Below are positions 1 through 64,000 of a DNA stretch of 64,000 nucleotides, piece by piece. The notes beneath the pieces were generated by a model. It searched no databases, had not been told where the DNA came from, and was given only the letters and a program-made list of their open reading frames with translations. Every line of letters starts with the position of its first letter. Position 1 is the first letter of the stretch. A program made the translations under genes and the position numbers. Origin of the DNA: Membranipora membranacea (Eukaryota; Bryozoa; Gymnolaemata; Cheilostomatida; Membraniporidae); assembly GCA_914767715.1 (NCBI GenBank), contig OU612070.1, positions 11,923,501-11,987,500 of the forward strand, written 5' to 3'.

Positions 1-216
1 AGGCTGCGTACCAGAGCAGCACATACACTGATACAATTAACGGGACAATTAGACTTTGGTCAGCTGATAAGGCAGTAGATGGTATCCTGTATGATGACAC
101 TGACTCTCAGTATGCTCATACTGCCGGAGGGGAGACAGCTCCACAGTGGAGGATGGTAGATCTTGGAGATTTGTTCATTGTCGCTGAGATATACTTGCAA
201 GGGAGGCCGATTCAAG
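1..216 (+). pseudogene. F-type lectin (fucolectin) exon, truncated by window edge
   Basis: Frame starting GCT at position 3 reads about 70 residues without a stop and ends at a GT donor (CAAG|GTAGGG). Motifs match the first half of the F-type lectin domain as found in the two minus-strand receptors here: YQSSTYT, WSADKAVDG, QWRMVDLGD and AEIYLQGRP correspond to [22 protein letters not shown] and [10 protein letters not shown] there. In the family this domain binds fucose on glycans. The second-half exon expected within 1-2 kb on the plus strand is not visible. The next recognisable plus-strand coding sequence is the phosphatase C-terminus at 1802. I read it as the remaining part of an inverted, internally deleted paralog. 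It could instead belong to a functional gene mostly outside the window. Confidence 0.7.
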
Positions 217-1801
217 GTAGGGAGGTGAAGAAAGCAGACACTGTATGCAAGGAATTTCGGTTGGCAAATTAATATTCAACATTGCTGTTAACATACCAAA
301 TGAAAGCATTTGGATATAATATCATTAGTCATGTAAAAGGGAATAGAGTGTGAATTAAAGCCTTCCTCGGTGACTATGACATATTATTCCTTTTTTATAA
401 GCCCACAATGTGAAGAGACATGATTCTCTAATTCACAGCGTTAAAATTTTAATTCAATGTAAATCTAATTAGTGTTTTTACAAGACAAGACAAGATTCTG
501 TGGCAGAACTATTTTGCACCTTGTTGTTTTATTTACATAACCTGACGTTTCGGGCTTACATCTTGATGTTGTCTATTCATAGTGTATGACTTACCCACAA
601 CTACCACGCCCTTACTTGAGCGCCTTAGTTCTGGTTACGCCAACCACCAATAATTCCAATCTGCCTTACACGCAACATTGGCCTCGTTCTATTTTCAACT
701 TATTTTCAAAAACTCAAATCCTCACCATTCCTACCAAACTTACTTACTATCTTATTACATGTGTTAATCAGTATTTGAGAAGTTTGCTTTTGGTGATTGT
801 GATATGAGTGCCGTGCTCAATTTTTTGTCTTTCAAGGTAAAAGGTAATAAGTTTTTGCCCTGCCCATGCTGGCCAGCGCTGTGTGCACTAAGTAGAGATT
901 GATTTTCGTTTGTCTTATATATTGTATAGTTTATGTATCTTACTTAAATGAATACTCAAGGCTGGTTGCAACGATTGCACCAGTTAAATTATCAATATAA
1001 AAAGTGGCAAAAAATAATATAAATATAATAATAGTAATAGTATACCCAATAGAAAACAGTCAATAATAGCAAGTGGACTGGGAATAATGAAAAGTCAGAA
1101 TGTGTCATAATATAAATATTATAGTTACGTTTCATAGACTGAATATATTGGATATAGATTGGTGACAGGATTGCGGTACATCAGTTAGCTGGGGCATGCA
1201 ATAAGAGACATCGTATAGTCTTGAATGGCAAAGAGGCAGAGCACACATGAAGTGAAATATTTTATGGAGGGTTCGGTATGTACTAGGTGTGATTTCTAGG
1301 GGTGTTTATTACTACCTAGGGTTACGGAATAACAACGTCGGGAGAGTTTTTCAGGTCCTAGATTTGAATCAAGATCAAGTCAGTTTGTAAACAGCAAGGA
1401 ATTGTGTTGATCTATAATACAATCACAAACATGTGTTTTCGTAACTTTTTAACAACATACCGCTCAATGGATGGGACAATAATATCACTACATTCATCGA
1501 TTCCACAAACTTTCTCCACACAAAGGAAATGGCAGCAAAATTATTCATGAGAGTGTGCTGTCATCACAATTATATCTCCATGCAAAAATTCAAAAAATCA
1601 AACCAAATCTATGACAACCTGTGTGCTGTTAGACTAATGCATAGAATCAGGGTCGGACTTCTGTAAATCTGTTAATTTCTGTAGATCTGTGGATTTCTGT
1701 AGATCTGAGACCGCCTTTACAAATTTCCACAGAGAGTAATTTAATGATATCTCTCAAATAACCTTGAAACCATGTTAAAACCAGAAGGATTTTCCTTACA
1801 G
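217..1801. other. Non-coding stretch, no gene recognised
   Basis: AT-rich sequence between the plus-strand lectin exon and the plus-strand phosphatase exons. I see no second-half lectin exon, FN3, TM or D1 phosphatase exon. The short ORF at 586-807 has no recognisable motif. Confidence 0.5.
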
Positions 1802-2800
1802 AAATGGTGCCTCAAGATGTGGCCTAATGATCTGTGTGTACAATGCTCTGGACAAGCTAAAGCTGGAGCAGCAAGTAGATGTATATTGTCCTGTCCTGAA
1901 GGTCAGATTGAGAGGGCCGCAGTTCCTCCCTAACATCGTAAGTTGAAATGAAATATTCTTCCTAGTGTAAGTCTGAGTCTCTGTGTTACCCTAGAGGAGT
2001 AACATGATATATTCCCCGTTTCTCTAAGGTTTGAACCCGCCAAATTTAAAGTTAGCAAACATTCACTCGTATTCTTTTTCCTCATATAGACTGCCACTTC
2101 ACCTAGCCGACTTTTGGTGCTTGCTTAGATATCCCCACACTAGCTAAGCTAAACTCTAGCCAATATTTATTCCTATAGGGTAAGTTCTCAAACAAGATAG
2201 AGCCTCAAAACACTTCCTTCAGAGGAAACGTCATTTAAAAACTCCTGGCTATCTGTGATTAAGTTGTTGACTGCGAGCAGTTCATGCAGATAATCCTTGT
2301 TACATAAAAACATTTTGTGATCAAGGAGTTGTGTCGATAGTTTATCAAAGCCGTATGGTGGTACCATCGCATCGACCAATATTTTGTTTATCTAGGTGAA
2401 CAGAGTCTCGACTTCTTACCAAAATTATTATCATTACCTTCTGTTCACATACAAACTTTTATCAAATCACTTATCACCAGGTTGCATATTACTAATCAGT
2501 GTTAAGTAGTAAGAATTCTTATTGTATTTTTAACCTGTTACATGTATAAAGCACCCTCCCTGATCAAAGGGTAGATTAAGTATGATCTGTTTATTTGGAG
2601 TTACTTCCCCTTGGATCCTTTCCCGTTAGCAAAATGGTAGAATTGAGCGACATGGAATGCAGCCAGATTTATTTCAAATTGATTGGCATTTAAATCATCG
2701 CATGACACTTTTTTATATTTTATAGGCTCAGTACGCTCTCATCTACGAAGCACTGAAGGAATATGTGGAGCAGTTCTCAGACTATGGTAACTTTCAGTAG
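1802..2800 (+). pseudogene. C-terminal two exons of an RPTP D2 domain (inverted paralog remnant)
   Basis: Exon 1802-1937 follows a TTACAG acceptor. It encodes the phosphatase loop remnant [18 protein letters not shown] and continues to FLPNI before a GTAAGT donor. Exon 2726-2800 follows TATAG and encodes AQYALIYEALKEYVEQFSDY then GNFQ and a TAG stop. Both closely match the last two exons of the minus-strand RPTP (4494-4610 and 4049-4123), including intron positions and the C-terminal peptide. Upstream D2 and all D1 exons are missing from the plus strand, so this copy cannot give a full phosphatase. The two C-termini face each other tail to tail about 1.25 kb apart, which points to an inverted duplication followed by deletion. 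Confidence 0.75.
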
Positions 2801-4048
2801 GACTATCTGGAACACTGAAACTCTTTTAGATGCTGCCTTCCTGCTAGTGAGGATATACACCCCAATAAAAATAGCCCTGACAGACACTCATTGGCTTTGA
2901 TTTGCAGAGGCTGCAAGGTGTGTGGTGGACCGACAAAACATCTACCCGTTTTCTAAACTTGGATGTTCTCAGTCCATGTTGCCAATTATCTGCCATGTTT
3001 GATTTCTATTAGCTGGAACAATGTTTGTTTCGTATTATTTCTATTTTTCTGAGAAGCCTTGGCATTGGATTTCCTTCATTTATTAGTTTCAAGTAGGAAA
3101 ATGCTAAATGAATTTCACAATATAGTTTTAGCTGCATAACACTATACATGGATTTGGAATTTACCATCCCTTTGAATTTCCATTGAGGAATGGCTATAAA
3201 ATGAATCAGCCTAATCGTGTCTCGATCGTCATCCATTTGTGTAGTAATTTCGGTGTATGGATAAAAAAGATACGTATCTGCACAAGGAGGCTGCTTAAGA
3301 GTTAAAGAATATGTGAAATCTGTCCTATCTCCCGAGAACGTATCAAAGCAGTATAGGCCTCAAAATCTGCAAGTGTTAAATTTCAAAAAGAGTGATTGAT
3401 AATATAATGCTGCTCACTTATATTACAGCCGACAGAAAACCTTCCAATGGAAACAAAACTCTATGTTTGGATGATATCAGCGTTTTGCAAAGTGTATTTA
3501 TTATAAAATTGGCATAGCATTTTTCTACCATAAAGAAAATTACAAAAATAGTTGAAAGTGGAAAAAACGAATTTTCTTATTGAAAAGCACAGATTAACCT
3601 TTGCTGGATGGATAACAAAGAAAGAAAAGGACAGAATGTTTATAATAAAAATAAGAGAATGAATGCATGAACAGAAAAAAACTAATTGATTTACCATTTG
3701 AGGATTTCAAAGAAAAGTGTCTAAAATTGAAAATTGGTCGAAAAGAAGTTCAGCAAGGTAAACACAGCGAGGGTTAAAAGGTTTATTCTTTCAATGACAG
3801 CTTGCAAATTGAACACTTCAACATTGTCAGCCAAAAAGAAAAAAGCGATAAGTGATAAGGTGAGTAATACCATATATACTGAGTCATTCAACTTCATATC
3901 TAACTGTGATCTTATTATGCATACGTCTAAGCAGAGAAACATTTATCACAAACCTTTATTTTTTGTTAGAATAATATTCTATGAATTGGGTACATTACGC
4001 CAGAGGGTTAGGGTTGCACAAAGTTTGTTCGATGTATATAACATAACC
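2801..4048. other. Intergenic, between two convergent phosphatase 3' ends
   Basis: No coding exon recognised. On the minus strand an AATAAA signal (TTTATT at 3955-3960) lies about 90 bp past the RPTP stop codon and is a plausible poly(A) signal. ORFs on both strands at 3461-4072 are AT-rich shadows without motifs. Confidence 0.5.
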
Positions 4049-7000
4049 TTACTGAAAGTTACCATAGTCTGAGAACTGTTCTAAATATTCCTTCAGTGCT
4101 TGGTATATGAGCGCATATTGAGCCTGTAAAAGAAAACAGCTTGTGAAGGACAATTTATAGTTATGTATTTGTTTCGTGGGGAGTAGCTCAATGGAGTGAA
4201 TGTCATTAACTTATTGGTCCTTACAATATTTTTACTCACATGAAGAAGAAGAGAAGAAGAAAAGACATACAACAAACATAAAAATATATTGTTGTGTAAA
4301 TAGCAGACAAGTGTCTCTGTGCACAACACCATTAAATACATAGTGACTTTTTTTATCAGACACTTCGCCCAAGAAAATTGGGACACGTAAAATGTACCAT
4401 GGCAGGACAGACACAAAAAAGTCAGTGCTAACCTGATTGTCATCAGACTATATGAAGGGTATTTATGAGTACATATAAAACCACTTACGATGTTAGCAAT
4501 GAATGGTGGCCTCCTTAGCCTTGCCTTGAGAACAGGACAATAGACATCTATTTGCTGCTCGAGTTTTAGCTTGTCCAGGGCATTGTACACACATATCATA
4601 AGGCCGCATCTTGTGGTCCCATTTCTGTAATGAAAAACATCATGATTGGGTTATTTCACAGAGTTTATCTCTAGTTTTGATTTCTTAGGTCGGATTCAAA
4701 TATTACCATTAATTTTATATCTGCTGATATCCACAAAAGTTTCACCATCAAAACTGGAAGGGACAAATATTTAATCGATAGCTGTCCTATTTTAGCACTC
4801 ATTGACAGCTTGCCCATTGTACTCACAGACATGTAAATATGGTGGTACTATTACCACTCTTCTGCTCTAACTTCTCAATCAGGGCCTGAATCTGTACGAG
4901 GTCACTAGCCTCTGGTTCCTGTTTTCCGTCCCAAACCTTGCTTGCATCAACTACCCTGACTGTGTGTTTAGTCTGCAATAACATTAAAGAAGATGGATGC
5001 TTAGAGCATTATGACAGCACTACAATAACAAATTGATGCACAAATAGTAATGCCCTCAGAATCGGCATCTATCAAAAATTTGTTGGCACAGCACCTCTAG
5101 GTCAGTCGTCTTTTGCTTTCACATTGCTGATCAATATCATAATCGCTGTAGGGATAAATTGAGGTACCGTACACAAGCTCGACCTGACCTTTTACAATTC
5201 ACAAAGAATAGTGAGAGTTAAGCTTCAATGTCATATTCAATCAGAAGAGCATGTTACCTGTTCGGTTGATACTTGTAGAGTTATTACATCAGCAGCTTCC
5301 CCTGTTCTATCCTCATGTGATCTGGCAACAGTGAACTTACCAAACACCAACTCATAGTCATCCCCCTCGGATGGAAAGAAAACTTCCTGAAACAAGCAAC
5401 ATGATTGTGATCATGTTTTGGATTTGCAGTTGAAACATGTGTAGTTGCCAAAGTGGAAAGAAAAGAAACATCGGATTAAAATGGTCAACAGGAGCACAGT
5501 GCAATACATAGCTGTGTTTAAATAGCTTTACGCTGGCCGTCACAACAGAGCCAACACATTGGTTACCAAAATACTGGGTTGACCAGTTTCAAACCTCTAA
5601 AAAATCTCAAATACAATTATCCACCATAAGGACAGGAATAATTTGGAAGCATGAATTGGTAGATAGAACAAGAACTGTAAAGAATTTCATTCTAATAACT
5701 CTTTGGTATGCCTGGCTTACCTCATCACTAATACCTTCAAGTTGCACAATGATTTGAACACCTTGCTCTAAAACCATGGTCCAAAAGTCCTCAACTGTAC
5801 TTTCCATTGGTAGCTGTGTTGCTATCCAGTGATTTTTCTCTTTGTAAGTCTGTAACAGAAAAAATAGGATCTCATCATTAGGACTGGGATGAGATCTTGC
5901 TTGCAGAGTGGGGTGAGTAGCAGTCTGAATTAGCTAATCCTCAACATTAACAAGGGCCCTCCGATACAGCTTTTGACACCACATACAGTTTATGTAATAG
6001 CTCATTATCTATAATAATATTGGTCACAAAACTTGGGATCCTTAAAATGAGTACCATGCAAAACAAGAAATTGCCAATCATTATTCTTGGTTTTTGAGGA
6101 AACATATACCAGGTGCCCAGAGAGCCGCAAGTGAGATGGTGGCATCATCCTGTTGAACAAAATGATAATGTTTGATAATATAATGTGGGGCTCCCTGCAC
6201 ACAAAGCTGTCTTCAATTTCTTCAGAGAAAATAGAGGAATCCTCAATTTCAAAACTCTCATCTTCAGACTTAATTCTTAAAAACAACTGGACCGTGGTGT
6301 TATCTAGTCATTCCTGCTTAGAATGACCCATGTGCTTGAGTTTTGGTTTTGTTTTGATAGGCTGAGTTTCAGTTTGTTATTGCTTGGAGTTGTCGGTCCA
6401 AAACACCTTATCTGAGTGTCTACTCAAAATTGTTGTACTGAATTGAATAAAATCTTTTATTGATTTTTCATTTAAACTGACTAAATCTTTTCCTCAACTT
6501 TAAAACACTCAATCTTCAATCTTCAGTAAAATACGCGGGGGGGGGAGGGAGCCCCTAATACCATACACTCCCCTTGCAGTCGTCTAGCACTTACACTAGT
6601 AGACAGTAGACTACCAAAAGACCATTGCAGTATATGGTCTGGCAGCTAGTTTTAGAGTAGTAATGCAATATTTTTACATCAAATAACATCAAGGAACTTC
6701 TAGGTTAGAATTATGTATAATTTGCCCCCTGGTCATCAATGGGGTATGAATGGGCACATATAGATATATATTATATATAAGTTATTTGTAGTGCATTGGT
6801 CTATCAGTAGTCTTCAAGCTTGATTCCCTCAATCCTACTTACATCCATGAAGACAGCGTTGATGTAATCACTCGAATCTGATCCATTGATATACACTCTA
6901 TGAGCATCAGCTGTAATAGGGACGGAAAATATAATACACCAATATGATAGTGAAAAGATATGACCAATTATCATGATCGGAACTGGAAGATCAATAACAT

Positions 7001-8071
7001 GAATAAAGAGTATATCACATATTATACAGTATATCTCCCTCTTTACACCCTGATCTGCTAACCAAAATATAAACAAATGTCATAGGACCTCGCTTAAAAA
7101 CTGCAGGGAATAATTAATTTTTACCAACAAAGTGATAATCACTACTGACAGCTGTATCACCCTTAATGGTTCTGGTCTCCTATAGGGTGAGTTTTCATCA
7201 ATCACTCTTTTTTTTTGTGTTAAAAGTGTTAATTCGTTGATGGGAGCTATTTGATCTATTGCAAACTACATCAGACAATGAACGTTGACTCTATTCTGGA
7301 TAAATTTAACTAGCACCCAACCATAATAGCTTTTCTCAACCATAGTGACGTAAAGCCAATTGTGGGTGAGCTGATAACCAATTAAAGAGAGACTGGGACG
7401 AGGAGAGGATGGGATGGAATTTCCATAGACATGGTATCAAGCAGAGCTGTGCCAAAGCCAATTCTTACTGTATCATGAAGGAAATCTATAAGTTCAAGGA
7501 TTAGGTTTGTGATTGATAAAGGATTTACCTGCTAGGCACTCAGCAAATCTGTTCTTATCATGATTTGTTGAAAGTTTTGCGTTGCTGTACTGAAGCTGAA
7601 CTGAGTTAACACGGCTCTGAATCGACTGAATTTCAAAGACATAAAGATAATTAATAAAAATAGATGAAAAACTGTCATTGCAAATGAATTGTCACTGTCC
7701 TTATGATCCATCCATCCTTATGTCCATATTTCTCTGGGTCAGTTTATGATTTTGAAATACCTTACATGACCAACTGACAATTTTCATAACATGACTATAT
7801 TAGAGCACAATGTACTCATTGATTCATCATTCATTATGCCAAGACAATATCCAGATGAAAGAAAGGATAAACATTTTTTTCACATTTAAATCTTTTCCAG
7901 TCATCAATACATTAATTTTAGCAGACTTACCCTGTATTCTCTCTGAATGTTACTTGCTTCTTCATCCTCATCAAAGTCTCTTATCAGGGAAGCCAATCTA
8001 TCTGGATGGTAGGAGAAGTCCTTTGTAGAAAGGAACTCGCAAACTGCGGTGTACAGGAATCGGTACTGCTT
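4049..8071 (-). CDS. RPTP exon group: D1 end and membrane-distal D2 phosphatase domain
   Basis: Exons in gene order: 7931-8071 (end of D1, [13 protein letters not shown], then linker), 7519-7634 ([12 protein letters not shown]), 6843-6910 ([20 protein letters not shown]), 5721-5849 ([17 protein letters not shown]), 5258-5386, about 4836-4973, 4494-4610 and 4049-4123. D2 keeps the PTP fold motifs (KNR loop, DYINA, the TVEDFW region). The active-site loop reads CLNGTTRCG, which keeps the C-x5-R spacing but lacks the preceding His and the AGxGR glycine pattern. The WPD loop is reduced to VWDGKQEPE with no WPD. This resembles the catalytically weak or dead D2 domains of two-domain RPTPs. The C-terminus GNFQ is shared with the inverted copy at 2800. 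Confidence 0.85.
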
Positions 8072-11000
8072 CTAAAACGGGAAGGCAATGAAAGTTTTCA
8101 GTGCCCCAATGGGGAAATCAGAAAAACATATATGTCCCATCCTAGTCTATTGCCAAGGAGACTGGCCCTATCTGATTATGCATACTAATGATTCTAAACA
8201 GGCCAACAGTGTTGTCCATTACAGCATACATCTCCAAAGATCATATTCATGCCTTGCTAGATATTTCTAAGCATTGAAGGCAGAGGTAAACATACCACGG
8301 TTTGAATCATACGCGGTCGCCTCATTCTCATTTTCTCTACACTCTCATAAAACTGTAGTCTGTTCTCATCAGCTGCTTGCTTCACCAGATAATCCATCGC
8401 TATGAATGTTCCGGTTCTTCCAACACCAGCGCTTTAAAAAGCAAATAATCTGTTATAAAATAGTTGAAATATATTAAAATGTTAGTAATGACAGCAGCAG
8501 TTCAGGCAGAGAAGCCTTTATCAGGATTAGCTATACACTTGCTGCGTTCTTAATTTAATTTTTGAGGCTGGTGGGGCTGTGAAGTGGATTGAGTTGGCAA
8601 AAGAGCACTTTCACAAGCACACAACACTCACATGCATCAAGAGGTAGAGACGATCCTTTGCAGGTGATGCAATACAATTCACATTTAAGAAGTTTGAAAT
8701 TTTATGTTGAAGAGGTATACACCCAAGGGTGCTGGGGGCTGGAACAATCAACCTTGAAAACTCTCCCAATAGACTCGAACCCACAACTAATACAGCACCA
8801 ATCGCCAGACAGTGAATAGCAAGCGTGCTAACGGATTTTGCTATCTCGCCGTCCCTAAAAGAGAATGGGTTGATGTCGCTGAATAGCATCCCAGTAAATA
8901 ACTACTCAAGAGTTGTGTTTTCTTGTCCCATAGCACAATCCAATTTCAGTCCGCCATCGCCACCCTAAGTAACTCAGCGTAAGTATTATAGGGTTTTCAT
9001 AGAGTTGTTGGCATTACATGGCCCGTTGCTGGGCCCCTTGTAGTGAGTTATAGCTTTCTTTTCAGCTTGTCAGCATGTCTTTCCATGCTTTAATATGTCT
9101 TTCCAAAAGTCAGTCAGAAAACGGTACACAGGAGAGGTATACACCCGAGGGTTCTTGGGGCTGGAACAATCAACATTGAAAGCTCCGCTGATGAGACTCG
9201 AACCCACAACTCCTGCGACACCAACTGCTGGCAGTGAATAGCTAGCAGGCTAACTGGGTGCACAACATGCCATCCCAAATAGCCTGCTCGCGCTATTTAT
9301 TACTATTTGATTATGTTATCTTTGACAATATCTTGGTTTGCTATGTTGTACAAAATCTCAGTAACAATCTTGAGGAGCATGCGGAGCAGAAAAATTGAAG
9401 AATATTACCTGCAGTGTACAAGTGGTGGTGTAGCGAGTCTTGCGATGCTGGTCTGTATTCTATTATAGAAGGAGATGTAGGCTCCTGTGTCCTGAGGCAC
9501 TCCGTGATCAGGCCAAGACAAGAAGTAGAAATGTTTGATGGTTCTCGTTTCACCATCCTGTAAATAAATGGAAAACATCGAGAAGGTAACATGATTTGTT
9601 CATACATTTCCCATCCAGGATGTCATAACATGATGTTTGGCATGTCCTTATTTGTTAAGGTACCACCACCGAGAACAAACTTATATATCTGTGGTATCTA
9701 GGGAATCCCAATAAGCGCAATGAAACTATCATTGTAGTGTATTAAGATGGGCCAAATGAAAAGCACGCCTGCTATTTACTGCCAGAAAATTGGTGACAGA
9801 GAATAAGTACAACTGCAGAAGCATTTCACTTGGTTGACTCAGCAGCATCATAATTATTTCTTCTGTTAATACAAATTATCTCAATAAATTATTATATATA
9901 AAGTCTGAAGTACATTACCTTGACATACTGAAAAGTCCTGACTGTATAGTCGGCCCACTCCTCGCAATTAGTTACCGTCACCGAGATTTCACCATAACTC
10001 ATAGGTGTATTTGTATTATCAGGCCAGTACTGATAACATTTCATCTGTAAGAAAGTATGAGTATGTTAAAGTTAGAGAATTCAACATAACTGCATAATTA
10101 AATGAAAGAAAATAATGGATTGCATGACTTTCGTCTGATTTTACGAGTTTCACATTCATTCGCAGTAAATAAGAATGAATAAGATAACTTTTTAAACTCG
10201 AAAAAACAACTTTTTGCTCTGTGCAGGATCACAAGGTATTTATTGCATGCTGCCTGCCATAGCCTCATGATAATATCACTTTATATCATTTGATAAAATA
10301 AATATTTACCCTCGAAAGCTCAACCACTTTTGTTACCATCACAATGCCACTTGGGTTCTGCTCCCAAATCATCAGCCAGAAATCGTCAACAGTCTTCTCA
10401 GTCGGACCTACAATAAATGTGTAGGAAAATAAGAAAGTTATCATTGATCCCCTATTTGCAGCGAAGGATTTAAATGAGTACACAAATGATGCACCATACA
10501 CTCAGGGAGCTGAATTGAAGGGATTATTTTCCTTGTCACAGCAACAGTAGTGAGTAATTTTTGTGGAAAGGAAATAAAACTACCAACGCTACTAGCATAT
10601 AGTTTAGTTTGCTTTGGAGCCACATAATGTCAGCAAACCTCAAGTTGGAGTTCATATAAATTTATTAGTGAATATTGGCTAGCATTGAAAAATTACAATT
10701 AATGTACAAAAAAGGAGAATTTTCTCTCCCATTGTTACTCTATCTGGTAGGGTAGTTGATCTTTTACAAGCTTTTGCCAATATTTGCTAACATATGACAC
10801 ATACCCATGGCTGCGATGTATCCTGGGTGTTTCTTGTACCCCTATATAAATATATGAGATGAGAATTCAGTAGTTGATATGCATAGTCTTGAAAGAGATA
10901 ACTCCGAAAAAATCTGAGGTAGGTCAGTCTATCTGCAGTCTTTGGGCTATGAGTACATGGATATCAGCAATTTGAAGGCCGCAATAGGGCCAGCATGGTA

Positions 11001-14000
11001 CGGCTCAATTAACAGTTATGAATGATGCAGTGATATCAGGGTGTTAGAGATATTTGCTATCTCGCTCGGAAAACCAAGTTCAAGTCACAATTATGTTGTT
11101 TTCAAAATTTCTAGTTCATAGGTAACTGCTTACTTCCATATGTGAGGCATTAATGTAATCGGTCCCTCGGTCATTTCGACTAAGCTTCACTCTGGAATCA
11201 TTTCCTAAAACAAAGCATGAAGCATTTAATTATTTACAGCTTTCAAATCACTCACTTAACTGAAAGCCCTTGTATACAACATTTTTGTTCCAATACAATC
11301 TAAAGATAGTGCTTTTGTGGCCAAAAATGTTTAATTCTAATTCATCTGCTATGCTAACATATAATGGGCATTTGAATTCAGAGGCATTAGTGTTAGAATC
11401 AATGTACTTTGCCATTTGTCTGACTTTGACACGCTGTTACAAGACGGCCAGTTATGCCTTTTTCTGTTTGGGAGTTGTCTTTCCAACATCAAAGTGGGCA
11501 CAACTCTCTACTATTTGAAATCATACCTGGGTACAGCTCCTTATATCTACTCTTTCCATCGTTGATTGGCAGAAGTGCCACGGAGCGATTTGGTAAAGCC
11601 ATGTTATCCAGAGCCTAATAATTAATGAAACAGAAAACAGTTGACAGTAAATTCTAATATGAGATACACATTTGGAAATTGCTTGGAAAAAGAAAACAAG
11701 ATTGCTGACTAAAATTTTAATACGTTATTTCAGAAACCTGAAGAAAACTCCACTTTATTCACAGAGGAAAGCCTGCTTGATTCCTCGATTCTCTATATTG
11801 TTCAGTCAAAGCACCAAGCACATATATGCTGGCGACCCCGGTGTATAGTCAAGTGGGGCTTAAATTGTATATATACATATATCTATTTACAGATATTTTC
11901 ATATTTAAGGCTGCTTTTTTAAGTCAGAGGGTTCTTAATATTTTTAGTGTGTGTATGAAACCCTTCAATGGATGGGCTTACTTATTTATCAAAGAACAGT
12001 AAACCACAAAGACATGACTGAGAAAACAAGTCACACTTTGCGTCATCAAACTAGTTGTGTCACAAAAGACATGACGCAAATAGTAAAATTGATTGTGAAG
12101 ACTACAAGCAGAAACCAACATTTGATACTCTCCAACCCTAAGGTTTTTTTCCTCTTTTTTCATTATTACTACTGTTTGCCACATCCAAGGGCTTTTGATT
12201 TTAAGAAGCTTGCACCTCTTTTTATCAGTAAACATCGTTGGAGAGAGAGTAATAAATTAAACAAACAAACATTACTCACCCTAAACTCCTCATCAATTTT
12301 GATTGCTTCATTTTCTATGAATGATGCCAGTAGTGCCGGATCAAGTCCGTCTGTCTTAAATCTATTGTTGTTATTCTCATAGGGGTTATATTCGCGCTCC
12401 TTCTGTGGAAGTGGTTTGATAGGGACAACTGAAAGAATAGAACAAGAAGGTTTGATCTAATGGGAAACTGTTCTATATGCATCTCGTTTGGTAGCTGCTA
12501 GACATCACATTTAAAATTAAAGATAACTATATGTAACATTGCACTTAGGACACAAATATGACACCAGGTAAAGATAAAGGCAATAAGTGCATGATAGTAA
12601 CCCACACCAAACTGATAAGCTAATCCGATTAAATTTGTACGCTTTGACGTGGGTTGCAGTTTGCCAAGAGTATCAGATAGATCTTTGCTCACATGCTAAA
12701 TCAGGTACAGTGTTGTGTAAGCTGTTAAAACAAAGGTGTGATGGGTAAAAACTAGGTCTATCCAACTCTTTCAGATCTAAAGTCAAAGTTCTAAGGCTAA
12801 CTGTAATTTTGAAAATAGAAGAACTCGACATGTGAAACTATTACATATCTGATATATATACCAGGTTTTGTTGGTTGCGTCTGTGATGTTTCCTGGACCT
12901 GTGGAGACTCTTCAGCCACAACATCAGTGTTGATCATCTCCAGAGGATCGTCAATCTTGTTATCTGGTTTTCTCTCCGCTGCATCTCTTCTCCTTCAATA
13001 CAATTCAGACTCATTACTTACCTAACCAATCACTCTGGTTTGCCATGTCAAATCGTTAAACCAAGGCAAAGAGCTGTTATACAATGTTCTGTTTAGCCAA
13101 TAAACATCCAAATACCAAGTGATTGAAAAAAAATGATGACGGGATAATTTCATCAAATGGAGTTGTCCCCTCCCCCAAGAGCATCAAAAAACATTTGCTT
13201 CCAGATTTGAGAAAAGATCATTGAAAGGGTAGGTTATTTGTAGACTGAAGCCTAGGACAAAGCCATATCATGATAACCTGATGCTATGATGCATATTGTT
13301 ACTAGTGTGGATGTGGAAGAATAATATATTTTGACCCTACCTTCTTCTCAAGACAACTACCGCAACAATCACGATTGCTGCAACTACAACGGCAGACACC
13401 ACAGGAGCAATGATTAGTTCTGGAGGTGTACCGCTGTCACGGCTGACAGAATTAGTTGTGACGGTCAGTTCTTCTACTTTTATAGCTGAAAACATGATAA
13501 AAATGGTTAGCTATAATCTGAGCCAAAGAACAAATTATAATTGACTGACTGCATGGTGTATGAGCCAGAACTTAAAGTGCAAGCGAGAAATTGTAACGGT
13601 GTCCATACAAATGACTGTTTATCAGTTTAAACCACTATAACACTGCATTGAGGGAGATTTTCAATATGCCATATTGTAATGGAAAACAAGGAAGTAACTA
13701 TCAATGTTTCTTCAGCTTACCCTTTCCTGTAATCGGTGGTCCAGATTTTATAACCTTTGTATAACCATCCTGTAAACAATTATGAAGAATTAATGTTGAC
13801 TTGTCATGTCTTTTGTCATAGGAGGGTAGTGGTATGAGACCGTACACTCCAGAGAACAAGTAGTTGGCACCCCTAGTGCTCAAAGACCCCTGAACAATTC
13901 TGATTATTACTGATAGAACACATCCTTGATGTTAGAAGGATGAGTATGTTCCATCAGTCAGTTTTGTGATTATGGGAGTTGTCTTAAAAAATCCATTTTT

Positions 14001-17000
14001 GACAAACTAAACTCTGAACTGGGCATTACACAGGCAGACTGCTGTACAGGTGACCATGCTTGGTTTCAAAATTTCATGTAAATGGCCTTGTTTTGTAAAA
14101 TTACCAGTTTTGATTGGGGTTAATGCAAGAGATTTGTTAACGGTTGTACTAATACTAAAGCTAACTATGCACAATAGAAGGAAGATTGAAGCATACCTCA
14201 TATTTCACTGTGAATACTGGCTGCACCAAATATTCATTGCCTTCTGTAACTGGCTGGTTAGTATAATTACCATACACTCTTCCATCTCCAAGATAAAACT
14301 CCAGGCCGTTTTGGAGAATTTCATCAGGTTGAAACAAAGCAGCAATATAACAATCCTTAGGATTATTTTTGAGATTTTCAGTGTTGGTTTTTAATTTATC
14401 TAAGTCAGCTAATATACAGGGTGCTGCACTTCGTTTCCTTCTGGGTCCGGATGATTGCTGTTGAGCGATTACAAGATATGAGCTGAAAGAAGAGAATAAA
14501 ACTCCCGAAATCCTCTAACATTTCAAATACCAAAACATATAAATTCAGCCAGTTTGTATTAGTAAGACGACACACATCAGCTGTGTCTAACATCTGTAAA
14601 TAATTTGATTTATCCATGTTAGGGAAGTCTTATTGCTTAGGAATCATGTCAACCAAGTTTCCAGCATTGAGCAACATGTTCATATACCTTGACATAGAAG
14701 GTGATTGTTCACAACAAGAGTTGCTCGCTATTGTAATAACGTAAGAGGATAATTATAAGAAGCTTGAAAATTAAGGTAATTATGATGTTATGTTATTTTG
14801 TCAACTGCAAGGGAAACTCAGGTACTCGCAAATAATCTGCATATTTCTCAGCATAGGGGAGATCCAAAATAGGTAAATGACCTATTCAAAGACAAATTCC
14901 CTCATATGGTATTGTTATTCACATGACTCACCTGGCATTATTGTTTGGAACATCAACAGGGTAAAGCTTGACACGGATACTAGGATGGTCTCTGGCTTCT
15001 GTCACCTCTAACTTTGACATGTTCTTCGTCGTATTAACTGTAAAACAGACAGATTATATGATCCGTTTAATTGTTTGACATTTAGTGAGAAACTTGCTTT
15101 TTTTTGCATCACTCTAATAAACTGATAAATAAATAAACTCTAGAACAATATTTGATATCAGGCAAGTTGATAGTAGATTCAGTTTGCTCTTATTGTCAGC
15201 TTTTTGAGTCACTCCTACTCTACTGATAAGCCTGCAGTAAATCGAGGGACACCGACTCCAAATACAGGCAAATTACTTTTGTGAGAGCAGGGTCTGGAGT
15301 AGCACAGGTCTGATGGATTTAGCCTGGATTTGAAGTTACTCGCCTCGTGCAGGTGTTTAGACATTATCTTTAAATGTTGATAAATTTTGCCATGGCTGTT
15401 AATCAATCAGGTCCACTTACACTTTTCATGTCCATGAAAAATGGTATGACTGAATTTTACTTACATGTCACTGCAGTATAGTCGGTTAGTTGAATTGTAG
15501 GACCATTTCCTACTTCGTTTTGTACAGTGATATTGCAATCAACTTTTGTTGCAGATTTCAACTCGCAAATTTCTGCGATTTCATTGTTACCTATAATATT
15601 CTGTCTGCCCGAACAATTCACCTATAAAGAACAACAATCAGATAGTTGACAAACATTACAGTGTTGTTTACATACCATCTATGAAGTCAATGGAGGACAA
15701 ACGATTTGAGAATCGTCTTGAGTCTGGACAGTCGTGAGTATCAATTATTATCAGGATCAAGAGGTAATTGAACTTGGATGACCCAAACCCTATACTGCTG
15801 ATTCCTAACAACTTTAAAAGCTTTGTTAGCACAGATACAGGTGCTTTGAATTTAGAAATTATGATTTTGTTTTCACAACATATCATTGTTGTTTTGTGCA
15901 CTATGACAATGTTGATACTCACCTTAAACTTGTAGTTTTCTTCAGGTGCATTGAATCTATCAGGTTGTTTGAACTTAAAACTAATGCACTTTTCTGTAGT
16001 GTCTTGACTTTCTATAACAGGCTTCTCATCTGGTACTGTAATAAGAAGGTATAAACATGTTAAGGGTGTCACAGACTTTGAGGCATTTGGAGTAGAGGGT
16101 TACTAATAAACACATCAGATCAACAAGTGTATCCTATTTTAGGTTCACAGAGTCATGCTTAGAAAGCCAACAATAGTTACATCAGTTTTGCACTTGCTTT
16201 ACTTTATCAACCAAAAAGTGTTGCAAAAATTGTGCACTGTAAAAAATGAGTATTGAGCAGTTTTAAGAATCATATCTGATTTAAAGCTATTCATAATAAC
16301 TAACTTCACCAGTTGAACAATTCGCTTTATTACTCAATTTGAAATTAATGTTAATGGAAAGGCAAAAATTATGTTGGAATTTTGTTTATAACAACTCTCA
16401 TTTTCCTTTACATACCTGTACTATTAGTTATGTTGCATTCGATTTTATTTTCTGTCAAGTTTTCTGAATTATGTACCACCACGGTTACACAGGTGTTAGT
16501 GAATGGGTATAATCCCTCGAATTCCACAGTGTTGTTCAGAGTCAAATCTTGTTTTGTTGACCACTCTTTTCTCATTTCATCTTTTCTCAGACTTGTCTGG
16601 GTAACAGTAGCTTTATACCCAGCAGTTCCATTGCAGTTCGGAGTTGAGTTCTTACAAAGACAGTTGAAAAGGCCAATCATTGTGAGGCAAAGGTTCATGA
16701 GATTAAGTAGAGGCTAGGTTAGCAGGCAGATCGACTGATATCATTCGATATCTGTTCACCCATCAAGAATTTTTTTACGACTAACATTTTGATTGAGTGT
16801 GGTTAGATTGTCGTAATGATGAATACAAGAAACTTGACATTAATTTTTAAGATTCGACCCGATAATCCACAAAAAAATGTAAATATAGAATTATAATGAA
16901 AATACTTACTTGCAGTAATTTCACAGTCAGAGATATTCTTGTACCATCAGTAGTAGTGTTCACAAAGCTGAATTCAGGCTTTGAAGGGGCTTAAGAAAAC

Positions 17001-20000
17001 AGCATCAAAAATAAGTCTCACCAACCAATTAACATGGCAATTGGAGATCACGGCCAACACAATGACTAGTAATACTAACTCAAACTTCAAGTGGATCGTG
17101 ATGATTGTGTAGGAAATATTAAGACGCTGGAGTAAAAAAGTGTCTCAGGAAAACATGGATGAGAACAAACAAACAACTTATTATACTTACGAGTACACTT
17201 AGTTCTTGCCACTTCACTATCCTCAGGACCACAGCCTGGATTGGTACAGGCCCGAATTGAACAGTTGATATAAGTTCCATGAGGTAAACCACAAGCTGTA
17301 TGTGTGCTTAGTGAGGTAGTATTGTTCCAATTCTCATCCCCGCCAGAGTTGCAGTTATACTGTTCAAACAGTCAGAAACACAGAAACATTAACCAGAAGA
17401 ATGTGTTGGGGGGGGGTCGAGGAATTCTCTGAATGGTGGAGGTCTTACCCTGTCTCAAGATAACTGTTGGGTACTAAATTCTTTCAAATTTATATAGAAA
17501 TCTAAACCATTAACCTAAACTATGAGTAGTGAGCACTGCAAACAATTGCTTTGTTTTCTCAAATGTGGTGTGTGGTTTACCCTCTTACCTGGTAATAGGT
17601 AACATTCCCATTTGGCTTTTCTGGTTTTCCCCATGAAAGATCTAAACATCCATCTGATGATGATGCTTCCACGTCATACAATGTTGGTGGATTATCAGGA
17701 GCTACATTATAATATAATTAAATCACTCATGGATTTGGAACTAAAGGATTGAAATTGAGATAAATGAAATTTCGTTTTTGGTTGTGAACCTTTCAACGGT
17801 TGGACTGTAATTTCTACTTGGAGCCTACTTTCTTATGGATGCAGCTTTGTTTCATCGTTTGAGGCAACCATTTCTGAGTTCAAATAAGCATGCAATAGAA
17901 GCCAACATCCCTACTGTAGAATTTGTCTTTACAATAATAAGTAATGAATATTCAATTGTACAAGGCAACAAGATAGATACAGTGTTTCTTTTAAGCTGAA
18001 AAGACTATGAACACGTCAAGATTTAGTTCTGTTCATATGACAAGCCATATAAAGGGAGAAGCAGAATGTATATTCTTGCAGACTTACATGCTTCTTTGGA
18101 TGTGAAACGTTTGGTAATCAATGTTGAATTTTTCCCTTCGTTGTTTGTTACGGACCCTTCAATAGCAGTATTTGTGTAAAATGCCAGGTCTTCGAATGTT
18201 ATAGTTCCATCTTGGCTACTCTTTAATTTAGTTTTATCATTTTGGACAACAGTGACACTATATGTGAAAATGTTATCACAGTTGGGTTTTCCAGCCTGTG
18301 AAAAGATAAAATAGGTCCATCCAGCTTGATGATGTGAATCTCCCAATTTGCACATCGTAAAATACATATGGGGCACAAGCACCATTAAATTTTGCCTGCA
18401 TTTATTATATTTCAGACCTGCCTAATACTGAGGGGAAAATTTCAACAGCCAATCCAATATGAGGTAATTATGTCTACTGCAAATCTCATAATGCTCAATT
18501 AAGGTCCTATAAATGATTGCATATCTCTTCTATACTATTGCAAATCCTAGAAATAGCAGTTCAAAACATAAGCTTGTTGAATGCGATTTATTTCCACAAC
18601 AGTGTACTTACTGTTAAGTTTGCGACTAGCTGTAGTCTTTTCGGTCCATTAATACTGTCATTAGTTATCTTCTCATAGTAAGTGAGGGTTGCCAGCTCTG
18701 GGTCTGAAACACGTAAACAAAATTAATATACTTGTGGCAATTGTGGCAAGAACGCCAGGACCACAATCAATTAACTTACATCCAGATGACAAGACGCGCT
18801 GCCTCGGCCGTCATTCATCCTGAACCAGTAATTTTTTTTCAGATTTATTACATCTACTACAATTGATAAATTCTAGGGTAAACAATAATCATGCAATGAT
18901 CATATGATGACGCGTGGCATTGCCATTATTGGTTCAGCCAGAAAGTCAGGCACAGCTTGATTTGTTTGTGAGATTGAAAAAGATATCTAAATCGCTCCAA
19001 GAAAAACCTTCCAAACCAGGTGACCGATGTTCAGGGCATTGTCTGGTGCATAGAGTTCAAATGCTCAAAAAGCCATTTTATTGGGCACGTCACTAGAAGA
19101 CCAGGAGAACTGTATTTGGCATGCAAATCAATACTTACCAGAACATTTTGTTCTTTTGATTAGTGGATCAGTAGGTTGACCAGCACCTGCAGATGTATAT
19201 GCTCTAACATGACAGGAAACACTTTTACCTACCGGTAGGTCACATATAGATGCTGTCATAGCATGCAGAGGTATTGCTGTCCACGTATGGTTACATTTGT
19301 ACTGTGATATAAATAACATGCCATTAAAGTAGATCATAAGCAATCCATTGGCATTGTCTGATATGGCTAAAATTTTGCTCGCTTACATCTGCATCGGGTG
19401 GGAGGAGATAGATTCAATTTGTATGCAATGAATGATACCTTTTCACATTACCAGGCCGAGAATCGATCACAACAGATTTCTGAATAAAAATTTAAAAACC
19501 CTGCACAGATCAATCCAACTCTCTGCTCCAGCTCTGAGGAACATACATATCTAGTCATTCGCTCAGAAAGATGGTAATGGGTAGAATTTGGCTCATTTAC
19601 GTGTATAGATAACTAATATGATTTATGATCATGACTTGTGAACCAAGACGGGTGTTTTTTGGCGAAATAATTTGTCTATGATCATTTTCAAGTTTTTTCA
19701 AACTTTGCAACAAATCCTTAAAATTACAATAGCCCCAATCATAATCGAATGCATTCAAACAAATTATTGTTAAATAAGAATTGCCCTTACCTCATATTTG
19801 GTTATTTTACCATTGAATTTTTTCGGAGCCTCATATCTGATATCGACACAAGTAGTGTTCAGCGCATTGATTGTGAAGTTGGAAGGTTTTGCAGGAACTT
19901 CATACAAAATAAACAGAACACATTTTTTTATCATGTTAAAAACATATTATGATTTTGATGAGGAAAATCAATCCTTGTCCTCCCAATGCTTTTGCAAAAT

Positions 20001-23000
20001 AATACTATGTATGTTCGGATTAAAAGAGAGCGACACAACAGAGCTCATTGCACCTTACAATAGCCACTATCACCTACCGATTGCAGCTGTTGATAATGGT
20101 ATCATGTAATTAGTTATATTTACCTAGATCCCCTGTTCTCATAACAACTGTCTTTATCCGCCATTTTTCATCGCTGTTTGTAACTTTCACGCTGAATGAG
20201 TAGTTTTTTTGAACCTCCAGACCATCGATTATATTGTTTGTGGAGAAGTCGGGCCCGCCATTGACTTTGAACTCTGTTGGTTGAACACTCAAACAATTTG
20301 CTGTGACATTCTGTGCAACAAAGACCATTTTATATGAGTAAAATAATAGATGATTGACCTGATTGAAATTTTTACCCAGAGCATCCTGTGATCCATATAT
20401 ATTATCATATTGTAATATCTGATCTGATCGAAACTAATCTAAACCTTGTCAGATTTCTACCTAAATAGTACATAACAACGTTACTTACATTTACACTTAG
20501 TGTTGCACTCCATTCTTGCAGATGATCTGATTTGTTGCGTTTGTTGAGGGTCACCTGATGTTCTGTGAATTCAAACTCTGGCTCTGTAGAAAAAAGAATC
20601 AGCACGTACAGTTTGTGAAGCAGTCTCATAACATACATCAAAAGTACAGACATCATACCTCGGTCAGGTTCTTGAACCTCAGTGCGCCTGTATTCAGTGT
20701 AGTCAGACAACAAAAACCAAAAATCCACATAATATATTTGCAATGTCAGGTGATGAAGCGTATAATTTAAAGAATAAAACTCAGTTAAGACACTTATCTA
20801 TACTCGGTAATGGTCATCATGGTAACATTCACTTTCTGTTTCCATTATTTTGCCGTTGGTAATTTCAAACTCTGATTGGATCCGGCTTGAACTAAATTCA
20901 AGAGCTTGGATGAATGGGAATGCGAGTATTTGTTCAATTTGGTAGCAAGTCGCTCTATTGATCAACCAATCAACAATGTTAAAATCATGACCGGGGATTC
21001 ATCCATCATCATTTTTTGACATTTTTTGACACAGATACAGATACGTGTTGAATCGTAGCATTCAAATTTGGCGGCGTGGCTGAATGGCTAGCACGATTGC
21101 ACACAATGACTTCCTGGCCGCGGCAGATGTTTTTCATGTTTTTTCCATCATGGAAATGGTTAGCATTCATAATTCGAAATTGGAGTGAACCACAAATTCG
21201 AGGCATAAGCTGTCTAGATGATACCAACTGGGATGAACTGCTTACTGCTCCTGATGCAAATGAAGCCGCTGACACATTTGTAGACTACCTGAACTTCTCA
21301 ATGGAAACATGTATACCAACCAAGCGATTAGTCATACCAGCCAACAACAAAACGTGGATGACTCCTAGAATCAGCCGGCTGATTGGTGAGAGAACCCAGG
21401 CTTACCAAAGTAACTCAGCTGAACACCACATATTAAAAGGGAAAGTCCAGAAAGCCATAAGAGAGGCAAAGCATAATCATGCCTCAGACATTGAGAGTAG
21501 AATGCAATGTAATAGAAGACTAGCATGGAGTCAGTTACGGTCAATCTTGAAATTAAAAGATAATGCAAAAGGGTGCTCTCTTGATTCTGATGTATTGAAT
21601 GTTTTTTTCAATCGTTTTGATAAACAGAGTGAGTGTCCGGACTTACCATCTCTTGAACCTATTTTTGATGATTTTTCTTTTGAGGAAGATTATGCAACTC
21701 TATGTAATGTACAAACGTGTAAGAGCCCAGGTCCAGACAACATCACCGCAAAAATGCTCAAATGTGCTGCATCCACCCTAGCACAACCCCTGACACTGCT
21801 TTTTAATCGATCACTTCAGGAAGGTGTTATGCCATAGTTTGGAAAACAGCAGATATCAAACCTATTCCTAAGTGTGCAGGGACATCAGATCCTAAATATT
21901 TTAGGCCGATAGCCCTCACCTCCATCGTGGGCAAATGTCTCGAGCGTCTGGTTATGAAATGACTCTCACCATTACTAGACAACCCCACCCAGTTTGCGTA
22001 TAAGTCTGGTAGGTCTACTGAAGATGCTCTAATCACTCTGATTGACTCGGTAACTGAACATCTTGACAGCCATGCTAAAAATCGGGTCCGAGCTCTTTTT
22101 ATAGACTTTTCTAGTGCTTTTAACACCATCAATCCAGCCACAATAATCAGCAAACTCGATAGCTACAACATCAATCCTAACATCATCAACTGGCTATATA
22201 ACTAACTTACAAATAGAACACAGCGAGTTATTACATCACTCAACACGTCAAAATCATTAAGCACTTCAACTGGAAGCCCTCAGGGGTGCATCATCAGCCC
22301 ACTGCTATTCTCCTTTTATGTTGTCAATATGCCATCAACAAGCAACATCAAACTAGTAAAATATGCCGAGGACACTGTGATCATTGAATTGTTGACAGCA
22401 AACCAGCCATCTGAACTTCAAACAATGACTAATACCATCAACTCATGGTGTGCGGATAATGACCTAATACTCAATGCAAAGAAAACAAAAGAAATGGTCA
22501 TGTGCAATGCAAGGGATAACCCAAGCTACCCACAACTGCTTGTAAACGATACTTCAATTGAGCAGGTAGAACAATTTACATACTAAGGCACAATTATTAC
22601 CAACAAACTGGATATTACTCTGAACACCTTGAAAACTACAGCGAAAGCTCGCCAAAGGCTACATATAATCGCCAAGCTATACCGTCTCGGTATCACTGAG
22701 AAACTAATAACGACCTGCTACAAGTCCTTCATAGAGTCAGTAATCACCTACCACCTGGTTGTGCTATATAGTCATCTGAGCGCAGACTCTAAGAAAAAGT
22801 TACAAACTGTGATAAGAACTGCAGGTTACCTATCAGGCGAACTTACGTTCACACCCGTAGACGACCTTTACTCTAATATACTGAAAGTAAAGAGCCTCCG
22901 TATGATTGCCACCGAAGATGAACCACTACTCCGTCTTAACCAGCTACCGTCAGGCAGATATCAATCAGTCAAGTTCCGCGTGGAGATCCGTGCCAAATGT

Positions 23001-26000
23001 TTTAGAGCAGAATGTATCAAATACCTAAATAGTGTCTTCAAAAAGTAATAGTATTTTTTATGGTCTTATCATTCTATTTATTTTTACAGAATCAGCAGTT
23101 TTAATAATTTTTACAGAGCACCCTACAGAGACAGTTTTATTTCTCAGAGATTGAGACCAAATATAAACATACATACATACATACATTGAACCATAGTGAT
23201 TAACATGCTGGAGTAAAAAATTCTCTCAGGAAAACATGGATGAAAACAAACTAATATTTTTTATACTTACGAGTACACTTAGTTGTTGCCACATAACTAG
23301 CCTCAGGACCACAGCCTGGATTGGTACAGGCCCGTATCGAACAATTGATATATGTTCCGTGAGGTAAACCACAAGCTTGATGTGTGCTCAGTAAGGTAGT
23401 ATTGGTCCAGTCTGCATCTCGGCCAGAGTTGCAGTTATACTGTTCAAACAGTCAGAAACACAGAAACATAAACCAGAAGAATGTTTGGGGGGGGGTCAAG
23501 GTATTTTCTGAATCAAGGTGTTCTTACCCTGTCTCAAGATAACTGTTGGTACTAAAAATGTTCAAATTTAAATAGAAACCTAAAACTTTAAGCTAAAATA
23601 TGAGTAGTGAGCACCGCAAACAAATGCTTCGTTTTCTCAAATGTGATGTGTGGTTTACTCTCTCACCTGGTAATGGATAACGTTCCCATTTGGCTTTGCT
23701 GGTTTTCCCCATGAAAGATCTAGACATCCGTCTGATGATGATACTTGCACATCATATGATGTTGGTGGACCATCAGGAGCTACATTATAATAAAATTAAA
23801 TCATTTATCATGGATTTGGCACTCAAGGATTAAAACCGAGATGAATATAAAATTTGTTTTCGGTTTTGAAATTTTTAGCAGGTGGACTGTAATGTTAATT
23901 TGGAGCCTACTTGCTCATGAATGCAGCTCTGTTTCATCATTTGAAGCGACTATTTCTGAGATAACATGAGCATGAAATGGAAGCTAACATCCCTACTGTC
24001 AAATTGGTCTTTATAATAATTAGTAATGAATATACAATTGTACAGAGCAACAAGATAGGTGCAGGGTTTTTTTAAGTTGAAAAGACTGAAACCACATCAA
24101 GATTTAGAAGTTCTGTTCCTATGACATGCCATATAAAGAGAGAAGCAGAATTTCTATTTTTGCAGACTTACATGCTTCTTTGGATGTGAAACATTTGGTA
24201 ATCAACGTTGAATTTTTCCCTTCGTTGTTTGTTACGGATCCTTCAATAGTAGTATTTCTGTAAAATGCCAAGTCTTCGAATGTTATTGCTCCATCTCGGG
24301 TACTCTTTGATTTAATTTTATCATCTTGGACAACAGTGACACTATATGTGACAATTTTATCACAATTGGGTTTTCCAGCCTGTGTAAAGATAAAATAGGT
24401 CCATCCAGCTTATGCACAACGATCATTGATCTCCAACTATGCAACAAGGAGGAACACATCGTAAAACATATATGGTGCTAAAACTCCCATAAAATGTGCT
24501 AACATTTATTATAATTCGGGAAAATTTCAACAGCCAAACCAATATATGGTTATTAAGTCTACTGCAAACCTCCTTATGCTCCATTACGACCCTATAAATG
24601 ATTGTATATCTTTTCTATGCTATTGCAAATCCTGAAAAAATATATTTTCCATTTTTATTCTGGTGCAGATTAAGTCAGCTCAAAAACATAATCTTGTTGA
24701 ATTTGATTCACATCCACAACAGTGTACTTACTTTTAAGTTTGCGACTAGCTGCAGTTTTTTCGGTCCATTATTACCGTTATCAATTATGTTCTCATCGTA
24801 AGTGAGGGTTTGCAGCTCTGGGTCTGTAACACGTGTAAAAAAGTTTAATTTACTTGTTGTAATAATGGCAACAACAAAATATAGTTTGATATATAATTGC
24901 ACCTTAGTGTGCCTGTATTCAGTATAGTCAGACAACAAGAACTAAAAATCCACAAAATATATTTGCCATGTGAGGTGACAAAGTCCAAAATTTAAAAAAT
25001 AAAACTTAGTTATGACAGTTATCCATACTTGGTAATGGTCGTCATGGTAACATTCACTTTATGTTTCCATTATTTTGCTGTTGGTTATTTCAAACTCTGA
25101 TTGGATCTGGCCTGAACCAAATCCAGGAGCCTGGATGAGAGAGTGCCATAAAAGTGGAATACGAGTATTGGTTCAATTTGGTAGCAAGTCGCTCTTCATT
25201 GATCAACCAATCAACAATGTTGAAATCATGGAGGGGAATTCATCCATCATCAAACGCTGTATGATGCCTTGGTCTGCTGTATTATGATGCTGAGTAACAT
25301 CAGACTGCTTCATAGATAAGTTTGGGGCACCTGACCAATATATCAAGAAACTTACTCACTAGAACATAGGGTGCTAGTGATCAGAGATGCAGTAGGTTGT
25401 CTATGACCTGCTGATGTCTGTGCTCTCACTTGACAGGATATGTTAGTACCAGCAGGTAGACTACATACAGTTACCCCCATACGACTGGGAGGCACCGTAA
25501 TCCACTCACTCTTGTTGCATCTGTACTGTTGGTGATACAAAATGAAAATTAATTGAATTAAAAGTAAGTAAAATATATTTTCGCATATGACAAAAAAACC
25601 ATCACATTTACTTGGGAGATACTATTGCTTATATTGAGATACTTGGTGAATTTCCCGAAAAACTCTCGCAGCATGAACATTGGTCATACAGCTACAACAT
25701 TTGAATCAAACTATAGCTGGAATTAAATGAGCTGTGAAGTTCAACTATGACTACTGCTTTGAGCTCAGAGAAACAAAATGACCTGGCCCTAGCAGGGGCA
25801 AGCTGTCTGGGGTTGGGCTGAGTGGGGAAAGACCGGTTCAAACCATTTGACAACAGAAAGTAACTCTAAAAGAAATTGCAATAGTTTTGAGTTTGAAATA
25901 AGATAAAAGTTGTCCTGTTTGATGATTCTATTGGTCTATTAGTCATGTGAACATAATGCTGAATTTAGATAAATGCACTTCACTCTAGCCAGTCTTTACT

Positions 26001-29000
26001 TGCTAAGCTTATATAAGCAGTAGTTTTACAAATAGCATGGCATGACAAATGAACAGGGAATCAGAAGAAGGACCAGAAATTCAAACCAAGGACGTCGGTC
26101 AAATAACATAAATATTCGTGTATCTTGCTCATCCGTTTATCTCCACTTTTGTTTTCAATATATACCAATAGGATTACCTCAGACTTGAGCAATATAACTG
26201 TCATTAAATACGCAGACGACACCTGTATAATTGGATGCATATCAAATCAATCAGATCTTAGTGCCTATCTTGATGAGATTAGTAGAATTTCAAAGCAATG
26301 TTGTGATTTAAGCCTATTGTTAAACGCCTCCAAGACTCAAGAAATGATATTTTCTACTCAGCTTGTTAGGCCCATTACCCCTGCTCTTATCCTTAACGGC
26401 ACGGAAGTTGATTTTTGTGACAAAGTAAAATACCTTGGTGTTACTGTTGACGATAAACTCCGCTATCATGATCATGTGCAATCCATAGTGACTACTGCAT
26501 CTCAACGCATGTATATTGTGAAAAATTTTGTATACTATAGCTCAAAGCCCCTTTCTCATATGTTATTCAAGAGTTTTATTGTATCCCTCATCACTTACTG
26601 TCTCCCCATACTTTTTACAAGCATCCATGCAAGCGACAAGAAGTCCTTACGCAAAATATTTAAAGATGCCGCCAAGTTAGGGATTGAGCACCCCGATATA
26701 GATGCTCTGGTGGCCAACCAGATCAAGACACTTGGACTACAGTACAAACACGATGAAGAGCACTTTATCAATGACTTTCTAACTAAATGCCCCTCAGGTC
26801 GCTACCGTACCGTTAAATATCGGGGTACATGGGGTAGAGACAGCTTTCTAAGACATCTCATACATACACTTAATAATATACTATTCTAAAAAACTTTTTA
26901 TACAACAGAGATCTGATTTTTCCATGTTTTTCTTTCTTGTCAGTATTAACAACGTATTTCGTGACAAATTTTTGTCTATGATAGTAATAAATCCATCCAT
27001 CCATCATCCGGGTTAAGTTTGTTGTGATAGATTTATTCGAATTCATGAAAATGATTTGGTCGGTGTCATGACCTTAAAGAGGTCACAACAGATTTACCCA
27101 GGCTGTCCCAAACCCACTCCCGACAGCTTGTACAGGCCAACCTGACCCTAAGCTTGCAAAAAAAAACCTAGACATACAGCAGGGGAAGAAACACATATAT
27201 CTAGTCTTATCTAATGAAGAAAACAATGATACTCAAGGGGAGGGGGCTAATTCAAACTGTTTTTTTTTAAATCTGTTAAGAACACAAACACAAATGACTA
27301 GGGAAAAAAATCTTCGCTCCCAGACATAAAATATTACTATTGTTCTCACCTCATATTTTGTCATGACTTCATTGTCCGTTGGTCTATGCCAGGACAGTTG
27401 GACACAGGAAGTATTCACAGGAGACAGAGTGAAGTTTTCATGCTTCTCAAATGCTACAATGATACAACCCGATTACAGTGTTTTGTTACTTTGTTACAAG
27501 AACCTATCATTATAAATATTTGGGTACATTATTTCAAATTGGTGTAGAGAAATTTTCTCAAGACACAAGAACCCACGCACGTACACACGCCCGCACACAC
27601 CAACGCACACACACACAATCAAGTAACCATACATATTGCCAGAATAAAACTGTATAATACAGTATTCTGCTCTGTTTATTCATTCAAGATATATGTCTTC
27701 TCATAGGATGTATGTTATCTCTGTGTTTCCCTCTCTAGATATTTCAGTTAGGCTATTCCATCTGAACAGGTAGGGGATTTTACATCCAAATTCAATATTC
27801 AGCATATCATTGAGTTATGCAGCTTCATATAGATCAAGTAGTGAACAGTTGTACTCAATTTGAATTGCAACATATATTAGCACTACACCAATAGAAAATG
27901 ATAAGGTATGTCAATTTATCTGGTTCCATTTTTAGACCGAAAGTCAACGTAGAAACCAAATACTTTATTCTGACCTATACTGACCTGCAGATTTTTGGTA
28001 GACCTCCACTTCAACAAGACATAAGTTTCCATCTCTAACTATAGCTACATACCGAGCCTCTCGAGCGGGACTCACCATTACAGCGTGGTCAAACTTATTC
28101 CCGGTCACATTTAAGGTTTTAACTGCAGACCATTCGCTAAGAAATAATTCTTGTCCTATTGTCATATTTGGCTGAATATCACAAGTGTATATTCTGCTCC
28201 CACTAGAGCGGTCAACTGAAAATATTTCACAAGATAAATATGTAGAAACCTTTATCACTGCATCACAAACTTGGGTAATTACAAACACGATTCACTGGTT
28301 TTATGATTCTGTGGTAATTCCATGAAACCCCTGGCGAAAGATCTAAAGATTAAATACCAAGGACAATATGCAAATGGCCTGCAAAATAATTGCCTCACCT
28401 CTGTCGTCTCTCAAGTGTACAATAATCTCAGAGATAGTGTAACTCTTTTCTAGATCTACAATCCACCACTGCTGAGATGACTCTCCCTCATCTGTGTGGG
28501 TATACTCTGTAAGTTTACCATCTACAGCTAAGGATGACTTCCCTTTTCCAGGGTCAGCAGTGTATGTGCTTATCTGCTTTGTAGGTTTGCCAAGAGCAAT
28601 GTTTGGATCTATCAAAAGGAGATGCCTTAGAACATTATAACCAAGTTTAAGTGGTTGATGTCTCAGGCTAAATAATTGTACACATGTTTAGTACTATAAA
28701 ATAGTCCGCTTTTATACTGGGCTGCACCTAACTGACATGTTTGTTGGTACTTATTGTCCTGAAACAGATTATCATGGCTACCCTATTAATAGTAGGGCCT
28801 GGTCAAGTGCTGTGGTAATATGAACTTATGCTCAACATAATAATCTAAGTAAGAACTTGCACAAAACATTGTATGATGTTGGTGGTCAATATATTACCCA
28901 GAAGTTCAATCTATCACAGTTATTAGCTCATTTTTCATCTTCATTGACATTTTCAAGCCATCGGTAAATTTGCAGCACCTGCTTTCAGGAGGGGGGGGGG

Positions 29001-32000
29001 GTGGTTGGGTGGCGAGGGTTGACAGGCTGGGTTAATCCATTTGAAAAGAGAGGACAACTCGAAAGTGAAGTGCAATAGTTGTGTAGTTGTGAATTGGGAA
29101 TCAAAAAAGAGTTGTCTGATTTTACTCAATGGTCTATTGGTAATGTGAGTACAATATAGAAATAAACTAGGTCGGTGTCTGTGTATTGATGTCTATTGAT
29201 CACGATGCTGAACTTAGTAAATTAAGTTCCTTCACACCAGCCAGTCTCTACTAGCGAAGCCTAAGTAAGTAGCAGTTTTACAAACCGCATGGTATGCCAA
29301 TTGAACAGGGAATCACATGAAATAAAAATAAGAATCAAAAAGTCAACTCAAGGACTGCTACTTGGTCAAACTAACAAAGATATTTGTGTTCATAGTCGAT
29401 ATCGTAAATCCGAATCTATCAATTCGATAGACAGGTCTTTGTCGTGACCTTGAAGAGGTCACTACTGATTTACCATGTCAAACCCCCACCCCGATCCCCA
29501 CACGACAGCCTACCCAGGCTAACCCTGCAGTACAATGGTAAAGTGCATACATCAAACAGATAAAGTAAACTTGGTGCTAGAAAATTTATAATTTAGAGTT
29601 TCCGGAGGCATAGTGTTATGGAGCTTGAAATAGGTAAAACTGATAATCTATCGCAAAAAATACTAACCCTGCTTTTGGTAGACCTTGACTTCAACGAGAC
29701 ATAAGTCTCCATCTCTAACTATAGCTACATACTGAGCCTCTCGAGGGGGTTTCAACATTACAGTGTGCCGATACCTACTCCCTGTCACATCTAGCATTTC
29801 AACCTTCGTCCATTGGCTAAGAGACAAAGCTGTCCCCTCAGTCATACTTGGCTGAATATTGGAAATGTATATTGTGCTTCCGTTAGAGCGGTCAGCTGAA
29901 AATATTTGACGAGGAATACAATGATATGCATTATCATTGAAACACTAACTATTTTCACTGAAAACCAATAGTGTTCGGTGCATTTTTCTGGTAGTTAGAA
30001 CTCATTGCTTTTGAAACACTGGATGGAATAAATGTACAGTTCGTTCTCTTTTTAGCGTAAGAAACAGTTAATCTTAAATTATAATCACTATATAGGAAGT
30101 CTAAAAATGGAATCCAGAACCGATATGTAAATTGAAAGTTCCGGTTGCGCTCGATTAACTGCAGCAAAACTTTCCTCACCTCTGTTTCTCAAGTGTAAAT
30201 AAATCTCAGATACAGGGTAACTCTTTCCGAGATCTACGACCCACCACTGTGGAAGTGACTTCTTGCCATCTGTACTAGTGTACCTGTTTAGTTTACCATC
30301 AACTGCTATGGAGCTCTTCCCTCCTCCAGCATCACCAGTGTATGTACTGCTCTGTTTTGTAACTTTGCCATGAGCGATGTTCTGATCTATCCAAAAGAGG
30401 AGAGGTTTATGAAACATTTTAACAATAATAAACAGAAGAGGAAATCATTCACTTCAGAGTTAAGATTAGAGGAGGCATTGCTTTCCCTCAATGAATATTA
30501 TTCTGCGATGCTGTATTCAACACTGCTCAGCCAAAACCTGCTTCATGTGTTCGTGAAGTTATCGGCTAATGCTCAACTGGTCAGTCAGCAAATTTACTGC
30601 TGCCTATGAAAACCAGCAATACGCATTGTGTATGGTGGGTGTTTTAAATCCATTACCCAGAACTCCCTCCTTCATTTTCAAGACTCCAGCCAAACCAAAG
30701 CATATTACCATGGTCATCAATATTGACATTCCTCTCTTGGTTATGCCACCATACAAGTGCAGCTCTTGCTTACAGGTGACGAGCTTGCCTGACAGCAGCA
30801 TTCAGATCATTGAAACCTTGTAAAACTTTTATGTCTGCTGCAAAAAAATGCTCTCCTCACTAAGTTGCGTGCATTGCATTTGTGACTCAGTGATATGATT
30901 GTGTGATTTGAGTAATAGTTTACACAAGACGATTATCTCAGACTCCACCATGACAAGTAAACAGAGCCGAGGTCTCAGCGCAGCAAAAAAGACCTGCATA
31001 ATACTAATCCTACACAACTGAGAGTTGTGACAACTGTATCCCAAACAAACCCAACCAGGTGATTGCAACTCAAATTGTTCATATATAATCCATCAGTTCT
31101 TCTGTATCAACCAACAATAAAAGATAATATAATGGGGAGACAACTCAATGTCTCGTGCAGCGAACACCCATGTCGGACGCCTCAACTGCTCACTATTCAC
31201 CAGGAGTGCTTTACAGGTACATATAAACTCAATTATATCCATATTTACAGCTTTTCCTAGGAATAGATATTACACAAACATTAGAACCATATCAATATCT
31301 ATGCTGTGTTCAAATCATGCAGGACAGAGTGCATAGATGGAAAAAACAACATTGTGAAAATCATACTATCCGAATGTTAAATGAAAGAGGCGTGAATTCT
31401 GACAACGAAAAAGGAAGTTAGAAAATCATTAGTATGTGAGAGCACATCGTACAACCCATACAGTAACACGATAAAGAATCAATATCAGATCAGCATGTAT
31501 CAGGACTCAAGCTGATGATTCTCAAAATGAAAGCTGATAACATTATAAGACACAGCAGTTTGAGGACTGCAAGCTTTTAAAAATCCCCAAAAATTGGATT
31601 AGAGCCAACAGCATTGTGACAAAGGGCCTACACAAACACTTACACCGAATACAGTTGGAACAAATAACTGGAGATTAATCATAGCTACATTGACACATCG
31701 CATTACAGTTACATTGACAGTCCTTAGATTGGTAAATTCTATCATAGAACCACTAAAGTTATTCTATCAAGGAGTTACTCCACAGGAGCATGTGTCAGGA
31801 TAGATTAGAAATAGATCAATCACGGAGTTAAGGTTAACTCTTACCTCTAGGCTGGTACACTTCTACTTCAGCAATGTTTAGAAGCCCTCCAGTTTTGACC
31901 AATGCTACGAATCGGGCCTTCCTTTTGGGATGGAGCTTTACAACCTGGATTGTCTCTTTTTCAAGAGTGCTTGCTTCAGTCCACATTGAAGCAGTAAAGT

Positions 32001-35000
32001 CAACTTCTTGCCCAATTTTATCTTGCGGGTTAAACGAGTTGCTGACTCCAGTATACACTGTAATCCCTGCTGCTCGGTCATCTGAAACAAATAATTCAGT
32101 CATCAACAAACAAATGTTTTTTTCTCGCGAAATTGACTAATTAGTGTGTCGTAAGTTACAACATGCGGCAATGGCACTCTTCTCTGAGAGTGGAATGTTT
32201 TTTTTTCACTACGTAATTTACTACGCATCTTCATGCTATTATTGGGACAGTAAGCCTGAGATAAACTATTAATCTTAGTGAAAATTTGCTTTCTTTGGTT
32301 CTTCAATTTGCTTATTGTTCTTTCTTATGACAATAACTTGATAACTTGATTCAAAATTACAGGAAAAAAGCAATTTTGAAAATCCGCATATTTTGTTTTG
32401 ATAAAGCTTAGACTGACCATTGGTATCAAATTTGCTTTCTAGGGTGATTCGATTTGACAGGTGACAAAATAAGCTGCTTTCAAACTTTTTTGATCAGCTA
32501 TATAATCGATAGCTAAGTGATATATCATTTCAATAACGACAAGTTAGGACAGAATGTGTGGAAGAGTTATACACTCGAGGGTGCCGGAGGCTTGAACAAT
32601 CAACCTTGAAAGCTCCTCCAACGGGATTCGATCCCACAACTCCTGCGGCGCCAATCAGCAATAGCAAGCGCGCTAACCGATTGCGCCATCTCGCCATCCC
32701 AAAAAAGCATGCGTTGATGCTGTAAATTAGCATACCCGCTCTGAAAAGTAGTAGGGGCAAACAAATGGCAAGGTAGAAAAATCCCTAACCGTGAATCTTA
32801 AACCCGCAAGCACTATTACTATCATCGAAGTGTCCCTTTTATGACAAGCTAGTTTATTGTGGGATAACTCATCATGGAGACCATGATTAGAATCTTTACA
32901 CAGAGCGTATTGAGCTCATATTATTTTCTAACCATTCTAATTCATTGGAAAATTTTTAAATATAATTTTTCTAAGCCCTTTTAGGCTTAATCTTGTTAGT
33001 ATCTTAGATCGAGCGCCTTGCCTGTAATTATACTATTTTCAATCAACCAAAACAACAGCCTAACAATTATACTATTGTTATTTTTTAATGTAAAAAATGA
33101 TCATAATTCATTATTCTTTACTGCGTTTGCTCTGTTTGCTGTTTTTTCTGCCAAACAGAGCCAACACATTGGCTACCAACAATCAGTACACAGAGTGAGA
33201 GTTACGTTCTCATGGCCCGCTTATGTAGTTCCTGGTCGCTATTTACATAAGCAGCAAACATACCTCGGCCTGTCCTGGCATAGACATGTATCTCATCAAT
33301 CATGAAATCATCTCCCAGATCAACAATCCACCAGTCCATGCTGTTACTGTCTTGGGTGTGAATACCCTGTCGGGATTCATCTCCATGTATGAATCCATCA
33401 ACAGCATTGGATGCACTCCAGTTCTTTCCAGGTTCAGTGAAGGTGTTTATCTGGTATGCAGGTTTTTTGAGAGCGACGTTGACGCGGTCACCTGCAATAT
33501 TATCATCTAGTTGAAATGATCTAAAATATCTGCTGGTAATTTCCCAGTATAATGAATTATTCGACCTGAATTGATAACAATTACTAGAAATGCCGCGATC
33601 ATAAATGCTACAAAACTTCAGGGGTGTGGATGATATACACACAGGTTGTCGATTGTGTTTATGATTCCCATGCCACCTATGAGGTAGACAGCCGGAGTAT
33701 CATTGTCCTATTATGGGGCAGAACTCCCCTCACAATTATTTTCAGTGAATACAGCCATAGAATATAACGTATCAAAGACTTTATAATTGCCATATATTTA
33801 TAGATATATTATATAAAAATAAGGGCACCTCCCCATGCTCCCTCCTTGCAATTTTTAATCTGGCCTCACCGGAATTTGAACTTGGGCTGAGATCAAACAC
33901 TCCCACCGCTCAGCCATGCTGTGCCGCTAAAGCTAGCAAAGCTCATGCGAATTAATCCAGGTGGTTGAATTTAATGATGTAGTGGATGTAAGTAGCAATA
34001 AATAGGTACAAAAAAAACAAGTTAAACCACCGAGTAGTAAAAGAGATGATATGTATATAAAATCTGTCTTCACCAGGATTTGAACTCGGTCGGCCTGTTA
34101 TAATGTTAAAATTGTGGTATATTCATACTGCCCACTGCTGGTAAAAAATCCTTATCTTATTTTTTAATAATTCAGATATCAAACTTTAGATTAAATTTCT
34201 TTGTGAGTAAACAATTGTAAACTAGTTTAAATTTTCTCATTATGTCATTTCACCAATCCTTTATTTAGTTTCCACAAGAAGAACATTGTTGGATAATTAG
34301 TTTTCAAATAAAGGATAAGTTTAATTGAGTTTAAACTTTCAAAATATGAGATAATGCTTTTAACCAGCAGTGGGCAGTTACATAATTGTATATTGTATAT
34401 AATTGTATATTATATTATAATTGTAAATCATAAATTAAATTATAATTTAATATATAATTGTAAATCATATATAATGATATGTAATATATAATTGTATGCT
34501 ATATATAATTGTATGTAATATGTATTTTTATGTAATATGTAATTGTAAATAATATATAATTGTATATAATATATAATTGTATATTATATATAATTGTATA
34601 GAATTCATAATTATAAATAATAAATAATTGCGTATAAAATTTAATTGCCAACAATACATAATTGTTTATAATATATAATTGTATATATTATATTTATAAT
34701 TCTATATATTATATCATTGTTTATAAAGTATTGATGCCAAAATGGTATTTAAAAAAATCCATCTCCACCGGGATGCGGGCCTCTCGCGCAACAAGCATGT
34801 TATAATTGTGGAATATATAAAAATATTAGCTTACACACATTCACCTCCTTGCTTCTTTATTGGTCACAACTGGGAATTGAACTTGGGCCACTTGAACTGT
34901 GATCGAGCACACTAGCCACTCGGCCAGGCCGCTGAAGCTGATTTTCATTGATGTATCTTGGAGTTATATGGGTTAAGTTGGATGTTTTTTAATTTTCAAT

Positions 35001-36363
35001 TAATTTCAAGCTTTCATGGCATAAATCAGACAAAAAATATAAATACCACACCCTCATCTGGTTTCACTAAACATACGTGGTAGAACACAGGACTGTGATT
35101 CAGCCATTTTTTCTGGTTTTTTTCAAAAAAACTGGATTGGGTTTTGTATACACATGCATTTATCATAAACACAAAACTGAAGTTTTGTGGATGATGAATT
35201 AATATCATTATGAATGACACCAGGACGCAGTTCCCTCAACAGGACATTGACCAGGGTAATATTCCCACCACTCAAGGAAATTTGGTTTTAAATTACCTAA
35301 CAATATCTATTGACATGTAATAGCTTTTTTGATGGTTAAAAACTGAGATTAAGACCGTTTGATTGAGAGTTATAAAAGATAAAACATCATTTAGCCTGAA
35401 AACCTTAAATAGAACAGGGAAATAGAGCTCATGCCCCCTCCCCTGTAATATTGAATATTAGCCAAGTTCTAATAGTTTACTGGTTATCCTAAAACCCCTA
35501 GTTTCAGATACAATACCCCCCTCCCCTCCCCTCACTACAACACAACGCCTGATTCAATTCAAATAAATTGAGTGCCTAAATTGGGAAACAATGAAAATCC
35601 AGCATATGGAAATATTTGGGCTTAAGTGGAACACTGGTTTTTGTACGCCTTTCTTGGTGGAACACAACGCCACCAGAGCAGTGCTACAGAGATTGACCAT
35701 GTAACAGGTATATCCTGCATACAGAGTGCTGGGACTCTTATGGATCCCGCTGTCGCTGCTAAGGCTGATTGCACTGCAGATGTTTAGTTGAAGGGAACGG
35801 ATCTATGATGAGGTTCAGAGTAAAAGAGGCTACATATTCTGAGCCACTCCCTGTGCTGTGCACACAATATCCAAGGGGATCGATCAATTCTATCAATATT
35901 TATCCAAAACAAATGAAGTATTTTGAAAAATAACTACTTAATTTGTATCAGGAGCTACTGCGTATGAAATTAAAAGTGGCATCTAAGTATACTGTCATAA
36001 GTACAACGCTTCCAGCTCTGTCATCCATAATCTAACGTATATTTTTGTTGCGAGGTTGAGAGGACTCTTTAATGGGGTTGACACACACACACAAGCAACG
36101 CAGGATACATGCACCCTGTAGCCAAGACTCAGAATGACTACTACCATGCTCAAATGAACTGATCTTGTCAAAATACCTGGAGCTTTTGACTTTTGTTTTT
36201 GGAACTTCGAGCAAATGTAACAAATTCAATTACCTACATTGTTAGAATGAATATGTATGTGATGCAGAAATGTTTATATTAATGTAAATATTATGATGTA
36301 CTAACCAGATACGGAGCAGCTGTTGAGGATAAGCATGCCTGTGAAAGTCCAAACAAGCTCCAT
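4049..36363 (-). CDS. Receptor protein tyrosine phosphatase with F-type lectin and FN3 ectodomain
   Basis: A multi-exon gene of about 32 kb, apparently complete. Exon 1 (36306-36363) starts [17 protein letters not shown], a signal peptide, and joins in phase to the first lectin exon. Domain order: three F-type lectin domains (two exons each, 27985-33491), about nine FN3 domains (two exons each, 15466-27453), a membrane-proximal module with a furin site (14205-15040), a linker (13721-13772), a TM helix (13333-13488), D1 phosphatase (8298-12429) and D2 (4049-8071). The stop is TAA at 4049-4051. Family knowledge: a type I membrane receptor that removes phosphate from tyrosines, here with an extracellular part expected to bind fucosylated glycans. 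D1 keeps the catalytic residues; D2 looks degenerate. A paralog without phosphatase domains lies at 53520-64000. FN3 exon edges are good to a few bases. No cDNA was available, so alternative exons are possible. Confidence 0.85.
8298..12429 (-). CDS. RPTP exon group: catalytic D1 phosphatase domain
   Basis: Exons in gene order: 12276-12429 (wedge region), 11526-11618 (SRYKELYP, from the KNRY loop), 11138-11205 (TDYINASHM), 10808-10843 ([12 protein letters not shown]), 10312-10409 ([12 protein letters not shown]), 9918-10046 (KCYQYWPD), 9410-9557 ([13 protein letters not shown] ... VHC) and 8298-8433 (AGVGRTG). The signature [10 protein letters not shown] is split by an intron after the cysteine codon. 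General-acid WPD, catalytic Cys, P-loop Arg and KC.QYWP are all present, so D1 is predicted to be active. Intron 8434-9409 carries two SINE copies. Confidence 0.9.
8709..8856 (-). mobile_element. tRNA-derived SINE, family 1, copy 1
   Basis: Read on the minus strand, the 5' part is tRNA-like, with a Pol III B box GGTTCGAGTC (complement of 8771-8782). It is followed by a tail ending near GGTGTATACCTCTTC. The copies at 9132-9276 and 32561-32700 share head and tail. It lies in the intron between the D1 phosphatase exons, in the same orientation as the gene. Confidence 0.75.
9132..9276 (-). mobile_element. tRNA-derived SINE, family 1, copy 2
   Basis: Second copy of the SINE, about 420 bp from the first in the same intron and orientation. 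The B box GGTTCGAGTC is intact. The A-box region (around 9235-9262) is more changed than in the copy at 32561. Confidence 0.75.
13333..15040 (-). CDS. RPTP exon group: membrane-proximal module, furin site, TM helix
   Basis: Exon 14937-15040 ([17 protein letters not shown]) joins exon 14205-14480. The latter contains [10 protein letters not shown], a canonical furin-type RxKR|S site, followed by CYIAALFQ and [18 protein letters not shown], the conserved membrane-proximal RPTP module. Exon 13721-13772 ([16 protein letters not shown]) leads to exon 13333-13488 with the TM segment [20 protein letters not shown] and then VVLRR, a stop-transfer. Cleavage in the trans-Golgi would give a two-chain receptor held noncovalently, as is known for several RPTPs. 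Exon 12860-12993 is a juxtamembrane linker ([11 protein letters not shown]). Confidence 0.8.
15466..27453 (-). CDS. RPTP exon group: about nine fibronectin III domains
   Basis: Each FN3 domain is encoded by a first-half and a second-half exon. Gene-order pairs, edges approximate: 27350-27453/25368-25527; 24731-24823/24171-24378; 23668-23780/23271-23439; 20488-20583/20126-20310; 19790-19897/19138-19303; 18611-18704/18087-18297; 17589-17701/17192-17361; 16906-16991/16413-16650; 15924-16036/15466-15621. Typical cores are visible, for example [17 protein letters not shown] and [19 protein letters not shown], with many cysteines and NxS/T sites. Domains at 23.3-24.8 kb closely resemble those at 17.2-18.7 kb including intron sequence, so a block was duplicated within the gene. 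LINE copies sit in the introns at 21.0-23.2 and 26.1-27.0 kb. Confidence 0.75.
21030..23190 (+). mobile_element. LINE (CR1/L2/Jockey-like), 5'-truncated and broken
   Basis: Antisense in an RPTP intron. The region 21076-21837 encodes the linker before the reverse transcriptase and its start ([14 protein letters not shown]). A frameshift follows near 21835, then RT blocks ([47 protein letters not shown]) interrupted by stops near 21960, 22202 and 22584. The catalytic YADD is changed to YAED (KYAEDTVII, near 22365), so the RT would be inactive even with the frame intact. It ends after a 3' UTR in a (CATA)n tail at 23170-23187. No endonuclease domain is visible. The same 3' UTR motif recurs at 53.25 kb. 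Confidence 0.85.
26126..27003 (+). mobile_element. LINE fragment (RT C-terminal part) with target duplication
   Basis: One long frame (26125-26889) encodes [13 protein letters not shown], the catalytic [23 protein letters not shown] and [17 protein letters not shown], i.e. RT from the palm to the thumb/C-terminus of a CR1/L2/Jockey-type LINE, then a 3' UTR ending in ATCC repeats. It is 5'-truncated. The paralogous intron at about 59780-59810 is the empty site: TTGCTCATCCG continues directly into AGTAAAGTTTG there. Here TCATCCG flanks both sides of the insert, a short target site duplication. It belongs to a different family from the 21 kb copy. Confidence 0.85.
27985..33491 (-). CDS. RPTP exon group: three F-type lectin domains
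   Basis: Three copies of a two-exon F-type lectin (fucolectin/tachylectin-4 fold) domain: 33264-33491 with 31845-32081, 30180-30386 with 29668-29895, and 28399-28608 with 27985-28215. Typical motifs in each are NxAxGKPTKQ, SxAVDG, QWWIVDLxKSY, SEIxxHLRxR, then a second exon with DRSxGSxIY, TGNKYRHTVMV-like and [21 protein letters not shown]. Family knowledge: this fold binds L-fucose through His/Arg residues and calcium. The first domain is the most divergent ([20 protein letters not shown]). Downstream domains 2 and 3 resemble those of the neighbouring receptor more than they resemble domain 1. Confidence 0.85.
32561..32700 (-). mobile_element. tRNA-derived SINE, family 1, copy 3 (best preserved)
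   Basis: On the minus strand it starts GGGATGGCGAGATGGCGCAA, then an A-box-like GGTTAGCGCGC and a B box around 32625-32637 (GGATCGAATCC), followed by the shared tail to GTATAACTCTTC. The head resembles a tRNA with a short variable region. It lies in an RPTP intron between the first and second lectin exons. Confidence 0.8.
33861..33937 (-). mobile_element. tRNA-like SINE head, family 2, copy 1
   Basis: Minus strand reads GGCTGAGCGGTGGGAGTG (A-box-like) then AAGTTCAAATTCC (B-box-like) about 45 bp downstream. It matches the copy at 34861-34940 in arrangement and in the flanking motif CCTCCTTGC. The A-box style suggests derivation from a tRNA-Leu/Ser type. Not a functional tRNA: the acceptor stem does not pair convincingly. 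Confidence 0.55.
34381..34735. repeat. Degenerate AT minisatellite (units like TATATAATTGTA)
   Basis: About 350 bp built from irregular 10-22 bp units of TATAATTGTATATAAT type in intron 1 of the RPTP. Low complexity, no coding content. Confidence 0.8.
34861..34940 (-). mobile_element. tRNA-like SINE head, family 2, copy 2
   Basis: Minus strand reads GGCCTGGCCGAGTGGCTAGT, a clear Leu/Ser-type A box, then AGTTCAATTCC, a B box. Partial relatives of the neighbouring sequence (CACCxGGAT...TATAATxxTxxAATTGTGG) occur at 34070-34120 and 34760-34812, so several fragments of this family are nested around the AT minisatellite. Confidence 0.6.
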
Positions 36364-37264
36364 ATCAACCCATCAAGGTTTAATACACTGGTTTGATACA
36401 GAAGTAAAATGTTGTGATGCTTAAACCTACACAATGAGGCACAAAACTGGCTGTGCTAGTTCTGGAAATCGGTGATAACCAATGCCTTTCACCAAGCTAA
36501 GTATAAATCATATCTAAGCCTGGTGGGACACTGCACACATTGCGAATGGTTTATCAGGAGGATGCGTGGGTTAAGCAGTGATATTAGAACCCTAATACTT
36601 TCACTATCACTGTGAGGTATTTATCTTGCTTGAGTACCTGATAAGGTGAAGAGACCACTTACCACAACTTCCCCATTGAGATAAGGTTGAAATCAAAGTT
36701 TGTAATGTGGCTCCACCTAGCTCCTATGTTTAAGTGCGGTAAACAACTGCTAGGGCAAACAACACTATATCATGCTGGATTGACTTTAAAAGTGCATGGA
36801 GAAGATAGAAGTTTGGTTGAACTAAGAAAAGGAAACTGAGCCATAGCGATTATTGACTCCTGCTCTTATTTTGATGGCTGTGAGGTTGTGGATTGTGAGG
36901 CTATGCTATAATTGTGATTCAAAAATATTTTTCATTCAGTGGATACACTAAGAAACATTGGGTTATTTGAAATAATATTGCTTAAACATTGCCGTTACAT
37001 CAACTTTTTCTCAGACCACAAAGCTGCAGTGAATGGATTTTTTCATACACACAGTGTCAGTGTGATAGAGTGTGTTTGGAATTACAATACCTGCTTCTGA
37101 ATGCATTGTGTCAAATCAACTCAGAACTTTCTTCCTTTCTAATTGATTCATTACTGCTCATCATCAATGTGTAATTGCACACCACCTAAGCTGACTATAT
37201 AACCAAACTGATAACGCTATATCCACACCATGTAAAATAATATGTAAACAGGCATTATGACGTA
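36364..37264. promoter_or_regulatory. Upstream region of the RPTP gene
   Basis: About 0.9 kb between the RPTP start codon (36361-36363) and the target duplication of the transposon. It must hold the RPTP 5' UTR and proximal promoter. I see no clear TATA box at a fixed distance and no coding exon. The transposon has therefore landed in or next to the upstream regulatory region. Confidence 0.4.
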
Positions 37265-37273
37265 GCGTATGAT
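37265..37273. repeat. 9-bp target site duplication, left (GCGTATGAT)
   Basis: GCGTATGAT immediately precedes the left terminus TAGACTAAAC. The identical 9-mer follows the right terminus at 47600-47608. Confidence 0.9.
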
Positions 37274-37363
37274 TAGACTAAACTAATAGCCTCTATCTTT
37301 CCGTACGACGGCCCTCTGGGGATAGAGACTATAACCATTGGCACTGCTATTAGAGTTGTCTCC
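37274..37363 (+). repeat. Left terminal inverted repeat with subterminal hairpin
   Basis: The first 19 bp match the right end at 15 positions. Then an internal hairpin with arms 37286-37297 (ATAGCCTCTATC) and 37321-37332 (GATAGAGACTAT), and then shared blocks TAACCAT, 8-bp spacer, CTATTA, and TTGTCTCC (37356-37363). The blocks recur in the same order in the right end. Confidence 0.85.
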
Positions 37364-37717
37364 CCCTGTACCAGGCATTAGGGATTCCGGAATCCCAAAT
37401 CACTGCTCAGGTATTCATGTCTTATATTGCGAACAATATCAATAATATTATGAAAAATAATTAATAAAACCTCCAACTTTATATGAAAATCAATAATATT
37501 CCACAAATATACTTCAGTAAACTTTTCTTTGACATTAATGTGATATATTGTGAGGAGTAATAATATCCTGTTGTGATTCACTCCTAAGATAAACAATTCC
37601 TCAAAAAGCATGGCTATGCAACTTTGCAATAGAGTAAATCACACATCACATCACCAAGCACCAATACACGGCTACAAAATCCTCTGACTCTTCAACTATA
37701 GCCAGCTAGCCATTATT

Positions 37718-40700
37718 ATGGTGAGTAAAAATTATCATCATCATGATGAATGAACAGGTGTATGTAGGTATAGTATTTTCAGGAAGGTGATAATAATAGT
37801 GGTTGAACCCGTCCCATGGGCCCCTGGGACTTGCATGTCTTTACTTTGCCAATGTCCACTATCAACCACCCAAAAAACACCAAATAGGATAAGACACAAA
37901 ATCTTTTTTTTTTACAAGCTCCGTTTGTGCTAGAACCTTCAAACCTGAAGCAAATGAAAGAGGAAGGAGGTGTGAGTTAGTGTGGGAGATTTCAAGGTAG
38001 GTTGTAAAAAAAAAAGATTTTGTGTCTTATCCTGTTTGGTGTTTTTTGGGTGGTTGATAGTGGACATTGGCAAAGTAAAGACATGCAAGTCCCAGGGGCC
38101 CATGGTTGAACCTAGTGTTATTTTTCTTGCTGTTATTATTTGTGACAATGAATAATCTATCATGGTGCTCCCTTTTCCCTCATATGCAAGGAAGGAAGTA
38201 GTGGCTTGGCTTGAAAGCAATGCTGATTGTTGGTATGGCAATGCCCGTCTACAAGACACAAAGACAGTATGAACGACACAGTGTAAACGTCATGAGCATA
38301 AAGTTATGTGTCATTTTCGACCCAATAATCTTCTTCAACTGTCTTTGTAGGCTGAGGGTAACCGTAAACGCTCATCAGTCTCCTCAGGCGAATCTCCGTA
38401 CATGAAGAAAACCATACAGTGTCAAATACAGGTGAGAACTAATTTCTTCTTGTTACAATCTAAACACTGTCAAAGATATTCAAATGTCACGGTGGGATTG
38501 AAATTGATACCCAAAGTTTATAAACACCGGGAAGAAAGTGGCTATGGATTGGCTATCTAAATCTCTTGCTCATTGGAAATCCAGCAAATGATCAGCAATG
38601 GAACTTGGTTCTCTAATGGACTGGTTGTCAGACAACACTGTTGAAATTGTGTTTGATATCACATGGCTTGTTTTTATGCCTTTATCACTGTGATTGTCTT
38701 TAGGAGTTTGTGCTTACGAACTTTATATATGAAGAGCACTCGCTCTTGAGCACAGCCAAAGTTATGGAGATATGTACCAGAGAATTCACCGAAGCTCAGC
38801 TGAATCAAGGTTACCTGCTTTCAAAAACCCTCAAGAAGGTTCTCAAGCCGCCAGGGAGGCGAGGCCTGCCTGTACAGCTTCATGGAGCCCAAAAGTAAGT
38901 TGGATGACTGCAACTGACACTTCATGCGACGTTTGGATCTATTGAGGTCTGACATGTTGATCAAACTAGCTAACAAGCTGCTTCCTAAACTAAGTCCTTC
39001 ATAGCCAACCAAATAGAATAGAGTTTTTAAAGTTTCAATACAATTTAATTTGGACATTCAAATGCAAAAGCTCTAAACCATTTTGTTTTTGACATGGCCA
39101 GACTGATGACTGAACCATACTTACAATTCATAAAATCTGAATCAATATTGCCAACAGTTTCTTTCATCATTCAATCACCGTATTCTCATTGTAATCGGCA
39201 TGTTGATTGACCAAACTGTTCCCTATAAACCTATTGCAAAATATATCTCTTTTTTTACAGAAATCGTCGATGGATCAACATTGCCATCCGCCTCAACACT
39301 GAAGTTGACCAACCAATGGAACCCATCAACCGAAAAGACGACAAAGCAGAACCGACTGATCTCACACTTTCTCATCTTACACTGGCAGAGCCCATACCGC
39401 TACCTGTTCCACCTGTTGCCGATTTGCCACCCAGTTCAGGAGATGATATGGAGAGAGGAGAGGTTGACGATGAAGGAGACTGGGAGGATATCCTGGAGTT
39501 CCCAGATATACAGATCACTGAGTCAACCGGTCAATCTTTGTTATACAGTCAGAAACCAGTGATTGCTACAGGTAGCAAGAAAGCAACTCTCAGGAAACAT
39601 TCTATCGTAAGTACCCTCAGGTATATGCTATCCATGTTGTACTCAATATGTACCACACTCCTTTGTTCCCAGGGTAAAGCTCAAAATCATAGCAAGAACG
39701 AAAAATGTATACATAATCAAAGTCAAGTCTATATAAGCTAGCCCAAAATCCTAAACATAATAGCTCTCAAAATCATCCTGCTGATGGGTGTGTCACTAAC
39801 CCCAAGCACAGTCTAGGAACCATTTATAAGTAGATAAGTATGGACACATCTGGTGGGGTTTTCCTTCCATCATTAACAAATAATTGCATTAATCTCAGTT
39901 TTGCATATATTTCACTAGACTACATACTACACTTTCCATAAATAGTCACTCATTTGGTACAACTGAATGTCATGACATCAATATAATATAGGCTTTTTCT
40001 CTGTTATTGTCCGTGTAAATCTTCCAGAAATATTAACTGCTACGGTCACTCATCATTATATTTGAAAGCATTTTTGTTTTTGAGTAATTATAGCGATCGT
40101 CATTGTCATGATCCAGGGAACAAAAACCAAGATTTGGGCAGCCAATTGCTCCTCACCTGCGGATGGTGATTGTTGTTGTAACTACCAATAGCTGAAGGAA
40201 ACTAAATCAAATTATCTTTTGTAGCGGGTAACATCTGAAGAGGCCATAGCTCTAAGCAAGATTAGGGATGGCAACATTGTGGCTGGGGTTCGAACGTTGC
40301 TTACCAAGGAGCAGTTCCAGGAGCTAGTTATAGGATACACCACAAAATTGCTCCAGAAAGAAGTCCGAGATTATGCCAAAGATCCAGAGTCCATGCTTAA
40401 ATCGGTTTCACCAGAATCACTGAAGGATTTTGACATGGTAAAGCTTGACACTGAGACATCACAAAGGCTGCCAATCACCAAACGTATTATTAAGGCTGTG
40501 ACAGTACGCAACAAGAGATTTAGTGAAAAGTCGCTACGTTCTCGTCTGCCTGCCATCAACACAGTGATCGCAAAATCACTGTCAATATACAGTAATCGCA
40601 TGTCTGCATTCAAATACTGCATGTCTTCCGTCCTAATACAAGGCGGTGCCACAGAGCAGTGTATGGACCAGCTCGCAGCCTTCTCTGACTGCCCATCAAG

Positions 40701-43700
40701 ATCCTCGAGAAACCGTAAACAACTAGAATTTGCTGCCGAATACGATAGTGAGCTCCAGAATTGGATCGCTGGCGTTAGAGCATTTACTCTGGCCTTTGAC
40801 AATGTCGACAAGCAGATCAAGAGCAGGCACGCTTCTGTCGAGAAAACAAGTAAACTTTCTCACATGATAATATCACTGGCCTTTCTGGACCGAGTCCCTT
40901 TCAATCCATTGAAAGGTTTAACTCCTCTCGATAAGCTGACGGAGGTTAAACCTGTCAACTTACTTCCGACTGCCAATGACAGATTACTGATTACTGATGC
41001 GATGGTTCAAGCTGTACGTACGATCTGGGCTGACCACATTCCAAGTCTAAAATGGATGGCTCCAATAGAAAATATGCATGAAAACTCGGCCTATACCAGT
41101 ACTATCAGCGAGGTGGTAGGTAGAATAACAATATATGAAGTTCAAACTCAGGAACAGGCAGTCTTTGACTCTTGTGTCTAGCGCGAGTTTCAAAGCTGTG
41201 AAAGTGTTGAAACCATTGAAATCATAACTAAGAGTTATGATTTCAATGGTTGAAACTGTCCATTCTCTTGATTACCATAGTCATAAACATGGCATAAAAT
41301 GCAGCCCCATGCATATTGAGGATAATTAGCGGTCATTTTGAGCATGCTTCATCTCACTAAGTTGTCCGATATTTTTGGTGTTTTAGGTAAATCTTGGAGT
41401 GCAGAAGAAGAGCGAGACATCACACCAAGATATGGTCGATATGATGGAGTACTATCATTCCTTCGTGCCTCAAGATGATTTGAGCAATCCAGTCTCGATT
41501 CCATTAGCGGGTAAGCAAAGAATATTTTTTACTAAGTAACCAGATGTGACGTCGTAGGGATTATTCTTCAAAGTAAACATTGATTTTGACTATGTGACTG
41601 TAATATCTTGCAATGTAGGTCAATAAAGCTGACAATAGAGACAATAAACCCCCCCCCCCCCGTCATTTGGATCACTCTCATGGTTTCCCTACCCATGTGT
41701 TATAGGAGATTGGCTTAGTATGAAGTCTGGCCAGAAAGCTCAGATGTCTCAAGCCGATGGTCTGACACCGTCTGAGAGGCGAGATGGGTTAGTGTGCATA
41801 ATGGCTGACTTTCACGCCCAGATGGCACTGCTCAGGCTTATATTCAAGGTCCTGTATGATGTTGACTCCAGCTCAGACTGTGGTACATTATATGCCTGCA
41901 AAAATGTCATCAATGCTAGAAATGTAACCACTAATGTAGGCAAGGACTATCACGCTGGATCGGAGCTCGTGAATCATGTCACACAGGCGTATGTCATATC
42001 AGGTAAGAATTCTTTGCAGTTATTTGTTTTTTTTATCATAATTATCATGATACTGAATGTAAAATAAACTGAAACTGAAAGAGAGAGAGAGAGCTGTTGC
42101 ACAACAGAATGGTAGTTGACTTGCATATCAAACAAACTGTCAATATCAGAATCAAAATGCAAACTAAAACAACATTTTTGAGATCGGTATTCCTTGACTT
42201 AGCTATAATTTATTGGTTAAACAATCCCATATCATATCTGCTTAGATGTTGTGTTTTAGCTGCCCTTGAATATTTCAACCTGAAGTCGATGGAAGATGAT
42301 GTACCAGTGGAGGATGAGGGAGCACAGACTGAAGTCAGAGCAGATCAGATAGCACGTGACTTCGTAATGAAACACTGCATTCTAGATGTACTTGGTGCAA
42401 GCTCCGCGAAAAAGAGGTATTGCAAGATGTGCTTCGCTTCACCATGATACAACTTTATTATGACAGCCCTTAACAAACGATGTCACGGCAATAAAGCACG
42501 CTGAATCCTGATCTAGTCATGCTGACGATGAATGAAACGTTGATGTTATAAAAAAGAAGCGCACCAGGTCATGTTCCCATCCGCTTTGTAAAATTACACT
42601 ATGCGTTTGGTTGAGAGAAAAGCATAACCTCCCTATATAGCCATGAGATTAAACTAATCACACCTTGATTTACCGGATACTTCTTTGCTTACAGGTGTCC
42701 TGTGTGCGATGCTGAGTACTCCACAGTGCTGTTGGTTCAGTCTCACTTTAGAAAAAAACACAGCGAGTGTGATTTTCCCTCTGACCTCGTAAAAGAGCAT
42801 ACTGAGGTGTTGCTGACGCTTGGACTAATGAAAAAAGTACATGATAAAACCATCCAGGTGGCTGATGGAGATATGTTGATGGTGTTATATAAGTATATGT
42901 TGATATGGTTTCGTGCAAACAATATGAACAATTACTCCACTGGTCTCCTAGAACTGCAGTTCCAGCTCAGAGTCCTCCCAGCCTACCTTGCCCACAGCAT
43001 TACATGGAACCGATTCGTGAACACAAAAGGAAAGCTGGACACTAATAAGCCAATGGGTAAGGACTAGGAAATCTGTACCATGGAATTTCAAGCCTCTTTC
43101 AATAATTATAGGCTTATACCAGGCATGGGTCCATTATTAGATAAGCGATTGAGTAAAAACTGACAAGGCACAACTGACACCAATCGATAATAATTGTGTT
43201 CATTCTTTCACCATATAACATCAAACGACCATAATCAGTGATCTAGTGAAGCACAATTTTCTTCTCATCAATTTAATGACATTGTTAGTTTATAATTCAA
43301 TAATGGACCCATGCCTGCATTAATTACAGATTGAGGCACGCATATGAAACCCGGTGTCAACAAAATCGTGTGAGGCTCATAGTATGAAAAACACAACAGC
43401 ATCATCACTTCCTTTATTTTGTTCAAATATAATTCCTCATATCATCTTATTGCACTGTGATATTAATTTGAAAATGCATACGTGAATTTAATGATATAGT
43501 GTTTTTGTTTCAGATCTACATGTGGAACACAATGTTGGATCATTCAAGAGTCGTCTGTCCACCTACAAAGGAATTCATACCATTCCAGCAATCGCCAAAC
43601 TCTCAAGAGCTACTAACCATCGCAACAAAATAGTGGCAAATCTCTATAGGTCCACTAAAGCTTTCAAGAGGAGTGGCAAACACACTGAGAACAAGGCTGA

Positions 43701-43914
43701 GTACAACAAAAAGGTCAAGGCTCTTCTCGAACATCTTTCTAGAGAGAAACTCTTCACCCATCAGACTGGTCGTCGTTTTAGCACTGTGTTTGCACCAGCT
43801 GCTGCCCTACAAGACTCTATGGCATGTTGCAGTACATGGGCTGAGGAGAAGATCGATGTCTGGACCACCAAACACTACTACCGATATCAGTCTTCACTGT
43901 GTAACGATGTATAA
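37718..43914 (+). CDS. DUF6589-family DDE-type transposase with C2H2 zinc finger
   Basis: Predicted exons: 37718-37720 (ATG alone before GTGAGT), 38351-38431, 38704-38894, 39261-39606, 40225-41115, 41387-41510, 41706-42002, 42260-42416, 42695-43056 and 43514-43914. They total 2853 nt, giving 950 aa with no internal stop, and all junctions are in phase. Candidate catalytic acidic residues: Asp in AFDNVDKQ (codon 40798-40800), Asp in MADFHAQM (41807-41809) and Glu in LHVEHNVG (43525-43527), an RNase-H-fold D-D-E order by inference. Between the second Asp and the Glu lies a C2H2 finger, CPVCDAEY...HFRKKH (C-x2-C-x12-H-x4-H, from 42696). An acidic stretch (GDDMERGEVDDEGDWEDI) lies in the third coding block. 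A poly(A) signal AATAAA is at 43944-43949. Role: expected to bind the element ends and catalyse excision and insertion. The single-codon first exon is the least certain part; MKKTIQ at 38401 is an alternative start. Confidence 0.8.
37801..38112. mobile_element. Fold-back (MITE-like) element in intron 1 of the transposase
   Basis: Arms 37814-37919 and about 38000-38105 are near-perfect reverse complements of about 100 bp (both ends CCATGGGCCCCTGGG outward), separated by an 80-bp loop. GGTTGAACC occurs at 37801-37809 and 38104-38112 and reads as a 9-bp target site duplication. The arm ends do not resemble the TAGACTRAAC ends of the host transposon, so this is a separate non-autonomous element nested in it, carrying no gene. 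Confidence 0.8.
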
Positions 43915-44317
43915 GGATATATAAATACTGGTAGTTCAATGAAAATAAATTGCTAGCTATACATTTTTCGCATTTTTTCTTTGGAAAACCAGTAGCCACA
44001 ATTCACAAAGTACTTTATTATTTACTTTTAACTTTAAACGATAGCATAGTTATAATACATTTCACCAACAGAGTGGTAGGCCTATTTCATGCATGTAATA
44101 TGTAACATATACAATTGACTGCTAATAGGCTATATAATATGATATAACGGATAGGAAGTGTCCACGAGAGCAGTCATCACAGCCTGAGAATTAGGAGAGA
44201 TGAGATAGTAATTGGTATACGCTTATTATAGTCATATAGAAGTTAATAAATCACCGGTTAGCAGTCAAAATGCCTCAGTAAAAACTATATACGTAATGAT
44301 TACAGGGTGTTAATGTA

Positions 44318-47193
44318 CTAATCATCACTGTCTGAGAATTCTGAGTGATCCTCTTCTGAAACCAAGCTTGGCGTATGTATGGAGCTACTAACCCTACTAC
44401 TGGCAGTTGTAGCTGATAGGGCTGAATCATGTTGATTTGCATCAATGAGACGCTTGATGGGTAGATTGAGTGTATCCAATGTCCAATTGCAGCTATCACA
44501 GCAAGTGTCTTCACTGGCTGTCTTCGGAATATTGAAGTAGGCCAGTAGCAGCCTACGTCGACAACTGTGTGAGGTCTTGATAAAGTCGTGCAAAGCTTTT
44601 GGTATAGGCCGACCAGCAGTCATGTGACTATATGTCAGTAGTATGGCGTGACCATGTGACCCCCGCTCCCTGGCTAGTCGCCCCGTTTCCTGTACATAGT
44701 CTTCAACACTACTTGGTACACCATAGTGTACAACAAAGTGAATGTGTGAGAGATTTAAGCCCAGACTGAATGAAGATGTGCAGAATATCACCTGAGTTTT
44801 GCTAAGTGGACTGGTCATCATCTGAAGAATCAGCTTTTTTCTGATATCGCTAGTTGTAAGGTGGTACATGTAAACTGTTCGATCTGGTATTGGGCAGTTT
44901 AAGTCTTGGCCTATTTTGGTGACCACATAGTCGTAGGCGTCACCAACTAAGTGAACATTCCTGAAGAAGATGAGCATTCGAAACGGTATCCCAATCGAGA
45001 TCAAGTTAATCAGCCACCAAAAGTTGACTGGGCATTGTCCTCCCACTTTGGCCACGTGATATCTACAATCAAAACAGACACATTGTTGAATACCATGGGT
45101 CTTAACTGTGCTACAATCATCATACTAAACAGATTACATGGGCAGCTTCAATAGCAGTACTTAGACGGAAACCTACACCAAATAAATGCTGGTCAGAAAA
45201 CACTAATTTTCTTCAGCTAGGCCTTAGTTGCCCTCAAGTCCACCAACACAATATTTTGCATTTCATTGATAAATATATCCGGTCAAAGCATTCCAGAGAT
45301 TTTAAGTTCCAAACCACTTTCAAAAAGCCTAGAAATTGACAAGCGTAACTGTAAATCACAGTACTCAATTCAATGAAACCATTCTGTTAGAACAGAAGGG
45401 TTACATAGTCTGTCTTCCCGTCACATGAAGTGGATAATGCTGATGGGCCACAGGCTAACACTTGATACAGCACAAAGTCCATTTCGACAGGGGCTGAGCC
45501 CAGTACCACTTGTACTTACGAGATGTTAGTTCTGTCATTGTTGTGTCTTATTAAGCGAGGATTCCTCAAGGAAAGAGAATTGGAGATCTTTGTTATAGTG
45601 CTATCTGTAGCTGTCGCTGTAAGCCCTACGATCCGGGCTTTGCAGAATGATCTGACTTCAGCAAGCCGGCCGTACGTCTCCCTGAAAGGTATTCCTGTTT
45701 CAGATTCTGTGCTGAAAAACAAACCAGGGCATACCATAACCAACAAATCTGTACAACCTGGACATTTGAATAGTAATTTTATAGCACAAGACAGTTGTAA
45801 CAGTAGGCCTATATTAATCTGTCATTCCAGGATAGAAATATTTTCTCTTCAAAATCCTTATTGAGATTTGTCCGCCGAATTCTGACTTTTAAAGTGAACG
45901 ATAGTCGTCCAATGTAACAATTAAATGGTATCAGGCGACTCATAGCAAAACAAATAGATTGCTGATACCAAAATTAGCCTCACTCATCGCACTTTGTTGT
46001 GGCCGAAGTGAGACCAGCCTTGGTTTAATTAAGGAATAGTTTCATGAACTGGTTGTCTGTGTTGCATACTCATGCATTGGCCTACTATTGTTTGTGAAAT
46101 CACCATCAACAAGTTCTACTTACTATGACACAACGACATGGCATTCATCAACGCAGATAAGCTGAATCTTTGTTGCAACATGGCTTTCCAGCAGCTTAGC
46201 TCGTCCTTCACCATTTAATAGACACTCCGGTGTAGAGAATATGAAGTCTGCTGCCTCAATCTCCTTCTCCGATGCTGACTCCAGATTTATCGCCTTGCCG
46301 AGATTCATCTCCTCCACCTTAGAGATATTGTCCATTATTAGGGCTATAAGAGGTGATATCACCAAAACCTTCGGGTGCCAATCATCGGTTCTCACAGAGG
46401 TGAGTCGTAGCAGTGAAGGCGCCACCTAAATAGTAAATAGAAAAAAAAAGGACTCAAAACCAACACACATGAGAGTGTGGTCTTTTTTATGATAATGATA
46501 TAATTTTCTGTGATCTGAGTTACTATATGCACAGCCATTCTTCTTCACCTTGCACAGGACTGGTGGATTGTACTTGATGTAAATGAAACCATCGTCATTA
46601 TTAACTGCAAACCACCAAACTAAGGTTGACAAATGGAACAATCCGAGTAGGCTACTACTAGCGCAGAAAATCTTGAAATTTTGTAAAAGATAGAGGTTAC
46701 CTCAATAGGTTTTTGTTACCTTTGTCAGGGAAAGTGGTACCACTTTCCCTGCCTTCAATCAGGTGTTATTACTTCTACCACTACTACAAACTAATCCGGC
46801 ACAAAATTTGCCAAAATAAAATTCAAGCTGATGAGATCTGTCCTCTTCAAGCCAAGATCATACAGAAACAGCATCCTATATAATAACACATACATTGGAT
46901 GGGTTATGGTCTTTGGTTCAGATTCAGAACATGAAACTAGGCAGTCAATCAGTGCATGCCCACCCCCCACAAAACATACATAATGAGAGAGACTAATAAT
47001 AATACTAGTAGCAGAACAAGTGTTGTTAGCTGCTGACTGATCCTCCTACCTGATATATCAGACTCTTTCCAAAGCCAGTTTCTGCTGTTAAAATAGTGTC
47101 ATTTACCAAACATGACTGTATAGCAGCCAGTTGGGGTTTTGATGGACTGAATCCAAAGAGTTCCTGTATGTGCCTGGTAATTAGCAAGTCCAT
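44318..47193 (-). CDS. RecQ-like DNA helicase carried by the transposon
   Basis: Four exons: 47050-47193, 46124-46425, 45520-45711 and 44318-45062. They total 1383 nt, giving 460 aa, in phase and without stops. N-terminal Q-motif-like FGFSPSKPQLAAIQ; Walker A ETGFGKS; motif Ia-like VLVISPLIALIMDN; DExH box VDECH; motif III GLTATAT; motif V-like FSLGLNLSHIHFVVHYGVP; motif VI QETGRLARERG. After it comes a RecQ-type zinc subdomain with SCRRRLLLAYF and CCDSC. No winged-helix or HRDC domain follows; the protein ends in an acidic Ser-rich tail (EEDHSEFSDSDD). Family role: ATP-dependent 3'-5' unwinding of duplex and branched DNA. It converges with the transposase gene, stop codons 403 bp apart. Inference: it may help open or resolve the hairpin-forming transposon ends. 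Confidence 0.85.
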
Positions 47194-47501
47194 AACTCAG
47201 TAGAGACAATCAGTAAAACTTGTCATCAGCTGAAATGAAATGTTTTTGCACTTCTTTCGGCACATCACCTATGTCATAGTCATAATATTAATACACCACT
47301 AAAAAAGATCCAATATTTAACAGTGAACATCTTTAATAACATCACAAATAATTTTTATTTCATCAAAAAACAAAAGAAATGATCCTAAAGACAATAACTT
47401 TAGTGATAAGATATAGAAATAGTGGAATATAAGACATGGATTTCTTTGGTAATTTTTAAATGGGAGAAGGGATTCCTAGGGATTCCCATATAAAGCAAAA
47501 A

Positions 47502-47599
47502 GGAGACAAGTCATAATAGAGGGACATATGGTTACAGGCTTGCCCTCCGGGCCTCGCTTCGCTCGGCCCGTCGGGAGGGTAGCCTGTTGGTTCAGTCTA
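47502..47599 (-). repeat. Right terminal inverted repeat with subterminal hairpin
   Basis: Read inward from 47599: TAGACTGAACCAACAGGCT, then a strong GC-rich hairpin with arms 47574-47586 and 47535-47548 (the + strand loop region GGCCTCGCTTCGCTCGGCC is itself palindromic), then TAACCAT, 8-bp spacer, CTATTA and TTGTCTCC. The hairpin stem differs in sequence from that of the left end but sits at the same place. Confidence 0.85.
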
Positions 47600-47608
47600 G
47601 CGTATGAT
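47600..47608. repeat. 9-bp target site duplication, right (GCGTATGAT)
   Basis: Identical to 37265-37273 and directly abuts the terminus GTTCAGTCTA. Confidence 0.9.
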
Positions 47609-49890
47609 GGAAATTTTGTAAACACCATCTTAGCATCATTTTGATGAAAATACAGTGGTAGGCAAGCAAGTTCATATAAACTAATTTAAAACATATAAAT
47701 ATGTAATGTTACTGAAAAATTCAGTTCTTCATAACACAAATGTCATTCGGCACAGTTAGGTGGTTTTCCGTTTGGGGAGACCGATTTTTTCTATCTGCTC
47801 TGCTTTGCAAGAGTTTTCTGATTGAGTATGTGTGGTATAACATCTGTTACCATAACAGAAATAATGGTGCACCAGAGAGGGTTGGATACCTCACACCCAA
47901 CCTTGATGCACTCCATGGAAACCAATAATAAGGATTTGGATTTGCCTCTACATGTGGAAAAAGAAGACAACTACTATAAGTTTGTTCACACAGGGCCAAA
48001 ATAAGAAAGTTCACCAATTTTTGTTCTTGAATAAATATGCAACAACCGACTTATGCCTTAAAAATTACATCTAAATGTCTTCCTCATCCAATCAATTGAA
48101 GATGACTTTATCTGTGTGTATCATATTTTATCCTTTTAACAGCTCAAAGACTGCCTATAATTGTCAAACATCAGCTGAATTCCCATTCATAAATATACAT
48201 CAAAATTCAATGGTTGCTAGTTTAGACTCTGGTCATACAATGAATTCAATGTTAAACCTCGCACTTCCTATTCCAACAAGTATATCAAGCTTTAGATACC
48301 AGGCCAAGATTCCCTATTTCCACAACAGAAACAGAACTTAACAAAATGTGCCACAATCAATCGCAAGAATAACTACTGAGAGGGCTTTATCTTATGATGG
48401 TAATTATGGATGGGTCACTAATTATTCAGCAAAACTCATCGTATGCCGAATCTACTGTAACGGACCCCGGTTAACTTTGATTATGCAGTTACTTTCTCAG
48501 TGACAGTTTTTTTTGTGTTTTTGTCAGAAGTTACGTAAACTGGTTGTCCTGTAATACGATAAAACTACGATCAATAATTGAGTGATTTCCAGTATTACAG
48601 CGACATTTGAAAACAAAACGATGTGAATATTAATTTCAAGTTTGTATAAAGAATGCTAATATATTTAACTCAATACATAATTTTTATATGTGCGAAACTA
48701 CAAAGACTAATAATGCATGTGTATTTAAAGTGGTGCTTACACATATTAGGGACGTTAAACCGTGTCTGAGTTAAAGTTTGGCTAGTTCACTAGTCCGCTG
48801 AGTCACAGCTATAACCAAAGAATGAAACTATTCTGTGATATGATTGCACTGAAGATATAGTGTACAACAAATGCATGAAAAAAAAGTAAAAATCAGAGTA
48901 TACACCAAGCAGCGTTTTGTCATGTGTCATTAGTGCAGATTATTTGTAACAATGTTCAAAAATTGCATTTGTGTATATGCGATTGCTGCAGTCAATATTC
49001 AAGACAGCTAGAGTTGTGCTGGTTGCAATGAATAATTTGTAATATAATAGTAATGTTTTTTTATGACTTACAGATAATATGCTTGCATTGCCCATTTCCT
49101 TATTTGTGATCTGCGCGGCTTGGTCCCGTCTGACTAGTGATGGGTTAGATTATTTTACACAGTTAGCTAATTGAAAACATACTGACTCTCGTGATCTGAC
49201 TGGGCATGTAGATCACTGATAAACTAGGCTATCATTACCATACAAGTGTCGTAAGGCTAAGTATGCATGATGCGTGACTTGAATTTGCGCATATGCAAGA
49301 ACAATGAGTTTAGTTTGGGTTCTGATTGCAACTTTGGAAAGGGGAAATGGGACATCCCCTGCATAAACTGTCAATCAAAATCAGCTAATAATGACAAGAG
49401 AGGATAACTATTAATAACAAATCCGCACGCTTTGGGGAGTATGTCACCAGAGCAGGTAGCCAATCAGATGGCTTCGGAATTCCGAGACTCAATTTTGCAG
49501 AGATCAGCTCGTGCCCAGAGATGAGCATGCGCAGAATGAATTGATAATGTGTGTTTATTATAGGTTTTAAAAATGGCAGTGGCTTTTGCACAATGGACCA
49601 TCAGTTAATTATAGCTACTTATTTACAGTATGTTGGGAATTGGTTTTTACATGTTACCTAATGCTTACGTTGATGCATACTTAAACTGTGCCTGACCCTG
49701 GTTAAGCCTGATACCCCAATATCAATACACCAACCATGCTCGGATTGATGAACGTTTTGAATGAGCAAGTTATAATAACACTCATCATGGCTCAAATGCA
49801 CAGTCCACACCTGAGGGGTTCACCCAAAGGTCATACGCCTCTAAAAATCCCATACTGATCAAGTGAGATCAATCAAATCATGTGGTGCGT
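47609..49890. other. Gene-poor intergenic DNA
   Basis: AT-rich. I find no exon with family motifs, no RNA gene and no clear repeat. The ORFs at 47740-48341 and 49385-49591 have no recognisable content. This was probably the intergenic region between the two receptors before the transposon inserted. Confidence 0.4.
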
Positions 49891-52075
49891 AAAACTTCAG
49901 TCCCAACACAAAGTAAGGCCAAACTAGCCAGTGTTTATTTACTCAATACTCGCTTATTAAATAATGAAAAATTGGAGGATTTGAAAATTAATTTTGGTGA
50001 TAACGACATCATGGTTGGCTGAGACATAGAGATGTAAGTAGAAGTAATACACATCGTGAGAGAGAGCACATAAACAATCTAGTATATCCTCTTTGAGAAC
50101 AGGCAGTAGATATTATCCTATCAAGGGGCATTACCAATGATACCCATGACAATGTGTGGAGAACAAATTTCAATGTCGAAAGAGCTAAATTCAACAAACT
50201 TGTTCAGAATGGTGATGGCATAGACATATTCATAAATAAACTGTACCGACAAAGAATATACGAAGCTCTACCTTAAGAATTATTCAGACACAGAATAGTG
50301 GTAGAAGGAGATGACGAACACCTCAGCAATAGGTTACAATCTGAACCAGGGCTCGCATTAGCCAATGCAGTTCAGATTAGCTGAAAGGAATGAAGCAGAA
50401 AAATCGACAAAAATTATTGTACGTCTTACTACATGTACGGTAGCATGTACACTGCAACAAACCTAAACCCAAAATTAGCCAAAACAAGCCACCGCAAAGG
50501 TTTGACAGCAAGAATCCAAAATACTTAATTACTGAAGACTTGGACACTTGGAATAAGTATGCCCCAGTTAACAAGCCCAAGTAACAGAAGTTGCAGAGGA
50601 TGGTAAAGTAGTCCTTGGTGAAATCAACTCTGCAAAGCAGAACGATAATCTGTGGAAGGCAAACCTACACGTCAGATTCAGTGGTAAATGAGAATTCATA
50701 GCCATCTTTAAACTTGACTCTGGTGCGGAGGTGACAGTTCGTGGTATCCAGACATACGAAGGTGTCCAGAACAAGCAACAAACTTCAGATAAGAAACTGT
50801 ATGGTGCAGGTGATATACATTTATCTGTAAGAGGTCTCAAAACAGCGTAGGTCAGATTTGACAATAAATCAATCGGTGAGAAAATCTACATTGTAGGTTG
50901 AGGCAAAGTCAAAGTCACTAAGCCATACAGAATCCAGCTAAGAGAGGATGTGAAACCCACGACGTTACATGTATTGTATGAGGTGTCACAGCAGCGACTA
51001 CCGATAGCCAAGAAGCAGCTAGACGAGATGGAGAGTAAGGGAATCATATCTAAAGTGATTTTTACTGCTGATCGGTGCTCAGGTATGGTTCAAGTACCTG
51101 GAGAAGACCTTACCAAAATCAACATATGTGCTGACCTCAATAAATCAGGATGTAAAGCGTGGCTCACATCCCGGAAGTTCTGTCCACAACACTTTAGCCA
51201 AAATATCAGGAGCCAAATTCATGACAAATCTGGATGCAAACTAAGACTATTATCAGATACCACTAGAAGGCAACTCTCGGCTGCTTACTACATATATCAG
51301 TCCGTTACGACCTAACTGTTATAGTTCTGCGCAATTCGGACTCATCGGCTTAGGAGTAACCTTCCAGCACTGCAGATTGGGGTTGTGTGTCACACGGTCG
51401 ATTTACTAGCATACAGCTCTGTGAGTAGGAGCAACACGGAAGGTGCTGAAACATCTCAAAGATGCTGGAATGACTCCAAACCCGAAGAAGTGTAAAAGTT
51501 CAGTGCAATTTTTACGCCACATTATCAGCAAGCAAGGTGCACACCCTGACCATTTCTGTATTTATGACATTTTGGAATAACCCACCCCTACTTGTGTCTG
51601 AGAGCTACAGTAGCTTCTTGGTTCTGTAAACCAACTATGGAAATTCTTTCTTAGGATATCTGATCTAACTCAGCCACTATTGGACACGGAACATTGGTAT
51701 GTTGCAAGCTAGGTAGTAGAAGCAGCAATCTCAAAAGCACTATGTCTAGGTTAGTATGATGAAAAAAACCTGTTGTGATAATGAGCGATGCCTCAAACTA
51801 GGGACTAGGGACTGTATTTTTCTAGGTTCAACCAGATTGGTTACACAACACATGGTCTCTAAGTCTAGAAGTCTAACAGATGCTAAATCAAGAGTGCTCG
51901 AAATTTCAGATATATATTTTAGGACACACCAGTGTGATTAATCAAAACTGACCACAAAACCATCGTACAAATCTTCAACTCAAAGGCAATCAACAATCTC
52001 ACAACCAGGATCCACAGACAACAACTACAAACTCTAAAATACTCATATGCAGTGGAACATCTAACCAGTAAATGA
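49891..52075 (+). mobile_element. Decayed Ty3/gypsy-type retrotransposon
   Basis: Remnants in order: a gag-like stretch (50.2-50.6 kb), an aspartic protease core KLDSGAEVTV near 50706, the start of reverse transcriptase (LPIAKKQLDEMESKGIISKV, then RCSGMVQVP and KINICADL, 50998-51150), and an RNase H end with TDHKTIVQIFNSK near 51943. Stops and frameshifts break every domain and no long terminal repeats are recognisable, so this is an old, immobile copy. The integrase is not seen. Confidence 0.75.
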
Positions 52076-52469
52076 AAGAAGTGGTCTCTTCATTCCAGCT
52101 GAAAAAAGCTTTTTTTGACATTAATGCTCAGAATGTACTATCTCATCTAATTACCTAGTAGTTTTTGTAATATTATTTTCTCGCTTATTACCATTTCATA
52201 TGTAAAACAGGGCAATATGTGCAGGCTCTTACTGGTTGCAATCACCGTCTCATTTGCCCTCACAATCACCGACAGGAAAATGTAGTCCATACGAAAAAAA
52301 AGTTTGACATTATAGATAGTGGAAATGTAAGTTATCTCCTCTTACCTATCATTGTATCCTGTCAACAGTTACAAGCTGGCTATTTGAATTGTAAGTAGTC
52401 AGTGCACCTAGCCTCAGCCTCTGGATTGCCAACCAGATGTTAGTTAGTCGAAGCGAAACAGACAGACAT

Positions 52470-52530
52470 ACATCATTGCAACAAACTACAGATAAGAAAC
52501 TGTGTGGTGCAGGTGATTGTACAAATGCAG
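52470..52530 (+). mobile_element. Second gypsy protease fragment
   Basis: About 45 bp (CAACAAACTxCAGATAAGAA onward, with GGTGCAGGTGAT) repeats the protease region at 50775-50818. It is either a fragment of a second related element or a rearranged part of the first. Confidence 0.5.
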
Positions 52531-52929
52531 GTTTCACCCACACACATGACTCTTGCCTTTTTAACGTTTAAAACAAGCAAAGAAGTAGAAATATCTGTGA
52601 ATTTATTTGGCTTGGACTGTGATAATGAACCATATATTTGATGACGAGCAACCACTGAATTGACTGATTGTAGGCAAGAGCAAACAAGTCACATGGGTAT
52701 CTCAGTACCTAGATGACAAACGGATATACTTCAGAACTCATTTTTCTATAATAACACTAGTTTCTTCTTTTTTAACTTATGTATATGTATCAAGTGTGAT
52801 CGATTGTAAGATAAGATGTTTTAGCTTTCTTTTAATTTCTTTACATTTAGTGGAATTCAAACTGGTGCGTCAGTTGTAAATACTCAAAATAATGAAGATA
52901 ATATGAATACATAGTGGCAATTTACGCAT

Positions 52930-53300
52930 TAACATTTTTTTCTTAATTTAATGCAAATTTTATAACATTGACATCAAAGCATTGCTCTTAATGACCCATC
53001 AGATTGTTCCAATTCCAAAATATAAATCAAAGTTTGCTGCTTTTGTTTCACTGTTCAGTGTGCATCATGATGCTATTTTGATCCAGCTGTCACAGTACGA
53101 TAATCTCTATCTCACTGGATTGAAGCATAGGCATCATCAGTACAACCTGGAATTAATTAAAACATATTATATTTGATCAGTCTTATCATATTTTTAAATT
53201 ATTAATTTTATTTCACTTGACTTTATTGTTAAACATTTTAAGACTTTTACCAGAGCACCCTACATAAACAATTTTATTTCTCAGAAAATAAGATCAATAC
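52930..53300 (+). mobile_element. LINE 3' end, related to the 21-23 kb copy
   Basis: The block AGAGCACCCTACATAAACAA ... TTTATTTCTCAGA near 53250 matches the 3' UTR of the LINE at 23114-23160 (AGAGCACCCTACAGAGACAG). The upstream ORF fragment 52982-53176 has no clear RT motif. Strongly 5'-truncated. Confidence 0.6.
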
Positions 53301-53519
53301 AAACACATGCATACTGTATTATCTTAGAACTGCATGAACTAACACCAAAGCATCATACCAGCAAAGCAGTGAAACTTTGTAAAAACTGAATTCTCAACAT
53401 GTTGTATGTTTTATTTATCATTTAGCGGATTTATGTCATTTTTTGCATTGCCTTGTTGCAATCAGCAATGAGCAGGGGAGTCAAGCTCTGGAAAGTAAAG
53501 ATATATATTGTAACTATCT

Positions 53520-54104
53520 TTAAAACTCACTAGACTCATTGTTATCTGTTAATCTTAGCACAGGTAAAGATCTGTCATAGCTGTTCATCTCAATGCTGTT
53601 GTAAGTATGCTCATCTTGGTCTGTCGTTGTTTTAGTCTGCTCGTAGTCTTCATCTTTCCTTGCATTGCTTAGTTTATGTTTGCGTCTCCTGGGATAATTA
53701 ATGCAGAGTTGACTGATGGGAATGCGTTAAAATAGTATGAATAATTGTGAATGTTTAACAGGCCAAATAAAAGAGTAAAGAAAATTTATAATAAATTATT
53801 TGCCAATTGGAAAATTTTGCCTGTGAGGTGACAATCCCAAAATGAAAGGCTATCTATAAGTTATTCAGAGTTTAATGAGCCAAAATCTTAAAGATTTTGA
53901 GCAGCTTTTGGCAATAAATCACCTCAGTAATAGGGTGGCTGCCACAACTACAGCAGCAGTGACCATCACAGCCCCGGCAGCAGTCACTCCAGCAAACAGT
54001 CTGTAGTTTATTGATTCATCTGTTGACCCATATGTTGTCACATCTTTTACTCTGCTTACTAATACACTGGATTCTGAAATTTGCATGAGTTTCTCAAAAC
54101 CATC
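53520..54104 (-). CDS. Receptor exon group: TM helix and tyrosine-containing tail
   Basis: Exon 53923-54104 reads DGFEKLMQISESS, a short stalk and the TM helix. Its donor splits a codon that is completed in exon 53520-53688 as Arg, giving the stop-transfer RRRKHK. The tail is acidic and hydrophilic (ARKDEDYEQTKTTTDQDEHT) and ends ESSEF. In the RPTP the equivalent position continues into the D1 linker, so the split between the two proteins occurs right after the TM exon. Confidence 0.8.
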
Positions 54105-57100
54105 CTAAAAAGTCGAAGTTGGACATTATACCAGTATATCACGTCTGCAATGGTCATATCAAAACCTCTGAGATTCAACTGCCAAGTTTTGACCTTTAGT
54201 ACATTAGAAATATGAAAATCAGGTCCAATTTGATGTTGACCAAAGAACTGGCGATGTATTACAAGATTTGCTTTACCTGAAAAAAAATTTCCAGAACCAA
54301 CGACACAGTGTATTCAGTGCCTTCTTCTAGAGCTTGATTGAAATAGCCATCAAAAATTCTCCCGTCTCCAACATTAAACCATCTTGAGGCGTTCGGAACA
54401 TTTATCTCAGCAAGCTTAGCAGCAAAATAACAGTTATATTCTGCTGTTGGGATTTTTCCACACAGGGTATAATTGGATATTTTGCTAGTTCCAATGTCTT
54501 TCTGTAAGACTATCACTACAAAATTCCTACAACAGCAGACAGACTTATTCATGTAAATAGTTGAGAGCATGAAAGGATATTGATAAAATTAACAATTATT
54601 TATTACATATCACTCGGTTAAAAGAATATTGCGGAAATGGAAATTAGAGGTATGATCAGATTCTGAACAAACGTTAATAAAATGTGGAAATCTAGAGTTC
54701 ATCATGGAATAGGATAAGTCTTCTCAGCGACTTGTAAGCAATCATATAACACTTGTAGGATAAGTTTGGTTCTGGATCAAACTTACATTGAGATTAAATT
54801 ATTTGGTCTATGAAATTGTGGTAGGTAGAGCGGAATTATAGGGAAACCCTTTTCAAAGTTGACTGCACCAAAGAAATCGACATCTTTGCTGAGGGCTGTA
54901 ATACAAAGACAAGGATGCAAAGTCTAACCTTATAACCAATTGATTTTATTGACTCAAGGGCCATATAGTTGATATTATCTTGTGCAATAGGAGACCTGTT
55001 TTCGATCCTTGAATGTTAAGCAAGTCTATTCTGCCTGTGTTGTCTGAGGGCACATGAAGAATATATGCAGCGGCACAAATTTAGGTATTTTATGCAGGAT
55101 TGCCAATGATATTTGTCATTACAACTCATTGATGATGTCCTTAAAGGAGGATCAATTCTAGTACCTTGCAAATCTGTATATTCTCGATACTGATTTGATC
55201 TAGGGCTGTAACCTGCTTTGTTCTGCGCCCTTGCGGAACATAAGAGTTTGGAGCTTGGCTTCAGATTACAAACCACGGCATCAGTTAAGATGACAGGAAT
55301 TGATTTGTTCCCAGCGAAATCGCTAATGCATGTAAGCTACAATAAAAAGACTTTAATGGCTCCTGCAACTTATTGATAATAAGAAACTGGTAAGGGATTG
55401 CGAGAATGCAGTCTAAGCACCGATAGTAATATATGGATATGAATGGTAAAATAAACCGTATGTCCATATGAGGATAAATTAGGTCAAATATAACTTTGTG
55501 TCAGTAAGTTAATATGGCTAATAATCTGGCAGGATTTACGCCGTGCACCGACTGATTTGCAGGTTGAGACTTTTAAAAATCTTCAAAGGGATGGCTGTAG
55601 CATTACTGAACTTATGGACTAATCAAAAACGACAAATGCTTTCCAGCAACCATAGACAAATATCCGTATTCTTGTATAGGGTCTGATATGTTCCCTAATC
55701 CACGGATATATCAGTGAGTTCAAGTCTGATTTTGCATACCAAAAAAGATATAGGTAGGTAGCACCAATTATCTGACATCATGAGTCACAGTCAATAAGCT
55801 TGTAAAAGAGATACAAACAAAAATACAGAGGGATAAGCTGTCAATTGTTACATACTTAGGCGAAGTTTGCTTACATTGTACCTGATATAAGGTTATTTCG
55901 CCATTTGGATGAGATGGTGGCTGTAGTTTCACTTTAATGCAGGTGGAGTTTGTCTCCAGAGTGGTTATTATTGGACTGTCAGTTGGCTCTTTAAAATTAA
56001 AATGTGTGAACCATCCGGTTAGAGCAAGTCATCAAAAATGGAAAAGGATTTTCCTGGTAACTTTCATATTTAATGGTATCAAGCTCCATGGCACTTAATT
56101 TAAAAGATCAAACTATACATCAGGTAAATCATGTGTGTCAGGAGGAGACATCCATTACGTTCCACCTTGTTCACTTTTAAGTTTAATGTAGATTGTGGCA
56201 GTCAATCTAATAGAACTGCCTGCCGTTGGTTTGGCTGTGGATGTTAATGGAATTTCACTATATGCAACCAGTACAGAATTTTTTAACTTAAAACTGCCAG
56301 ATACCCAATGTGCAATTTGATTAAACTGACCTATTTCAGGTGAGAGGGAAGATGGACTTCTGCTGTAGGAAGTTTGATTATCTGCAGCATATGATATTAC
56401 TTTGATCGTTGTCTCTTTGTATGGCATGACTTGGTCAAAGGTTGCAATGTGTATAATTTGCTTTAGGTTCTTTAAATATTCTTGCTTAGGGTTCGTCTGA
56501 CTTACGATGACATCATGGGTCAAATCTCTGTGACATGAACTGACCTTGCTGTCAGTTGAGTTTATCTTCAATGTACCAGTTTTAATTTGAAATACAAATC
56601 AATGTAATTTTCACAATACTATCAATACATATGCATGAGTTTATTAGCAATTTAGATGGTAACGCCTACTTGGCCTCTGAAAAAAGAGTTAATTCAAAAG
56701 CTGCGGCAAGCGGACAACTGCAAATTTGTTTACTATTGTTATATTATATATACATAGGGTCACTGAAATCAGACTGGGAACATAAGTATGTCTCAAAATG
56801 GAAACACGTACCTTGATATTGACAATAAGTCGTAGCCCCGTTACATTCTTCTGATATTTGGTGATAAAGTAGTTGTGCTCAAACACTGGAGGGGGTAATT
56901 CTGCAATGAAGTGTAATAAACCACACCGTGTAAAGACTGCAGCTAGAATGTAATATTCGAGTGATCAGTTTTAACAATTATGACCAGACGCTCTCAGTTA
57001 GTCATGATCAACATATGGGAGTAACTCAAGTATAATGACATGAACTTGCCTGTATAATTGTGTGTTATCCACAACTCTCATTGAGCCAATACTTCCTCAT

Positions 57101-60100
57101 ACCGCACAGAGACCTAGCATGATGGCCGCTAAACTATAACCCTGCTGAAATTGTCTATTGATTAACCCCTAGCATATGAATGGCGTCAAAAATATACTGT
57201 ACAAAGCCTGGTGTCGGGAGACACCCATCGAGGGTGCTGGGGACAGGAGCAACCAATCCAGTAATGTGCTTACCAGAACACTTGGTTTTAGAATCTAGCA
57301 AGTCACTAGGTTGGCCAGCACCTGCAGATGTGAATGCTCTTACGCGACAGGATACATTTTTACCGATGGGTAGCTGGCATATAGATACTGCCATGACCTT
57401 GAGAGGTATCATCGTCCACTCACGCAGGTTGCACTGGTACTGTGATATAAATAACATGCCAGTTAAGTGAATCAAACCTTATTAAATGGTATTGCTTTGT
57501 TTGATGACAATAGTCATCACTAGCATAAAATCTATCTACTTTTCTATAAATAAAGTGCTATATGCCACTCCATCTTTTCCCTGCGCAATAACCGGTTGCA
57601 ACATGATGAATCTTTGACCATGGAATTTAAGTTGCGAAAAGAAAAATTGATGATCAACAGTTGATGGTCCAATGTGCTACAAAATGCGATCATTTGCATC
57701 ATGGATCACTTAATATACTCAGAGGTTTGAACGGGATCCAGTCATTCGCTCAGAAAGATGGTAATGGGTAGAATTTGGTTCATTTACGTGTATAGATAAC
57801 TAATAGGATTTGTGATCATGACTTGTGAACCAAGACGGGTGTTTTTGGGCGAAATAATTTATCTATGATCATTTTCTTAAAATTACAATAGCCCAATCAT
57901 AATCAAATGCATTCAAACAAATTATTGTTCAACAAGAATTGCCCTTACCTCATATTTGGTTATTTTACCATTGAACTTTGTAGGAGCCTCATATCTGATA
58001 TCAACACAAGTAGTGTTCAGCGCATTGATTGTGAAGTTGGAAGGTTTTGTAGGAACTGCATAAAAAATAAACAGAACACATTTCTTCAACATGTTAGAAA
58101 CGTATTATGATTTTGATGAGGAAAATAAATCCTCGTCCTCCCAATGCTTTTGCAAAATAAAACTATGTATGTTCGAATTAAAAGAGAGCGACACAGCAGA
58201 GCTCATTGCACCTTACAATAGCCACTATCACCTACCGATTCCGGCTGTTGATGATGGTAACATGTATTTAGTTATATTCACCTAGATCCCCTGTTCTCAT
58301 AACAACTGTCTTTATCAGCCATTTTTCATCGCTGTTTGTAACTTTCACGCTGAATGAGTAGTTTCTTTGAGCCTCCAGACCTTCAATTATATTGTTTGTG
58401 GAGAATTCGGGCTCGCCATTGACTTTGAACTTTATCGTTTGAACACTCAAACAATTTGCTGTGACATTCTGTGCAACAAAGACGATTTTATTCGAGTAAA
58501 AAAATAGATGAATTACCTGATTGAAATGTTTACCCAGAGCATCCTGTGATCCATATATATTATCACATTGTAATATCTGATCTGATCAAAACTAATCTAA
58601 ACCATGTCAGATTTCTTCCTAAATTGTACACAACAATGTTACTTACATCTACTCTTAGTGATGCACTCCATTCTTGCAGATGATCCGATTTGTTGCGTCT
58701 GTTGAAGGTCATCTGATTTTCTGTGAATGCAAACTCTGGCTCTGTAGAAAAAAATATCAGCGTGTACAGTTTGTGAAGCAGTCTCATATCATACATCAAA
58801 AGTACAGACATCATACCTCGGTCAGGTTCTTGAACATAAGTGCGCCTGTATTCAGTGTAGTCAGACAACAAAAACCAAAAATCCACATAATATATTTGCA
58901 ATGTCAGGTGATGGAGCGTATAATTTAAAGAATTAAACTCAGTTAAGACACTTATCTATACTCGGTAATGGTCGTCATGGTAACATTCACTTTCTGTTTC
59001 CATTATTTTGCTGTTGGTTATTTCAAACTCTGATTGGATCTGGCTTGAACTAAATTCAAGAGCTTGGATGAAAGAGTGCCATAAAATGGGAATGCGAGTA
59101 TTGGTTCAATTTGGTAGCAAGTCGCTCTATTGATGAACCAATCAACAATGTTGAAATCACGGTGGGGAATTCATCCATCATCAAACGCTGTATGATGCGT
59201 TGGTCTTGTGTATTATGATGCTGAGTTACATCAGACTGCTTCATAGATGAGTTTGGGGCACTTGACCAATATATTAAGAAATTTACTCGCTAGAACATAG
59301 GGTGCTAGTTATCAGTGATGCAGTACGTTGACTACGACTTGCTGACGTCTCTGCTCTCACTTGACAGGATATGTTTTTACCAGCAGGTAGACTACATACA
59401 GTTATCCCCATGAGAGGCACCGTAATCCATACACGCCTGTTGCATCTGAACTGTTGTTGTTATAAAATGCAAATTAATTGAATTAAATGTAAGTTAAATA
59501 TATTTTCTCATCTGACAACAAAAACCATCACATTTACTCGGGAGATACTATTGCTTATAGTGTTATCTGGTTTGATGATTCTATTGGTTTATTGATCATG
59601 TGATCATGATGCTGAATTTAGATAAATGTACTTTAATCTAGCCAGTCTTTACTTGCTAAGCTTATGTGAGCAGTAGTTTTACAAATAGCATGGCATGCGA
59701 AAAAAACAGGGAATCAGAAGAAAAACCAGAAAGTCAAACCAAGGACTACTCATTGATCAAACTAGCGAAGATATTCTTGTATCTTGCTCATCCGAGTAAA
59801 GTTTGTTATCATAGGTGTCTCTTTCTTGTAAATTGGAATTCATGAAATTAATCAGGTCTGGGTGATGACCTTAAAGAGGTCACAACGGGTTTACCGTGGC
59901 TGACCTCCTCCCACTCCCGACAGCTTGTCCAGGCCAACCTGACCCTAAGCTTAATAAGCCTAATACATTCCTAAACAAACAGCAGGGGAATATTTGCATT
60001 TATCTATGCAGATAACGAGGATACTCAAGGAGGAGGGGGCTAATTCAAACTGATTTTTAAAATCTGTTTAAAACACAAATGACTGGGGAAAAAATCTGTA

Positions 60101-60399
60101 CTCCAAAACATACAAAACTACTATTGTTCTCACCTCATATTTTGTCATGACTTCATTTTCCATTGGTCTATGCCAGGACAGTTGGACACAGGATGTATTC
60201 ACAGGAGAAAGAGTGAAGTCTTCAGGCTTCTCAAATGCTACAATGATACAACTGGAATACAGTGTTTCGTTGCTTTTTGCGGGAATACAAGATCCTATCA
60301 TTATGAATATCTGGGTGCATTACTTTTAATTTGAGTAGAGACATTTTCTCAAGACACAAGAACGCATGCACGCTTGTACACATGCCTGCACACACAAAT

Positions 60400-60441
<42 letters not shown>

Positions 60442-63400
60442 AAGTAACCATACATATTGCCAAAATCAAACTGTATAATACAGTATTCGGTTCTGTTTAT
60501 TCATTCAAGTATCAACATTATTGAGATGTATGTTTTCTCATAGGATGTATGTCATCTATATGTTTTCCCGCTGTTGACAGTTTGGTAAGGCTATCCAAAC
60601 CGAGGAAGGAGGGAATTTTATATTCAAATTCAGTCTGTAGCGTAGCATGGAGTTATGGAGCTTCAAATAGATCAATAGTCAACAGTTGTACTCAAATTGA
60701 ACTGCAAGATATATTAGCACTACACCAATAGAAAATTATAAAAACAGTCTATGTAGAAACCAAATACTCTCTTCTGGCCAATACTGACCCGGCTTTTGGT
60801 AGACCGCGACCTCAACGAGAGATAAGTATCCAACTCTTACTATAGCCACATACTGAGCCATTCTGAGAGGATTCACCATCACTGTGTGCCTATACTTATT
60901 CCCTGTCACATCTAGCATTTCAACCTTCGTCCATTGGCTAAGAGTTAAGGCTGTCCCCTCAGTCATACTTGGCTGAATATTGGAAATGTATATTGTGCTT
61001 CCATTAGAGCGGTCAGCTGAAAATATTTCACAAGAAATAGATGAATAAACATAAAGTTCCACTGGTTTCATGATTCTGGTAATCCGGTGAAACCCTGGCG
61101 AAACATTGATTGGATAGGTATATAAATAGTTCGCTACTTATGGTATAAAACAATCGTTCATAATTTACATTCAATGCAAAGACGTCAAAATATTAAATAC
61201 TAGGGACAACATGCAAATGGCTTGCTCCATCAAATTGCCTCACCTCTGTCTCTCAAGTGTACAATAATCTCAGAGATAGTGTAACTCTTTTCTAGATCTA
61301 CAATCCACCACTGCTGAGTTGCGGGACCGCTATTTGTGTCGGTATACTCTGTAAGTTTACCATCTACAGCTAAGGATGAGTTCCCTTTTCCAGGGCTACG
61401 AGTGAATGTGCTTATCTGCTTTGTAGGTTTGCCAAGAGCAATGTTTGGATCTATCAAAAGGAGATACCTTAGAACATTATAACCGAGTTTAAGCGGTTGA
61501 TGTCACAGGCTAAAGAATTGTATACATGTTTAGTACTTAAAAATCGTCCGCTTTTATACTGGGCTGCACCTAACGGACATTTTTGTTGCATACTTATTGT
61601 CCTGAAACAGATTATCTTGGCTACCCTATTCAACAGTCTTATAGTAGGGCCTGGTAAACTGCTGTGGAAATATGAACTTTCCAGTGGCATAGTGTTATGG
61701 AGCTTGAAATAGGTAAAATAATCAGCAGTTGTAACTGCAGATATCTGGATCCGATTTTTATCAATCACTGATAATCTATCCTCAAAAATACTAACCCTGC
61801 TTTTGGTAGACCTTGACTTCAACAAGAGATAAGAATCCAACTCTTACTATAGCCACATACTGAGCAATTCTGAGAGGATTCACCATCACTGTGTGCCTAT
61901 ACCTATTCCATGTCACATCTATGGTTTTAACTGCAGACCATTGATTGAGGTCTAATTCCTGTCCCTCAGTCATACTTGGCTGAGTATTACAAGTGTATAT
62001 TGTGCTTCCATTAGAGTGGTCAGCTGAAAATATTTCACAAGAAATAGATGAATAAACATTAAGTTTCACTGGTTTCATGATTCTGGTAATCCGGTGAAAC
62101 CCTGGCGAAACATTGATTGGATAGGTATATAAATAGTTCGCTACTTATGGTATAGAACAACCGTTCATAGTCTACATTCAGTGCAAAGACGTCAAAATAT
62201 TAAATACTAGGGACAACATGCAAATGGCTTGCTCCATCAAATTGCCTCACCTCTGTCTCTCAAGTGTACAATAATCTCAGAGATAGTGTAACTCTTTTCT
62301 AGATCTACAATCCACCACTGCTGAGTTGCGGGACCGCTATTTGTGTCGGTATACTCTGTAAGTTTACCATCTACAGCTAAGGATGAGTTCCCTTTTCCAG
62401 GGCTACGAGTGAATGTGCTTATCTGCTTTGTAGGTTTGCCAAGAGCAATGTTTGGATCTATCAAAAGGAGATACCTTAGAACATTATAACCGAGTTTAAG
62501 CGGTTGATGTCTCAGGCTAAACAATTGTACACATGATTAGTACTAAAAAAATTATACTGGGCTGCACCTAACTGACATGTTTGTTGCGTACTTATTGTCC
62601 TGAAACAGATTTTCTTGGCTACCCTATTCAACACTAATAGTAAGGCCTGATCAAGTGCTGTGAAAATATGAACTTATGCTGAACATAATAATCTAAATAA
62701 GAACTCGTAATAAACATTGTATGGTGTTGGTGAAGTCAATATATTACCAAGAAGTTCAATCTTTCACAATTATTAGCTCATTTTTCATCTACATTGATAT
62801 TATCAAGCCACCGGTAAATTTGAAGCACCTAATCATCAATGATTTTGATTTTGATATTGAAAATGATTCTGATATTTTTTTCTTAGCTACCCTGCAGAAC
62901 AATTGTAGATAGCCTACGTTGAACAGACAAGTAGACTTAGTGCTAGAACATTTTTCATTTAGAGTTTCCAGCGGCATAGTCTTATTGAGCTTGAAATAGG
63001 TAAAAGATTTAGCTGGTGTTGACTATTATAACTCCAATTACAGCAACTAATGACCATAAATACTAACCCAGCTTTTGGAAGACCTCGACTTCAACAGGAC
63101 TTAAGTTTCCATCTCTTACTATAGCTACATACCGAGCCTCTCGAGGGGGATTCACCATTACAGTGTGCCTATACCTATTCCCTGTCACATCTAGCATTTC
63201 AACCTTTGTCCGTTGGCTAAGAGTTAAAGCTGTCCCTTCAGTCATGCTTGGCTGAATATTAGACATGTATATTGTGCCTCCATTAGAGCGGTCAGCTGAA
63301 ATAATTTCACGAGAAATACAACGATATGCATTATCATTGAAACACTAACTATTTTGCTGTTTGCTAAGAAACAGAAGATTGGGCTGCCCCTAAAGAGGGA

Positions 63401-64000
63401 CGCAAAGTGCCCTAATCCTCATACTGAGAATGTAATATGTTCTAGAAAACTAGAATGCATTCTAGAGGTGAGGCCATAGAGGACCTCCTAATCATAAGTG
63501 TGCAGCAAACTGCCAAAACTGAACTGGCACTAATCGGCCATTGGCAGTGACACTTTGATCTTAGCCAATAGGCCGAGAAGCTATTTTCATTAAAAACCAG
63601 TAGTGTTCGGTGCATTTTTCTGGTAGTTAGAACTCATTGCTTTTGAAACACTGGATGGAATAAATGTACAATTCGTTCTCTTTTTAGTGTAAGAAACAGT
63701 TAATCTTAAATCATAATCACTATATAGGAAGTCTAAAAATGGAATCCAGAACCGATATATAAATTGAAAGTTCTGGTCGCGCTCGATTAACTGCAGTGAA
63801 ACTTTCCTTACCTCTGTTTCTCAAGTGTACATAAATCTCAGATACAGGGTAACTCTTTCCGAGATCTACGACCCACCACTGTGCAAGTGACTCCTTGCCA
63901 TCTGTACTAGTGTACCTGTTTAGTTTACCATCGACTGCTATGGAGCTCTTCCCGCCTCCAGCATCACCAGTGTATGTACTTCTCTGTTTTGTAACTTTGC
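53520..64000 (-). CDS. F-type lectin/FN3 transmembrane receptor without phosphatase (5' end outside window)
   Basis: Paralog of the RPTP at 4049-36363. Gene order: lectin pairs 63812-64000/63067-63294, 62248-62456/61796-62024 and 61241-61449/60789-61017. Then about five FN3 domains: 60133-60235/59290-59455, 58680-58742/58284-58470, 57949-58055/57272-57438, 56815-56902/56165-56576 and 55880-55990/55170-55340. Then the membrane-proximal module 54277-54526 (VGDGRIFDGYFNQALEEGTE), TM exon 53923-54104 (LFAGVTAAGAVMVTAAVVVA...) and final exon 53520-53688. The tail is RRRKHK followed by about 50 residues with tyrosines in DEDYEQT, HTYNSIE and NSYDRSL, then a TAA stop. No PTP domain follows. The membrane-proximal module lacks the furin site of the RPTP. 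A poly(A) signal (TTTATT at 53410-53415) lies 105 bp past the stop. Inference: a lectin receptor signalling through tail tyrosines; YNSI also fits a YxxPhi endocytic motif. Confidence 0.8.
57208..57260 (-). mobile_element. SINE family 1 tail fragment
   Basis: AGACACCCATCGAGGGTGCT with following CTGGGGACAGGAGCAACCAA matches the tail of the SINEs at 8709, 9132 and 32561. The tRNA-like head is absent. It abuts an FN3 exon (57272-57438). Confidence 0.5.
60401..60438 (+). repeat. (CA)n microsatellite
   Basis: About 19 uninterrupted CA units, preceded by an interrupted CA-rich stretch. The paralogous intron of the RPTP (27570-27616) carries only a short, interrupted CA-rich stretch, so the array expanded after the duplication. 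Confidence 0.95.
60980..62510 (-). repeat. Tandem duplication of one lectin domain unit, period about 1007 bp
   Basis: Sequence from about 61014 to 61500 recurs at about 62021-62507, offset 1007 bp and nearly identical through exon and intron. The lectin first-half exons (61241-61449 and 62248-62456) look identical in protein. The second-half exons (60789-61017 and 61796-62024) differ more, e.g. [17 protein letters not shown] against LNQWSAVKTIDVTWNRY. This suggests recent duplication or gene conversion limited to part of the unit. Confidence 0.85.
63351..63587 (-). mobile_element. U2-snRNA-headed retroposon insertion
   Basis: On the minus strand the insert starts ATAGCTTCTCGGCC followed by TATTGGCTAAGATCAAAGTG, nearly the 5' end of U2 snRNA (ATCGCTTCTCGGCC, then TTTTGGCTAAGATCAAGTG). 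The rest diverges, though GGTCCTCTATGGCCTCACC recalls the U2 stem IIa. The paralogous intron at 29950-29960 lacks the insert and runs CTAACTATTTTCACTGAAAA directly. Here CTATTTT stands on both sides (63350-63356 and 63581-63587), a 7-bp target duplication. About 225 bp long, in an intron between lectin half-exons. Confidence 0.75.

Follow-up and report, generated by a model that had tools for sequence, protein, structure and literature searches.

The target duplication of Kolobok elements is TTAA. AcademH elements are reportedly found in animals and fungi, to go by the title of a paper by Kojima (2020, Mobile DNA 11:15). AcademH, as characterised in an excerpt of the published account, has target-site duplications (TSDs) of 9 or 10 bp and encodes a helicase, whereas AcademX has duplications of 3 or 4 bp and encodes a nuclease; the difference in duplication length seems to be related to the enzyme encoded (PMC10045372). 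Helicases of the AcademH type carry the Pfam domains DEAD and Helicase_C in the part of the text that treats them (PMC10799480), and KolobokH is stated in the corresponding passage to encode a RecQ helicase (PMC9587614). Both names refer to such helicases in these excerpts (PMC10045372, PMC9587614). The combination of a helicase with a transposase is therefore not a new kind of element, AcademH being already in print, and the remark in the initial annotation that RecQ helicases are rarely part of cut-and-paste elements understates the printed record, as far as these portions of it go.

The locus analysed here lies in the 339-Mb assembly of the bryozoan Membranipora membranacea (18 contigs, designated by C and a number). 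The window is a stretch of 64,000 nucleotides of this assembly (C6:11923501-11987500), and positions given without a contig refer to it. Positions 37274-47599 of the window are a complete transposon with two genes between its ends (Table 1). We put the probability at about 0.88 that it is a DNA transposon of the AcademH kind, of the autonomous type. It is a probable new AcademH family, placed by description (helicase and TSD length) rather than by comparison with reference sequences.

The borders of the element are defined by inverted ends and by a duplicated target. The matched inverted ends reported in the initial annotation are present, TAGACTAAAC read rightwards from 37274 and TAGACTGAAC read on the minus strand from 47599; these 10-bp repeats agree at 9 of 10 positions, and the inverted repeat reaches 16 bp (TAGACTRAACYAAYAG). 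The perfect 9-bp duplication described there, GCGTATGAT, is likewise found on both sides. When inverted 10-mers 8-13 kb apart were required to match at 9 or more positions and to be flanked by an identical 9-mer, the window held one such arrangement, and none turned up in any of 20 Markov-randomised sequences. Under looser conditions (a 10-mer and 10 of 14 inverted matches) a pair inside the element was picked up as well, at 37389/47476 around TAGGGATTCC. The 10-bp end motif is by itself common in the genome and not enriched: TAGACTNAAC occurs 1237+1302 times against 2996+2953 for a reversed control, and it is not diagnostic. TA precedes the left 9-mer, so that an 11-bp repeat can be read at this site; the choice between 9 and 11 bp is settled by the other copies, which show the border. 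The right subterminal stretch folds at -15.9 kcal/mol (47585-47525; 2 of 200 shuffles equal or better, z -2.8). The left one (37288-37348) folds at -8.0 kcal/mol, with 16 of 200 shuffles equal or better and z -1.5, and is not clearly above chance. Positions 42729-42744, inside the transposase exon that encodes a zinc-finger-like stretch, match the right terminal repeat at 15 of 16 positions; chance is the simplest reading of this match, which was set aside. Elsewhere in the window, reverse-transcriptase fragments (RVT_1) lie at 22206-22583 and 26107-26886, and F5/8-type C domains also occur, a content in keeping with an animal genome.

Table 1. Features of the element and its borders, in window positions.
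Feature	Position	Strand	Basis or remark
Left target-site duplication GCGTATGAT	37265..37273		perfect repeat of 47600-47608
Left terminal inverted repeat TAGACTAAACTAATAG	37274..37289	+	same end in the C7 and C6:22.59 Mb copies
Left subterminal self-pairing stretch (weak)	37288..37330	+	DNA fold of 37288-37348
Later foldback MITE, 294 bp	37810..38103		112-nt inverted arms; 9-bp GGTTGAACC at 37801-37809 and 38104-38112
Likely transposase exon 1 with ATG, 35 aa	38162..38266	+	in frame with next exon; predicted
Transposase gene, 948 aa	38351..43914	+	splice sites and open frame; PF20231 at residues 452-872; exons 38351-38431, 38704-38894, 39261-39606, 40225-41112, 41387-41510, 41706-42002, 42260-42416, 42695-43056, 43514-43914
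RecQ-like helicase gene, 460 aa	44318..47193	-	exons 47193-47050, 46425-46124, 45711-45520, 45062-44318
Right subterminal G+C-rich hairpin-forming stretch	47536..47585	-	DNA fold of 47585-47525
Right terminal inverted repeat TAGACTGAACCAACAG	47584..47599	-	inverted partner of 37274-37289
Right target-site duplication GCGTATGAT	47600..47608		perfect repeat of 37265-37273

Another copy sharing these ends, whose absence had been named beforehand as one refuting outcome, was found at C7:14936970-14946982. This second full-length copy is 98.9% identical to the window element over an alignment of 9,510 columns, with 100% identity over the first 531 bases, and is flanked on both sides by a 10-bp duplication of its own, GGCTTGTAGC. 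Its helicase is open and differs by two amino-acid changes; in its transposase, a 19-bp deletion disrupts the frame, a premature stop is present, and the likely first exon has lost 1 nt. Paralogous empty sites exist because the C7 copy landed in repeated sequence. Its flanks, joined with one 10-mer, have at least 46 matches in the genome (61 candidates, of which 40 were scored). The junction is crossed by 15 of these matches, each with an identity of no less than 89%, and two of the 15 extend over the full length at 98%. One such site, read letter by letter, holds a single GGCTTGTAGC and no element. The empty site, which belongs to the C7 copy and not to the window copy, fixes both borders of the former, and these equal the borders of the latter rather than the differing ones named beforehand as a second refuting outcome. 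It follows that both genes moved as parts of one transposed unit, and the view of the locus as a complete element whose gene pair is mobilised together is borne out by the full C7 copy and its empty site. Inverted repeats enclosing two unrelated host or mobile genes by chance could draw on the commonness of the end motif; with a nearly identical copy on another contig that has the same ends, its own duplication and an empty site, the probability of such a coincidence is practically nil, and we regard it as refuted.

Shorter relatives of the element are scattered over the genome. A deletion derivative of 1.4 kb (C6:22593736-22595140) keeps both ends, has the 9-bp TGGTTGCAG on each side and lacks intact genes, and further partial copies lie on C3, C10, C7 and C6. 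A search with the DNA of the whole element gave at least 132 matches (38 of 1047 candidates scored); it missed the best copy, at C7:14.94 Mb, which was found by the DUF6589 search, and the copy numbers of the element are lower bounds. On C10, two insertions at 4711029 and 4725629 have different flanks and are alike over the first 1.67 kb, counted from the left end; their right end was not recognised, and the stretches searched held no duplication. No right end that closes the element was recognised in either of the two C3 copies, and in one of them (C3a) the left-flank duplication was not found. In the partial copy at C3:27.79 Mb, a 53-bp internal stretch is present twice and encloses a piece of the right terminal repeat, which looks like the remnant of an abortive or self-directed insertion.

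The window copy also bears a later insertion, the foldback MITE of Table 1, which the C7 copy lacks. The corresponding position in three of five other copies holds exactly one GGTTGAACC, in another GGTTGAATC and in the C7 copy GGTTTCACC. Many similar copies of this MITE occur across the genome. The description of the element as young holds in a relative sense only: the window copy has had time to receive the MITE, and non-coding divergence between the two full copies is 0.74%.

The plus-strand gene encodes the presumed transposase. Its nine-exon model from 38351 gives 948 aa and has no internal stop, and the open multi-exon frame of the initial annotation stands. The protein is likely to comprise about 983 aa over ten predicted exons, rather than 950 aa, if the exon at 38162-38266 is counted; in this region the C7 copy has its 1-nt deletion and both C3 copies a 2-nt insertion. 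The profile search called for at the outset confirmed the assignment to DUF6589 (PF20231, E 1.6e-36, above its cut-off), the sole Pfam match of this protein above cut-off. The motifs DNVD and MADFHxQ, the glutamate of xEH and CPxC...H(x4)H are kept in those relatives whose matches cover them. The conserved residues of DNVD, MADFHxQ and xEH may form a DDD/E triad with a zinc-finger-like insert of C2H2 type, the candidate catalytic residues in the 948-aa model being D398 or D401, D578 and E820. The DUF6589 protein is a candidate member of the Academ DDD/E superfamily. Among viral contigs searched for the transposase, one stretch fitted a pattern and none was confirmed, and a literature library of 5.39 million papers contains no mention of the name DUF6589.

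The second gene lies tail-to-tail with the first, and the convergent RecQ-like helicase gene proposed earlier was recovered with its 460 aa in four exons and no internal stops. The protein matches DEAD, Helicase_C and ResIII above the Pfam cut-offs, the ResIII match falling on the ATPase core. Its RecQ identity is supported by the RecQ family model TIGR00614 (E 9e-41; 140.1 bits, below the curated cut-off of 219.8) and by RecQ_Zn_bind (PF16124, E 9.1e-5; 23.6 bits, just below the cut-off of 25), and its best solved relative is WRN. It has the SF2 core motifs and RecQ-type zinc cysteines in common with WRN, BLM and RECQ1, but is short compared with the cellular RecQ helicases, and Pfam lists no RQC or HRDC domain in it at E values up to 1. 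The window copy and a relative at C2:6.46 Mb both have motifs I, II, III, V and VI together with the zinc cysteines, the motif I region being covered only in these two sequences and in that at C7:2.20 Mb.

The presence of the helicase in the same element as the transposase is shared by the two full-length copies, which hold both genes between the same ends, and in this use of a helicase as second enzyme the element resembles AcademH. The TSDs of the family measure 9 bp in the window, 10 bp in the C7 copy with its empty site and 9 bp in the C6:22.59 Mb derivative, in keeping with the 9 or 10 bp that the excerpts give for AcademH, and the DEAD and Helicase_C domains named there are those of the window helicase. 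The proposal of AcademH as the nearest type thus agrees with the printed description, so far as the excerpts extend. AcademX belongs to the same superfamily as our element if the placement in AcademH is right; as excerpted, it differs in its nuclease and its duplications of 3 or 4 bp. Neither protein of the element has a Pfam match to a nuclease above cut-off. The genome has five matches to XPG_I, none of which, on inspection by eye, lies within 10 kb of the 31 listed transposase loci, and no pair of the AcademX type was detected with the XPG_I profile alone. KolobokH, the other known lineage of helicase-bearing DNA transposons, likewise joins a RecQ helicase to a DDD/E transposon according to the passage cited for it, which is what speaks for assigning the element there. 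Its duplications of 9 and 10 bp (GCGTATGAT, GGCTTGTAGC and TGGTTGCAG) nevertheless differ from the TTAA target of Kolobok, which makes a KolobokH origin very improbable; a further difference is that the helicase of our element is a separate convergent gene.

The pairing of the two genes extends beyond the full-length copies. Protein searches of the genome returned at least 56 matches to the transposase (48 of 122 candidates scored), 19 to DUF6589 and at least 76 to the helicase (92 of 109), which cluster into at least 31 transposase loci and at least 46 helicase loci. Of the 31 transposase loci listed, 12 have a helicase no more than 10 kb away, tail-to-tail in every case, against a mean of 0.078 pairs and a maximum of 2 in 2000 trials of random placement. 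Besides the window and its near copy on C7, these include 10 further loci, where identity to the window helicase amounts to 63, 41-42 or 35-39%; transposase identity ranges from 76% down to about 26%. Since paired families reach down to about 26% identity, the pairing is old and has been kept together for long.

Such recurrence of the convergent pair, with helicases 35-63% identical to that of the window, argues against the helicase being a passenger, that is, a captured host RecQ gene with no part in transposition. So does the state of the diverged helicases, as those at C2:6.46, C2:21.02, C4:7.54 and C7:2.20 Mb still show recognisable motifs II, III, V and VI. A passenger would agree better with the 19 of 31 transposase loci that, among the matches listed, have no helicase within 10 kb; 14 of these 19 are single matches, and the unpaired loci at C7:21384450-21387645 and C3:27619689-27622543 have five transposase matches each. 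It would also agree with the paired relatives at C7:21.2 and 21.36 Mb, whose helicases look decayed, as both carry changes in motif VI and at the last zinc cysteine and one has an in-frame stop in motif V, and with the deletion derivative, which has both ends and a duplication without intact genes (a full copy may have helped it to move).

Comparison of the window and C7 copies bears on the same question. The exons together are less diverged than the non-coding sequence (12 substitutions in 4211 sites against 43 in 5782, p = 0.0023), as are the transposase exons alone (8 in 2828, p = 0.010); for the helicase exons alone (4 in 1383) the comparison gives p = 0.063, a value that a passenger could accommodate. 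Among the changes in the transposase, 3 are synonymous and 5 nonsynonymous, one of the latter creating a stop; the helicase has 2 of each kind. With this p value and the even split of changes, the comparison gives no support for recent selection acting on the helicase by itself. Long-term constraint on it is likely from its comparison with the C2:6.46 Mb family, where dN is about 0.26 and dS too high to estimate, which again speaks against a passenger; these figures are crude, having been computed on unspliced matches, which may extend beyond the exons. The same crude route gives dN 0.059 and dS 0.087 for the C7 copy, and 0.047 and 0.038 for the C6 derivative. Taken with the evidence on pairing, we consider a passenger helicase unlikely, and the helicase is probably a working partner in transposition.

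Several observations concern relatives outside these comparisons. Among the matches listed, 34 of 46 helicase loci fall outside the 12 pairs, and some of them are weak matches, possibly to host RecQ genes. Nine helicase fragments covering approximately residues 213-332 lie at C7 ~21.6-25.0 Mb with no listed transposase match within 10 kb; they might belong to a family of host genes or to a separate family of mobile elements. In a second paired family (C7:2.20 and C10:11.05 Mb), two copies stop matching at TAAGTGCTCAAACGG, which seems to be the helicase-side boundary of this family; a search for its duplication gave 19 pattern matches, zero of them on C10, and its opposite end did not come to light. 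The left end of the C2:6.46 Mb relative was found, and the stretch examined contained neither the right end nor a duplication. Stretches of four relatives, scanned automatically for ends accompanied by an 8-10-bp duplication, yielded none; one or both ends may lie outside these stretches.

A probable course of transposition is as follows. The DUF6589 protein would act as a DDD/E transposase, binding both termini of the element and linking them to target DNA that has been cut at a stagger of 9-10 nt. The RecQ-like helicase could then unwind the ends or the joined intermediate, allowing strands to be processed and the 9-10-nt gaps to be filled; we hold this particular mode of action to be possible, at somewhat less than even odds. 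A role in end or target processing is likelier for the helicase than that of a passenger because of the link between accessory enzyme and duplication length drawn in the excerpt of PMC10045372. A bolder and rather doubtful proposition is that the RecQ partner sets the chemistry, the stagger of 9-10 bp being made by strand opening at the ends or target, with a replicative, copy-out movement as a possibility. The pertinent comparison is between 9-10 bp here and the 3-4 bp that the excerpts give for the nuclease-bearing sister lineage, and, if the proposition is true, an exchange of accessory enzyme amounts to an exchange of transposition pathway. A milder point of this speculative reading is that DUF6589, an uncharacterised Pfam family, would be the core of the AcademH transposase.

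The finding ties Pfam DUF6589 to a helicase-carrying transposon. A single genome offers a copy open in both genes, an empty site that establishes the borders, and several relatives that have diverged. With such an element, the role of a RecQ helicase in DNA transposition becomes testable.
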